The position numbers were made by a program, and so were the translations under genes. Under the pieces are notes generated by a model. The model worked only from the letters and a program-made list of their open reading frames with translations. It made no database searches and had not been told where the DNA came from. A stretch of DNA of 57,841 bases from a virus. Location: positions 1 to 57,841 of the IMG/VR virus record IMGVR_UViG_3300030329_003145; one strand, 5' to 3'. Positions 1 to 57,841 of this stretch are shown here, piece after piece (the stretch's first letter is position 1; each line of letters starts with the position of its first letter).

Positions 1-2
1 TC

Positions 3-83
3 GCCGCAGTGGTCGCCGCGAGCAAGGCGCATTGCCTGGCTCTCAAGATGGACAAACTTCTCAAGCCCCAACCGACCAAATAA
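3..83 (+). CDS. C-terminal fragment of an unknown protein
   Basis: An open frame enters from the left edge and ends at TAA (81-83), directly before the next ATG at 84. Only 26 residues are visible, ending in a Lys/Pro-rich tail, so no function can be assigned. A second open frame (frame 1) also enters and ends at TGA 85-87, which would make the ATGA overlap common in this genome, so the choice of frame is uncertain. Confidence 0.45.
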   Translation, partial: AAVVAASKAHCLALKMDKLLKPQPTK

Positions 84-305
84 ATGAAACTCGTCCACGA
101 ATTCGAGAACTACCATGATTATGAAGGGCATACCCCCGATGCTAAAGGGGGTGGGGGAGCTACCGTCCGCATAACATTAGACGACAACTCGGACGCTTGC
201 CCCGTGACCGTGCTCTTCAATCTACCGGATGGCGAAGAATTGTTTGAACTTTCAAGCACCATGCCCCGCTCCACAGCCGAGAAGATCCTGAACCTGAAAA
301 AGTAA
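84..305 (+). CDS. hypothetical protein (73 aa)
   Basis: Small acidic protein of unknown function. It has a glycine run near residues 21-25 and a centre alternating hydrophobic and charged residues, which suggests a small beta-rich fold. It is the first complete member of a run of same-strand genes with 1-12 bp spacing (84 to 2589), so it is probably co-transcribed with them. No signal peptide or membrane segment is visible. Confidence 0.6.
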   Translation: MKLVHEFENYHDYEGHTPDAKGGGGATVRITLDDNSDACPVTVLFNLPDGEELFELSSTMPRSTAEKILNLKK

Positions 306-306
306 G

Positions 307-582
307 ATGCCATACCTTAACAAAAAGCACCCGCTGATGCGGATGGAACCGGACAAAGGATTCAATGCCCTCTCCCGTGAGGATGTTGCCCTGCTCAACC
401 CCGTCGAGTTCATGGGACTCTACATATGGATGGCACTGGTTGCCCCTGATACGGAGAAGCTACGGATGGCACTTGGGGAAGCTGAACGAATTGCCAAGGG
501 ACTGACTGAAAACGAAGTGCGCCGAGGCAAAGTAATTGCTCTCGATATGCACGAACATCACGGGATTGATACCCTAGACTGA
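307..582 (+). CDS. hypothetical protein (91 aa)
   Basis: Unknown protein starting one base after the previous stop, which supports translational coupling. It is mixed charged and probably mostly helical; the C-terminal half (MALGEAERIAKGLTENEVRR) looks amphipathic. No catalytic motif was recognised. It belongs to the left-end cluster of short early-type genes. Confidence 0.6.
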   Translation: MPYLNKKHPLMRMEPDKGFNALSREDVALLNPVEFMGLYIWMALVAPDTEKLRMALGEAERIAKGLTENEVRRGKVIALDMHEHHGIDTLD

Positions 583-592
583 AGAAACCACA

Positions 593-862
593 ATGGAAAA
601 ACTAGTAGCCCCAACGGACCCCACCCTGACACTGGAGTTGATTAACAATGCCCTGGCTGTTGTTAGTTTGCTCAGAATTGACTCGGTGCGGGTAGACAAT
701 CACGATGCAACGATTGGCGTTGTGCGGGGGGTTTGCCCCGACTCAGCCCATCCTGGCTATGAAGTCGTCATGGCAATGGGCGAGGATTTATTACGCCCCG
801 AATGGAACATCATGGAGATCAGGGAATACTGGTCGGACGATGAAACCCTGCCTGAATTTTAA
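593..862 (+). CDS. hypothetical protein (89 aa)
   Basis: Acidic protein of unknown function, 10 bp after the preceding gene. The N-terminal half is hydrophobic and helical, the C-terminal half acidic, ending in WSDDETLPEF. No conserved active-site pattern is apparent. Its place in a tight same-strand run supports it as a real gene. Confidence 0.58.
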   Translation: MEKLVAPTDPTLTLELINNALAVVSLLRIDSVRVDNHDATIGVVRGVCPDSAHPGYEVVMAMGEDLLRPEWNIMEIREYWSDDETLPEF

Positions 863-874
863 CCCCCGAACCTC

Positions 875-1708
875 ATGCCGTTAACACAATCAATTCAAGA
901 TCGCTTCGTGCAGTGGCGCAAGTCATGCCGGTGCCTCTCGCCCCAAGACTATCTCATCGAGACAGGACAGACGATGGAAGAACTCTGCGGGTTACAGGAA
1001 GACTGTTGCCCCTACGACGAGATCTTCGTCTACGACGGGGGAGTATTTATCCTGGGAAAGTCGCCCCCGACTAATCGATACAATCTGATACTGGACCGTG
1101 ACGAATACGAGTCGGGTAAGATATCGGACCTTGAGCCTATCCTGTTCGAGTGGTCCCGCGAAGACGGGTACCGAATACCTGCTGAGTTTATGAACACCGA
1201 TGCCATCCATGAGATCCACAAGTGGGAAGACTGGATGACCGACGAGTATTCGGACCCGTGCTTCCTCTACTTCCCCCACTACCACAGGCTTGAGGCGTAT
1301 CGCTACACCGAGGACCGGATGGAAGCAGTGCGCTCTCTCAACGAACGGACCCGAATCAAACTGGTCGATCACATTGGTGAACTCAAACCGGAACTGGCGG
1401 GCAACAAGGTGGGTCGCAGGCCGTTGGGGTCGTGCGTCTGGATTGCAATGAACGCGGATCTCTTTGGGGGTTATGGACTCACTGCGACCGGCTGGACGAA
1501 AGAGGAGGCGCGGAACGCATTCTGGGACGAGTATTGCCGGAAGAGTCCTGTCTGGAACCGTGACGGTCAACGGGGGTGCGAATGCCCGGCTGACCTTGAG
1601 GAGAAGTGGGGGGTCCGATATCTCCAGTATGAGATCGGTCACGGGTATTTCGGGGACGACGATGTCTCCGATAAAATTAATGAAGTAAAACTTGTCACCC
1701 GCAAATGA
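875..1708 (+). CDS. hypothetical protein (277 aa)
   Basis: The longest gene of the left-end cluster, and not recognised. It is rich in Trp, Tyr, Asp and Glu, with Cys at C19, C38, C44 and C45 near the N terminus and CEC near residue 238. The cysteines could bind metal, but the spacing fits no family I know. Its stop overlaps the next start as ATGA (1705-1708), so the two genes are probably translationally coupled. Long frames also exist on the opposite strand here, but the plus frame fits the surrounding run. Confidence 0.65.
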   Translation: MPLTQSIQDRFVQWRKSCRCLSPQDYLIETGQTMEELCGLQEDCCPYDEIFVYDGGVFILGKSPPTNRYNLILDRDEYESGKISDLEPILFEWSREDGYRIPAEFMNTDAIHEIHKWEDWMTDEYSDPCFLYFPHYHRLEAYRYTEDRMEAVRSLNERTRIKLVDHIGELKPELAGNKVGRRPLGSCVWIAMNADLFGGYGLTATGWTKEEARNAFWDEYCRKSPVWNRDGQRGCECPADLEEKWGVRYLQYEIGHGYFGDDDVSDKINEVKLVTRK

Positions 1709-2031
1709 TTCCCGTAGCCTTGGTCATGCTCCTCACCTCCGTTCCCCCCGTTGCCGGTTACATTGACGGGCAACCAATCCGCCCCTGCCTCCGCTCGGGT
1801 ATGTGCTGCCTGAAGGCAACGTGTGCTGTTGGGGTGGGTCACGGTGCGGACCCAGAGGGCAGGTGCAAGTTTCTACGGGGCGACTCTGCGGGTAGTTATT
1901 CCTGCGGCCTCGTTGATGATGGCACTGTATCGAAGGACACAATTCATGCGGGGGCGGGATGCTGTTCCCCCCTTGGTAACACTGCACGGGACAACGTGCT
2001 TAAAATTCTCCAGAACAATGCCCGAGGATAA
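1705..2031 (+). CDS. cysteine-cluster protein (108 aa), possible metal binder
   Basis: The protein has a short hydrophobic N terminus (residues 2-18) and then a cysteine cluster: C28, C33-C34, C39, and further Cys in CKFL, SYSCGL and GAGCC. The CxxxxCC start followed by a later Cys resembles small YkgJ-like metal or Fe-S cysteine-cluster proteins; this is a resemblance only. It overlaps the previous gene by ATGA and the next by 14 bp. A signal peptide is possible but the N-region carries no positive charge. Confidence 0.5.
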   Translation: MIPVALVMLLTSVPPVAGYIDGQPIRPCLRSGMCCLKATCAVGVGHGADPEGRCKFLRGDSAGSYSCGLVDDGTVSKDTIHAGAGCCSPLGNTARDNVLKILQNNARG

Positions 2032-2302
2032 TCCAGACAAGTGCTACCTCTTCATGTCCGTAGCTCGCACCATCGTGGAGTACGAGAGTGAGGAAGATCG
2101 TGATGCGGATATCAGGGGATTCAATGGGCGGAACATACCGCACCAGAAGATGAAGACGCTGGACGAAGTTCCAGAGGAGGGGATCTACACCCTGTTCACC
2201 CTGTCCGGTAAGCACTATACCATCGCCCTGGTGAAGGAGAAGACCGACCCCGAGTCATTGGAGCAGGCCGCGATGAAAATAGAAGACTCAGAAAATTTCT
2301 AA
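2018..2302 (+). CDS. hypothetical protein (94 aa)
   Basis: Start chosen at ATG 2018, inside the end of the previous gene; the longer upstream extension of the frame lies within that gene and looks non-coding. The product is strongly acidic and soluble, with no recognised domain. It is followed 2 bp later by another gene. Confidence 0.6.
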   Translation: MPEDNPDKCYLFMSVARTIVEYESEEDRDADIRGFNGRNIPHQKMKTLDEVPEEGIYTLFTLSGKHYTIALVKEKTDPESLEQAAMKIEDSENF

Positions 2303-2304
2303 CT

Positions 2305-2589
2305 ATGAAAATATACGAAGTAAAACACGTTATTGTAAGCGAGTGGTTTGATAATAAAGCAGCAGCACTAGCCGCAGTTAAAGCCACTGAGACTGAAACT
2401 ACTGGAGGGCCAATCGCCCAGATGATAACCCGCGAGATTGGAAGCGGTCGAAAAGCCCTCGTCGAGTTTCTGAATGATATGGAGAAAGAAACTCTAAAGG
2501 AGGTAGCACAAGAGACGCTTTCGGAAACCCGCACCGTGATCCGTAAGACCGCGAACAAGCCCCCCGTGCCTGATCCTGCTTACGATTGA
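2305..2589 (+). CDS. hypothetical protein (94 aa)
   Basis: Small helical protein of unknown function, rich in Ala, Glu and Lys, with a Pro-rich tail (KPPVPDPAYD). It is the last gene before an intergenic gap holding a promoter and two structured elements, so it probably ends the first transcription unit. AT-rich codons near its start (AAAATATACG) differ slightly from the upstream genes. Confidence 0.6.
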   Translation: MKIYEVKHVIVSEWFDNKAAALAAVKATETETTGGPIAQMITREIGSGRKALVEFLNDMEKETLKEVAQETLSETRTVIRKTANKPPVPDPAYD

Positions 2590-2621
2590 TAATAAAACAC
2601 TGGTCGATCAGACGATTCTTA

Positions 2622-2627
2622 TATAAT
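2622..2627 (+). promoter_or_regulatory. TATAAT -10 box upstream of the tandem RNA elements
   Basis: A perfect TATAAT lies in AT-rich sequence after the stop at 2589. The expected start site, 7-8 nt downstream, is A2634 or A2635, which is the first base of the closing stem of the first RNA element. The hexamer 17 nt upstream (ACTGGT) does not resemble TTGACA, so an activator or a -10-dominated promoter would be needed. Confidence 0.55.
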
Positions 2628-2634
2628 GTTTTTA

Positions 2635-2707
2635 ACTGTCCGAGCATGGTGTGCGGGGAGATCCCGTAACGGGTTTGTTCAACTTCCCATTGAAACACTC
2701 GGACAGT
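2635..2707 (+). ncRNA. candidate structured RNA, copy 1
   Basis: A 10-bp perfect terminal stem (2635-2644 with 2698-2707) closes a 53-nt interior. The interior opens with CATGGTGTGC, contains GGGAGA and a CCCG-TAA-CGGG hairpin, and ends in TGAAACA just before the 3' stem strand. GGGGAG can also pair with CUUCCC to give a nested helix. Copy 2, 11 nt downstream, keeps the interior signature while the terminal stem has a completely different but perfectly paired sequence. I do not recognise the class; it does not match hammerhead, twister, pistol, hatchet or HDV-like cores as I know them. Confidence 0.55.
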
Positions 2708-2718
2708 GCCACCCTTTT

Positions 2719-2793
2719 CGTCCTCCGCAGCATGGTGTGCAGGGAGACCCTGTGACAGGCTAGCTAGTGCCTTATGAAACACTGCGGAGGACG
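2719..2793 (+). ncRNA. candidate structured RNA, copy 2
   Basis: A 12-bp perfect terminal stem (2719-2730 with 2782-2793) closes a 51-nt interior aligned to copy 1: CATGGTGTGC identical, then GGGAGA, a CCTG-TGA-CAGG hairpin with a compensatory C-G to U-A change relative to copy 1, and TGAAACA at the 3' junction. The 3' part contains the ATG (2774) of a 39-codon frame, so folding could hide that start codon. Confidence 0.55.
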
Positions 2794-2893
2794 ACCTATT
2801 TGGCGCGTGATAATTGCTTTTGCCTGGGCATTCATCCTGACTTTTTTAGGCGGCGCGGCCTTTACTTCTTGGCTTGATACTCTCCTCCCATGA
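2774..2893 (+). CDS. small membrane protein (39 aa)
   Basis: Encodes a 39-residue protein with a short basic N terminus and a single hydrophobic segment (about residues 12-31: VIIAFAWAFILTFLGGAA), so it is probably an inner-membrane peptide. Its TGA overlaps the helicase start as ATGA (2890-2893), which supports translation. No clear Shine-Dalgarno sequence precedes it; instead the start lies in the 3' part of the second RNA element. Function unknown. Confidence 0.5.
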   Translation: MKHCGGRPIWRVIIAFAWAFILTFLGGAAFTSWLDTLLP

Positions 2894-4191
2894 AAACTTT
2901 GTTCCCGAAACAGGAGGAGGCTTTTGATTTCTTTGTTTACCGACAAACGGGGGATCAGAACACGCTCGACCAGTCGGACCCAGGCACGGGGAAGACGGTA
3001 GTTGCGGTCAAGATGGCAAAGAAACTAGGCCGACCGATTGCGATCATTTGCCCCAAGGCCGTGATACCGGCGTGGAGGAAGGAACTGGAGGAGGAGGGGT
3101 TGACTGCAACCTTTATCCTGAACCTTGAATCCCTGCGGACTGGCAAGTCGGGGTATGTAACGAAGGTGGGGAAGAAGACATTCAAGTGGCTCCTCGACCC
3201 TGAGACGTTGGTCTTCGTGGACGAGATCCACAAATGCAAAGGCCCATTCACCCAGAATGCGGGGCTCCTGATCGCCTTGGTGCAGCAGGGGTACCACATA
3301 CACGGCATGAGCGGGACGAGTTGCGAAGACCCAACCGAGATGCGCCCCCTCGGCCTGATGCTGGATCTCCACAGTGGCAATGAGCGCAAGCCTGGTTACC
3401 TGCGCTGGTGGCCGTGGATGAAGGAATACGGGTGCGCGAAGAACCGATACAACGCATGGGTCTTGGAAGACCCACAGCATTTGCCGAGGTTGCGGGAGAT
3501 CATGTATGCGACCAGCACCCACCGGTTGACGGTTGATGACTTCCCTGACTCATTCAAGTTGAACCGGATATTCGTCACCCCGATGCAATTCCGGTGCAAC
3601 GACCAGATCGTAAAAGCCTACGAGGAACTCAACCTGACCCCCCAGATCATCGAGGACTTCATTGAGAAGGGGACTGTGACCGACAGTGGTCATGTCCTTT
3701 CGGATATCACACGGGCCAGGCGACTGGCAGAGAGTTTAAAGGTTCCTGATATTGCGGAGATGGCCGAGGAGATCATGGCCGATGGCAATTCGGTTGTCCT
3801 GTTCGTCAACTACAGCGAGACGGTGGACGCGCTCCAAGCTCGATTAGGCTGCGACCGGATCGACGGGCGACAATCTGCGGACGAACGGCAACAGGTAATT
3901 GACGAGTTCCAGGCGGATCAAACGCATTGCGTAGTCGTGAACTCTGCGGCTGGAGGGACGGGGATCTCGTTACACGATACGCTAGGCAACCGGCCTCGCG
4001 TGACCCTGATCACCCCGTCATTCTCATTCAAGACATATATGCAGGTTCTCGGTCGCATCCACCGGAACGGCGGGAAGAGTGACGCGATCCAGTATGTTCT
4101 AGTTGCGGACGGGTCAATCGAGGAACAGGTTATGAAGTCGGTGACGAAGCGCATGGATAACTATAACGCCCTGCATCAAGTAAAGAGATGA
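2890..4191 (+). CDS. SF2 DEAD/DEAH-type (SNF2-like) helicase
   Basis: ATP-dependent nucleic-acid translocase of superfamily 2. Walker A is DPGTGKT (residues 30-36), motif II is DEIH (111-114), and motif III is near GMSGTS. The second RecA domain contains VLFVNYSETVDAL, a DGRQS/ER segment, AAGGTGISL, and the motif VI arginine finger in QVLGRIHRNG. At 433 aa it is compact, with only the two RecA lobes and no accessory domain. It is coupled to the preceding membrane peptide and the following gene by ATGA overlaps. Phage relatives act in replication, recombination or repair; the exact role here is not shown by the sequence. Confidence 0.9.
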   Translation: MKTLFPKQEEAFDFFVYRQTGDQNTLDQSDPGTGKTVVAVKMAKKLGRPIAIICPKAVIPAWRKELEEEGLTATFILNLESLRTGKSGYVTKVGKKTFKWLLDPETLVFVDEIHKCKGPFTQNAGLLIALVQQGYHIHGMSGTSCEDPTEMRPLGLMLDLHSGNERKPGYLRWWPWMKEYGCAKNRYNAWVLEDPQHLPRLREIMYATSTHRLTVDDFPDSFKLNRIFVTPMQFRCNDQIVKAYEELNLTPQIIEDFIEKGTVTDSGHVLSDITRARRLAESLKVPDIAEMAEEIMADGNSVVLFVNYSETVDALQARLGCDRIDGRQSADERQQVIDEFQADQTHCVVVNSAAGGTGISLHDTLGNRPRVTLITPSFSFKTYMQVLGRIHRNGGKSDAIQYVLVADGSIEEQVMKSVTKRMDNYNALHQVKR

Positions 4192-4433
4192 GACACATAG
4201 TAAGAGAGTATAAGCCAAGGGGTATGCCCTTGTTGATTCAGGGGGAAGTTAGGAAAGTGCCTTCAGAAACATTCATAGAAGTAGATATGAAGAGTCTCCG
4301 CGCTTACCCTATTCTGGGGGACAAGATCCTACCGGCGGCTGATTTTCTATTAGAAGACGAAGAAGCAAAATTAATGATTGCCCAAAGGCTAGTGTCTATA
4401 GTAAAGTTAGAAAACTTTGAAGAAAATGACTGA
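4188..4433 (+). CDS. hypothetical protein (81 aa)
   Basis: Starts inside the helicase stop (ATGA at 4188-4191). It is a small mixed alpha/beta protein, basic at the N terminus and acidic at the C terminus, with no recognised motif. Co-translation with the helicase suggests a related job, but nothing in the sequence defines it. Confidence 0.6.
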   Translation: MRHIVREYKPRGMPLLIQGEVRKVPSETFIEVDMKSLRAYPILGDKILPAADFLLEDEEAKLMIAQRLVSIVKLENFEEND

Positions 4434-4605
4434 GCAAGAACGACAGTTCCTTCAAGACCAATTAGTCCTTTTAAAAAATTCGATGGCGGATACTAGCAAC
4501 CGCATTAAGATCATGCAGGACAAGCGGAAAGACTTCAACAAAAGGTATAAAGGAATCCGCGCCCGTTTAGTCAGAGCCGAGGCAGAGGAAGTTGCCGACT
4601 GGTAA
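4426..4605 (+). CDS. small coiled-coil protein (59 aa)
   Basis: ATG 4426 was chosen over a TTG nine bases upstream; it overlaps the previous gene by 8 bp. The whole protein reads as a charged helix (QERQFLQDQLVLLKNSM, then a basic stretch), consistent with a coiled coil or a small nucleic-acid-binding helix. Function unknown. Confidence 0.55.
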   Translation: MTEQERQFLQDQLVLLKNSMADTSNRIKIMQDKRKDFNKRYKGIRARLVRAEAEEVADW

Positions 4606-4612
4606 AACTATT

Positions 4613-4834
4613 ATGGACTACAAAGACTACAAAGAAGCCGGAAAGATCCTGGACCGCGTCCAGAAAAAGTTGATGGATATTAACAACGACCCGCTGCCAA
4701 GGACCGAAGTTCAACGGTGCAGGTCACTTAATTCGACCCGTAAAAATCTGGATAAGCTACGGGCGATACTCGACCGAGGGCTCTATGCAGACAATGAAGC
4801 CTGCTCGGAGCGTCCGAATACGGTTTTCTTTTAG
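4613..4834 (+). CDS. hypothetical helical protein (73 aa)
   Basis: ATG 4613 follows the previous stop by 7 bp; a TTG further upstream is less likely. The protein is basic and helical. It is the last plus-strand gene before the convergent giant gene, and its stop overlaps the giant gene's stop by 4 bp. No intrinsic terminator separates the two. Confidence 0.55.
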   Translation: MDYKDYKEAGKILDRVQKKLMDINNDPLPRTEVQRCRSLNSTRKNLDKLRAILDRGLYADNEACSERPNTVFF

Positions 4835-7800
4835 TCGGGAAGCGGGATAAATTGTTCGTCTTTCTCGGCCTCTGCCAGCAGGGCGTCGAGGCGTTTCTTC
4901 CCTCTCTCGGTCTGCATCAACCGCTCTGTCAATACGGGGTTTGGTAGGTATCTCTCTCCGTATCCTGCAAAGGCAAGCTGGACTCGGCGGTCCCCGTACT
5001 TCGCACTCCGCAGGGCGCGATACATATCGCCATCAGACATAAACTTACGGAACCCTGTCAGTGTCCGGTGCAGCCTCCCGTTGAGTCTTAGCAGACTGTC
5101 CCGCGTATCGATGTAGAGATCAGCGGCTTCTGACGGGAGCATGGCATCGTTCTGGAGCAGTTCGTTATAGCGTTGCCTGGCTCGGGTGTATTCATCCCGC
5201 ATCGCGTAAATTGATCTCTCGAACTGGCGGGCGGGATCAACGACCCTCGGGACAACAGGTAGACCCTCACTCAGAATCATACCGAGTGGCGAGTCCAGCC
5301 CCCCACCGTGGCCTCCCTCGATTGCGGCCTTGGAGGCTTCGATAACTTTAGCAGGAGTTCGAGGTCCGTAAGCCTCTTTCAAAACATACATAAGCCGCTT
5401 GCCGGTCTTCAGGGCAAACGGGTCTGTATCCTCGACAATAGGCTTATCCGTAGCCGCGTCCCGATTTTCTTTCACATCGAAAACTGCTCCCGCGAAGATC
5501 TGATCCCCGAGATAAGGATCAAAGATCGCCGTAGTAACCAGCTTCTCGAATCCTTCAATCGGTTCGCCCCTGAACAGATGCTCAGTGAAACGCATGGTCG
5601 GATCAACGAGAACCGAGAACGGGTTCATGTAAGTCAGATCTAAGCTCCGCAGCTTGCCCCCTGCTTTGAAGTAGAAGAACGTATGATTCTTCAGGTAAGA
5701 CGGGAGCGACTCTCGGAGAGCTTCGTCTTCTTCTTCCCCAATTCCACTAACGACCGTCCGCAAGAGGGTTGGGACAACCATACTGAATACACCAACAACG
5801 GATGTGAATCCGACCAAGCGTTTTACCCCCCGACGTTTTATCACTGAGTTTGAATCCGCCAGTTCCTTTCGGATCTGCTTCATAGTATTCGCGGAAATCC
5901 TCGGGATGTCCGCAGTGAACCGGATGAACGGAGCGAGGAGGAGGCCGATCCCCCCACTTGTTATCTTCTTGATGATCGGAGGTGCGCGGTCATACGACTG
6001 AGCGGTTGCAGTCACGATGTCCGCAGCCAGTTTGTCCCGCTGTGATGCGGACATATTCCTGTATTTGCCCTCTTCTGGATCGGTTTCAGCCGCTTCCTCG
6101 ATAATGGCGCGTTCGTTCTCGAAGTAGCCTATCTTATAGAACGAGTCCATTGCCGAGGCTACCCGAGCCGCCATGTTCTTTGCTTCCCGCGCCACACTTG
6201 CGGGGGTCTTCTTGTCGTTGATTACCTTGGACAATTCGTTGAGCTTTTCCTGCACACTGGTCATTGTCTCTTCTCCGCGCATCAGGCGGATCATAAGCTC
6301 TGACCGGATCTCATTGCCGAATACTCCGAGCCCTTGCAGGAAGGACAAATAGGAGTCCGTCTCAGCCTTTGTTCCACTGATAGCCCGTTTCAACATACCC
6401 TTGGCTCCGTATTCCCCGCCTTGGTAGCCAGGAATCAGGATAGCTGCACTCCCTTTCAGGAGTTTGAATGAGTTATACCCTTGCGCGGGGCCAAAGAAGA
6501 GGACGTTGGAGAGCATATTTCGCACATAGAACCCAATCGACAGGAGCGTCTTGGCCCCCATAGAGTAACCGGTGAGCTTGTGCGCGTGTTCCATGATCTT
6601 GTTAAGCCCCTGAGTCGCGGCATCATTGCCTGAACGGGTCTTCTGTTGGAACACGATCTTGAGATCTTCATAGATCTCTGGCGAAGTATACATCCCCGCC
6701 AATGGGTTGAGCCCATCGTCGGCTTTGTCCGCAGCGATCTTCTTGTATTCCAGTTTCGGGTCGAAGTTCTCTTCGTTCCTTTTTCTATTATACTCTTTAG
6801 CACTGAAAAGCCATCCGCCCTCGACTCCTTGAGCCTTAACCGCGTTAAGGAATGACTGATGCGCTGCAATTCGCGCCACTAACCCGAACGAATACAAGAG
6901 GTTGTCGATACTATCCTGCTTGAGGTTATTGGCTCCCATCAGGTTCGCCAATGGCTCCGGTATTTCTGACCGGCCTTGCAGGTTTTCAACTAGCGCACTC
7001 AACCCATTCTGACCTCGGCCAACGATTGATGCAGGAGCATCCGCGAGTTCAAACGCATTACCGAAATCACTGGCTCCGGTAGCCGTGTCGAATGACCGCA
7101 GGAACTCGATCATCATTACCTCACCGAGCGACTGAGTCCCGACCGCTTGCGCGTTGTATTGAGCTTCAGCTTCAACACGGGCGGCGTCAGTGGAGATAGG
7201 CTCCCCTTCAGCCTCTGCTTTTGCTTGGATAGACTTCGCAGTCGTGCCGATGTAGAAGTCGCGCATATACTCGATTGCCGCCATGCGGATATTAATCGCT
7301 TCTTGGGTATCCGCTTCGAGGATCATTCCCACGTAGCTCGGATCACTGAACATCTCGTATCGACGGGTGATGTAGATCCCCATGTTGGTATCGAACTTCA
7401 CACCGATATCAGCCGCGTGTTGCCCGAATGCTTGCTTGGCCGCGTCGGACAGGGAGTCCGTAAGCGCCCTTACGTTGAGGACAACCTTGTAGATCTCGTT
7501 GTGGTTATCCTTGAGGTATTGGAGGCTTTGGTTCCGCTCAGTCTTGATTACCTCAACCGCAGCCATTCGGGCGGCGGTCATGCGGCTCTCGAACTCGTTA
7601 TTTATACGTTCGATCTCCGCTTCTTGTGCAAGTCCGTTCTCTATTTTCTGTTCCTCAGTGGCTCCTCGGTTGGCATTACGAAAGTCAATGTCGGCCTGTA
7701 TTTTAGCCGCGACTTTCTGCTGATGAAGCGACTCTACAAGCTCGGGGTCTACCTGGACATTGTCCGTGGTCCCTGTAGCCTTCTGCACGTATCTCCAGAA

Positions 7801-10800
7801 CTCATCGTCCTCGGGCGGAATGTCCTCCCCGAATTCTTTTGTCAGCGCGGCTCTGTAGTCTGCGTGGAAGTTATCCAACACATCGCCACTGGACTTGATA
7901 AAGTTATCCCGTTGGCGCATGAGCCGTAGGATGACGGGGTCAGTGTCCCCGACAAACATACTCATAAACTTACCGGCCCGTTTGTATGGACCTGCCTCGA
8001 CGACGGGGATTTCCAGCAACCTGATGTAGCGGTCGAAGTCCATCAAGTCGGGGCGGAACTCAACCGGTAAGTCAGACGGCTCCCCGAAGGGGGCGAGTTC
8101 GGGACCGAGCCCTGAACCCAACCCTGTTTCGGCTGTTGAAGCCTCAACGAGCCCTTTAGATTCAGGAATATAGACGACCGCCATGTTACCAATATTGGCG
8201 ACAACTGAGTCGTGGCCTTCGGCCACTAAATCGTCAGCAAACTTGTTTTTAGCTGCTTCGGTAAGATAATCCCACGACCCCAAGCTATCCAGCCACTCAG
8301 ATTGGCTAATATACTTAGGGTTTCTAAGGCTAGTTTTCCAAGCCGCAGTCGCCCCATAAGTACCCGCATAAGACTGGCTGCTGATAAAGAAGTCATGTTT
8401 TCCACTAAGCGCGTTTGGGTCTCCCCGCCTAGAGCCGCGATACAAAACGATATTATTAACGTCGCTAGGAGGCTCAACCGCCCCGAGCCCTGAAAGAATC
8501 CTAGCCGGTCCCTGTTCAGCCTTGAGCCCCCGAAAACTGGGCCTATAAGGAGCAACTTCTTGTTCGCGTAGAACACGCGCCTTGTCTCTTATGCGCGTCA
8601 TCAACCGATCCCACCCCTCCTTTTGGTCTAACCGCCAATGGTGCATGGCGATGGTGTTCGGGTCAGACCCCAAATCTTCGAGCATTATCTTATCGGCTTT
8701 TGTCAGCCTCGCCCCCACCATTTTTGTGGCGGCTATCCAATAGTCTGCTCCCTTTTGAGTTTGTTCCTTACGGGGGGCTAAAGAAAGATCTTCGATCTGT
8801 CCCAAGGCATCCCGAGGAATCCGCGCTCCCATGAGGCCAATGGCTTGGCCCATCTCGTAATCAGAGATCCATCGTTGGGAACGTCCGGCCATGAAGTCCG
8901 ACACACCGCGCCCGTAATCCTGCTGCCTGAACAGGGACTCACCAATTGAAAGAACTTCAGTAAGGGCCGTGTTTTTGCCTGGCTCGAATCCAAGTATACG
9001 TTGGATAATTTCTACGAAACTGTCCCACGCAGACCGGTCTCCCCGCTCAACTTTTATGGTTGCCAGTTCCCTTTGGAACTGCGGGTCCATGAACGCTTGA
9101 GCAATAAATTCATCTAGGTTACCGAGAGCGTAATTAAAGCCTGCACGGGCGGTCGGGTCTGGATTACGCCTCGATACTTTACCCCCGATGGTTTTTGCGG
9201 CTCCCCCTTGGTCGATAACATGGAGATAAAGATCAATTAATTCCCTGACAGGTTGCGAAACCGCGTCACCGCTAATACCCGCTTTGCCTGTTTTGGCAAT
9301 TTTCCTTAGTGACTTTAAATACAGTTCCCCTTTGGGATTTCGTATGTGCCTATGAACTTCAAGCCATAACTTCTTAGTGGACAACGCATGAACAATCTCA
9401 TGGGCAATTGTGGAAAGACTTTCTCCGTCACTTAGGTGAATTGCATCACCACCATAACTGTAATACGCCCGCTCCAGGCGTGGGTTTACAATTACGTCTA
9501 CTGTATCAAATGCCTCGGGGAAGTCTTTTTTGAACTTGGTGATTAAGTCTATATACGCCTCGCTATTAGCCCCCCCGTAACTACCGGTAAGCTCCGAAGG
9601 TCTCGTTGCCAACGTCCCTCCTCCTAACTTTTTGTCCGCAATAGCGTCCACCAACTCCCCTATCGTCATGCTCCCATGCGTACCCCGCAGCCGGTTAGCA
9701 AAATCGGGGTCCATATCAGCGAGTTTCCTGATCCTGCCGCTGTCTTTTTCATCGTACCCCCGACGCTTATATGTCCAGCGGTCTAACGCTGTGGCCCCGC
9801 GTCCTCCCACTCCCATCATCCTTTTGTGAGCCGCTTGCGCTTCTAAGCCACGCTCGGCTAGTGCTCCCCGCCATGCTTTTTCGATGATGTCCACAAACCG
9901 TCGTTCGTCTTCGATAAGGCGACCATCATCAAAGCGCACCCCGTCGTTGGTCAGTCCTTCTATCATCCGGTCGAATTCCATCCCGTTTCCGTCCCAGAAG
10001 CCAGCCTGAAGAAAACTCTCGTATTCTTCAAACTGCTCAACCTTGCGAATGTTATCTCTCCGGTTTATTATGTCCTGTTCAAGTATATCGAGGTGATCTG
10101 ATATCCTAACCAAGATAGCTTGTCCCATCCTACTGGTGGATTCGGACGGGTCAGCCCATACCTCTTTGAAATTCTGGTAATCTTTCGGGTCACCACGGTC
10201 CCAGCCGGACAATTCAAGAAGCGCGAGCCCCTTTACTTTAGCCACAACCGTTTCTCCAACCGGCATGAGCCCTGAACCCAGAGCCCTTGGGGGTTGGATG
10301 TCAGCGTATTGGCGATTTCCCTTTTTAGATATCGGGTAAGGATTGGGTTCCCTGACCACATCTGAAAGCACGTAGCCATACTTCTTCCCCTTAGTGTCAA
10401 ACTTACTGCCTTCTTTGACGAGGTGCTTGTCTTCGTCAGCCCTGAAAGATTCGATGTCGGGGTAGACGATTGGTTCGTCTCCAATAGTCGCGTAGCCAAC
10501 GACTACAACAGGGCTTTTACCAGACCGGATAATCCCGACACGCTGCCCCAAGAATGACTTGAGTGTATTCCTTGACCGCGTCTCGATGGTTTTTTCACCG
10601 TTGAGGATCTGTTCTGTAAACGATTGGGTTCCGTCGTTTATGTAGATGCCCTTAGTTACGGGACCGAGCCCTGAACCCAGAGCCGCGCCTCCTGTAAGCG
10701 GGGGGTTGTCCAGGGTAACGTCTTCGTTCTTGGTGATGACGATGGTCGTGCGACCCTTTTTCTGAATTTTGGACCCTGTAGGGATCGTGACCGTGAACCC

Positions 10801-13800
10801 TTCGCCAAGGGTCTCTTCAGCGTATGTCTTTAGTTCTTCTTTATTGAACCCTTTCTGGTAAGTGAGTTCGCCGCTTTTCTTTCGGATAACTTCTAGTTCT
10901 CCGAATTTAAGGAACGGGGCCGCACCGCCTGCAACATCTTTCCCCCTAGTAACGACCACGGCCTCGCCTCCCACTTCAAGGTGGTTGGCAATATCCTTGA
11001 GGATAAACTCACGGGTCTGCGGCTCGACTACATTAAGAACAAAAGTATTCAGGATGTTAGGATACTGCTTGTCTATCGAGTCCCCTTGCCCAGCCGCACG
11101 GTCTCCAGTGTATGTCGGGGTGAAGGTGTCAGGAGGGAATGGTTCAAATGAATCTGCTCCGAGCGCCTTGGACGCCCCACCTGTGCCGTCGCCGTATACC
11201 AGTCCACGACCATCTTCGTAGTCTTTTTTGGAGATGATTCCACTGATCTTGAGATCTTCGTGGATTGTTGTGTTTGGGTTTTGCGTTTTCCCAGCCCTGA
11301 TATCGATAGCAAGGAACAGGTCGCGGTTCATCGTAACGCCCTTCTCGTCGATCAGTTTCTGAGCAGCCTTCTGGTTCAGTTCCACGGACTTCTGATCCGC
11401 GCCGACCTCGGTCGCTTTCTTAACGGCGTCAACGAAGGACGATTCAGCAGGCCCGAGCCCTGAAGCCAGGCCCGCGCTCTTGAGCGTCGCGCCCCCTCTG
11501 GGAGGTCTCCAAAGTTGAAGACCGTCCAAGGCTACCCCATCAACAAGATCCGAATGCATCTGTCGGATTAAGTGCATGAGTTGGGGGTCAGTAATCCCTT
11601 CCACCTTATGTTCCTCCCATGTTCCGTCAGCCTTGCGCCAACTTATCTCTTCTTCCAGTTCGTCTTCTATTATCTCTTTCCACGATTCAAACTTTTCTTC
11701 AATCCACGCCTCGGGGTCTTCGATCATCACATCGTCGCTTATACGAAACTCAGTGAACCCTAACGCCCTGAAATAATTAATCTTATCCATCCCCTTTACA
11801 GACAAAACATAATCTCGTTCCTGTGCGAGGGCTTCCTTCGCTGGGCCGTAAGGGTCTAGCTTGCCCCCGGAGTCAGGAAACTGGATAGTAAGAGTGACTC
11901 CCGAATCGTCAGCCCGCTTTATAATTTCCTCCATCAGGGCTTGCCCTACACCCTGCCCCCTCAAATGTCTGGGGACAAAGATATTCGATATAATGATCTC
12001 AGCACGATAAGGAGAGGCACCGCGCTGGTATTTACCATTTACGATTTGTCGATCGGCGGACCCCTCATCGGGTCTCGCGGCGACAAACCGAACTAGCCCA
12101 TCCGTGAGGTAATCCTCGCCGGTCGCCGGGTCAAAGGTGCCGGTACCCCCGAGCATCGCTGGATCAACAGTAGTAACCCCAACAGTATCGGCTAGGGTAA
12201 GGGGTTCAGACATTGTACCTAACTCCCGTATATTTCGGAGTCCGTTTTCAACAATTGTATCTATGTCAAGGTCTACCCCAGCAGCAAACCCTGTCTGGTA
12301 ATCCCTAGGAAAATTAGTGGGGTCGTATGGTATATCAGCAGGACCGAGCCCTGAAGCAGCCGCCCTTCTGGGCTCTTCGTAGGGCTCAAGCGACTTGTTC
12401 ATGCCGAGTTGCTTCCGAAGCTGTTCCAACGTGGCCGTTGGGTTGTTCGGGTCGAATGCCATCATATTGGAGTGGTAGACATACCCTGCCTCCATCCCTC
12501 GGATCTCTGCGACTATCCTAGTAATCGCGGCCTGAAGCTGTGGAGAGAACTGTTTGCGGGTCTTGTTGGACCCCATCCTATTCAAGAGTGACTTGAAATA
12601 ACGTGTGACCATCGGCCTTGCGCCAGGATTCTTGGCAAGGAAGAGCACGCTCTCCTCGGTCGTGAACCCACGGATTACCCGCTGGGCGTGTTGCCGCAGC
12701 ATCTCTTCAACGATCTGCAACTTTACTGCGCGGTTATTATCTCGGAACCCGCGCCTCATTTTTTCCCTAGTCTCCTCAATCTTTTTCCCGCCGCCATAAT
12801 CATTGATAGTCCGCATGGCGTCTTCCTCAGTAAGCTGGTCGATCAATACATTGATCTCAGCTTCGGAGATAACCGCGACCGATGCCGCGTGTGCGTGTTC
12901 TTCATTAAGAACAACCCCGATGATTTCCGCGACGGGGACTGGTTCACCGCCATTATACAGCACTATAGATTCGATGAAGTTAAACATCGCCTCGGGGTTA
13001 ACTCTCATTACCCCCGATTCAGAATCTACTTCGGCCATGCCGTCGAGGGTCTCATCAACGACCACCTCAACTTCTGGCGGGGATAGCCGCCGTGCAACCT
13101 CGGCGTATCGTTCTTTAACCGCCTCCCGTCGTCTCTGCTGGGCAACATCCAGGCCGGTTGCACCCTGCAACGCGGATGCTAATCTTGCACCGTTGTTGCG
13201 GGAATTTGATACTTCTTCGGCAACCTTAGACGCAAGATTATCCGCCGTGAGGCGTCTCTTGGGAGAGGTGTTAACTATTACCGGTGCCGCTGGAAACACG
13301 GCGTTAGCAATAAACGATTTTGCGCGGGCGGGAATAGTCTTCAAGGCACTGAGCCCCTCTTCCTGCAAAGCAGCAAATTCATCAAAGGTCATATCAACCT
13401 CTCGTCGGGTTGAGGGCCGACCCGCAAATACAGCGGCGTGAGACAGGTCCAATACCGCAGAAAATGCTTTTCTGAACTGTGGGTATTGAGTCCTCTGGAT
13501 GTTAAACAGACCGAGGATCGCGTCTACGATCCTTTGGAACATACTCCTCGGCGTTCCAATAGCCCGTGCGGGGTCGGACAGAACTTTGACGGCCTGCTGG
13601 AATTCCGTTGAAGTCAGGAAGTGCGCTATAAACTCGTCTGTATTTTCGAGCGCCTCGTAGACACGCGGGTCGTGATTATCGAAGGCCGTGCTAACATATA
13701 TTCCGCCCGTGAAGCTAAGAGCATCGCTGGACTGGTATGCAAACTGATCTTTTACGCGGGCTATCAGCCCCTCCAGTGTCCTCAACGCTGACCGCTCTTG

Positions 13801-16800
13801 GCGCGTCAACTCAGCTTCTGGCTTACGGGTAATCCCCGACACATACGCATGGGTCAGTTCGTGGAGTAGCGTGTCTGCGACTCCGCGTGGGTTATACCCG
13901 TTGATATTGATCGAGATTGCGCGGGTGCCATCATCTTGAATGCGGAGTCTACCAGCATACTCTAGCCCCGTCTCATCAATCGTGAACGCAATGTCATTTA
14001 TGAAACTGGGGTTCTGGATAAGGAGTCGGGCGAGCGCAACAAGGTGGGCGTCGTAATCAGTTTCGGCGCGGTCAGACACACCAATGATTCTGCGAAGCGC
14101 CTCAAGAATAGAGTCAGGGTTTCCGGTTTCGAGGCCCAAGGCAGCAATCGCTGCAAGGTTCTCTGCTTGTACTTCCGCCCTCGTCATGCTCGTCGGCTGA
14201 GACCGGAGGTAAAGGTCGCCTGCTGCTTTTTGCACGGAAGATATGAACTCGTCTGTTTGCCCAGAGTCTGGCTCTTGACCGAGCAATTCGCGCAAACGGT
14301 CGTTTATTACCCCACGGTATACAGGGTCTGTCTTAGGGTCTCCCTCGATGGCCTGCGAAGACAGGGACATTATCTGAAGTGCCTGGCGAACCGCCGTCCC
14401 CATTTCGTATTTACCACTCTTCAAATCACGCTGGAAAGTCAGACTGGCAGAGTTGGCGCGGTTATTGCCCTGTGCCATCCACTGGACAAACAACCCCCAC
14501 GCTTCCTTGTTGGTCATCTTCGAGAAGTTGATCGAAGACGACGCATATACTTGTGACTGGATAATCTCCAAAACGTCTCTCCGCAGTGCAGGGTCTGCGG
14601 CCATCGCCGCGACGGCGTCCGACTGCATCTCCTTGATCATGTTGGAAATCTTCCTGACCGGAAGTTGTGGTAGAGCTTCCTGCGGGTAAGGCGTATACGG
14701 ATCAGAGATTTCCTCGGCGGCGGCGAAGTCGGGGTTGTTCTGCAAGTTCGACGCTTCGTCCAATGCAATAGTCGCCACATACGTCTCCTTCTGATGCTTG
14801 AGCCGCGTAGCCTGAATCTCCATATACTTCCCTGTTACTTCGCGCCCCACAGCAACGAGTGATACAGGCTCGCCCTTCATAAGGGACTCTTGTGCTCTGA
14901 GTTTCAGTTCGATCAGGGCCGTATCCCGCAGTGCGGGGGTGAGGTCACCACTGTCGAGGGTCGGGAGGAACGGGTTCAGTTCTTCGTCGGTGGATACCCG
15001 CGACATTGCTTCGTCATAAGTAATCTTCTCGTCGGGGTTGAACGGAGAAGTGATAAGCAGTTCCACCAATCCTTCTGGTGCATCCGGCTCCCCTTCTCTT
15101 GCTTCCCGAAGATCTGTAACCCTACGGATCAATGCGGACAAACCGGTGTGGTCTTCTCGCAGGTTGAGTGCGTGTTCGGCGGATGTGAGCGCGGATACAA
15201 GGCCACCGGATTCAGGGACCACGATGTCGGACACGACAAACTTGTTGCCAATCCTGGCGAACCGGAATGCAGGGTTCAGGGTGGGGGAGGTTAAAGCCTC
15301 CACCGGAACTTCAACCGGAGCCCCCTGCTCTATTAGTCCGAGCATACTAGCGGGGTCGTTATTAAACCGCCCCACGCCATTTGCGTCGATGACCGCCCTG
15401 ACCGGACCATACGAAGGCACTGAAGCTCCACCACTGGGGGTCTCTTGCGGGATGACGGGAAAACGGGCTGCAATCTGGTCGGCAATACGCTGGGTGCTCT
15501 CTTCGAGGAACTGGTCAGACAATGTCCGCACACTCACGGGTACCCCGAGTCTCCTCAACTTGGCGGCGGTAAGAATATGCGGGTAGCCACTTTCGATAAG
15601 CCGCTCGATGGCCGTTTCTTCGGCGGGTGCAACGGGCTCTTCTTCGACTTCGATTTCCTGTTTGACCCTGAATTCTTTTAAGGCCGTGATCCGGTCACGA
15701 AATGCCTGGCGTGTAAGAGCTTTAGCAGCCTCGGGGCTTACGGCGCGGCCTTCCTGCACGGCTTTATCCAATGCCTGTTGGACTGCGGGGACGGTCCCCG
15801 TGGCTGATTGCGCCTCTATGTCTCGGGACAGTTTCTGGTAGAACTCTCGTTTCTGGTTTATCTCCTTAACCTGCTCCCTGAACCGTGCTTCGACTGCCTT
15901 CGCCTCTTCGGTTCGTTCGGGGTCAATGATAATGCGGACCTTGGGGTCAGCCAGCGGCTCCAGCTTGGCTTCGACGGATTCTCCTTTCTGACCAGTAGCG
16001 AGTTCACGAACGGCTTGGTGGTCTGAATTTTCGACAGAACTGGATTCAATCGGGTTCAGCCCAAGCCCACTCATCAACGCGCCCTTGATTCTTACGGTCG
16101 CTGGGTCCGCGCCGGATACCACGGGGGTTTCTTCCGCGAGAACTTGGCTCATGGCCGACTTAATGGAAGTCGGGTTGACTGTGTCTTCGGGGAAAAGATC
16201 CAGTTGAGCTGACTCAGGAGGATTAGCTGGGCGAGAGGCGCGGAACATAGGGGGGATCGTGAGGGTTCCTGGCGCTGCTTCTTTTGCTAGGCGCTTGATC
16301 TCGGCTTTAACTTTTTGTCCGTGGACCCTGACTGCTGAGAGGGGCATCCCCGTAGTGTTGGCTACGAAACTTAAATAGTCTTGGTCACGGGTTGAACGAG
16401 TCCTCTGGGCCGTGATGTAAGCGGCTCTATCAATGTCGCTCTCAAAAAAGAGTTCAAACCTCTTTTGACCATAAGAATACCTTGGTTTAGCTCCTGCCAA
16501 ATCCCGTGGAAGTTTTGGCTCTCGCCATGTTACCGTGTCAGCATCCCACACAAATCCAGCGGGGGGTTCTGCAACCGGCTCCTCCGTAGGTTCTGCAACC
16601 GGCTCCTCCGTAGGTTCTGCAACCGGCTCCTCCGTAGGTTCTGCAACAGGTTCAGCCGCAGGTTCTGCAACAGGTTCAGCCGCAGGTTCAGCCGCAGGTT
16701 CAGCGGCAGGTTCAGCCGCAGGTTCAGCGGCAGGTTCTGCAACAGGTTCTGCAACAGGTTCAGCCCCCAACGCCTCTCTGAAATCAATAGCCGCTTTCTG

Positions 16801-24021: not shown

Positions 24022-24597
24022 TTGTCTGACAAATCTAAAGACTCCCTACAAAACCGAGCCTTGGCGCTCTATAAAGCGGACTGGAAAATGGTTTCCATAG
24101 CCAAAGAACTGGGGGTTCATCCAGGAACCGTTAGGCGGTGGTTTAAGAAAATGGGTATTCCGGCGAAGAAAAACGGGCTGCACCCCAACCAAGCTCCAGA
24201 CGCCGAGGAACCTCCTTCGGACGAACTGGCAGGAGCAATAGAAAACCATTTACAAGAAACAACCGACGAAGCGATCCGTCGTGCGAGCCACGACGCTCGT
24301 CAGGAAGAGGACGCTACCATCTTGGAAATCGCGGAGCGCCAAGCGAGCCCCGCAGAGCAATACCAGCATTATGCAGCCGCAACGGGCATAAAACTTATGC
24401 GCGATGGGGTTAAAAATCTTCGCCCTCCAAAGACCGTCCGAGAATTATCTGAACTAGACCAATTGGTCAGAAGGAACTTGGGACTCAATTCAAAAACCGG
24501 TGGCACCGGTAAAATGCAGATTGATATATCCATCCTAAACAACACAAAAGCGGACAGGGGTAATGGCGCGGTGAAACCCATTATTGATGTAGAGTAG
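24022..24597 (+). CDS. HTH protein, candidate terminase small subunit (191 aa)
   Basis: Start taken as TTG 24022, because it puts an intact helix-turn-helix (about residues 12-42, with SIAKELGVHPGTVRRWFKKMG) near the N terminus; the first in-frame ATG falls inside that helix. A charged helical middle follows, then a C-terminal ISILNN segment of the type seen at the end of several TerS proteins. Small subunits recognise the packaging site through such an N-terminal HTH. The divergent orientation to TerL is unusual, and a transcriptional regulator is the alternative. Confidence 0.6.
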   Translation: MSDKSKDSLQNRALALYKADWKMVSIAKELGVHPGTVRRWFKKMGIPAKKNGLHPNQAPDAEEPPSDELAGAIENHLQETTDEAIRRASHDARQEEDATILEIAERQASPAEQYQHYAAATGIKLMRDGVKNLRPPKTVRELSELDQLVRRNLGLNSKTGGTGKMQIDISILNNTKADRGNGAVKPIIDVE

Positions 24598-24600
24598 GCG

Positions 24601-24987
24601 ATGATCTTCGATTTAGATTCGGGAGCGCCTGAATTTGATGGGGCGCATTATGAACCCTCGGAAGACCCGTATTTTTACCGGCAACTAGACCCCACTACTT
24701 ACTGGGGGTTCTCGGAAGAAGTAAAAAACAAGCCCCCATACATAAAAGGGAAAGGCCCAAAAGGGGTGATGCTTTTTGCTGAATTACAAGACGCTTACCT
24801 CGGCGTAGTAGAACACGTTCGGAACGTGCCAGTCGCCTGCTATTCAGTGGTAGGAACAATCTCGATATTAACAACAAAACACGGTCTTAATGCCGCCGAA
24901 GCAAAATTAGCTTTGGAGCAATTAAAAACCTGCAATTTGGGGCCAAATACTCCATGTTTCCTGGATTCCAGCCCGATCCAAGAATGA
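24601..24987 (+). CDS. hypothetical protein (128 aa)
   Basis: Unknown protein, 3 bp after the HTH gene. The N-terminal half is acidic and aromatic; the C-terminal half looks like a small alpha/beta domain (YSVVGTISILTTKHGLNAAEAKLALEQL). Its stop forms an ATGA overlap with the next start, so the run 24022-25720 is probably one operon. Confidence 0.6.
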   Translation: MIFDLDSGAPEFDGAHYEPSEDPYFYRQLDPTTYWGFSEEVKNKPPYIKGKGPKGVMLFAELQDAYLGVVEHVRNVPVACYSVVGTISILTTKHGLNAAEAKLALEQLKTCNLGPNTPCFLDSSPIQE

Positions 24988-25232
24988 CCAGACTGTTCAA
25001 GAACAGATCTGTAGAAGTAAACCCTACAGTTTTGATCCGCGAAGACCACCCGGCGAGGAACGAATTTTCGTTTTCTAAGAAAAAACTAGTCGGAGTATTT
25101 TTCAGGGTCATTCCCCAGACTGCCAAAGAAGTGTTTTTTATCCAAGGGCTCCCAAAAAATTCTGTGGTGTATACTCCTGATGAAGGAGACGGGTTAATCA
25201 TATCACCATCATGCCTGAAAGGGATGGGATAA
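24984..25232 (+). CDS. hypothetical protein (82 aa)
   Basis: ATG 24984 was preferred to the ATG at 24954 because it gives the ATGA overlap typical of this genome. A basic N terminus is followed by beta-prone segments (KKLVGVFFRVI, EVFFIQGL). No domain recognised. It overlaps the RuvC-like gene by 22 bp. Confidence 0.55.
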   Translation: MTRLFKNRSVEVNPTVLIREDHPARNEFSFSKKKLVGVFFRVIPQTAKEVFFIQGLPKNSVVYTPDEGDGLIISPSCLKGMG

Positions 25233-25720
25233 TAGTCGGGGTGGATAACGGCCTCGACGGAGGGCTGTGTGCAATAGCGTCGTTTGATGGAGGCATTGTA
25301 GACAAAATAGCCATGCCGACCCTCAATAGGTCTAAAAAAAGAGAAATCTCCATCGCCACAATAAGCAAGTGGTTGACAGACCTCAACACGCCGTTTGTCT
25401 TGGCAATAGAGGAGCCGCTGGCCCACGCGAAAAGCTCCCAAGCAGTGAGGTCAATGGCCCTTAGTTTTGGCAAACTTCTCGGGATGGCCGAAGTCAAAGG
25501 GTGGGACCACGACAGGATTTCTGTCCACAAGTGGCAAAAAAATATGCTGGGGCGAACCACAAAAGGAGCCACAAAAATAGCCGCTTTGGAAACGGCAGAG
25601 CGCCTAGCACCCCAAGAAAACTGGCTTAAAAACAAACGATGCCGGACTCCGCACGACGGCATGATAGACGCATTTCTTATTGCTCAATATTATTTGACAT
25701 CGTGTCGAAGCGCACTATAA
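25211..25720 (+). CDS. RuvC-like Holliday-junction resolvase/nuclease
   Basis: RNase H-fold nuclease of the RuvC type, expected to cut branched DNA during recombination or before packaging. The acidic residues sit where the family needs them: D12 in GVDNGLDGG on strand 1, E67/E68 in LAIEEP, and H148-D149 with D153 in PHDGMIDAFLIAQY. At 169 aa it matches the usual size. It lies in the recombination-replication cluster just upstream of a Cas4-like nuclease. Confidence 0.87.
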   Translation: MPERDGIIVGVDNGLDGGLCAIASFDGGIVDKIAMPTLNRSKKREISIATISKWLTDLNTPFVLAIEEPLAHAKSSQAVRSMALSFGKLLGMAEVKGWDHDRISVHKWQKNMLGRTTKGATKIAALETAERLAPQENWLKNKRCRTPHDGMIDAFLIAQYYLTSCRSAL

Positions 25721-25728
25721 CACGCGCT

Positions 25729-26859
25729 ATGCCTGATAGTCACTCTGACCGCGATCACGCGGAATTCAGCCCCTCCTCTTTGAAATATGTAGCGGGTTGT
25801 GCGGGGTTCCAAGGCCGCAGTGGAACTAGCGCGGCGGCGGAAAAGGGAACCCGGATTCACGAAGCTCTGGAGATAGGCGACCCCTCAAACTTGGAGAGTG
25901 AAGAAGAAGTCAGCATCTTCCATGAGATCGTAGCCGAGGAGGAAAGTTTTCTGCAAAACTTTATTAATTCGTCTTCCGTATCGGGGTTGGAAGTTAAGGA
26001 AGATTTCAAAGAGATACAGCTTACAGTCGAACTGGACGGGACATCTACCTGGGGAACGTGCGACCGTATGGTTGTATTTAATAACAAAACAGGGGTTCTA
26101 ATCGACTATAAGACGGGGATTTCAGTAATCGACCCACCTGAAAAGAACCAGCAAGCGCGGGCCTATACTGTGGGGGCGTTTCAGAAATACAAAGACTTGG
26201 ATGAGATAGTTTTTCTATTCATCGTCCCCGTGCGTAACGAGACTCTTTTTCACACTTTTCACAGGTCAGATGTCCAGACAATGGTTTCTGACCTTTCTGG
26301 GATTATCAAACGGGGGGAAGTCACCCGCCCAAAATGGGAGGCTGGAGCCCCCGCGCTTGAGGAGTTAACCCCGACAGTGAATTGCAGGTTCTGCAAACAC
26401 GAAGATAAATGCCCCGCGCTTGGGGGATTGGTGATTGAGGTAGCTAAGAAAGTTAACCCACAACTCCCTGACGTAGACCTCGAAGAAACGGAAGACCCTG
26501 AGATTGTTGAACAACTGTGGGTGATCGCTAAGATTGTTTCAAATTGGTCACAACGATTAAAACAGCGGGCCGTTTCTATGGCCCTAGAAGGAGTTGAGTT
26601 CCCATCGCTGCGCTTAAAAAACATGGGGGCGACTAGAAAGATTACAGACAACAAAACACTGGTGTCTATAGCAGAAACCTACGGTCTAAGTTTGGACGAA
26701 GTATTAAATCTGTCCAGTATTCCCCTGGCAAAATTGGCCAAGGAAGCAGGGCAACTGGCTGAAAAAGGTAGTAAGAAGAAAATTTCTGAAGAATTCCTTG
26801 ACGCCTGTGAGGATGCAGGTATCCTCCGCAAATCTGAGCCGAGATTCACTCTCAGCTAA
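25729..26859 (+). CDS. Cas4/RecB-like PD-(D/E)XK nuclease with likely Fe-S cluster (DUF2800-like)
   Basis: Start set at ATG 25729, 8 bp after the RuvC stop; the longer frame runs back inside the RuvC gene. The nuclease core shows GTRIHEA (H44), D112 in GTCDRM and the catalytic IDYKTG (D126, K128). Four cysteines, C24 and then C219, C222 and C228 (CRFCKHEDKC), match the layout of an iron-sulfur cluster in Cas4/AddB-type exonucleases. It probably processes DNA ends for replication or recombination. The C-terminal 130 residues are helical. In other phages DUF2800 nucleases also sit next to an ssDNA-binding-type gene and a PolA-type polymerase. Confidence 0.85.
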   Translation: MPDSHSDRDHAEFSPSSLKYVAGCAGFQGRSGTSAAAEKGTRIHEALEIGDPSNLESEEEVSIFHEIVAEEESFLQNFINSSSVSGLEVKEDFKEIQLTVELDGTSTWGTCDRMVVFNNKTGVLIDYKTGISVIDPPEKNQQARAYTVGAFQKYKDLDEIVFLFIVPVRNETLFHTFHRSDVQTMVSDLSGIIKRGEVTRPKWEAGAPALEELTPTVNCRFCKHEDKCPALGGLVIEVAKKVNPQLPDVDLEETEDPEIVEQLWVIAKIVSNWSQRLKQRAVSMALEGVEFPSLRLKNMGATRKITDNKTLVSIAETYGLSLDEVLNLSSIPLAKLAKEAGQLAEKGSKKKISEEFLDACEDAGILRKSEPRFTLS

Positions 26860-26889
26860 ACCAAAACAGAAACAACGAAACAACGAAAC

Positions 26890-27528
26890 ATGGCTGCAAA
26901 AGCAACCCAACAACCAAATGCGATCATCGCCGCACAAGCTGCGAGCATGATGATCGAGAGCACTGATATCGAGATCCCGCGTCTCAATATCATCCAGAAA
27001 ACATCTGAAATCGACGCGCCGTTTGGGTCCGTCGTTTTGGATAAACAATACGTCATTGCAGAGCCGGAAGAGAAAATCCGCTGCATTCCTGTTAGTGTAA
27101 TGAAAGCATGGCGCGAGGACATTCCGTTTGACGAGGATGTGTCGGCTAGGATCGCCTACACCAAGGAGGAGAGAGACGAGATTGGCAAAGACAGCAAATG
27201 GAATATGCTGGAGTTTGCGGACCTCATCCTGATGTTTTTTAAGCCCGACGATACTGATTCGGAGGACGCTTATCCTTTTGTCGTTGGCGACAAGCAGTAT
27301 GCTCTTGGCAAGATTAATGTAGCCAAAGATGGCTACAGGCAGACCTTTAAGAGGCTTGCCACCTTCTCGCTCCTGAACCCCGACGTTCCGCTTCCTTCTA
27401 GGGTGTGGACATTCAGTTCCTCAATTATCCAGAGGGGCAAGTATTCTTGGTATGCTCCAGGGTTGTCTATTACTTCTGAGGAAACCCCCGAGGAAGTGCA
27501 GAAATTCACAGCCAACTTTTTGACCTAA
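26890..27528 (+). CDS. possible single-stranded DNA-binding/recombination accessory protein (212 aa)
   Basis: Follows the Cas4-like nuclease by 30 bp. It has a helical N terminus, then IPRLNIIQKTS and strands ending in aromatic-rich segments (RVWTFSSSIIQRGKYSWYAPGL), compatible with an OB-fold-type ssDNA-binding protein. The position between an exonuclease and the polymerase favours this reading, but no signature is decisive. Its stop overlaps the next ATG as TAATG. Confidence 0.5.
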   Translation: MAAKATQQPNAIIAAQAASMMIESTDIEIPRLNIIQKTSEIDAPFGSVVLDKQYVIAEPEEKIRCIPVSVMKAWREDIPFDEDVSARIAYTKEERDEIGKDSKWNMLEFADLILMFFKPDDTDSEDAYPFVVGDKQYALGKINVAKDGYRQTFKRLATFSLLNPDVPLPSRVWTFSSSIIQRGKYSWYAPGLSITSEETPEEVQKFTANFLT

Positions 27529-27761
27529 TGTCTGGAGACTTTGACCCGCAAGTAATCAAAGACGAGATTGAAATGCTCGGCGGGATGATTACAGAGGCGA
27601 ACGAAAAAATCGTTCTGATGCAGAACCAAGTGCATTGCCTTAAAAATGTACGCTTGGCTTTAGCCGAGGCCCTTGGAGTCGAGTTGGCGACTGAAGACAA
27701 AAGTCAACTCGTTCTTTCCCTGGCCGTCGATGGCAAAGATGCCGAGGTCAGTGGGGAATAA
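27528..27761 (+). CDS. small coiled-coil protein (77 aa)
   Basis: Begins in a TAATG overlap at 27526-27530. Residues 8-45 form a continuous amphipathic helix (IKDEIEMLGGMITEANEKIV), so it is probably a dimeric coiled coil, with an acidic tail. It may partner the upstream protein. Function unknown; it is the last gene before an intrinsic terminator. Confidence 0.6.
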   Translation: MSGDFDPQVIKDEIEMLGGMITEANEKIVLMQNQVHCLKNVRLALAEALGVELATEDKSQLVLSLAVDGKDAEVSGE

Positions 27762-27778
27762 TCAGGTATTGTGGCGGG

Positions 27779-27841
27779 GTGGTTAGAGTTTCTCTTTGTT
27801 ACTTAACTATTCTGGTTAAAGCATCGCCCGACCGTAACCAC
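27779..27841 (+). other. possible structured 3' RNA element
   Basis: GTGGTTA (27779-27785) pairs perfectly with TAACCAC (27835-27841), enclosing 49 nt that contain a TTAAC-(7 nt)-GTTAA hairpin (27803-27819). The size and shape hint at a tRNA-like fold, but the 7-nt loop lacks U33 and there is too little sequence for a T arm, so it is not a canonical tRNA. It sits just before the terminator at 27861. Confidence 0.3.
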
Positions 27842-27860
27842 ATAAAAGCGGTCACTTATA

Positions 27861-27905
27861 GCCCCTCACTGGTTTTCACTTTTTCCAGTGGGGGGCTTTC
27901 TTTTT
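27861..27905 (+). terminator. rho-independent terminator
   Basis: GCCCCTCACTGG pairs with CCAGTGGGGGGC across a 12-nt loop, followed by TTTCTTTTT. It separates the nuclease/ssDNA-binding unit from the polymerase gene, whose start lies 7 bp beyond the T tract, so the polymerase unit needs its own promoter or readthrough. Confidence 0.88.
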
Positions 27906-27912
27906 GAAAGCT

Positions 27913-29688
27913 ATGCATACTTACGCAATCGATTTTGAGACTTACTACGACAAGAAGTGCAGCATAAAGACCCTCGGGCCGCTCGGGTATTTTTCTCATC
28001 CAGACTTTGACGCCTACATGGTTACCGTCAAGGGGACTGATGGGACCGAATTTGTTGGACACCCTAAAGACTTCAATTGGCTTCTTCTTAACGGTAATAT
28101 AGCACTGAGCCACAACGCCGCGTTTGATGAAACCCTATATCTATATGGAATTAAACAGGGATGGTGGCCTGAAGCAAAGCCACAGGCGTGGTATTGCACG
28201 GCGGATATGGCGGCTTATTGCAGACTGCCTCGGTCGCTTAAAGGCGCGTCTAAGGCGGCTTTTAAAATAGAGGTGGATAAAACTACTCGGGACAATATGA
28301 GTGGTAAGCGGTGGGAGACCATGTCCGAGGAGTTTAAGGAAGAAGTGAGCCAATACGCACTCCAAGATGCGGAACTCTGCTTGGAACTATGGGAGGCGTT
28401 TAACGAACTATGGCCAGAGAACGAGCGGGTTATAAGCACATTGAACAGGAGGATTTGCCAGGGGGGCATCCCCATTGATACGGCGCTTCTCAAGAAGCAG
28501 CTTGAAGTGATCAATGAAAATCTTTTTGAAGCTGAAACCGCGATTCCGTGGATGGGGGAGAGGCCACTTTTGAGTAGGGCCGCGTTTGATGACGAATGTT
28601 TGAAGCAAGGTTTAGAGCCTCCTAAGAGCCTCGCGGCGGATAACCCTGAGAGCCGCAAGTGGGTTGATTACAATAGTAAGAAACACGCATGGATTAATGC
28701 GGTCCAGAACTGGAGGCGCATCAATGCCATCAAGAAAAAGGTCGAGTCGTTTGATGTGGCTACCATGCCAGATCAAAGATATTACGGGGGGTTTATGTAT
28801 TTTGGAGCACATACAGGTAGATTTAGTGGCAGTGGGGGGAACCTTAACCTTCAGAATTTACCCCGAGACGAAATGTTCGGGGTAAATTTAAGGCACCTGA
28901 TAGCTACTAAACCCGACAAAAAATTGGTGGTGGCCGATCTATCGCAGATTGAAGTTAGAACTCTATGTTGGCTTGCAAAAGACCAGGCAATGCTGAAGGA
29001 GATTGAAGAATGCGAAGACATTTACGAGGCGTTCGCAATTAGGTTTGGAAGCTGGAAAAAAGAACAGGGGGCGCTGAAGCAAGACCCAAAAATAAGGCAT
29101 CGAGTAAAGGCTATGGTGCTGGGCTGCGGTTACGGAGCAGGCAAACAAAGGTTTGCCGATATGTCAGGCATGACCCAGAAAGAGGCCGACGATGCCGTAG
29201 ACCTGTATCGGGGGTCTATGGAGGCGGTCACTAAGTTGTGGCGGGAATACAACGTGGATATAACCGGAGCATATAACCTCACCCAACAAAATATCCCAAC
29301 CCCGTTTAAAGTAGACCTGCCAAGTGGCAGGACGCTCAACTACGGGTATATTGAAGCCAATAAAGTCGAGGGGGGTCATGTGCAGTATACCTCGTATTTT
29401 CCTAAAGGCGCTAAAATGATCCCAGTCAAACTCTGGGGAGGCTTTATAGCAGAGAATGCTTCCCAGGCTTTAGCGCGGGACATTTTTAGCGATATGCTCG
29501 TCAGGATATCGGAAGCGGGGCACACGATTATTATGCACGTACACGACGAGGTCGTTGTCGAGGCAGACGCAGACAAAGCAGAGGAAGCCTTGAAAGAGAT
29601 TCTCAAGATTATGTCTACTCCCCCAGAGTGGATATCAGATATTCCTTTAGATGCAGAAGGAACAATTCTAACGCGGTATACAAAGTGA
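27913..29688 (+). CDS. polA: family A DNA polymerase
   Basis: Replicative polymerase of the Pol I/T7 type, 591 aa from ATG 27913 (a TTG nine bases upstream is less likely). The N-terminal 3'-5' exonuclease motif is IDFETYYD (D7, E9). Palm motif A is VVADLSQIE (D342), O-helix motif B is R395-x3-K399-x7-Y407-G408, and motif C is HVHDE (H544, D545, E546). The residue equivalent to E. coli Phe762 is Leu403. There is no 5'-nuclease domain. It is coupled to the primase-helicase by a GTGA overlap, a compact T7-like replisome arrangement. Confidence 0.95.
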   Translation: MHTYAIDFETYYDKKCSIKTLGPLGYFSHPDFDAYMVTVKGTDGTEFVGHPKDFNWLLLNGNIALSHNAAFDETLYLYGIKQGWWPEAKPQAWYCTADMAAYCRLPRSLKGASKAAFKIEVDKTTRDNMSGKRWETMSEEFKEEVSQYALQDAELCLELWEAFNELWPENERVISTLNRRICQGGIPIDTALLKKQLEVINENLFEAETAIPWMGERPLLSRAAFDDECLKQGLEPPKSLAADNPESRKWVDYNSKKHAWINAVQNWRRINAIKKKVESFDVATMPDQRYYGGFMYFGAHTGRFSGSGGNLNLQNLPRDEMFGVNLRHLIATKPDKKLVVADLSQIEVRTLCWLAKDQAMLKEIEECEDIYEAFAIRFGSWKKEQGALKQDPKIRHRVKAMVLGCGYGAGKQRFADMSGMTQKEADDAVDLYRGSMEAVTKLWREYNVDITGAYNLTQQNIPTPFKVDLPSGRTLNYGYIEANKVEGGHVQYTSYFPKGAKMIPVKLWGGFIAENASQALARDIFSDMLVRISEAGHTIIMHVHDEVVVEADADKAEEALKEILKIMSTPPEWISDIPLDAEGTILTRYTK

Positions 29689-31847
29689 CTTATAGATATA
29701 TTAAAAACCTACGAGACTCGTCGGCCCACAAATCATCCGGCGTATCCAGATCAACTAAATCGGTTCCTAGTTTCGACACAAAGGCGGCATATCGTGCTTG
29801 GTGTGCTGACGAAAAAACGGACCACATATTTTATTCTACCGCCGAGGGGAGGGCTCCATCTAAAAGGATCTCATCTGATAACCCCGTCAATCGCGTCTAC
29901 GGAATAGTTGCGGACTACGACGCACCGGTAGACTGGAACTTGGTGGACTTTAAAATTGGGACGGTTTGTAAAAACAATATGCCTACATGGCGTACGAAGA
30001 CATACTCGGGGTATATAAGACTGGTTTGGGAATTCGAGGACTCGGTCCCTATTTCGCCCGATATGTTCTCGGCGTTTTTTAAGGAGTTAAAAAATGCGCT
30101 CAACATCCATAAAGTATTCGCGGGGTTTGACGCAACATCGCTTAACGCGGCTCAATACTTTGAGCTAGGGTCTGAGTGGCACCAGACAGGGGATAAATTA
30201 TCAAGTGCTGTCGTCCAGACGGCTCTGTTAAAGGCAGCGTCAGTCTGTCCCCCTCAATCTAATGATACTGCGATCCCCATTGAGGTAGTGGCAGAAAAGG
30301 TTGGGGCGGTATACGGACACCGATGGACCGGAGATTTTGATGTGGGGTGCCGTGGGCCTTTGTTCTGGATAGATGACGGCATCGATAGGGAGGGGTGCCA
30401 GGTAGCTGAAGACGGTATGATTTGCTACAGCGACCGTGCAGGAAAGGGGTTTGCTAGTTGGCGGGATATTTTTGGAGCCGATTTTGTATCAGATTATGAG
30501 CAAAAGAAGATGGGGAGTCTCCTAGACGAGTATTGGTTTAACGGGAAGACCTTTTTTAAGCTGCTGAACAACATTGCGGTTCAGATACCGAGGGACCAGA
30601 TCCTTCTTGAACTTCGACAGATGGGGTTTAACCCGAAACAGAAAAAGGGGTCTCCATTGTCAGAGGTGGAGTCGGCGCTCCTCGTAATAAGCAATCAGAA
30701 CCGGATACACGAAATCGCCCCTGTGGTTTTCTCTAAGGACCGCATAGTAGAATGTAGCGGTAACCGAATTTTAAACACATCTACAATCGAACCCGTAGAA
30801 CCGGCGGAAGACGGTGACCCTAAGCACTGGCCTTTTCTATACGAGTGGATGCATCAACTTTTTGAGAACTCCACAGATCGGCCAACGATTGAATACTTCT
30901 TTGCGTGGCTGAAGCGGTTTTATGAAGCGGTCCTTGAACGGGAGCCGCGCCAAGGGCAGGCACTTATTCTTGTAGGGCCTACAAATAAAGGTAAAAGCCT
31001 CCTGTCAAACAGGGTAATCTCTGGGCTTGTAGGAGGGTTTTCCGATGCTTCTGATTACCTTAGTGGGCATACTAAATTCAACAAAGACCTCGGCAGGGTA
31101 GCTACCTGGGTAATTGATGACACGACAAGTGCCAGTTCTTTCCAAGACCAACGCAAAGCAACAGAATTGATAAAAAGGGCCGTGGCAAACCCTCGGATTG
31201 AGTATATGGCTAAATATGCGGACGCGCTATCTATCCCGTGGACAGGTCGCGTAGTCATGTCACTTAACATGGATGCAAACAGTTTGTCAGTGATACCGGC
31301 CCTCGATAGTAGCAACAGGGATAAGTTGATGGCGTTAAAAATACGCGATGAAGCAACCAGCAAATTTCCTCCGAATAATACACTAGAAGAAACCATATGG
31401 AGAGAGCTTCCACATTTTGGAAAATGGCTAACTGATTGGGAGGTTCCGCAGGAGATCGAGTCTTACGGACGCTTTGGAGTGGCGAGCTTTATTGACATCG
31501 CGGTCTCTTCCGCAGCTTACGACAACTCCAGTAGATCGTCAGTGGCCGAGCTTGTGGAATTTTTCTCCAAGAAATGCCGCCACCTTAATGAAGAAATGAC
31601 CCAATGGGAGGGGACGCTCACAGAATTTCAAGTTACTCTGCACGACTTTAACAGTGGGAGAAACGTAGGAATGTCCAACAACTTGGAGTTTGTAAGGCGG
31701 GGAATGTCGGCCTTGGAAGAAGCGGGCAAGGCAAACCCAAATGTCAGGCCCGTTAAATCCGTGGGGCACGGGGGAGGTAAAGTCTGGTCAATCAACATCG
31801 ATTCGCAATTCGATATTACCCCAGCGGTCGTTTCAACGGAGGGATAG
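29685..31847 (+). CDS. primase-helicase (D5/VapE-like, SF3-type ATPase)
   Basis: Start set at GTG 29685, which overlaps the polymerase stop as GTGA; the frame is open further upstream only inside the polymerase gene. The product is 720 aa. The N-terminal third has an acidic strand (YGIVADYDAP) and a fold order like a PrimPol/virulence-associated primase region. The ATPase has Walker A GPTNKGKS (residues 431-438), a WVIDD Walker B-type strand, and a Walker C/sensor asparagine in VVMSLNMD. It probably unwinds the fork and primes synthesis for the adjacent polymerase. The C-terminal winged-helix-like tail is unassigned. Confidence 0.83.
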   Translation: MTYRYIKNLRDSSAHKSSGVSRSTKSVPSFDTKAAYRAWCADEKTDHIFYSTAEGRAPSKRISSDNPVNRVYGIVADYDAPVDWNLVDFKIGTVCKNNMPTWRTKTYSGYIRLVWEFEDSVPISPDMFSAFFKELKNALNIHKVFAGFDATSLNAAQYFELGSEWHQTGDKLSSAVVQTALLKAASVCPPQSNDTAIPIEVVAEKVGAVYGHRWTGDFDVGCRGPLFWIDDGIDREGCQVAEDGMICYSDRAGKGFASWRDIFGADFVSDYEQKKMGSLLDEYWFNGKTFFKLLNNIAVQIPRDQILLELRQMGFNPKQKKGSPLSEVESALLVISNQNRIHEIAPVVFSKDRIVECSGNRILNTSTIEPVEPAEDGDPKHWPFLYEWMHQLFENSTDRPTIEYFFAWLKRFYEAVLEREPRQGQALILVGPTNKGKSLLSNRVISGLVGGFSDASDYLSGHTKFNKDLGRVATWVIDDTTSASSFQDQRKATELIKRAVANPRIEYMAKYADALSIPWTGRVVMSLNMDANSLSVIPALDSSNRDKLMALKIRDEATSKFPPNNTLEETIWRELPHFGKWLTDWEVPQEIESYGRFGVASFIDIAVSSAAYDNSSRSSVAELVEFFSKKCRHLNEEMTQWEGTLTEFQVTLHDFNSGRNVGMSNNLEFVRRGMSALEEAGKANPNVRPVKSVGHGGGKVWSINIDSQFDITPAVVSTEG

Positions 31848-32372
31848 CGGCGTTTTTAAATCACTTATGGGTAAGTGATACCCACTTACTTTGTATTTAA
31901 AGCCCGACTCATCTTCAGCGCCGCGTCTTTTATATTCGCCAAGCTCAATTAACTTTTCCTGGCTAATCCAGCCAAGGAGCCACGCGCAACTGAGATCCTT
32001 TTTTACCCGCACAAAATAATAGTAATCTGCTTTGGGGGGCCGCGTTTTAGAGCAATTAACAGACGCAATATAATGAGGTAAGGGTTTGCCCCCGCAAGTC
32101 TTTGCTTTTACATCGATCTTCTTTCGTCCAAGAACATAGTCATGGCTTAGTATGCGCCCTCCGACATACTTAGATTTTGTATAGAGTAGTTCAAACGCGA
32201 TCTCCCCAAGAAAGCCAGTCATCCGGCCTGCTCCATAAGTAAACGAGTTACTTAAAACGCCTAGCTTTTGGCTGCGTTCAAATGCTTGTTTTACATTTTC
32301 AGAATTAGGGGTGAACTGAATAAATTTGCACCCCTGTTCTTTTGTGAACTGACGGGGCAGTTTTTTTCTCAT
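31833..32372 (-). CDS. PD-(D/E)XK-type endonuclease-like protein (179 aa)
   Basis: Convergent with the primase-helicase (15-bp overlap). The pattern E57 (GFLGEIAFE), D78, and D87-V-K89 in KKIDVKAKT matches the PD-(D/E)XK nuclease core, followed by strands YYYFVRVKK and SCAWLLGWIS typical of the fold. It could be a restriction-like, resolvase-like or host-DNA-degrading nuclease. The N terminus is strongly basic, consistent with DNA binding. It ends the minus-strand lysis/structural unit. Confidence 0.72.
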   Translation of the reverse strand: MRKKLPRQFTKEQGCKFIQFTPNSENVKQAFERSQKLGVLSNSFTYGAGRMTGFLGEIAFELLYTKSKYVGGRILSHDYVLGRKKIDVKAKTCGGKPLPHYIASVNCSKTRPPKADYYYFVRVKKDLSCAWLLGWISQEKLIELGEYKRRGAEDESGFKYKVSGYHLPISDLKTPLSLR

Positions 32373-32396
32373 TTCAGGATTACTATGGCATTTTGA

Positions 32397-32699
32397 CTAG
32401 GGCTTAGTTTGTAATCGTTTTGCGAATCTTTCCCAGGCAGGGAAATAAATTTCATCCATACAGCGAACTATGCTCTCCTCTTCATAAGACTCAGAGAAGC
32501 TCAACCCAGCAATGGCTAGAGCGGCATGAAGCATCTCATGCCGAATAGTGTCGTGGAGTTCTTTTCCTTTAAGGGTCTTGTCGATCTCAATTAACTTTCG
32601 CCTATGGGAATACATCCCGTAGCAATCATCGTCTCCCAAATCTCTCAACCGAATTCGGACCCGAACCCCGCCGATAGTTATGCTTTTTGGGATGCTCAT
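32397..32699 (-). CDS. zincin-like metallopeptidase (100 aa)
   Basis: A minimal metalloprotease fold. HEMLHAALAIAG provides the HExxH zinc site, preceded by a helix and followed by an E/D-rich helix (EEESIVRCMDEIYF) that may hold the third ligand. Related phage SprT/ImmA-like zincins are about this size. The substrate is unknown. Its ATG overlaps the amidase stop by 4 bp, so it is co-expressed with lysis genes. Confidence 0.65.
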   Translation of the reverse strand: MSIPKSITIGGVRVRIRLRDLGDDDCYGMYSHRRKLIEIDKTLKGKELHDTIRHEMLHAALAIAGLSFSESYEEESIVRCMDEIYFPAWERFAKRLQTKP

Positions 32700-33271
32700 C
32701 CTTCCGCATAGTTGGTAATCGCACGGGCATACACGCCCGCGAGCTTCCCGCGATTACTGTTAATCATCTTCCACTCTTCGGCGTTACTCCCAAAAAACGG
32801 CTCTGCTATTACCGCTACAGGACGCACTTTGCGGAGTAGATATGATCCGCGCTGGTTACGGCCCCGTGGTTTTGCCCCCCTAACTTTCATGTCGGGAAAA
32901 GCCGTGGCCATCTCGTCACTTAAAATAGACGCAAATTTCTTGCCTCCTTTGCTAGTATGCCAATACAACCACTCATGCCCAGAAGCAGAGGGGCTAGCAG
33001 AATTAAAATGTAGCTCAATGACGGCGTCGATATTGTCTTCAATTAGCTTGCGGGCTAAATAATTAATGCCGCCGGTATAACTTTTATAGGGGTATTGGTC
33101 ATAGATAACGTAATCGCCCCCACTGGCCCATCCGTGGTTATTGCTCAACAAATGACCAATCCGGCGAACAAGGTCGCGGTTAAAATCCCACTCGGACAAA
33201 GTGTGGTCTCCAGTAGTATACGCTCCCTGGTCGCCTAAGCGGGAATGCCCGACTGCTAACCCGACCCTCAT
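32696..33271 (-). CDS. N-acetylmuramoyl-L-alanine amidase (endolysin)
   Basis: Amidase_3-type zinc hydrolase that cuts the amide bond between muramic acid and the peptide stem. The zinc and catalytic residues are all in place: H9 (VGHS), E27 (TLSEWDFN), H88 (IELHFNSA) and E157 (VIAEPFFGSN). At 191 aa it is only the catalytic domain, with no wall-binding repeat and no signal peptide, so release should depend on a holin. The neighbouring small membrane protein and spanin candidates complete a lysis cassette. Confidence 0.9.
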   Translation of the reverse strand: MRVGLAVGHSRLGDQGAYTTGDHTLSEWDFNRDLVRRIGHLLSNNHGWASGGDYVIYDQYPYKSYTGGINYLARKLIEDNIDAVIELHFNSASPSASGHEWLYWHTSKGGKKFASILSDEMATAFPDMKVRGAKPRGRNQRGSYLLRKVRPVAVIAEPFFGSNAEEWKMINSNRGKLAGVYARAITNYAEG

Positions 33272-33435
33272 TTTTTAATGACGCGGTAAAGAGATACGAG
33301 GCCGACTGAAATTCCAACAATAAGAGACCCTACTCTTAGCCAGTATTCAAACTGTTCCTGCATACTGGTGATGAGGCCCAGCATCGGAGCCGCCATGCCA
33401 ACTAGAGAGTCGATAACCTTGGAGTAGTTAATCAT
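33268..33435 (-). CDS. small membrane protein, candidate holin (55 aa)
   Basis: A 55-codon frame fills the space between the amidase and the 230-aa gene with ATGA overlaps at both ends (33268-33271 and 33432-33435). It has hydrophobic stretches at about residues 10-22 and 34-49, and a basic C terminus (YRVIKK). Position and topology suit a holin or antiholin. The 59-aa protein at 34450 is a competing holin candidate. Confidence 0.6.
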   Translation of the reverse strand: MINYSKVIDSLVGMAAPMLGLITSMQEQFEYWLRVGSLIVGISVGLVSLYRVIKK

Positions 33436-34124
33436 TTTTTGCGGTCTTTATCCCGTTTAGCCTTTTTCAGCAAGGCCCGTTTATTGGGGAGCAAACTTGG
33501 GTCGATAGTCCCCTTTCCTTTAGGCAGGGGGGTAGCCCTTTCTGGGGTTGGCGAAGCAGAAGAAGGAAGAGGAATCTTTCCCCGTTTAATCTGTTTGAGG
33601 GATTTGTCTGATAAACCTCTTTCTTTTTGAGGTCCGCGATAGTCTTCATCAGAAAGCCCACTATCGAGAAAGTTCCCGAACTTGTCATACTCTTCCTTAG
33701 TTGGAGCGAATCGGTCTAGCTCAGACAATACACGCCTAGTTTCTTTTTTTCTTTCGCTCTTCTTAATGGCCAAATAGTTTTGTCGTTTTTTCAATGCCTC
33801 CTTATAGGCCCTATCATCTGGAGATACGGGCTTGGGTTCCCCATACTTATTGGGTCTTCCCAATTTCTCCCACTCAAGATAATCTCGCTTATACTCTTTC
33901 CAAAATAGCTGAGATTCTGGCGAACGACGTTCTGCCGCTATGTATTCCGCCTTCTCTTCTGGGGAAGATATTCGGCTGGTAATTTCATTCAGTGCGCGTC
34001 GCCGACGAATAGCTTCTTCTAAATTCCGTCTATGTTTTATCCCAGCCGCTATCTGCTCTTTCCTGTAAGAGTCACCAATATACGGATTGAGAGCACGTTC
34101 AACGCTTCTTAAAAAATCTGACAT
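33432..34124 (-). CDS. basic, low-complexity hypothetical protein (230 aa)
   Basis: Very rich in Lys, Arg, Glu and Pro, with helices over the first 130 residues and a disordered basic tail ending in KKAKRDKDRKK. No enzyme motif. It lies inside the lysis cassette between spanin-like genes and the small membrane protein. A nucleic-acid-binding or minor virion role is possible; function unknown. Confidence 0.55.
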   Translation of the reverse strand: MSDFLRSVERALNPYIGDSYRKEQIAAGIKHRRNLEEAIRRRRALNEITSRISSPEEKAEYIAAERRSPESQLFWKEYKRDYLEWEKLGRPNKYGEPKPVSPDDRAYKEALKKRQNYLAIKKSERKKETRRVLSELDRFAPTKEEYDKFGNFLDSGLSDEDYRGPQKERGLSDKSLKQIKRGKIPLPSSASPTPERATPLPKGKGTIDPSLLPNKRALLKKAKRDKDRKK

Positions 34125-34128
34125 CGTA

Positions 34129-34350
34129 TTATTTTTCTCCTATTATGATTGCACGGCGGTATGAGTAATCACTGTGAAACTTGTGGTCTTCTCGCCCTAC
34201 CAAACTCCCCTCGCAGAACTCATACGTTTTCCCCTCGATCAGAGTGATCGTCGGAGGATCGTACAAGGCGCTTGCGTTCGCGGTCGATGCGTTGGGCAAC
34301 TCGTTCCATGAGCAACTTGCTAGCGGGATCACCAATAGATGCGAGAGCAT
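34129..34350 (-). CDS. candidate o-spanin lipoprotein, out of frame with the upstream gene (73 aa)
   Basis: Start proposed at ATG 34350, with GGAAG nine bases upstream; a TTG one codon earlier or an ATG at 34410 are alternatives. The first 13 residues form a hydrophobic signal ending in LASC, a lipobox with Cys13 as the lipidation site, followed by a short periplasmic-type domain. More than half of it overlaps the 77-aa gene at 34220-34453 in another frame, as in Rz/Rz1 spanin pairs. The N-region has little positive charge, which lowers confidence. Confidence 0.5.
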   Translation of the reverse strand: MLSHLLVIPLASCSWNELPNASTANASALYDPPTITLIEGKTYEFCEGSLVGREDHKFHSDYSYRRAIIIGEK

Positions 34351-34453
34351 CAAGACGATCTTCCAAGGCGTCGAGATGTCTGTCTCTTTGCAGGCGCACG
34401 AATTCGACATAAGCCTCTAAAGCAGCAGTTAGAAGACGCAGGAAAGCCTTCAC
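34220..34453 (-). CDS. candidate i-spanin-like coiled-coil protein (77 aa)
   Basis: Starts at GTG 34453, in a GTGA overlap with the preceding holin-like gene. A weakly hydrophobic N-terminal helix (residues 3-20) is followed by a long charged helix rich in Arg, Asp and Leu. This layout and the nested lipoprotein frame resemble an Rz-type i-spanin, although the membrane segment is weak for that role. Confidence 0.5.
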   Translation of the reverse strand: MKAFLRLLTAALEAYVEFVRLQRDRHLDALEDRLDALASIGDPASKLLMERVAQRIDRERKRLVRSSDDHSDRGENV

Positions 34454-34629
34454 TTAGACTTAGCCTTGCCCACATTGAGGGCGAGCCAGCTAATGACGCC
34501 TGAGATTCTTTGCACCCATTTGTTATCCGATTCATTCGGAGTCATGGTTGCGACTAGTGAGGCCACCGCAATAACGCTGGCTGCAATTTGCAGAAGTTGC
34601 TCTGCATTCTCTGTGATGTATTGAATCAT
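34450..34629 (-). CDS. holin-like small membrane protein (59 aa)
   Basis: One hydrophobic helix (about residues 11-29: QIAASVIAVASLVATM) is followed by TPNESDNKWV and a second amphipathic helix (ISWLALNVGKAK). The motif order 'hydrophobic helix, TP-x(4-6)-W, helix, NVGKAK' recurs in small phage proteins annotated as holins. It starts the lysis cassette and overlaps the spanin-like gene by GTGA. This is the stronger of two holin candidates. Confidence 0.65.
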   Translation of the reverse strand: MIQYITENAEQLLQIAASVIAVASLVATMTPNESDNKWVQRISGVISWLALNVGKAKSK

Positions 34630-34637
34630 GGTGGGGG

Positions 34638-35645
34638 TTACATTACGTTTGGTATAGCGCCCCCAATACCATCAGGGGCAAAATGGACAGCAGGTTTAGC
34701 AGCGCCTCGATAAGAATCGAGTTGCTCCTCTAAAAGACTACGGCAAATGGCCCAATGATAATTTGCACGTTCCAGGTCCGCGTTCTCATCAGCCGTGTTT
34801 CCCAACATAGCGTGTTTGATGGCGTTCAAACTAGACACATAAACAACATCCGTAGTGTCGAGCAGCTTTTTGAACTTCCGTTTGAGGAGCGCCCTGATCT
34901 GCATCGTGTCGGAATTATCATTAGAGATACGGTAGCGGCGATAGCGAGTTACTTGATTGGCCTGACGAAGGTCGGTTGCGGCTACAAGCGAGGCTGAAGA
35001 TCCTGTCTCCTCCCAAGTGAGCTTGACAGGAGCAGACAGTTCATCAGTTCCTACACGAATCTCACTGATGCTGGTAATGCTCGTAGTGCTGGTTGTAAGG
35101 CTGGCCTGTCCCCCACAATTAAACCGACCTCCCATAGATACTGAATGATCTGCGGTTGGTGAGGAAATGCCCGTCCCATCAGAAAAAGTTACATGGACTT
35201 TTCCTGATGCGGGAATCGTTGTGGCGGGGCTGATCGGTTGCAGCTTTAAGGAATAAGTCTTACCCGCCACAGGCTCCTCGACGGTGGCTGAGTAGCCGTC
35301 GTCCACAATGCCATACGCGGCCAGAGTGTCGTCGTCGTCGTCACGGCCAGTAAGCCGGTAATCGTGGAATTGCGAACGGATGACCCTCGGGTAAGAATGG
35401 TCGGTCGAGGTAGAATCCGTATCAACAACGGCTGAAATAATTGATTCTGCGTCGTCGGGGATAGTGAACGTGCTCCCCGAAGTAGTGATAACGTGCTCAA
35501 ATAACAGGTCGCGCCACATTCCCATATTGTAGAGGCGAGGAAGAGCCAGATTCAATTCTTTCAGGAACTGAGCAGAATTAGCTCCCCTGGACCCGCATAC
35601 TTCCAGCAGGGCATCTTCCACGCCTTGGACGGTCAATGTGGCCAT
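34638..35645 (-). CDS. putative tail/neck structural protein (335 aa)
   Basis: The N terminus (LKELNLALPRLYNMGMWRDL) and C terminus (KHAMLGNTADENADLERANYHWAICRSLLEEQL) are helical and flank a Ser/Thr-rich beta region of about 180 residues. The helix-beta-helix layout and the 'number of samples by gene' style C-terminal helix are typical of podovirus tail-tube/adaptor-type proteins. Placement between the tail-fibre-like genes and the lysis cassette supports a virion role, but the assignment is tentative. Confidence 0.55.
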   Translation of the reverse strand: MATLTVQGVEDALLEVCGSRGANSAQFLKELNLALPRLYNMGMWRDLLFEHVITTSGSTFTIPDDAESIISAVVDTDSTSTDHSYPRVIRSQFHDYRLTGRDDDDDTLAAYGIVDDGYSATVEEPVAGKTYSLKLQPISPATTIPASGKVHVTFSDGTGISSPTADHSVSMGGRFNCGGQASLTTSTTSITSISEIRVGTDELSAPVKLTWEETGSSASLVAATDLRQANQVTRYRRYRISNDNSDTMQIRALLKRKFKKLLDTTDVVYVSSLNAIKHAMLGNTADENADLERANYHWAICRSLLEEQLDSYRGAAKPAVHFAPDGIGGAIPNVM

Positions 35646-35694
35646 GATGAAAGCTAACAGATAGTGGGTTAAGGGTCAAGAGAGAGCCCCCGAG

Positions 35695-35722
35695 TTGCTT
35701 TTTGATCCTAAGTGTTTAATAT
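35695..35722 (+). promoter_or_regulatory. sigma70-like promoter with near-zero leader
   Basis: TTGCTT (35695-35700), a 16-nt spacer and TAATAT (35717-35722). The -10 box ends only 6 nt before the ATG at 35729, so the transcript should begin at or next to the start codon. No Shine-Dalgarno sequence fits in that space, implying leaderless translation. Confidence 0.6.
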
Positions 35723-35728
35723 AGTGAA

Positions 35729-36754
35729 ATGGCGAATGGGCTGACTAAAATATTAGGGCTCTTGGCGTCTTCATTTATTGCGGCTGCGCCCGCGCAGGAA
35801 ACGGTAACCCCGTTGTTTGGATTTCACACTGAACTGGTAGAAGCTAACACGGCTACACCGATCAGCGTTAATGTTACACGAACAAGGGACGGGATTCATA
35901 GCCAGACAATTGCTCAAACTTTTGGGCCGTATAACGAGTCAGGGCTACAGGAAGGTAGTGCCGAAGATAGAGTAGCCGACATTGTCTGGGTCAAGGAAGG
36001 TAACAGGTGGCTCCAGTTCTACTTTAATAACGGCTGGAAAGCCGTGGGGTATCGGAACGCCGATATGTCAGGGTATGCCATCCCACATGATAGAGGGTTC
36101 TTTATCGAATCTCGCGCTGATAACGACTGGCTAATTGCTTTCGGCGGGTATGTTCGCCAAGACCCAATGGTCTATTATGTTACTCAGGGGTTTAACATAT
36201 TGAACAGGGGGTTTCCGATTCCTATCCCTTTGCATCATTCAGGAATCGAAAGATCACACGGGTTCGGTCCAGACGACATTGTGTGGCTCTACGACGAGGG
36301 GGGTGTGTATAACAGATACTATTACGAAGGGGGCTGGAAAAAGATCGGCTCCAGTGGGGACTATGGCGAAGTAGTTATTCCATCTACACTTGTGATCCAG
36401 ACAATGGGTAAAGGAGGAAGGGTAGTGCTATTTCCGCCGCAGGGCCTTCAGAAATCCAAGACCCTGCCGAACAAAACACTGGTCCCGCCGCCGCCAATGC
36501 CGCAAGTGGGCATGGCTTTTACCCAGAACGAACGAGGCACTGAACTGTTCCAGATTTCATGGAACGCCTGGGGGCCGAAGGTTCTCTACCGGACAGAGGT
36601 GTTTGAAGAGAACTGGTTTGAAATCTCGGCCAAGTCGGGCCACCCACAACAGACACTTTTTGACGAGGCGATCATGGTGACCGCCGCAGGTCGTATCAGG
36701 CTACGTTGGGGGATCGCAAGAGTGAGAGCCGAGTGGGGCGGGAAAACGGATTGA
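35729..36754 (+). CDS. secreted protein with paired aromatic repeats, possible moron gene (341 aa)
   Basis: A signal-peptide-like start (hydrophobic core about residues 8-18, AAAPAQE cleavage-like region) is followed by two related segments: DIVWV...WLQFYFNNGWKAVG...AIPHDRGFFIESR and DIVWLY...YYYEGGWKKIG...VIPSTLVIQTM. This pattern resembles secreted proteins I associate with Verrucomicrobiota and relatives (TIGR02597-like; recall, not searched). It is the only plus-strand gene in the 31.8-48.0 kb structural block and has its own promoter, so it may be an independently expressed host-derived gene. Function unknown; a surface or superinfection role is speculation. Confidence 0.65.
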   Translation: MANGLTKILGLLASSFIAAAPAQETVTPLFGFHTELVEANTATPISVNVTRTRDGIHSQTIAQTFGPYNESGLQEGSAEDRVADIVWVKEGNRWLQFYFNNGWKAVGYRNADMSGYAIPHDRGFFIESRADNDWLIAFGGYVRQDPMVYYVTQGFNILNRGFPIPIPLHHSGIERSHGFGPDDIVWLYDEGGVYNRYYYEGGWKKIGSSGDYGEVVIPSTLVIQTMGKGGRVVLFPPQGLQKSKTLPNKTLVPPPPMPQVGMAFTQNERGTELFQISWNAWGPKVLYRTEVFEENWFEISAKSGHPQQTLFDEAIMVTAAGRIRLRWGIARVRAEWGGKTD

Positions 36755-37126
36755 GTAATCGGGGTCTTTTGCGTTTTCCTGTGCTTTTATGTAGTCAGGA
36801 AAATCTTTGTTTTTAACGGAAAAAATCCTGACAGGCATAGTTGTGTAACCATTATCCAGCAAGACCGTGGCCCTGTGTCGGCCCGCGTGTTCTGTGACCC
36901 TGCCGTCTTGTATGACTAGGTGTGGGAGAAGAAAAAAGGGGAGTCCTGCATTAAAAGCATTTCTCGCGTGGGGTCTTTCTTCTTTGGCTAAGAACCTAGA
37001 AAGGCTCAAAAAGTCTTGGATATTAAATTCAAACAAAGACCATTCAAACCCACTGTAACCCACAGGGGCTTCTTCAAAGATACCCTTTGCAAAACAAGCA
37101 GTCGCGCATTTAGCTGCCAGTGTCAT
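36701..37126 (-). CDS. ParB-like/DGR-x-H-GRHR domain protein (141 aa)
   Basis: Contains IQDGRVTEHAGRHRATVLL followed by MPVRIF, a signature I know from ParB/sulfiredoxin-like segments in phage and polyvalent proteins, where GRHR forms a nucleotide- or phosphate-binding corner. The rest is unassigned. It is convergent with the secreted protein gene (54-bp overlap) and overlaps the upstream tail gene by 17 bp. Confidence 0.6.
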   Translation of the reverse strand: MTLAAKCATACFAKGIFEEAPVGYSGFEWSLFEFNIQDFLSLSRFLAKEERPHARNAFNAGLPFFLLPHLVIQDGRVTEHAGRHRATVLLDNGYTTMPVRIFSVKNKDFPDYIKAQENAKDPDYSIRFPAPLGSHSCDPPT

Positions 37127-37865
37127 TCACTCTACCAAGGAGGAAGATCGACCAATGGACATCACTAGATATGTCTTGGGTCACTTGTGCATCTTCGTTC
37201 ACAGACCCTAATTTTACACGGTATGTTCCTACTTCAATAGTGCCGTCTCCAGTGGTCTGTCTGTCAAGGGCGCTATGGCCAATAGCAACAGCAGGTATGT
37301 CTGACTGAGCCGTCGTCCCGTCTACTGTCACCCAGCACTTGGTGACCTTATCGGCATGGTCAAGGTCAACTTTCCAATAGAGGTAAACGTCACCATACCC
37401 GTCCAGTTGATGATATTTTGTGTCGTTGTCGTTAAAGTTAATCCCCGAAGTCATTGATGCGCCGTCTTCCGTGTCTATTGTAGGGACTTTTGCGTTTAGA
37501 CCGTCTACAACATTTTGTCCTGAGCGACCGTGATTGTGGGCTGCGTTTGTTTGGGCTGTAACCCCTCCATGCGTGGGGAAACTTTCTCCGTCCTGCTGCG
37601 TCCCTGACGGCCATGTATCAGTATCAATATCCTCCGCTAACAAAGTGCCGTCACCGTTTATCCCATAGTAAAGATTGATCTGGTCAATCCTCCAAAGCAA
37701 CTGCCCATAAGCAACCTTCGCCCCGCCCTCACCGTGCATCAGCGCAAACGCATGGGGGCGGTGCAGGATCTCAGGGTCTTCGGGAGGGTTTGTTCCGGCA
37801 TCAAAGCTACCGATAACAGACCCATCAGGGTAGGTGGTAGGGGGGATATCTTCTAATTCGGCCAT
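37110..37865 (-). CDS. putative tail appendage protein (251 aa)
   Basis: A beta-rich, Gly/Asp/Thr-rich protein with many short strands and few helices, typical of phage fibre or baseplate components; AHNHGRSGQN and HQLDGYGDVYLYWKVDL are characteristic stretches. It shares a single base with the 540-aa gene at 37865. No enzyme signature. The virion role is inferred from composition and neighbours. Confidence 0.55.
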   Translation of the reverse strand: MAELEDIPPTTYPDGSVIGSFDAGTNPPEDPEILHRPHAFALMHGEGGAKVAYGQLLWRIDQINLYYGINGDGTLLAEDIDTDTWPSGTQQDGESFPTHGGVTAQTNAAHNHGRSGQNVVDGLNAKVPTIDTEDGASMTSGINFNDNDTKYHQLDGYGDVYLYWKVDLDHADKVTKCWVTVDGTTAQSDIPAVAIGHSALDRQTTGDGTIEVGTYRVKLGSVNEDAQVTQDISSDVHWSIFLLGRVNDTGS

Positions 37866-39487
37866 CAGGAAGGAGGATGAACTGAAACAACTTCAAGTAG
37901 ATACCCGCCACGGAAAGGCTTCTGGCTAACCGCTCCAGTAAACGCGCTAGACGGCCAGTCAGTCGGGTCAGATGCCCTACACCAAGGTTTAGGGAATGCA
38001 TATTCGCCCAGCTTGTATGTAGGGTGTTCCGTGCCAATAAAGTCAATCAAGGTAATAGCCTGGGTGAGAACATTAGAAACGCTCACGTTGTATTGAACGC
38101 CTCGGTAAACGGCACTAGACGTTTTGAAAACAGTAGGGTCAGGTATGCTGTCAGACGAAGTGAACTTCGTTTTTTTCCACACCTGCTTCACAGTCATCTT
38201 AGTCGGGCCGCTAAAACCGTCCTTGCCCTCCTTCATTCGTACAGTCACCGTGGTCTGGCTGGCTCCGTCTTTTCTGTTGGCCGTGTTAAAGTGCAGGCTG
38301 TCAACAACAGAGGGCCATGTGAAGTTCTGCCAAGTGTCGTAACTACGTATAACTTTTCCGTTATACTCATCCGAAAGACCCTGCGGGATTACATCTTGGA
38401 TAGTTACCTGCCACCAGTCCTTGCTGAGTTGCTGGGTTTCAAAGTTTTGGCCCGCAGTGCTCAACCCCCAATTAGCTTCAGCCTCGTAAGCGGTAGTTCC
38501 GGCTTCTCTGGCCCCTGCGGGGGTCGTAAAGTTTTCACCCCGATGAACTAGCTTCACAACTGTTTTTAAGATCCCCCCAGTCGCGGGGTCTAACGACTGC
38601 GAAACAATATCAATGCGAAGAAAATAAACCCGCTGTTCGACAACAAACAAAGCATCTAGTTCCTGATCTCCGATGCGCTTTTGCTGGCGCGTCATCAGGA
38701 TGTAATCAGTGGAAACTAATTCTTCGTCGGTTGTGGACCCCGCACCGTCGTGGTATTCCACTAAGTTTTGCGCCCTAAACACATTGCCTGGATCAGGCAT
38801 CAGGTCGCCCGCATTGTAATTAGCGTCGGGGTCTACAAAGTCTGAGCGGAGATTAACGTAGGTGCGGACAACGGTATTGTATTTATTACCCCCTAAGTCG
38901 GCCTGGCTATACTCGAAGTTGTAGTCATCTTGGTGCTGGCGGTCGGCGGCATAGTAATACTGGAAAAACAAACCATTCGCATCCGCTTGCTTTACATGGC
39001 ATAACTTATGGTTTGGGAATTTTTCTGTATCGGGGTGAGCCGTCCCATACTGAGGATGGGTCTTGTAGACGAGGGTGTTGGCAGCCGTTACATCAGATGC
39101 TGTCCACGAACTGGTGGAGCCGGTGCCACGCACAAAATACTTAAATGTATTTGTATCCTCCTCCCTTATTTCAAACGTCCCGTTTGCGCTAAGGCCATTA
39201 CTGCCAGCAGGGGCATTTTCAACCGTGACTACATCTCCGACAGCATAACCGTGGGATGCAGAAGTTACCTGAACAAGGAACCCTACTTCATGGTAGTCAG
39301 AGTCAGTAACAGACCCAGCCGTGTTTGACTGAGTCGCAGACGAAATAGCCGTTACCGTTTTACCTCCCCCAGCCCCAATGGTCTTTGCATCAACCGTTTC
39401 GTAGAACAGCAGGTCCGCAACGCTTGGTGATACAAACGAGAGGACACTCTGACGTTCTGGCGAAGGTTGGTTGCGTTGGATGGGCAT
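37865..39487 (-). CDS. putative tail/appendage structural protein (540 aa)
   Basis: Large beta-rich protein without recognised catalytic motifs. The N-terminal portion (residues 1-30) is helical, followed by repeated Gly-Ser-Thr strand regions (GYAVGDVVTVENAPAGSNG) of the type found in baseplate and fibre proteins. It ends with an aromatic segment. Co-directional with capsid and adsorption-type genes, so a virion component is likely. Confidence 0.6.
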   Translation of the reverse strand: MPIQRNQPSPERQSVLSFVSPSVADLLFYETVDAKTIGAGGGKTVTAISSATQSNTAGSVTDSDYHEVGFLVQVTSASHGYAVGDVVTVENAPAGSNGLSANGTFEIREEDTNTFKYFVRGTGSTSSWTASDVTAANTLVYKTHPQYGTAHPDTEKFPNHKLCHVKQADANGLFFQYYYAADRQHQDDYNFEYSQADLGGNKYNTVVRTYVNLRSDFVDPDANYNAGDLMPDPGNVFRAQNLVEYHDGAGSTTDEELVSTDYILMTRQQKRIGDQELDALFVVEQRVYFLRIDIVSQSLDPATGGILKTVVKLVHRGENFTTPAGAREAGTTAYEAEANWGLSTAGQNFETQQLSKDWWQVTIQDVIPQGLSDEYNGKVIRSYDTWQNFTWPSVVDSLHFNTANRKDGASQTTVTVRMKEGKDGFSGPTKMTVKQVWKKTKFTSSDSIPDPTVFKTSSAVYRGVQYNVSVSNVLTQAITLIDFIGTEHPTYKLGEYAFPKPWCRASDPTDWPSSAFTGAVSQKPFRGGYLLEVVSVHPPS

Positions 39488-39493
39488 GGTTCA

Positions 39494-39730
39494 CTATTCG
39501 GGGGGATCAACGGGTTCTGTCCATTCTTCAGTCTGCAAGATGGCCAGCATCTCAGAATGAGTATTGGTCGTCTTGCCCACCAGAAAATCTGGAGTGTCCC
39601 CTTCAAATTTAACAAAGGTTTTATCTCCGTTTAATGAAAACCGAAGAGTTTCGGCAGAATCCTCAATGACTTCGTTGAAGTTGATATTCACAACCTCGTC
39701 AGCATCCAGTATGACAAATGTTCTACTCAT
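39494..39730 (-). CDS. hypothetical protein (78 aa)
   Basis: Small acidic protein predicted to be mostly beta in the first half (TFVILDADEVVNINFNEV), with an acidic Pro-rich end. It lies 6 bp upstream of the 540-aa gene and 2 bp downstream of the LamG-like gene. Possibly a fibre accessory protein or chaperone; function unknown. Confidence 0.55.
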   Translation of the reverse strand: MSRTFVILDADEVVNINFNEVIEDSAETLRFSLNGDKTFVKFEGDTPDFLVGKTTNTHSEMLAILQTEEWTEPVDPPE

Positions 39731-39732
39731 GG

Positions 39733-40500
39733 TTAGCTTGGGACATCACTAGCAAAGGCAGACCCACCTGCAAGGGTGCCATCATTACTTCCGCTTCCTT
39801 GGTCGGTTATGGTGCTTCCGGTTCCACTGTCATTATCTCCGCATCTCCAGTAAGCCCACAGCGTGTCTGAGTTATCGTAATTTCCTGCGTCAACAGTCAA
39901 ATCGGTAGGTTCTCCTGAATTATAAATCGCAGTGATTGCATCAGCATCCAAGGCTTCTGTCCAGATACCTACCTCATCAACATGACCGTCAATGGTGTTG
40001 GTTAGCGTGATGCCGCCACTGGCGTGGGAGTTCGTCCCACCCAAAAAGAAATTGGAAGGTGGGTTCTTGGACGACCCCGGAACGTAGCTATGGCTAGAGC
40101 ATTCGGCTGCATTAACATATGTTTTCAGTGTGCCTCCAGAAGTTCCGGTCAACACCATGTGATACCAGTTACCAGTGGACATAGCACCAGCACTGATGCT
40201 CCCGTAGGAAGACCCTGCCTGATAACCAGCGTATGTATAGGCCCCTCCGTAAGTTCCCATATAGAACTGCTTGCCTGAAGTGCTAACCCCAATCGCATTG
40301 ATGCCGCCCGTGATTACATCGAACTTGGCCCAATATGCGAGTGACCCTCCGTTGTGGAGGAAGTCAATGTCTGTTCCCGTAGCACAACTAACGTAATCGT
40401 CAGACCCGTCCGTGTCGATGGAGTAGGTGTTACTCCACGAAGCAGGAGGGGCGTGCCGCTTCTGGTGCGCGGCCAGACCGAGTGACTGTCCTAGACGCAT
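39733..40500 (-). CDS. LamG/concanavalin A-like lectin-domain protein (255 aa)
   Basis: Start set at ATG 40500, which overlaps the upstream stop as TAATG. Residues about 30-215 show the LamG jelly-roll pattern: DGSDDYVSCAT, SLAYWAKFD, NWYHMVLTGTSGGTLKTYVN, NFFLGGT, and GHVDEVGIWTEALDADAITAIYNSG, which is the classic 3' strand-helix of LamG_3 domains. Such domains bind carbohydrates; on a phage they suit receptor binding or capsid decoration. It is a good candidate adsorption protein. Confidence 0.82.
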   Translation of the reverse strand: MRLGQSLGLAAHQKRHAPPASWSNTYSIDTDGSDDYVSCATGTDIDFLHNGGSLAYWAKFDVITGGINAIGVSTSGKQFYMGTYGGAYTYAGYQAGSSYGSISAGAMSTGNWYHMVLTGTSGGTLKTYVNAAECSSHSYVPGSSKNPPSNFFLGGTNSHASGGITLTNTIDGHVDEVGIWTEALDADAITAIYNSGEPTDLTVDAGNYDNSDTLWAYWRCGDNDSGTGSTITDQGSGSNDGTLAGGSAFASDVPS

Positions 40501-40832
40501 TAGACTGCGTGGTAACAAAGGACGGTTCCAGAGCGGAGCTTTACGGCTTCAAACTGACCGTAGATAGTTACTCCCACAGGAATCTCAAGGCCAGCCGCAT
40601 CACTCGTTCTCTTGAACTGCTTGGCTGCGGTAGACGAATCAACGAGACCGCGCCAGATGGTGCAGTCCCCGTCAGCGGCGGCGTCACTGTCATTATCGTT
40701 GCCGTCAAATACTGCGGCTTCAAGAATGAGAATCGCGCAATAGCCACCAGCCCGATTAGCTCCTTCAGTTCCAGTGAGCATAGTTGCCCCTGCCTGGCCG
40801 AATGATTGTTTGTCGATATTGGATGTTGCCAT
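40500..40832 (-). CDS. putative virion protein (110 aa)
   Basis: Small beta-rich protein with Ala/Gly-rich strands and no catalytic motif. It is directly upstream of the LamG gene and downstream of a 204-aa beta protein, all minus strand. Probably a minor structural or decoration subunit. Confidence 0.55.
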   Translation of the reverse strand: MATSNIDKQSFGQAGATMLTGTEGANRAGGYCAILILEAAVFDGNDNDSDAAADGDCTIWRGLVDSSTAAKQFKRTSDAAGLEIPVGVTIYGQFEAVKLRSGTVLCYHAV

Positions 40833-40849
40833 GATTGGTTGTTGTTAAA

Positions 40850-41464
40850 TTATGCTTCTGTGAGGGTGTAGCGGTATTTGACGAAGTAGGTCAAAGTAAC
40901 CTGTGTGTCACTGTCATACCCACTCGACCCAGCTACTGATAGATCTTTTTTAGTAACGCCGTCTAACTCATAAACTGTTCCCGTGGTGGTTGTGTCTAAT
41001 TCCAAGATATAGGTGCCGGAATCATCGCCCGCAGTCGAAGCCACCATATACGCTGTTCCAACAGTGGCCGCATCATCGAGAACAATAGCGCCTGCTGACG
41101 ACGCGCTAGTTATCCCTTTTCCAGATATAGTGGCGGTAGGGCATTTCACATTGACGGGGTGATCTGGGCCTACAGATATAAGATTAGCCACCCCTGCGGG
41201 AATACTAATGTCGTAGGCACTTGTGTCCATGCTAACACTCAAAGCCCCATAGTTGTTGTTATTTTTAATGAGTAACAAACCTTCAGCCCCATCAATAGTC
41301 CCCACATCAAGGGCCGCACCAGCCACTAGCGCAACGGCGGCTCCCGCAGAATACTCATGTGATTTATGAGAATAGGTGAGCGTAGAGGCTGTTGTGTTAA
41401 AAGACTCGTTGTGAGTATGCGCCCCGTAGGTCAGGGAAACAGATCCTGATATGTTAGTGGACAT
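40850..41464 (-). CDS. putative virion beta-rich protein (204 aa)
   Basis: A Ser/Thr/Ala/Gly-rich protein of continuous predicted strands (SVSLTYGAHTHNESFNTT, AVALVAGAALDVGTIDG) with very few charged residues, typical of tail or head decoration proteins. No enzyme signature. The virion role is inferred from composition and position between capsid and appendage genes. Confidence 0.55.
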   Translation of the reverse strand: MSTNISGSVSLTYGAHTHNESFNTTASTLTYSHKSHEYSAGAAVALVAGAALDVGTIDGAEGLLLIKNNNNYGALSVSMDTSAYDISIPAGVANLISVGPDHPVNVKCPTATISGKGITSASSAGAIVLDDAATVGTAYMVASTAGDDSGTYILELDTTTTGTVYELDGVTKKDLSVAGSSGYDSDTQVTLTYFVKYRYTLTEA

Positions 41465-41507
41465 ACGTTAAAACAGTCTACGATTTCTAACTAAAAGTGC
41501 AAGGCTA

Positions 41508-41849
41508 CTAAGGCATCCGCTTTTCTACCATTACCATGAACCCACCGGTAACTGGATCGGGCTCATCACGGCCATGTTTACCGTGACTGCTCATAACGTA
41601 GTCGCGGACAGAATCGAGATAGTCGGTTGCCAGGATGATCTTTTTTTTAACCCATTCCTCTTCCAGATGGGGGGTAGAACACTTGGAAAAATGTTCCAAC
41701 AACTCACACGCATTCTGATGGGCGTTGGTCAACTGGTGGATGACCATCTTATGGGCGTCGTCAACGTGACCCCCGTGCGGGTGCTCCTTTTTATGGGGAG
41801 CACCCGCCTCGGGAGAATCCACGGAAACCATGCCCTCGTCTTTATACAT
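41508..41849 (-). CDS. hypothetical protein, histidine-rich N terminus (113 aa)
   Basis: Helical protein with a His cluster near residues 19-32 (HKKEHPHGGHVDDAH) that could bind metal, followed by an amphipathic helical body. It overlaps the upstream 391-aa gene by 8 bp. Possibly a head-to-tail joining or minor virion protein; function unknown. Confidence 0.55.
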   Translation of the reverse strand: MYKDEGMVSVDSPEAGAPHKKEHPHGGHVDDAHKMVIHQLTNAHQNACELLEHFSKCSTPHLEEEWVKKKIILATDYLDSVRDYVMSSHGKHGRDEPDPVTGGFMVMVEKRMP

Positions 41850-43017
41850 AGTCGAACCGACGATAAAGTTTCAGGGCAAATTGATTATCCGTCATGTCGC
41901 CTTGGCCACCTTGCTCGGCAAGAAGTTGCTCGATCTCCCCCATTTTCCTGCGGTCCATACTAGACTTAGGGTCAAAAGGACCGCCGTGGGCAACTTTAAA
42001 AAGCTCTTCTAGACTACTCGAAGATGGTTGAGGCGAAGCAGTAGGAACTTCAGCAGAAGATACGGCGTCCTCCATTCCTTCGGGAAGATCTTGGTCAAAA
42101 GCCGTGTCATACTCTTCTCCTGTAGGATCTTCTAAAGCGGTCGGAGACCCTTCTTTGATGCCCGCGAGCATACGGTCTTTAGCGGTAGTGCGAGGCAGTT
42201 GTTTAGGGGTGGGCTTCTCAGCGGGAGTCTCAGCGGGAGTCTCAGCGGGAGTCTCAGCGGCAAGGTCAGCGGTAGTCTCAGCGGTTGTTTTCGCCGCAGA
42301 GGCAGCAGCTTTTCGGGCGGCTTCACGATCCGCCTTCATCTTCTCGCCCGCAGCTTTGGTCTCAGCCAACATCTTGTCGGCCTTGATGCGCTCGGCTACT
42401 TGGGCATCCGATTCAGGAGGATCAACTGTGAAGTCTTCGTCGTCGTCAACTTCAATACCCGTTGCGTCAGTAAACTCTCGGCGTTTCTGAGCCATCCGCT
42501 TGTCTGCGTTGTAATAATCATCAGCAGAAACCGCCTCGGTGTATTTAGCAGCAGGGTCGGGTTTAACATCGGCTAAGGCTTTTTCGCGTTCGGCCTCCAT
42601 CTCAGGAGAATCCAAGCGAGCAAGAAGCTCCGCAGTCGTCTCAGGCGCTTCCCCGCTCTCAGGGAATTGCCGCTGCTCAGTCAAGAGGGCTTGGATGTCG
42701 CGGAGGTTCTTCAAGGCTTGTACTTCCGGTGAAAGTCCAGCGGGAGTGTCTTTAGTAGCCATCGCGTCCCCCAATTTGCCCTGCTGAAATCTAATGAAAT
42801 CATCAATAATCTTTGGGTCTTTCTGCACTTGGGCAAGAAAGGATTCCATCATCGACCGCATTTTACTGACGGCATCGCGCCTCGCGGGGCCGGTTACGCC
42901 AGTTGCCGCTTTGTTAGCGGCTTTATACAGGTCCGTTGAGCTTTGTCCGCTCCGCAAATAATCTTCTACGGCTTCAATAAAACTGGGTGAGTACTCACCA
43001 TATTCTCCTACAGGCAT
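41842..43017 (-). CDS. putative minor virion/assembly protein with Pro-Ala-Glu repeats (391 aa)
   Basis: An acidic, mostly helical protein with a repeated TPAE linker (about residues 250-275) encoded by 12-bp tandem repeats at 42215-42265, and a long charged coiled-coil region around residues 200-245. Composition resembles scaffold-like or tail-assembly proteins. It lies downstream of capsid and decoration genes, after a terminator at 43038. Confidence 0.55.
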   Translation of the reverse strand: MPVGEYGEYSPSFIEAVEDYLRSGQSSTDLYKAANKAATGVTGPARRDAVSKMRSMMESFLAQVQKDPKIIDDFIRFQQGKLGDAMATKDTPAGLSPEVQALKNLRDIQALLTEQRQFPESGEAPETTAELLARLDSPEMEAEREKALADVKPDPAAKYTEAVSADDYYNADKRMAQKRREFTDATGIEVDDDEDFTVDPPESDAQVAERIKADKMLAETKAAGEKMKADREAARKAAASAAKTTAETTADLAAETPAETPAETPAEKPTPKQLPRTTAKDRMLAGIKEGSPTALEDPTGEEYDTAFDQDLPEGMEDAVSSAEVPTASPQPSSSSLEELFKVAHGGPFDPKSSMDRRKMGEIEQLLAEQGGQGDMTDNQFALKLYRRFDYV

Positions 43018-43037
43018 GATAAAAAGTGGTTAAAAGA

Positions 43038-43075
43038 AATCCCGAACCCCGAAGGGTGATCCAGGGTTCGGGATT
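43038..43075 (-). terminator. rho-independent terminator after the capsid unit
   Basis: On the minus strand AATCCCGAACCC pairs with GGGTTCGGGATT (12 perfect bp) around a 14-nt loop and is followed by TCTTTT. It lies just beyond the stop of the 189-aa gene, so most capsid-promoter transcripts should end here, with reduced readthrough into the 391-aa gene. Confidence 0.85.
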
Positions 43076-43100
43076 AATGGTTAAGGTTGAGGGGGTGGGA

Positions 43101-43670
43101 TTACTGTGCGGGAATCAGATCAACGTAGTCGTTAATGTCGATGACATTAACAAGAAGGACAAGCTGGCCTGTAGTTGCAGTGCTAAGGTTTTGGCTACCT
43201 CCGTTAGTAAACGTAACACGTAGCAAGTCTGCGTCTGTAGGATCGCTCACGGCTGAAGCGGCATCTTCCGCAGGAGTTTCAATGGCGTCACCACTATTCT
43301 TGGTGATCCCCACAGTTTTCATATCCAGATTATCAATGTAGTCGTCAAGGTCTTCATCCTGAATTCCGACATCAATAACCGCCGTTCCACTAGGGTTAAA
43401 CGCTTTTGTCACAACAACAGCAGCTTTATCAACACGATGAGTAGATGAAAAGGTGAGTAGATCAACAGTAGTAGAGGTAGCATCAACAGCGTATGACGCG
43501 CTATCGAAGTTAAACAACCAAGCGTGGCTATATCCTCCCAAAATCTGGGCAGCGGGAACCTGTTGAATCAGGCTGCTCGCACCAGAATCTTTGTTAGAAA
43601 TAACAAGGCTATCGTTAGCTGCAATGGCTACGTTTTTAACGAGCGTGGTGGTATCATCTAGAGTAGGCAT
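43101..43670 (-). CDS. putative head decoration/stabilisation protein (189 aa)
   Basis: Immediately downstream of the major capsid gene (64 bp). It is rich in Ala, Ser, Thr, Val and Asp with mainly strand propensity, and has no catalytic motif. Size, composition and location match head decoration or head-closure proteins. Expected to be abundant because it shares the capsid promoter. Confidence 0.6.
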   Translation of the reverse strand: MPTLDDTTTLVKNVAIAANDSLVISNKDSGASSLIQQVPAAQILGGYSHAWLFNFDSASYAVDATSTTVDLLTFSSTHRVDKAAVVVTKAFNPSGTAVIDVGIQDEDLDDYIDNLDMKTVGITKNSGDAIETPAEDAASAVSDPTDADLLRVTFTNGGSQNLSTATTGQLVLLVNVIDINDYVDLIPAQ

Positions 43671-43690
43671 AGTCGTAGAGTGGGTTATGC

Positions 43691-43721
43691 GCGGGGTAGC
43701 AGTGTTAAGCCGCTACCCCGC
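43691..43721 (-). other. strong hairpin between capsid and decoration genes
   Basis: GCGGGGTAGC (43691-43700) and GCTACCCCGC (43712-43721) form a 10-bp perfect stem with an 11-nt loop in the intergenic gap. There is no T run on either side, so it may be an mRNA-stabilising or processing hairpin, or a weak attenuator that sets the capsid-to-decoration ratio, rather than a terminator. Confidence 0.55.
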
Positions 43722-43734
43722 ACAAGTTATGAAC

Positions 43735-45099
43735 CTACGCAGCAGGGGTGCTGCTGGTGCGCTTGAAGAGGATGACGTAACCGAGGTCAGTCTTGATCGG
43801 CTTGGAAGCGGAAGCAAGAACACCACGGAAGAACCCGAGAGTCCCATCTGGATTTGCGTGTTCGTGCAAAATATTTTTCCATTTCCACTCTCCCTTATAT
43901 GAGACGGGATCGAACTTGATTGCACCAGCGCCAGACAGAGGAGCAGGAATCTGGGACTCCATAACCTCGGGGTGGATGATGTAAGCAGCTTCGTAGTCAG
44001 CCGTGTCGTAAGACCCGTTCATGGTCACCACGCCCGCGCTCGAAATCGAGTAAGGCGAGACGGCAGTGGCAAGGCCCGTATCCGCAACAGTGAAGCGGGG
44101 GGCCATGTCGTCAACCAAGTGGTAGAATCCACGGAACGACTTCTCGACACCAAGAGGTGCGATCAGGTCGCTGACCTTCGCATTGTTATAGCGAACGTCG
44201 TCGCGGAATCCTGCCTCAGTCTGAAGCTGGTAAGAAGCCTCGGAAGAGAGAACAAGTCCGAAGACCGGACGACCATTCTCGCGGCCATAGGCATTAGACC
44301 CGCCGCCCTTGCGGACCAGGCTGTAGTAAACCTTGTCCATAATGGCGTTGGAGATGTTAGCCAATGACTCACTGACGTTGGTAGTCTCGGAGGCGTTCGT
44401 GGTGTTCTCGATATTAACAGCACTCGCAGCAGTCCCGTGAGCGAGCATGAGCCCCTCAAAGTTCTCGTCTGCGGTAGTGCTGCCGTCACCGGAATCAATA
44501 GTAGAACTCTTGATCGTGGTTCCAGTGGTCTCGCAAAGAACGAGGTTGGCAGCAAGACGCTCAAACTCGTCGCGGTAACGCTGCTCCCAAGTGAAACGGG
44601 TAGCCTCGGTCATGGTGTCCATGACGGCGCGGAGTTGATCCTGACGATGGGTGGCAAACCGAAGGTCTTCCAGCGAGATGCGGGGAGATTCGATGATGGC
44701 CCTACTCAGGCTGTATTCCTTGAGTTCCTTGGTGATGGTAAGGAAAGAGCGGTTGCTCCCGCCGACGCCAGCAGTTTCAGTCAGCGTGTCCTTCAAGGAG
44801 TCGCCGCCTTCAGTAACAGTGTTGAAGGCGTTAGCCGAGCCTTGCTGAGTTCCAACAGCGGCCCAGTTAGTGCCTGCGGCCCCACCGTCAGAGACAGTCG
44901 GGATAGCGCGGTCGTAAACCAGAGTCGCGAGTTGGTAACCAAGCCCGTCAGGGAAGGTTGTTTGTTTAACAAGATTGATCCAGGGAGAAGTGTGGAGAAC
45001 ACGCTTGTGGATGTCGTTTCCAATGCGGTTCGCCTCTTCGGCCAAGATCGTATTGATGGCAGCGGTTCCATCCGTGCCAAGAGTAAAGTCAGAAGCCAT
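43735..45099 (-). CDS. major capsid protein
   Basis: A 454-aa protein with the layout of HK97-fold capsids: helical N-arm (NTILAEEANRIGNDIHKRVL), an extended E-loop/spine region, FGLVLSSEASYQLQTE, RGFYHLVDDMAPRF, and a C-terminal AAYIIHPEVMESQIP followed by a beta-rich end. It is preceded by a scaffold-type gene and portal on the same strand. A long 5' leader carries repeats and a strong sigma70-like promoter, as expected for a highly expressed gene. Confidence 0.85.
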   Translation of the reverse strand: MASDFTLGTDGTAAINTILAEEANRIGNDIHKRVLHTSPWINLVKQTTFPDGLGYQLATLVYDRAIPTVSDGGAAGTNWAAVGTQQGSANAFNTVTEGGDSLKDTLTETAGVGGSNRSFLTITKELKEYSLSRAIIESPRISLEDLRFATHRQDQLRAVMDTMTEATRFTWEQRYRDEFERLAANLVLCETTGTTIKSSTIDSGDGSTTADENFEGLMLAHGTAASAVNIENTTNASETTNVSESLANISNAIMDKVYYSLVRKGGGSNAYGRENGRPVFGLVLSSEASYQLQTEAGFRDDVRYNNAKVSDLIAPLGVEKSFRGFYHLVDDMAPRFTVADTGLATAVSPYSISSAGVVTMNGSYDTADYEAAYIIHPEVMESQIPAPLSGAGAIKFDPVSYKGEWKWKNILHEHANPDGTLGFFRGVLASASKPIKTDLGYVILFKRTSSTPAA

Positions 45100-45170
45100 G
45101 ATAAAAAGAAAGGTTGTGCCTCCGCTACGAGCGGGGCGATTAAAGGAGGGTTCGGGTGACTGTCCCTTCT

Positions 45171-45269
45171 GTAGAACTAATTATGTGGCTAGAGCAACCA
45201 GGCAGTCTGTAAATGTTTGGAACGCAGCCCAAGGCAACTTGTAGAACTATTTATGGCTAGAGCAACCAG
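45171..45269 (-). repeat. direct repeats in the capsid-gene leader
   Basis: Two copies of about 30 bp, GTAGAACTA(A/T)TTATG(TG)GCTAGAG-CAACCAG (45171-45201 and 45241-45269), start 70 bp apart in the 180-nt leader upstream of the capsid ATG. On the transcript they read CTGGTTGCTCTAGCCA..TAGTTCTAC. They could be protein-binding or RNA-structure sites; the rest of the leader has a small hairpin near 45121-45135. Confidence 0.7.
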
Positions 45270-45286
45270 TCGCCGTATTTGAAAGC

Positions 45287-45314
45287 ATTCTATTAAAGAA
45301 TGCTAAATTGTCAA
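45287..45314 (-). promoter_or_regulatory. strong sigma70-like promoter for the capsid unit
   Basis: On the minus strand TTGACA (45314-45309), a 16-nt spacer and TAGAAT (45292-45287). Five of six -10 bases and all six -35 bases match the consensus. The start site should be near 45280, giving a leader of about 180 nt. The same region contains an AGCATTCT/AGAATGCT inverted repeat that could also act as an operator or a terminator for the upstream gene. Confidence 0.75.
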
Positions 45315-45322
45315 CAGGGGAA

Positions 45323-45631
45323 TTACTCGCCTGCGGTCCCCTTCAAAGTGTAGAGATCCTCGGTCAGCTTGCTGACCTGCTTCTGTAGTTCTGAGATATG
45401 AAGATCCTGCCGTGTATCCGAGGGGAGTTCGCCACTGCCCCATTTGCCACTTGGCCATTTTTCCACAAAATCCGAGTTTTTAGCCACATCACGGCCCATC
45501 ATCTGGATTTGAAAGTCGTTATGCTGAACCTGAGAATTGAGGGTGGAGGCCCACCAGACGATCCCAGCCGCTTGAACGGCGAGTCCCGCGTAAAGAGCTA
45601 TCTTGGAATCCGGTTTAGAGTCGGTAGCCAT
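45323..45631 (-). CDS. membrane-anchored coiled-coil protein (102 aa)
   Basis: ATG 45631 was preferred to the start seven codons upstream because it has a cleaner basic N terminus. Residues 11-28 are hydrophobic (IALYAGLAVQAAGIVWWA), followed by a charged helical region ending in a coiled coil (LQKQVSKLTEDLYTLKG). The topology is that of a type II anchored protein such as an i-spanin, but it lies next to the scaffold gene, so a head-assembly role is equally possible. Confidence 0.6.
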   Translation of the reverse strand: MATDSKPDSKIALYAGLAVQAAGIVWWASTLNSQVQHNDFQIQMMGRDVAKNSDFVEKWPSGKWGSGELPSDTRQDLHISELQKQVSKLTEDLYTLKGTAGE

Positions 45632-45676
45632 TGCGGGACCATTTTCCCACATGGCCCGTCAAGGGTCAAGGTGGGG

Positions 45677-46885
45677 CTAACTGCTCAAACCCCGCGCAGA
45701 AAAGGCCGCGTCTACCTTTTCCGCAAAGGAAAGGCCGTCGTCAGCCGCTCCAGCAACACTGCCAGAAGAAGGACTAGAACCAGACATCGTCGGTTCCGCA
45801 CTCTCGTATTCCGCCAGCCGGTCAGTCAATGTGGCATTCTCAGCCCGCATCGACATATACTCGCGCACAACCGCAGGGAGCAATTGGGCCGAAACAGAAT
45901 TAAATGAAGAATCTACAGGGTGCATGACCGAAGGGTCCACCGAGGCCGCTTTTTCCTGTATTGCGCCTAGATCAAGCCCTTCAATCCCAGAAAGGAACGG
46001 TAGCTTCTGCTGGACACGCTCGACAACATTCCTGGCCACATTCTGACGCACGGCCAGCCTCTCAGCCGCTTCCTGCTGCTCCCGCTGTTCATCCAACAAG
46101 GCCGCTTCTTTTAAGGCTGCATCCGCGTTTTCTACCAAAGAATTCCGCTTTTCGAGGATCGGGTCGATCTGGTCGATCAATCGGTAAATCTTGGCTCGGT
46201 CCCTGTCCGTGGCGTCTTGAAGAAGATCGCCAAGTTGTGTGTCCTGCTCGTCTTGGTCGGCCAAAGAGATCACTTCGACCAAGGATTCTGTGTCAACAGA
46301 GTATTTTTCCGCAATTTGTTGAGCTTCTTCAACTATTTTGCCCAGGGGCTCGGCAACAGCGGTCTTGTATGCCTCCGTGTTCTCCAGATTATTAAACATC
46401 TGAGTTTGCTCGTAAGCCGCAATTTTTTCTCGGAGCGCCTCTACATCCGCGCTGTCCGCTGCTCCGGTCAATTCCTTGATCTGTTGCTCGTATTCTTGGT
46501 GCTTCTGGCGCAAATTATGAAGCTCCGAAGAGGTCTCTTTCAACTCAGACTTCAACTGCTTGAAACGAGACGCCGCCTTGGGAGTCCAGTCGTCCCCAAT
46601 ATTCTCAGTCAATGGGTCCGTAGGGTCAAAGGGGTCTTCCTCAACCGCGACCGGTTCGGGCGCAGACTCCGGTTCAGGCGCAGACTCCGCTTCAGGCGCA
46701 GACTCCGGTTCAGGCGCAGGGGCTTCGCCAGACTCCAAATTAGCAAACGCCTGGTCAATCGCGCTAGCAAATGAATCCGCCGTCTCAGGGGCAGCGTCAG
46801 GAATTTCCGAGGTTGCCTCGGCTACAGGGTCTGCGGCGGGAGCTTCAGCTTCAGCCGGTGCTTCACTCGATGTGGGTCCACTCAT
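45677..46885 (-). CDS. putative scaffolding protein (402 aa)
   Basis: Very acidic, with an N-terminal Pro-Ala-Glu-rich disordered region (PEPESAPE repeats, about residues 55-80) and long coiled-coil helices over residues 105-290. The C terminus is basic-hydrophobic helical (FAEKVDAAFSARGL), where scaffolds usually contact capsid. It lies between portal and major capsid genes, the classical scaffold position. No protease motif is present, so maturation would be non-proteolytic or use another enzyme. Confidence 0.72.
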   Translation of the reverse strand: MSGPTSSEAPAEAEAPAADPVAEATSEIPDAAPETADSFASAIDQAFANLESGEAPAPEPESAPEAESAPEPESAPEPVAVEEDPFDPTDPLTENIGDDWTPKAASRFKQLKSELKETSSELHNLRQKHQEYEQQIKELTGAADSADVEALREKIAAYEQTQMFNNLENTEAYKTAVAEPLGKIVEEAQQIAEKYSVDTESLVEVISLADQDEQDTQLGDLLQDATDRDRAKIYRLIDQIDPILEKRNSLVENADAALKEAALLDEQREQQEAAERLAVRQNVARNVVERVQQKLPFLSGIEGLDLGAIQEKAASVDPSVMHPVDSSFNSVSAQLLPAVVREYMSMRAENATLTDRLAEYESAEPTMSGSSPSSGSVAGAADDGLSFAEKVDAAFSARGLSS

Positions 46886-47162
46886 CTACAGTAATATTAG
46901 GTTGTTTCTCTGAAGGGATCTTCGTCAGTTTATGCAAATCATTGATAGCATCACGGTAGCCTGCATACCAAGCATGGCGCATCCCATTGCTTTCAGTATT
47001 CTGCAAAGTATTAAACGACGGTCCAGCTAATTCTTTAAGCGTAGCCGCCGCCTTCTGAAAAGCCCCCGATTCCAATATCTCCTTCAACTCCTCAACAGAA
47101 GCACGGTCTTGATACCACCGGTCCAGAGGAACAGGGGGAGTAATAGGTTTTTGTTTAGGCAT
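46863..47162 (-). CDS. hypothetical protein (99 aa)
   Basis: Helical protein with WYQDRASVEELKEILESG and AWYAGYRDAINDLHKL segments. It overlaps the methyltransferase stop (TAATG) and the scaffold start. Small phage proteins with such helices sit beside portal and scaffold genes as head-assembly accessories. Function unknown. Confidence 0.55.
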   Translation of the reverse strand: MPKQKPITPPVPLDRWYQDRASVEELKEILESGAFQKAAATLKELAGPSFNTLQNTESNGMRHAWYAGYRDAINDLHKLTKIPSEKQPNITVDEWTHIE

Positions 47163-48040
47163 TATTTATGTAGTTCTCGGAATAATTGGGTGAAGGCTTC
47201 GGCAACCATCGATGGGACACATCCGTTACCTAAGAGTCGGAGCCGGTCGGTTCGATTAGCCAAGGCGCACATAGCTGAGTCCACCCCACCCACGGTAGCC
47301 CCATCAACTGCTCCACCCAAGACGGATTCAGTTTCGCTGACGACTCTAGGCTCTTCCCACTCGCGCTGTGGTTCTCCAGGCAAACTTGGCCAACATACTT
47401 GTGGACTTCCCGACCCAAGAGACAGTTCGACGGGACATTCCGGCAACTGTCCGCTGTCCCGTCCTTCCAGTCGCGACTCGTTGGCGTGGGCCAGGATAAA
47501 GACGCGCTTTCTCTGGTGGGGTGCGCCGACTTCGCTCGCTGTAAACAGCCCGAACGCACAAGTATAATCTTCTCGTTCCAACTCTCTAAGGACATGGAGC
47601 AATACCGGCGTTCCCGCTGGGTCTGCCCAGTTGTCGGATTTGAGGAAACTTGTGATGATCCCCTCGACGTTTTCGAGGAAAACGTACCTTGGCCGAATAA
47701 CTCTAATTGCATTTTTTATGTAGGGGAACAAGTTTCGGGGGTCGTCGTCGGCCTCGCGACCCCCGGCAACAGAGAATGGGGTGCAGGGAAACCCTCCACT
47801 GATAATCTCAAGGTTGATCGGAAATGATCCCAATGGCAGGGTCTTAATGTCCGTCCACAAAGGTGCCGCATCCAAACCTCCCGCTTCCATCTGGCCAACC
47901 AAAGTCGCGACGGCGAAGGCTTCGATCTCCACATAAGCGACTGTTCGGCAATTCGGGAGAACTCTTCGGAGTCCGAGGTCAATTCCTCCGTATCCTGAAC
48001 AGAGCGATAAGTGTCTAATAACTGGCGGGGTAGAATCCAC
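47162..48040 (-). CDS. DNA (cytosine-5-)-methyltransferase
   Basis: Transfers a methyl group from S-adenosylmethionine to C5 of cytosine in DNA. Motif I is LSLCSGYGGIDLG (residues 11-23), the catalytic loop is GGFPCTPFSVAG (Cys86), motif VI is ENVEG (123-127), motif VIII is QRKRVFI, and motif X is RLRLLGNGCVPSM. At 292 aa the target-recognition region is short. Start is GTG 48040. Its role is probably protection of phage DNA from host restriction, consistent with the ArdC-like antirestriction gene elsewhere in the window. No cognate restriction enzyme is adjacent. Confidence 0.93.
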   Translation of the reverse strand: MDSTPPVIRHLSLCSGYGGIDLGLRRVLPNCRTVAYVEIEAFAVATLVGQMEAGGLDAAPLWTDIKTLPLGSFPINLEIISGGFPCTPFSVAGGREADDDPRNLFPYIKNAIRVIRPRYVFLENVEGIITSFLKSDNWADPAGTPVLLHVLRELEREDYTCAFGLFTASEVGAPHQRKRVFILAHANESRLEGRDSGQLPECPVELSLGSGSPQVCWPSLPGEPQREWEEPRVVSETESVLGGAVDGATVGGVDSAMCALANRTDRLRLLGNGCVPSMVAEAFTQLFRELHK

Positions 48041-48061
48041 ACGGCAGGACGCTAAAGTAGA

Positions 48062-48089
48062 TTATTCTTTTCTTCAAGGAATTTAAGAT
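48062..48089 (+). promoter_or_regulatory. weak sigma70-like promoter, near-leaderless
   Basis: TTATTC (48062-48067), a 16-nt spacer and TAAGAT (48084-48089), ending 5 nt before ATG 48095. Match to consensus is modest, but the spacing to the start codon is like that of other plus-strand genes in this window. Confidence 0.4.
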
Positions 48090-48094
48090 AAAAA

Positions 48095-48334
48095 ATGCGC
48101 CCCATGAGTGCTGTGATCGATGTCGGAGACTACTGGCCGCAGATTAAAAAAATAGCGTTGCAAGAAGTCGCCAGGAGAAATCTAGAGGAAGTCCAATCCA
48201 GACTAAGCCAGATGCCCCGAGACAAGGAATACGAAGAACTATATAGCCTCCTTCAGGAAACCATCGGCATCATTCCACTTCTCGGGAAGCACGTTCCTCC
48301 AATAACATTGCCTTCGCCAAAATCGCGTAGTTGA
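48095..48334 (+). CDS. hypothetical protein (79 aa)
   Basis: Short helical protein (WPQIKKIALQEVARRNLEEVQ) lying alone on the plus strand between two minus-strand genes; its 3' end overlaps the DUF1599-like gene by 65 bp in antisense. ATG 48095 follows a -10-like box; ATG 48104 is an alternative. Real expression is plausible but unproven. Confidence 0.45.
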   Translation: MRPMSAVIDVGDYWPQIKKIALQEVARRNLEEVQSRLSQMPRDKEYEELYSLLQETIGIIPLLGKHVPPITLPSPKSRS

Positions 48335-48602
48335 TTATGTCGTGGCAGGCGTCTTCAACACTCTCATCGGGGACTTGAAGCTCATCGTCGTTAACAAAGG
48401 AGCGTATGCGCTGGATTTTGTCGAGAACGCGCATCAACAACCCGTGGACCGGATGAATGCCAATCACCGTGCTGCTTTTAAAATTAGCAAACGGGTCGGT
48501 CGCGTCCTTGCCCCCAGTGTAGTCGGAGTTTTTCGTCCGCATGATGTCCTTGCAAAGTTTGCAGGTCTCATCGTGCAGGGTAAGTAGTTCTTTAGAATTC
48601 AC
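48270..48602 (-). CDS. DUF1599-like (MazG-related) nucleotide-modification-associated protein
   Basis: A 110-aa all-alpha protein with MRTKNSDYTGGKDATDPFANF, then GLLMRVLDKIQRI and DESVEDACHDIINYAIL. The KNxDY..G, NF, R..DK..R and ESxEDxxxDIINYAI pattern is that of the DUF1599/nucleotide-modification-associated family related to all-alpha NTP pyrophosphatases. It probably acts on dNTP pools or modified nucleotides. It overlaps the portal stop by 11 bp and lies near the cytosine methyltransferase. Confidence 0.8.
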   Translation of the reverse strand: MNSKELLTLHDETCKLCKDIMRTKNSDYTGGKDATDPFANFKSSTVIGIHPVHGLLMRVLDKIQRIRSFVNDDELQVPDESVEDACHDIINYAILAKAMLLEERASREVE

Positions 48603-50811
48603 TGTCTTCGCGGAACTCTAGCGCAGCCTTGGCGTCTCGTATAGCCATTTCCTGATCATGTTTCTTCTGCTTTAACGCCATGTCCAACTCGGCCTTCTCT
48701 TGGGCAATCTGCATCTTAACCTGATGGTCAGCCATACGCGCATCAACCTGCCCCTGCTCCGGTTCGCCACCGCCCTGCTCTTCCGCCATCTGAGCTTGAT
48801 CGCGTTGTAGCTTCTGGGCAGCTTTCATTGTGTTGTTGATCGCTTCTTCAGCGAATTGGAGAACCTGCTTCGTCTGCCCAACCAGACTTTCGAGCGCGGG
48901 GTCGCCCGCCGCCAATTGCACCGTCTGGCTGATGTGCTCGTAGAATGCCTGCAAGATGGGCAACGCTTGCATCGGGTCTGCTTCTCCGACATTTAGTTGT
49001 TCGATTAGCTGGTTAAGTGCGGGGACATGGACTTCCAAGTGAGTCCCGTGAAGTTCATTGCCCACAACGGGAACCGGCTGTCCCGCCATAAGTTGCTGGT
49101 TCTCGAAGTAGGCAATTTTAAGATCAACAGTCGGACGCTTCTCAACTTCCGCAGGAACATACCGGTCAGCCAGGTCATGGCCCACTCGGGTCGATACAAT
49201 GTCGCGGGTCAGGTTGCGGCGACCAACGTCGTCAAACTGACCACTGATTCCCTGCAACTCGCGCAACGCAACCATCCGGTTCGCATGGCTCCCGTTCCCT
49301 ATGGAACGAACAGCCTTCGTGCGGTCAACATCCAACGTCTTGATAAAATCCTTCGGGATACCACGGGCCTCGCAACGATCATAGAAATCCTTGATCGCGG
49401 TGTCGGGCTTCTTCGTAGTAACAACCCGCCGCACGACCTCACGCAACAGTCGGTTCCAGCTAGCATAGAACAAATTCAGGCTGGCCCCAGACAGACGGGT
49501 CGATACGTCCATGTCTGCCACGACCTGCATCTGATTCCGGTATGGTGAGCCCTGTTGCGGCCCATACGTGCTCACCGTGTCCGTGTTCAACTGCAACTGC
49601 TGCGTGAGATCTTGCAAGGCCGGTTGAACAGCAGTGCCAAGATTCGGGATAGCCTTCTCAACAATCTTCACGTTAGGCGACATAACCGCGTATGCGCCGT
49701 AATACGTGAACTGTAATTCGTCCAATGACCGCTGGTTCTCAGGCTGGATCATCACCGCCGAGGCCAACATCGCCCCGTCGATCTGCTGACACCGCAACCG
49801 GTTGCTCGTCTGGACATGAGAAAAGATGCGCTGACCAAGGCCACGGATGGAATGATATGTCCCATTACTGCCAACACCGTAAGTAAACATCACGTATGCC
49901 TGCTCGGCCTTGGCGTAGCGGGATACCTTCTTGTAAAGGAAATCCTTCGGGGTGTCCTCCGCGCAGATATAATGACTCACACTACCATCCATCTCCTTGA
50001 CCCAGAAATGAAGGACCGACACAGAAGGGTTCTGGACCCCCATGTGTAAGTCGTTGTTCTTCATCTCTGCCTGGATCGTCTCGTAGTTGTCATACTCAGT
50101 GCGCTGGTTCGTGCGGACGTTCTTCTTAATCACACGCTTCACCTCCTCAACATTCCAGCCCACCTTCTTGGCAGCCGCAGGATTCTTGATGTAGCCATGC
50201 AATTCATGCAGCAGGTAGTTCCGGCGACCAATAGCAACGTCAATCGCTTCCTCGCTGGAGGGTGTCTGTCGAGGAATCAGGATGTCGGTGAAACCGCCAA
50301 CCCGAAAACGCCAGTCGTCAGGCGAATCAAAATAAGCCACTGCCACGCCGTGCTTAATGAAGGTCGTGCAAAGACGAAGGTAGGCGCTATGAAACTCAGG
50401 CCACCCACGCATCAGGTGCGTCAGTTCTTCCGCAACGATTTCTTCCGCCGGTTGTACTTCGCTCGCTTGGCCCTGAGTTCCCTTAACTTCAACAAGTCTT
50501 TCCAGTGAAGAATAAAGGTCAACGTAAGCACTAAGACTAATATCCAAAAGTCGTTGGGCATCTCCAAAATTCAGGTTGGTTTTGAGCCCCTGCCCGCTAA
50601 TAGCCAGATTTGAAGCGTTATACGGAGCGGCTCCGTCGAACATCGCATCAATCCTGGCGCGGTTAACCGCAGACTTCTCATCGGCCCCGCGAAGAGTGGC
50701 AAAAATTGCCAACGCACTCTTCACATCCTTTAGCCGCGTCTCCACAGGCTTCCCTTTGTCGTCAAGGGAGCCCAAATCCAAATTGTCAATATCAAGCGGG
50801 CGGTCGCTCAT
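48592..50811 (-). CDS. portal protein
   Basis: A 739-aa head-tail connector subunit that forms the DNA channel. Start set at ATG 50811; an upstream TTG (50847) would add 12 residues. It has the portal-like order of an N-terminal helical region, a beta-helical wing around residues 150-330, a long central helix region near SNRLRCQQIDGAMLASAVMIQPENQ, and a C-terminal charged coiled coil (QKKHDQEMAIRDAKAALEF). It begins the minus-strand head-gene unit and is followed by scaffold and capsid. Confidence 0.82.
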   Translation of the reverse strand: MSDRPLDIDNLDLGSLDDKGKPVETRLKDVKSALAIFATLRGADEKSAVNRARIDAMFDGAAPYNASNLAISGQGLKTNLNFGDAQRLLDISLSAYVDLYSSLERLVEVKGTQGQASEVQPAEEIVAEELTHLMRGWPEFHSAYLRLCTTFIKHGVAVAYFDSPDDWRFRVGGFTDILIPRQTPSSEEAIDVAIGRRNYLLHELHGYIKNPAAAKKVGWNVEEVKRVIKKNVRTNQRTEYDNYETIQAEMKNNDLHMGVQNPSVSVLHFWVKEMDGSVSHYICAEDTPKDFLYKKVSRYAKAEQAYVMFTYGVGSNGTYHSIRGLGQRIFSHVQTSNRLRCQQIDGAMLASAVMIQPENQRSLDELQFTYYGAYAVMSPNVKIVEKAIPNLGTAVQPALQDLTQQLQLNTDTVSTYGPQQGSPYRNQMQVVADMDVSTRLSGASLNLFYASWNRLLREVVRRVVTTKKPDTAIKDFYDRCEARGIPKDFIKTLDVDRTKAVRSIGNGSHANRMVALRELQGISGQFDDVGRRNLTRDIVSTRVGHDLADRYVPAEVEKRPTVDLKIAYFENQQLMAGQPVPVVGNELHGTHLEVHVPALNQLIEQLNVGEADPMQALPILQAFYEHISQTVQLAAGDPALESLVGQTKQVLQFAEEAINNTMKAAQKLQRDQAQMAEEQGGGEPEQGQVDARMADHQVKMQIAQEKAELDMALKQKKHDQEMAIRDAKAALEFREDSEF

Positions 50812-50829
50812 TGTCAAGTTGATACCTTT

Positions 50830-50858
50830 TTGAAGGGAATTAGTCAATTATGTATATT
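50830..50858 (+). promoter_or_regulatory. sigma70-like promoter for the lipoprotein gene
   Basis: TTGAAG (50830-50835), a 17-nt spacer and TATATT (50853-50858). The start site should be near 50866, giving a leader of about 35 nt that contains AAGGGA 8 nt before ATG 50900. The region is shared with the divergent portal gene, which may use the opposite strand of the same AT-rich stretch. Confidence 0.6.
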
Positions 50859-50899
50859 TATCTGGACACACAACAACGCCCCCATTACAAGGGACGCCT

Positions 50900-51109
50900 A
50901 TGAAATGGAACCTCATCGCAGTAAGTGTATCCTGCATCCTGTTCGGTGTGTCGTGCTCCACGGCTGATCTGGGAGGTCAAGTACCCCTCCCATTCACATC
51001 ACCGTCTACTTCAGCCAAACTAGACCTCGAACTTCGGCCCATGCCGCCAAAGTTCTGCATAGGCTTAGATTTGGTGCCCACCGAAGAGGAACCCACTACC
51101 GAGAAGTAA
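50900..51109 (+). CDS. small lipoprotein (69 aa)
   Basis: Signal peptide with K2, a hydrophobic core (LIAVSVSCILFGV) and the lipobox FGVSC, so Cys19 is the probable lipid-attachment site. The remaining 50 residues are Pro/Glu-rich. It could be an o-spanin, or a superinfection-exclusion or immunity lipoprotein; nothing discriminates. It has its own promoter and a downstream terminator, apart from the other lysis genes. Confidence 0.72.
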   Translation: MKWNLIAVSVSCILFGVSCSTADLGGQVPLPFTSPSTSAKLDLELRPMPPKFCIGLDLVPTEEEPTTEK

Positions 51110-51114
51110 TTCTC

Positions 51115-51174
51115 ATGGCTTACGGTAAACCAAAGCCAACAAAACCTACCAAGCCTAAACCAAAAGGCAGGTAA
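51115..51174 (+). CDS. tiny Lys/Pro-rich protein (19 aa)
   Basis: A 19-codon frame five bases after the lipoprotein stop, encoding MAYG followed by alternating Lys-Pro and Thr-Lys-Pro units. Preceded by TTCTC, with no Shine-Dalgarno sequence. The repetitive composition and immediate downstream terminator suggest a real short product, but coding is not proven. Confidence 0.35.
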   Translation: MAYGKPKPTKPTKPKPKGR

Positions 51175-51179
51175 TCCTT

Positions 51180-51256
51180 AACCCGCTCCAGGACGTAGCC
51201 CGTAGCCCAATTAAGGGCCTAGCAAGGACGGTAGCAAATCTTGGAGCGGGTTTTTT
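51180..51256 (+). terminator. branched intrinsic terminator
   Basis: AACCCGCTCCA (5' arm, 51180-51190) pairs with TGGAGCGGGT (51242-51251) followed by TTTTT. The loop of about 50 nt contains an inner GCCC/GGGC hairpin. It ends the 50900-51174 unit. Confidence 0.8.
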
Positions 51257-51285
51257 GTGTCGATTAAGCCGACATATACACAATA

Positions 51286-51316
51286 CGTGTCGATTCTACC
51301 CCCAAACATCGACACG
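51286..51316 (-). terminator. hairpin at the end of the NUMOD4-like gene
   Basis: CGTGTCGAT (51286-51294) and ATCGACACG (51308-51316) form a perfect 9-bp stem overlapping the TAG stop of the 154-aa minus-strand gene. There is only a short T run beyond it on the minus strand, so it may act as a weak terminator or an mRNA 3' end. Confidence 0.45.
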
Positions 51317-51760
51317 TAGCTTGTCCACCCGAACGCGAACCTGCTTGCCCTCGTTGTTCCGAAGCCTAGCCGTATCGTGGCCTTGATGCTCACGTGTATT
51401 TACAACGTGTATACGGCCTGCGTTTGGCCCCCGCTCAAAGGGCTCAATGCAATATATCAGGCCGTAGTGAGTCACCGCATACCGGCTGAACTCAGGGATG
51501 ATCCGCGCACCCTCATTCCCCAACACGAAATCAAGAGTCAGTTCCAGGGGTGCAGGAGTAGCGATTCGATCATGGCGAAACATGAATCGGGTGCCATCGG
51601 TGCGGGTTACGGGGGTCCGTATAGCCCCGCCGACCCACTGCGGAGCCAGCGCACGGCCTGATTTCAGGTTCATAACGAGACCGGTTGACTCGCACAGGGC
51701 GTAGTGGTCCGTCTCGGGAATTAACACGAAACCATCGGGAATTTGCAAATCGCTACTCAA
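51296..51760 (-). CDS. NUMOD4-like protein without an HNH domain (154 aa)
   Basis: TTG 51760 is the only start at the frame's beginning and has AGGAAAT 8 nt upstream. The protein has two similar units: HYALCESTGLVMNLKSGRAL...V and YAVTHYGLIYCIE...GRIHVV...LRNNEGKQVRVRVDKL. Each resembles the NUMOD4 module (Y-x-V-S-x-x-G-x-V-x-S) attached to HNH homing endonucleases, but no HNH is present. A DNA-binding relic or regulator is possible. Confidence 0.55.
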   Translation of the reverse strand: MSSDLQIPDGFVLIPETDHYALCESTGLVMNLKSGRALAPQWVGGAIRTPVTRTDGTRFMFRHDRIATPAPLELTLDFVLGNEGARIIPEFSRYAVTHYGLIYCIEPFERGPNAGRIHVVNTREHQGHDTARLRNNEGKQVRVRVDKLRVDVWG

Positions 51761-51774
51761 AAAGTATTTCCTAT

Positions 51775-51802
51775 ACTATATGCCTTTTATTTCGAAATAC
51801 AA
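51775..51802 (-). promoter_or_regulatory. sigma70-like promoter for the NUMOD4-like gene
   Basis: Minus strand TTGTAT (51802-51797), a 16-nt spacer and TATAGT (51780-51775). The 14-nt gap to the TTG start at 51760 includes AGGA. The surrounding 51761-51865 segment is AT-rich and has no gene. Confidence 0.55.
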
Positions 51803-51865
51803 GTCATACTTATATTAGAATACTTTTCATTTTGGGTTTTGCATAAACACGCACCTACCGTAACC

Positions 51866-52138
51866 CTACGCTTGTTCAACGCCTTTGTTTTCCTCGGCTT
51901 CTTTACGCTCCCGCTCCTCCTTGATCTTCTGATACCGCTCGGCCCGTCGCTTGAGTAGCCGCGCACGATTCTTGAGGTAGTAGGCGCGGTTGTATGCCAG
52001 GCGTTTCTCTATTTTTTCTGGGTCAACCGCTTCATCTATCTGCCTCTTCCGGTTGATCCGGTCTTTGTTTTTCTTGTAATATTCGCGCTGATACCTGCAT
52101 CGCGCTTCCTTGTTCCTTGCGTAATAAGTTTCGTCCAT
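51866..52138 (-). CDS. basic tandem-helix protein (90 aa)
   Basis: Start set at ATG 52138, as the preceding residues look non-coding and a promoter lies just upstream. The protein is highly charged with two similar helices, YYARNKEARCRYQREYYKKN and LAYNRAYYLKNRARLLKRRA. This YY-x-KN-x-R pattern is common in small phage and HNH-associated DNA-binding proteins. It ends in an acidic tail. Confidence 0.6.
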   Translation of the reverse strand: MDETYYARNKEARCRYQREYYKKNKDRINRKRQIDEAVDPEKIEKRLAYNRAYYLKNRARLLKRRAERYQKIKEERERKEAEENKGVEQA

Positions 52139-52145
52139 CAGCGCA

Positions 52146-52173
52146 ATTATTGACCGCAGTGGTATTTTGTCAA
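52146..52173 (-). promoter_or_regulatory. sigma70-like promoter for the basic helical protein
   Basis: Minus strand TTGACA (52173-52168), a 16-nt spacer and AATAAT (52151-52146), ending 7 nt before ATG 52138. The -35 is a perfect match. As with other genes here, the leader should be almost zero. Confidence 0.65.
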
Positions 52174-52223
52174 ATTTTTTCTCACGCACCGATATATACA
52201 TACTGAGAAAGAGAGAAAAAGTG

Positions 52224-52240
52224 GCCACCCTACGGGTGGC
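52224..52240 (-). terminator. hairpin with T tract between divergent units
   Basis: GCCACCC-TAC-GGGTGGC is a perfect 7-bp hairpin. On the minus strand it is followed by CACTTTTTC, so it may act as a minus-strand terminator, or as an insulator between the small minus genes and the control region at 52.25-52.54 kb. Confidence 0.6.
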
Positions 52241-52253
52241 GTCTATTTTAATA

Positions 52254-52335
52254 CGCTCCGCGCTCCGCGCTCCGCGCTCCGCGCTCCGCGCCCCGCGCCC
52301 CGCGCCCCGAATCCCGAATCCCGCGCCCCGCTCCG
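52254..52335 (+). repeat. GC-rich heptamer array
   Basis: Eleven 7-bp units run in perfect register from 52254 to 52330: five CGCTCCG, three CGCCCCG, two AATCCCG and one CGCCCCG, then a partial CTCCG. It ends directly against the first operator palindrome at 52337. There is no coding frame, and the array lies in the intergenic control region. Confidence 0.9.
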
Positions 52336-52336
52336 C

Positions 52337-52379
52337 TGTTCAAGTGAACACCTAACCCTGCGCCCTGTTCACTTGAACA
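52337..52379 (+). promoter_or_regulatory. pair of operator-like palindromes
   Basis: TGTTCA-AG-TGAACA (52337-52350) and TGTTCA-CT-TGAACA (52366-52379) are near-perfect inverted repeats with the same half-site, starting 29 bp apart, with a further half-site TTGAACA at 52388-52394. They precede the promoter of the AbrB-like gene by about 120 bp. A matching palindrome (TGTTCA-AG-TGAACA) recurs at 53106 upstream of the ArdC-like gene. Confidence 0.65.
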
Positions 52380-52499
52380 CTGCACCCTTGAACAGGAAAC
52401 CGGATGCAGGATGCGGGGGGCCGGAATCGGGGGGCGGGGCCGGGGTTGCTGTCACCCCGTATTGACAATGTGAATACGAAAGATAGTTCAATTCTTTTC

Positions 52500-52529
52500 T
52501 CGACTCGAACGGGGGTTTGCCCTTATATT
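52500..52529 (+). promoter_or_regulatory. duplicated early-type promoter, copy 1
   Basis: TCGACT (52500-52505), an 18-nt spacer and TATATT (52524-52529), preceded by TTCAATTCTTTTC and followed by GGGGGCG before ATG 52539. The same design, including the upstream AT tract and the GGGGGTTT in the spacer, recurs at 53524-53553. The leader should be nearly absent. Confidence 0.6.
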
Positions 52530-52538
52530 GGGGGCGCT

Positions 52539-52958
52539 ATGAAAGCAGCATATATTAGACTAGTCGGCCGCAATCGCGGAGTTGAAAGAGTGTGGCTAGA
52601 GGGCGAGATGCTCCTCGCCAACGGATGGAACAACGGGGACCGCTTCAACGTTGAGTTCATCCCCCACGATGGTTACACGGGGTATGGAGCTCTTGTGTAT
52701 ACAAAGCACCCCGAGGGGAAGCGCAAGGTTGCGGGGACCGTTGACCGTCCCATTCTGGATACGAACACCGCCAAACTGTCCAAGGTTTGCGGGTTCTCCA
52801 CGGGGGACCGGTTGCCCGTTGTAGTTTCCCCTGAGCGGGTAGTTGTTGGGGAAGGGGTGAACGTCGAAAACGTCGAGCGGGTAGCTGAGATAGTGAAGGA
52901 TAGCGGGAAAACTCAGATATGGGAGCTCACCGAAACCGAATCGGTTAGAATACGGTAA
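52539..52958 (+). CDS. AbrB/SymE-like swapped-hairpin domain protein (139 aa)
   Basis: ATG 52539 was chosen because it lies just behind the promoter; the frame's upstream extension is Arg/Gly-rich and non-coding in look. RVWLEGEMLLANGWNNGDRFNVEF resembles the RxWLEG...L..GF..GDR module of SymE/AbrB-type and methyltransferase-associated phage proteins, and the C-terminal half is similar in style (GFSTGDRLPVVVSPERVVV). Flanked by operator palindromes on both sides, it is a candidate regulator, perhaps of its own promoter. Confidence 0.6.
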   Translation: MKAAYIRLVGRNRGVERVWLEGEMLLANGWNNGDRFNVEFIPHDGYTGYGALVYTKHPEGKRKVAGTVDRPILDTNTAKLSKVCGFSTGDRLPVVVSPERVVVGEGVNVENVERVAEIVKDSGKTQIWELTETESVRIR

Positions 52959-52984
52959 CCCGCACCCCTCACCCCTTACCCTTC

Positions 52985-53021
52985 ACCCCGCTTCCCTTAA
53001 CAGGGGGCGGGGTTTTCTTTT
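52985..53021 (+). terminator. rho-independent terminator after the AbrB-like gene
   Basis: ACCCCGC (52985-52991) pairs with GCGGGGT (53007-53013), extended by CCCT/AGGG inside, followed by TTTTCTTTT. It isolates the AbrB-like gene from the ArdC-like gene. Confidence 0.82.
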
Positions 53022-53085
53022 GCCCCTATCCTGTCCGGTTTGCCTGGCGCATTTGCCTGGCAACCTGCGGGGGTGTTCAGCAGAA

Positions 53086-53119
53086 CAAGTGTTCACTTGC
53101 GCCCGTGTTCAAGTGAACA
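53086..53119 (+). promoter_or_regulatory. second pair of operator-like palindromes
   Basis: CAAGTG-TT-CACTTG (53086-53099) and TGTTCA-AG-TGAACA (53106-53119). The latter is identical to the palindrome at 52337. The half-site TTCACTTG is shared by all four sites. Single half-sites (TTGAACA) also occur at 54480 and 56240. Confidence 0.6.
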
Positions 53120-53200
53120 GCGGATTGAAAAAAGCGGGGAAACTGGCGGAAAGATATTGACAAATCCCCCCGCTTGTGAGCGGAAACAAATTTCCCCGCA

Positions 53201-53417
53201 TTGGCCCATATTCGCCCGCTACAGGGCGGGGATTCTTTCGCAGGGTGGTATTCAATAATTTCCTGCAAAGCTCACACGGGCAATCCTCAGAGGCTGTTTT
53301 TTCCTGGTCCCTGCACCCTTTTGCCTGGCTCCTGATTTGTGAACAAAAACCCTCGAAATAGATTGACGAAAGGCCAAACCTTTGCTCCGGCCCACATCCG
53401 CCCCCTACGGGGCCGGA
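53201..53417 (+). repeat. two diverged copies of a 31-bp hairpin element
   Basis: 53201-53231 and 53387-53417 align at 23 of 31 positions; the shared core is GGCCCA-y-AT-y-CGCCC-s-CTAC-r-GGG. Each copy can form a C/G-rich hairpin, CGCCC...GGGCG in the first and CCCC-CTA-CGGGG in the second. They lie in the gap before the ArdC promoter. Confidence 0.6.
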
Positions 53418-53523
53418 CCCCCTTTCCCTAGTACCGAGGGGCGATTTCCTTTCGGACGCAATAGAGCGTTTCGCCCCTAAAAAATAGGGGTTTGCGGGGG
53501 TTGTGGAATAATTCAATTATTTC

Positions 53524-53553
53524 TCGACAGGGGCGGGGGGTTTCCCCTATTAT
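53524..53553 (+). promoter_or_regulatory. duplicated early-type promoter, copy 2
   Basis: TCGACA (53524-53529), an 18-nt spacer and TATTAT (53548-53553), preceded by TTCAATTATTTC and followed by AAGGGCG before ATG 53563. It shares the box, spacer length and flanks with the promoter of the AbrB-like gene. Both end 9 nt before their start codons. Confidence 0.65.
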
Positions 53554-53562
53554 AAGGGCGAT

Positions 53563-54453
53563 ATGAAACAAAGCGTGTATGAAAAGTTGAATGCCGGACT
53601 TCTGGCAGAATTAGAAAAGGCAATTGAATCCGATACCGTCGCCCCGTGGGAAAAGCCTTGGCAGGGAGGAAGGCTCCCGACAAGGTTTGCAACCGGCACC
53701 CCGTACCGTGCTTTCAATGCCATTTATCTTTCCCTTCGCATAGGGGCGGAAGGTTGGCAAAGCTCCACCTTCATTACGTACAAGGCAGCCCAACAAGCGG
53801 GGGGTAATGTCAGGAAGGGGGAAAAGGGTTCCACCGTGGAAGTCTGGCGCCCCGCCCGTCGCAATCGCAAAGCAGTAGCGGAAGGGGAAGAGAGGAAACC
53901 CGCCAGAATGTTTATGGGTTGCCATACCGTTTTTAATCTAGACCAGTGTGACGGGGTGCAAGATCCCTGGAAAACGGGGGAAGAGCGGGAGCATTCCCCG
54001 ATTGAAGAAGCGGAAAAGATTCTTGCCGGTATGGTGAACCCTCCCGCCCTTACCCACGGGGAACCCCGTGCATACTACGCACCAGTAGAGGACAGGGTGA
54101 ACATGCCCCGCCCCGAGCTTTTCGACTCTGGCGAGGCTTACTACGCAACCCGATTCCATGAGGAAATCCACGGGACCGGTCATGCTTCCCGCCTCAATCG
54201 CGATTCCCTCACCCGTCTGACAGGATTCGGGTCGCATGAATATTCCAAGGAAGAATTGGTAGCGGAGTTTGGCGCTTCCCTGCTTTGTGGAATCACGGGG
54301 ATTGAAACCCGCAAGACCCGAGAGAATTCCCTAGCATATCTTAAAAATTGGCTTGGCCGGTTGCGGAAGGATACTTCCCTGGCTGTCGAGGCAAGCCGCC
54401 TGGCGCAGAAAGCGGTTGACCATATCCTTGGCACAACTTTCGAGAGTGAATAG
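53563..54453 (+). CDS. ardC: ArdC-like antirestriction protein with zincin domain (296 aa)
   Basis: Antirestriction proteins of the ArdC family protect incoming DNA from host restriction. Residues 1-130 match the ssDNA-binding N-terminal domain (APWEKPW, NAIYLSL, TFITYKAAQQAGGNVRKGEKGSTVEVW). The C-terminal zincin has FHEEIHGTGHASRL (H199, E200, H203) and SKEELVAEFGASLLC, matching the metalloprotease-like domain. The length is normal for ArdC. It has its own promoter and is followed by genes of unknown function, an early 'host-takeover' type location. Direct transfer into the host with the DNA has been proposed for some relatives. Confidence 0.9.
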   Translation: MKQSVYEKLNAGLLAELEKAIESDTVAPWEKPWQGGRLPTRFATGTPYRAFNAIYLSLRIGAEGWQSSTFITYKAAQQAGGNVRKGEKGSTVEVWRPARRNRKAVAEGEERKPARMFMGCHTVFNLDQCDGVQDPWKTGEEREHSPIEEAEKILAGMVNPPALTHGEPRAYYAPVEDRVNMPRPELFDSGEAYYATRFHEEIHGTGHASRLNRDSLTRLTGFGSHEYSKEELVAEFGASLLCGITGIETRKTRENSLAYLKNWLGRLRKDTSLAVEASRLAQKAVDHILGTTFESE

Positions 54454-54458
54454 AGAGA

Positions 54459-54502
54459 ACAGGGGGCGGGGGAAATGTCTTGAACAAATCCCCCGCCCCT
54501 GT
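54459..54502 (+). terminator. long GC-rich hairpin after ardC
   Basis: ACAGGGGGCGGGGGA (54459-54473) pairs with TCCCCCGCCCCTGT (54489-54502) with a single bulged G, a 14-bp stem. No T run follows, so termination efficiency is uncertain; it may instead stabilise the ardC mRNA 3' end. The loop contains a TTGAACA half-site. Confidence 0.55.
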
Positions 54503-54527
54503 CACAATACCTAACGATTAAAACAGC

Positions 54528-54779
54528 ATGAACTACAACGGAATCTTTGGATACTATAACCCCACCACAAGGACAGGGGAGATATATGACGGGCGAAAAG
54601 CAAAGCGGGACAGGCAAGCGGGATTGCCCTGTTTAGTCCTTCCCGCCCCCCTTGTCACTTTGTCAGGGGTGACACAAGCGGAATTTGAAACCCGCTTGCA
54701 ATCGGAAATCAGTCTGGCGGGAGTAGAACAGGAAGCGGAATTTGAAACCCGCCTGAAAGAGGAAAGGGGGGATGCATGA
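54528..54779 (+). CDS. hypothetical protein with internal duplication (83 aa)
   Basis: The C-terminal half holds two copies of AEFETRL (AEFETRLQSE and AEFETRLKEE), 18 residues apart, so the gene grew by duplication. The N-terminal half is Gly/Tyr-rich (NYNGIFGYYNPTTRTGEIYDG). Its TGA overlaps the following start as ATGA. Function unknown. Confidence 0.6.
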   Translation: MNYNGIFGYYNPTTRTGEIYDGRKAKRDRQAGLPCLVLPAPLVTLSGVTQAEFETRLQSEISLAGVEQEAEFETRLKEERGDA

Positions 54780-55663
54780 CCGTCACGAAAAAGCTCGCCT
54801 TGAAAGCGGCCCGCGAACTCATCGCGGGCGAAACTAAAACCGCTCGCAAGATTGTGGCAGCGCACCCCACGGGCGGGGTGCAATCTTGGGCCGGAGTCTT
54901 TCGCAAGCTAATAGCGCAAGCGGAAGCAATCGAATCCGGCACCCTGTCCCGCGCTTCCTTTTCCATTTTCGCCCGTGGGAATTCCAAGCTCCCATTTTGG
55001 AGCTTTTCCAGTATGGCAATTCTGGACTGCCCCGGAAGAGGCGAGTGCGCTGCCTGGTGCTACAGCCTGAAAAGCTGGCGCAATCCGAATGCCCTTGGCC
55101 GACAGGTTTCCAATTCCATGCTGTTAAGAGCACAAGCGGGGAGGGATTTGATTGCGGCGGAATTCTCCCGCCTGAAAACGGAAACCGTCAGGCTGTACGT
55201 CGATGGGGATTTCCACAGTAAAGAAAACTTAAAGTTCTGGATGGATTTAATTAAGACCCGTCCCGACATTCAAGTCTACGGGTATTCTAAAAGCTGGGTT
55301 GAATTTGTAGCCCTCCACCTGTCCGGTTATGCCTGGCCAGACAATTACCTTTTGAACCTGTCGGGGGGTTCCCGATTTGCAAAGCAGGAAGGATTGCGGC
55401 AGGCAATGGCAACCCTGCCAATCGTGCGGGGTGAATTCCTCGCCGTGCCAGTGGACCGGCACCACCTTAAAAATCATTCCTACCAGTCCCGCCGGAATGC
55501 AGGATTCAAGGACTACGCAAAGCAGGTCCGCGCTAACGCGGGGCAACGGGTATTTGTTTGCAGTGGGGATTGTGGAGATTGCATTGTTATTGGCGGAAAG
55601 CTCCAAGCTGCGTGTGGATCTGAAGCGATGCGCGGGGTGACAATCGCAATTGGAACCCATTAA
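54776..55663 (+). CDS. GP88-like cysteine-motif protein (295 aa)
   Basis: Resembles the GP88 family of phage and plasmid proteins. The core starts FSIFARGNSKLP, then CPGRGECAAWCYSLKSWRN (cysteines spaced CxxxxxCxxxC), a region with VRLYVDGDFHSKENLKFW and GYSKSW, and a C-terminal CSGDCGDC cluster. The cysteine sets could bind a metal or Fe-S cluster. The biochemical role of GP88 proteins is not established to my knowledge. It is co-translated with the preceding gene (ATGA). Confidence 0.7.
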   Translation: MTVTKKLALKAARELIAGETKTARKIVAAHPTGGVQSWAGVFRKLIAQAEAIESGTLSRASFSIFARGNSKLPFWSFSSMAILDCPGRGECAAWCYSLKSWRNPNALGRQVSNSMLLRAQAGRDLIAAEFSRLKTETVRLYVDGDFHSKENLKFWMDLIKTRPDIQVYGYSKSWVEFVALHLSGYAWPDNYLLNLSGGSRFAKQEGLRQAMATLPIVRGEFLAVPVDRHHLKNHSYQSRRNAGFKDYAKQVRANAGQRVFVCSGDCGDCIVIGGKLQAACGSEAMRGVTIAIGTH

Positions 55664-55677
55664 CCCTCATTAACAAT

Positions 55678-55770
55678 ATGAAATTATCAACCTTTCTTTT
55701 AGCCGTATTCTTCACCGTGTTCGCAATTCATATTGCCGTCAATCTCCTCGCCTGGCTCCTGTCCCGATGA
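55678..55770 (+). CDS. small membrane peptide (30 aa)
   Basis: A 30-codon frame with K2 and a hydrophobic helix through residues 5-27 (FLLAVFFTVFAIHIAVNLLAW), ending in Ser-Arg. Its TGA overlaps the next ATG (ATGA, 55767-55770). No clear Shine-Dalgarno sequence (AATTAACAATATG). Probably a membrane-embedded small protein; function unknown. Confidence 0.5.
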   Translation: MKLSTFLLAVFFTVFAIHIAVNLLAWLLSR

Positions 55771-56108
55771 ATATAAGCGATATTTTAGCCCGTGACGGTA
55801 TCCATTGCGAGGATACCGTGCGCGTTTATATAGGCCCACGGGAATACTATCATGCGGAATTGTGGATTCCCGATGCCGAGTGGATAGCGGACCCGCCGGA
55901 AGAGTGGGATGGTGAAACGCCAGAGGACCCGATGGGGGATCACCCCGTGGACGAGATGGTGATGGTTTCGAGGACAGGACAGGCGGGGACATGGGAGCCT
56001 GTTCATTTCCGCGCTTTGGAGCGGGAGCGGGAAGAGAGATGGACAAGGGAAGACTGGGAAGACTGGCGGGCGGACGACCACCGGAACGATGGGGAGGACT
56101 ACCCGTGA
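55767..56108 (+). CDS. acidic hypothetical protein (113 aa)
   Basis: Highly acidic and Trp-rich, with many Asp, Glu and Arg in the last 40 residues (WTREDWEDWRADDHRND). Negative charge suggests DNA mimicry or binding to a basic partner, but no family was recognised. It overlaps the upstream membrane peptide and possibly a GTG-started frame downstream. Confidence 0.6.
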   Translation: MNISDILARDGIHCEDTVRVYIGPREYYHAELWIPDAEWIADPPEEWDGETPEDPMGDHPVDEMVMVSRTGQAGTWEPVHFRALEREREERWTREDWEDWRADDHRNDGEDYP

Positions 56109-56239
56109 ACCCCTACCGGTTGCCTGGCTGCGGGTGCAGAGCACCTGCGGACCTGCGGACCTGCGGACGAAAACCTGCGGGCGAAACCTGCGGACCTGCG
56201 GACGAAAACCTGCGGGCGAAAAAAAAGATAAGAAATTGA
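56105..56239 (+). CDS. doubtful short frame through the octamer repeats (44 aa)
   Basis: A GTG at 56105 overlaps the preceding stop (GTGA), opening a 44-codon frame that runs through the ACCTGCGG repeats and ends in a Lys-rich tail. The product is Cys/Arg/Pro-rich and repetitive. The repeats may be non-coding, so this is listed with low confidence. Confidence 0.25.
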   Translation: MNPYRLPGCGCRAPADLRTCGRKPAGETCGPADENLRAKKKIRN

Positions 56240-56254
56240 TTGAACAACCTGCGG
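56143..56254 (+). repeat. ACCTGCGG array with a 35-bp tandem duplication
   Basis: Seven ACCTGCGG octamers occur at 56143-56215 plus one at 56247-56254. Units 56151-56185 and 56186-56220 are exact 35-bp tandem copies (two octamers, ACGAAA, octamer, GCGAA). The array is followed by an AT-rich stretch (56219-56246). Iteron-like, but could be simple slippage. Confidence 0.88.
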
Positions 56255-56274
56255 ATCTGAGGTAGCTTTGAACC

Positions 56275-56577
56275 ATGCCAATACTAGCAGCAACCGAGAA
56301 ACGGTGGAACGACCAGTCTGATCTGGTTCTGTCCTCGCCCGTATTGTGGGAGTTCAATCGCAAGCACTTCATAATTGAGGTGCGGGGTCTGGAGACTACA
56401 GAATTGACCTGCATCTACGTCACGATAGGCACCCTGTGGGGGTGCGGAACGATCTGGAAGAACAGTTGTTCAGTGAGTGATTTGTGCGCCTGTCTGAAGA
56501 AGACATTTGAGACGATTGATGCCAATAACGATGAGCCTGTCGCGGCCCCTGATGGGTGGGAAGTTTGGGAAGACTAA
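56275..56577 (+). CDS. hypothetical protein (100 aa)
   Basis: Begins at ATG 56275, 20 bp after the last octamer. Small alpha/beta protein with four Cys (TCIYVTIGTLWGCG, NSCSVSDLCACLKK) that could bind metal. No family recognised. It leads a run of four tightly packed plus-strand genes to the window's right edge. Confidence 0.6.
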   Translation: MPILAATEKRWNDQSDLVLSSPVLWEFNRKHFIIEVRGLETTELTCIYVTIGTLWGCGTIWKNSCSVSDLCACLKKTFETIDANNDEPVAAPDGWEVWED

Positions 56578-56582
56578 GAGAT

Positions 56583-56801
56583 ATGGATACGACCACACAT
56601 CATTACGAACCCTACGTCAGGAATCTCATTGTCGAGATCAACGGGACCGCATACGGGGATATCATCCGAAAGGTTTCGCCTGGCAAACATCATACGGCGA
56701 CCGTCAATGGTCGCAGGACAATTGTAAAAGATCCGCATGGTGCGGCGACCGTGGAAGTTCTTTCCCTTCCGCGTGATTTAGATAGACAAGGATACGAATA
56801 A
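56583..56801 (+). CDS. hypothetical protein (72 aa)
   Basis: Starts at ATG 56583, with AAGAG just upstream; an upstream extension lies inside the previous gene and is less likely. Small beta-prone protein with basic segments. The stop overlaps the next start as TAATG. Confidence 0.55.
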   Translation: MDTTTHHYEPYVRNLIVEINGTAYGDIIRKVSPGKHHTATVNGRRTIVKDPHGAATVEVLSLPRDLDRQGYE

Positions 56802-57094
56802 TGAAAACAGCAGAACACGAATTCCCCATGCCGTTGATCCACATGAACGGCAATTCACGGGAGACACTTACCGAGCAGTACGAGAAAGCGGAATACGTTT
56901 TGCGGTGCTTGCAGCAGGAGTTCAATCAAATCGATTTTCATCCACGGGACTACTATCCGTTGGACGATGATCCATACAGCAACGAGTCATTCAACAAGGC
57001 ACTTGCTGAGAGGCACAAGATTCTGGAGGCACTCGATGTCGTACGGAATTACTTGGAGAAACACATCGAACACCTTCACGAAGATGACCACTGA
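56801..57094 (+). CDS. helical hypothetical protein (97 aa)
   Basis: Starts in a TAATG overlap at 56799-56803. Mostly charged helix (ETLTEQYEKAEYVLRCLQQE and ALAERHKILEALDVVRNYLE) with a coiled-coil appearance and an acidic, His-containing end. Overlaps the next gene by 11 bp. Function unknown. Confidence 0.58.
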   Translation: MKTAEHEFPMPLIHMNGNSRETLTEQYEKAEYVLRCLQQEFNQIDFHPRDYYPLDDDPYSNESFNKALAERHKILEALDVVRNYLEKHIEHLHEDDH

Positions 57095-57281
57095 AGATAT
57101 CAAGAAACAGATCAATCACTACCGGTATCGTCGCGCCGAGTTGGAGGACGAGATGGTCGATCTGGAGAAGAAGGACGGGTGGGCTTGTCACCCCGAGCAG
57201 ACCCAATGGACCCAAGACAAACTGGATGCCGTGAACACCATCCTCAGAAACCTCAACGAAGATCTGGAATGCCTGAACTAG
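57084..57281 (+). CDS. small coiled-coil protein (65 aa)
   Basis: ATG 57084 was chosen; an open frame further upstream is antisense-like sequence within the previous gene. Residues form a continuous charged helix broken by WACHPEQTQ. Overlaps the last gene by 13 bp. It may pair with the preceding helical protein, but this is a guess. Confidence 0.55.
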   Translation: MTTEDIKKQINHYRYRRAELEDEMVDLEKKDGWACHPEQTQWTQDKLDAVNTILRNLNEDLECLN

Positions 57282-57841
57282 AACAGATCCCCGTCCTTGG
57301 GGACGACAATACTGAGCTACAGGTTTGCAGCTATTTGAAGTGGTTGTGGCGTAGTCCCTTCCGCTATCACCTTGACGATGACCTGAAGGATATCGTGTGG
57401 AGTGGGCTGGACAAGCATCCGAGTGACGAGATCCTTGATCGCCTGGCTACCAATTTGGAGAGTGCCTACCAGTTTGCGGAGGCTACATACCCCAATGACA
57501 AGGATTGGGTGTGGGATCGCTACGCCCTCACCCTTGACCCTGCGACCTTCAGCCTTGGAGACAAACCGGACTGTATTGTCTTGAGCGGGTATCACGATCC
57601 GACCGTGCGGTGGAACGGATGGCACTGTCCGTACTTTACGAAGGAGGTTGCGGACAAGATCGTCGATCACTTTGCGGACCCTGCCATTCTCCGGTACGAC
57701 GAGGGCAACGATGTCTACGTCTACTACAACGAAAACATGGATGAGACCGACTACTATGAGCCTGTCGAGATCATCGCACCTGATGGCATCAGGAAGGTCT
57801 ACCCAATCGGATCATGGTTCTGGACCTGGGAGGAAGTACGC
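57269..57841 (+). CDS. hypothetical protein, truncated at window edge (at least 191 aa)
   Basis: Begins at ATG 57269 and stays open through the last base. Rich in Trp, Tyr and Asp (FRYHLDDDLKDIVWSG, WRSP, YVYYNENMDETDYYE), in style like the left-end 277-aa protein. No motif recognised. If the window were exactly circular the frame would continue for 28 more codons from base 1 to TGA 85-87, giving an ATGA overlap with the first full gene; this cannot be tested from the window. Confidence 0.6.
   Translation, partial: MPELEQIPVLGDDNTELQVCSYLKWLWRSPFRYHLDDDLKDIVWSGLDKHPSDEILDRLATNLESAYQFAEATYPNDKDWVWDRYALTLDPATFSLGDKPDCIVLSGYHDPTVRWNGWHCPYFTKEVADKIVDHFADPAILRYDEGNDVYVYYNENMDETDYYEPVEIIAPDGIRKVYPIGSWFWTWEEVR

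What the first reader, a model, noticed from the sequence alone, without database searches (positions are those of the whole stretch)
2635..2793. Tandem structured RNA elements with covarying closing stems
Two elements share CATGGTGTGC, GGGAGA, a YCCG/CGGR-type hairpin with a compensatory change and a TGAAACA 3' junction, yet their terminal stems (10 and 12 bp) have unrelated sequences that still pair perfectly. That is the signature of selection on RNA structure. I cannot match it to a known riboswitch, ribozyme or phage RNA class.
Basis: seen in the sequence. Interest (0 to 1): 0.85.

Follow-up and report, generated by a model that had tools for sequence, protein, structure and literature searches.

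The report
Uncatalogued three-way-junction RNA in phages
The two repeated elements belong to a large family of small folded RNAs, found in hundreds of phage genome fragments and absent from the public RNA catalogue Rfam; all three stems vary in sequence but still pair, around an almost invariant core whose function is not yet known.

Summary
Window 2635-2707 and 2718-2794 are two tandem copies of one RNA fold, a three-way junction: P1-C-AUGGUG-[P2, 6 bp]-GAGAN-AC-[P3 hairpin]-nnUGAAACA-P1'. Pattern scans recovered over 300 further loci, nearly all in viral contigs. In alignments of dissimilar members every modelled pair covaries (89.6% of cells paired; 35-48% when partners are slid). P1 tolerates G-U far more than A-C (149:15), so the sense strand folds. 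P2 length is almost fixed. No Rfam 15 family matches, and no paper in the open library matched. Copies sit sense-strand inside phage operons, typically just after a stop codon, sometimes beside tRNA genes, sometimes inside terminase or portal coding sequence, where the fold persists in different reading frames. Neighbouring genes are unrelated. This argues against a gene-specific riboswitch and an obligatory self-cleaving ribozyme. Best reading: a new class of phage RNA module that binds a conserved protein, either as a processed small RNA or within the transcript. The family is near certain; the mechanism is inferred (about 0.4).

The parts
2635..2707 (+). Element 1, whole RNA module (P1 to P1')
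   Evidence: cmsearch R3, 68.8 bits, E 1.4e-17; sequence
2635..2644 (+). Element 1 P1, 5' strand ACTGTCCGAG, pairs with 2698-2707
   Evidence: sequence; fold; P1 covaries in the family
2645..2651 (+). Element 1 junction J1/2 CATGGTG (near-invariant)
   Evidence: alignment and base counts
2652..2668 (+). Element 1 P2 hairpin: 2652-2657 pairs with 2663-2668, loop GAGAT 2658-2662
   Evidence: P2 covariation; P2 length almost fixed
2669..2670 (+). Element 1 J2/3 AC
   Evidence: conserved in the alignment
2671..2688 (+). Element 1 P3: GGG 2671-2673 pairs with CCC 2686-2688; loop variable
   Evidence: P3 covariation
2689..2697 (+). Element 1 J3/1 ATTGAAACA
   Evidence: GAAAC present in 116 of 120 loci retrieved without selecting for it
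2698..2707 (+). Element 1 P1, 3' strand CTCGGACAGT
   Evidence: sequence
2718..2794 (+). Element 2, whole RNA module
   Evidence: cmsearch R3, 72.8 bits, E 9.5e-19
2718..2730 (+). Element 2 P1, 5' strand TCGTCCTCCGCAG, pairs with 2782-2794 (13 bp)
   Evidence: the repeat finder I1; fold
2731..2737 (+). Element 2 J1/2 CATGGTG
2738..2754 (+). Element 2 P2 hairpin: 2738-2743 pairs with 2749-2754, loop GAGAC 2744-2748
2755..2756 (+). Element 2 J2/3 AC
2757..2772 (+). Element 2 P3: AGGC 2757-2760 pairs with GCCT 2769-2772
2773..2781 (+). Element 2 J3/1 TATGAAACA
2782..2794 (+). Element 2 P1, 3' strand CTGCGGAGGACGA
2305..2589 (+). Upstream same-strand gene (94 aa); its stop lies 45 nt before P1 of element 1
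   Evidence: ORF list
2890..4191 (+). Downstream SF2-type helicase gene (433 aa)
   Evidence: ORF list; tblastn hits annotated as phage DNA helicases; the same gene follows the element in its relatives

Best explanation
The two elements are members of a new, phage-borne class of small structured RNA of about 75 nt. Three helices with free sequence present a nearly invariant core: AUGGUG, a GAGAN loop held at a fixed distance on P2, AC, and UGAAACA. SHOWN by computation: the fold is conserved on the transcribed sense strand, it occurs in hundreds of viral contigs and some prophages, usually once per genome and sometimes as a close tandem, and it is not tied to any one neighbouring gene. INFERRED: it is made as part of long polycistronic phage transcripts and works as a compact binding module for a conserved protein or complex. 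Its action is generic rather than gene-specific. The likeliest forms are a stable small RNA cut out of the transcript that acts in trans, or an element that acts on the transcript itself by modifying RNA polymerase or blocking a ribonuclease. I rate a processed trans-acting RNA slightly above a transcript-level element; the data do not separate the two.
For: Family and fold: the pattern CATGGTGTGCNGGGAGA alone found at least 120 viral stretches; 116 carry the unselected GAAAC downstream and nearly all the pairing flanks. All 12 P1 pairs covary in a MAFFT alignment not fitted to a model. With P2 left free, 99 of 102 distinct new loci have complementary P2 arms. In A5 all 23 pairs show changes on both sides, 89.6% of cells pair, and slid controls give 35-48%. 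G-U 149 against A-C 15 in P1. P2 arm length: the same pattern with arms one base longer hits only 13 contigs, one real lineage plus chance. Generic role: a same-strand upstream stop within 35 nt in 66 of 129 dissimilar members against 16 on the antisense side and 9.6% at random sites. Neighbours are helicases, SSB, RusA, endolysins, terminase, portal and many unknowns. tRNA genes of several isotypes start 14-25 nt downstream in separate lineages, one copy lying between tRNA-Arg and tRNA-Asn. The fold lies inside terminase and portal coding sequence in different frames. 39 of 40 records hold one copy; tandem pairs recur in distant phages.
Against: No expression, probing or binding data exist. 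Nothing here identifies a partner, and excision from the mRNA is not shown. For members inside terminase or portal genes, excision would cut an essential message. A strict GNRA-like loop at a fixed distance also fits a ligand-binding or catalytic RNA. G-U over A-C bias would also be seen for a single-stranded DNA structure of the same strand.
Confidence: 0.4

Rival explanations
1. Transcript-level cis element that modifies the elongating RNA polymerase (antitermination or anti-Rho, working like HK022 put RNA) so that long untranslated or intergenic stretches and tRNA arrays are transcribed.
For: Sense orientation inside operons, directly after stop codons, before tRNA arrays, one copy per genome; size close to put RNA (about 70 nt); indifferent to which gene follows. 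The put description is from PMC9378689.
Against: Copies lie deep in gene runs, usually with more same-strand genes upstream than downstream, not near operon starts. In the KBS 83 prophage the next gene is convergent. put RNA is two adjacent stem-loops without an enclosing stem.
Confidence: 0.2
2. Ribonuclease-blocking or end-protecting RNA, working like viral exonuclease-resistant RNAs: a compact three-way junction, often tandem, that stops a host exonuclease and stabilises the RNA on one side of it.
For: Three-way junction with an invariant core and free helices; position after stop codons; recurrent close tandem pairs; tolerated inside coding sequence.
Against: The loop-to-downstream pseudoknot typical of known resistant RNAs was sought and not found: the P3 loop shows no clear excess pairing with the flanks (z 1.4 downstream, 2.0 upstream). 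P1 encloses the whole module.
Confidence: 0.12
3. Self-cleaving ribozyme of a new class that separates mRNAs and tRNAs in the polycistronic transcript.
For: Small, strongly conserved three-way junction core; direct proximity to tRNA 5' ends in several lineages, which recalls phage theta ribozymes (PMC10879173).
Against: Members sit inside open reading frames of terminase large subunit and portal, with the frame open through the element; cutting would destroy these messages. No circularly permuted forms were found. No Rfam ribozyme family matches.
Confidence: 0.12
4. Riboswitch or other gene-specific leader controlling the next gene (in the window, the helicase).
For: Architecture is riboswitch-like (closing P1, conserved junction, occasional tandem). 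An SF2 helicase follows the element in several related phage groups.
Against: Downstream genes are unrelated across the family, may be tRNAs, may be convergent, or the element lies inside a coding sequence; distance to the next start varies from under 10 to over 250 nt; a TTTT run follows in only 18 of 129 members.
Confidence: 0.1
5. A single-stranded DNA structure (replication origin, recombination or packaging signal) rather than an RNA.
For: Usually one copy per genome; often near replication or packaging genes.
Against: Strong sense orientation with respect to genes and tight placement after stop codons fit transcripts better; a DNA signal has no reason to follow gene direction.
Confidence: 0.06

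Closest known systems
Theta ribozymes (HDV-like, phage tRNA arrays; PMC10879173)
   Same: Small structured phage RNA, sometimes beside tRNA genes, mostly intergenic and sense
   Different: Theta ribozymes are defined by an HDV-like fold with cleavage within 5 nt of a tRNA end; here a simple three-way junction with no HDV-like match, tRNAs 14 nt or more away, and most copies not near a tRNA
HK022 put RNA (antiterminator; PMC9378689)
   Same: About 70 nt, phage encoded, in transcripts, plausible action on polymerase
   Different: put is two stem-loops in series near early promoters; this RNA has an enclosing stem and lies deep in operons
Viral exonuclease-resistant RNAs (xrRNA; from general knowledge)
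   Same: Three-way junction, invariant core, tandem copies, near stop codons
   Different: No pseudoknot between the P3 loop and flanks was detected; found in DNA phages of bacteria
Hammerhead ribozyme (from general knowledge)
   Same: Three-way junction with one open and two closed stems, and a GAAA-containing junction
   Different: Lacks the CUGAUGA core; junction lengths differ; lies in open reading frames

Membership tests
Any Rfam 15 family (4227 models) | Score at or above the family's gathering threshold | tested here: not met
   No hit for the whole window; at E up to 10 only four sub-threshold chance hits over the pair; 20 other member loci gave only tRNAs
HDV-like / theta ribozyme | HDV-like model match | tested here: not met
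   No such hit at gathering score, nor at E up to 10
HDV-like / theta ribozyme | Cleavage site within about 5 nt of a tRNA end | tested here: not met
   tRNAs 14-25 nt downstream of GAAACA in a small minority of members, mostly absent
Self-cleaving ribozyme (any class) | Site-specific self-cleavage | not testable with these tools
   Needs in vitro transcription; in-coding copies argue against it
Riboswitch | Consistent function of the regulated gene and an expression platform | tested here: not met
   Neighbours diverse; no general terminator or ribosome-site pattern
Riboswitch | Specific ligand binding | not testable with these tools
   Needs in-line probing
put-type antiterminator | Two stem-loops in series without enclosing helix | tested here: not met
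   P1 encloses P2 and P3 and covaries
put-type antiterminator | Suppression of termination downstream | not testable with these tools
   Needs a terminator reporter
Exonuclease-resistant RNA | Ring closed by a pseudoknot from the P3 loop to the 3' flank | tested here: not met
   Loop-flank pairing not clearly above shuffled partners
tRNA or tRNA-like RNA | ARAGORN or Rfam tRNA match | tested here: not met
   0 tRNAs in the window; Rfam tRNA hits only beside elements

The most novel reading that the evidence does not exclude
A universal phage RNA tool: phages of hosts in several bacterial phyla carry the same small RNA core, with everything else free to vary, because it binds and manipulates a host machine conserved in all those bacteria (polymerase, ribonuclease or ribosome) or blocks an RNA-sensing defence.
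Probability: 0.35. Interest if true: 0.92.

Novelty: categorically new. Interest (0 to 1): 0.85.

Why it matters
A conserved-core RNA present in hundreds of viral contigs and in prophages of cultured bacteria, yet missing from Rfam, points to a function that phages of many hosts share. Persistence of the fold inside terminase and portal genes, where the protein sequence itself is poorly kept, shows how strongly it is maintained. Members in named strains (Terriglobus albidus DSM 26559, Acidobacteriaceae bacterium KBS 83, Nocardia suismassiliense S-137) and a divergent copy in a Microcystis phage make it testable now.

Tried and rejected
Rfam at gathering score and at E up to 10: nothing. Literal core search in papers gave unrelated sequences; the one phage paper opened held a host 16S sequence; topical paper searches found no matching motif. 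Circular permutations: none. P2 loops with a base other than A in second position: none. Terminator reading (U-run after P1'): TTTT in 18 of 129 members, not general. Peptide rather than RNA conservation: some in-coding members share PDGVQGEPATG..HETK-like peptides, but the terminase members use another frame, window copies contain stops, and RNA pairs covary inside the coding members. Pseudoknot between the P3 loop and flanks: no clear signal. Bacterial housekeeping RNA: besides the seed genomes only 1, 2 and 0 further genomes in samples of about 290-300 from three phyla; the Terriglobus and KBS 83 loci look like prophages. Close isolate phages: no megablast relative. The Akkermansia phage with a related portal and an actinophage with a related helicase carry no copy in the stretches searched.

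Full report
OBSERVATION. The window carries two copies of a motif at 2635-2707 and 2718-2794. The direct repeat is 31 nt at 84% identity and element 2 has a perfect 13-bp terminal inverted repeat. Folding alone supports element 2 strongly (z -4.15) and element 1 weakly (z -1.94). The pair lies between a 94-aa gene (2305-2589) and an SF2 helicase gene (2890-4191), all on the + strand.

RELATIVES. 116 of the 120 loci carry GAAAC downstream, which the pattern did not ask for, and nearly all have flanks that pair with each other. A second pattern fixing only GGGAGA, part of P2', RAC and GAAACA found many more, with AUGGUG largely kept although not selected. A third pattern left P2 free: 99 of 102 distinct cores have complementary P2 arms. 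The same pattern with P2 arms one base longer gave only 13 stretches, namely one real lineage with a P2 mismatch and a handful of chance hits. This is both a specificity control and evidence that the GAGAN loop must sit at an almost fixed distance from the junction.

STRUCTURE. In the unfitted MAFFT alignment A1 all 12 P1 pairs and all 5 P3 pairs change on both sides. In A5, fitted to an earlier model, all 23 pairs do, with 89.6% of cells paired against 35-48% when the 3' partners are slid. Strand: over 129 members below 75% identity, P1 holds 1189 Watson-Crick, 149 G-U, 15 A-C and 72 other pairs, so the gene-sense strand folds. About a quarter of members in that set (34 of 129) have GN on the 5' side and AA on the 3' side between P1 and the core, where the majority have a single C on the 5' side. 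Consensus: P1 - C AUGGUG - Y.P2 - GAGAN - P2'.R - AC - P3 - (CAU)GAAACA - P1'.

CONTEXT. Of 129 dissimilar members, 66 follow the stop codon of a same-strand gene within 35 nt, against 16 on the antisense side and 9.6% at random sites. Neighbouring genes have no common function, although the helicase is a recurrent follower in several groups that include the window's relatives. In separate lineages a tRNA gene begins 14-25 nt after GAAACA (Arg, Gln, Asn, Lys, Tyr, His), and one copy lies between two tRNAs. In a few phages the element lies inside the coding sequence of terminase large subunit (L248, L271) or portal (L158, L161, L317), with the frame open through it and a different frame in the two gene families. 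Between the two terminases the protein around the element is poorly conserved while the flanks are alike. Gene runs around 20 copies show that most sit deep in co-directional operons. 39 of 40 records have one copy. Close tandem pairs recur in the window, L121, L124, L215, L294 and other distant phages.

DISTRIBUTION. Genome contigs gave four loci. The Terriglobus and KBS 83 loci have phage neighbours. Samples of three phyla gave almost no further genomes. A Microcystis phage has a divergent copy, E 5e-6 with R3 in a 152-kb search set. Rfam 15 and the searchable papers contain nothing that matches.

MECHANISM. Shown: a conserved sense-strand fold, phage-borne, with the core and loop position constrained and everything else free, and no link to one gene. 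From this a gene-specific riboswitch and an obligatory self-cleaving ribozyme are unlikely. Inferred: a protein-binding RNA module working either as a processed small RNA or on the transcript itself. I cannot separate these without expression data.

LIMITS. Search patterns fix some core positions, so the strict invariance of AUGGUG, GAGA and GAAACA is partly imposed; GAAACA was unselected, AUGGUG and P2. Gene calls are simple ORF calls. Pair counts are not R-scape statistics. A single-stranded DNA structure of the same strand would show the same G-U bias. The paper library lacks most subscription journals, so prior description elsewhere cannot be excluded.

Noticed in passing
window 2774-2893 +: A 39-aa ORF with one likely membrane helix starts at the ATG inside the TATGAAACA of element 2 and overlaps the helicase start by ATGA; the relatives L008 and L011 do not appear to keep it.
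   Followed up: partly
window 4831-19731 -: A single 4966-aa open reading frame, a giant phage protein with a tandem AEP-type repeat (16517-16777).
   Followed up: no
window 54676-54765 +: Two 33-nt direct repeats 57 nt apart, 88% alike (AAGCGGAATTTGAAACC...), not related to the RNA element.
   Followed up: no
L271 6506-9298 +: Terminase large subunit gene that carries both the RNA element (aa 335-354) and an intein-like insertion absent from its relative in L248.
   Followed up: partly
L222 3984-4060 +: Microcystis phage Mwe-Yong1318-1 has a divergent copy (J1/2 reads ACTAGA, 3' part TTGAACACG) in a 440-nt intergenic region before the terminase genes; a possible subfamily.
   Followed up: partly
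L009 905-983 +: Element lies between two long minus-strand ORFs (294 and 600 aa), antisense to both, in a 4.2-kb contig; may be a free-standing RNA gene.
   Followed up: partly
window 47162-48040 -: ORF that reads like a DNA cytosine methyltransferase; judged by eye only.
   Followed up: no
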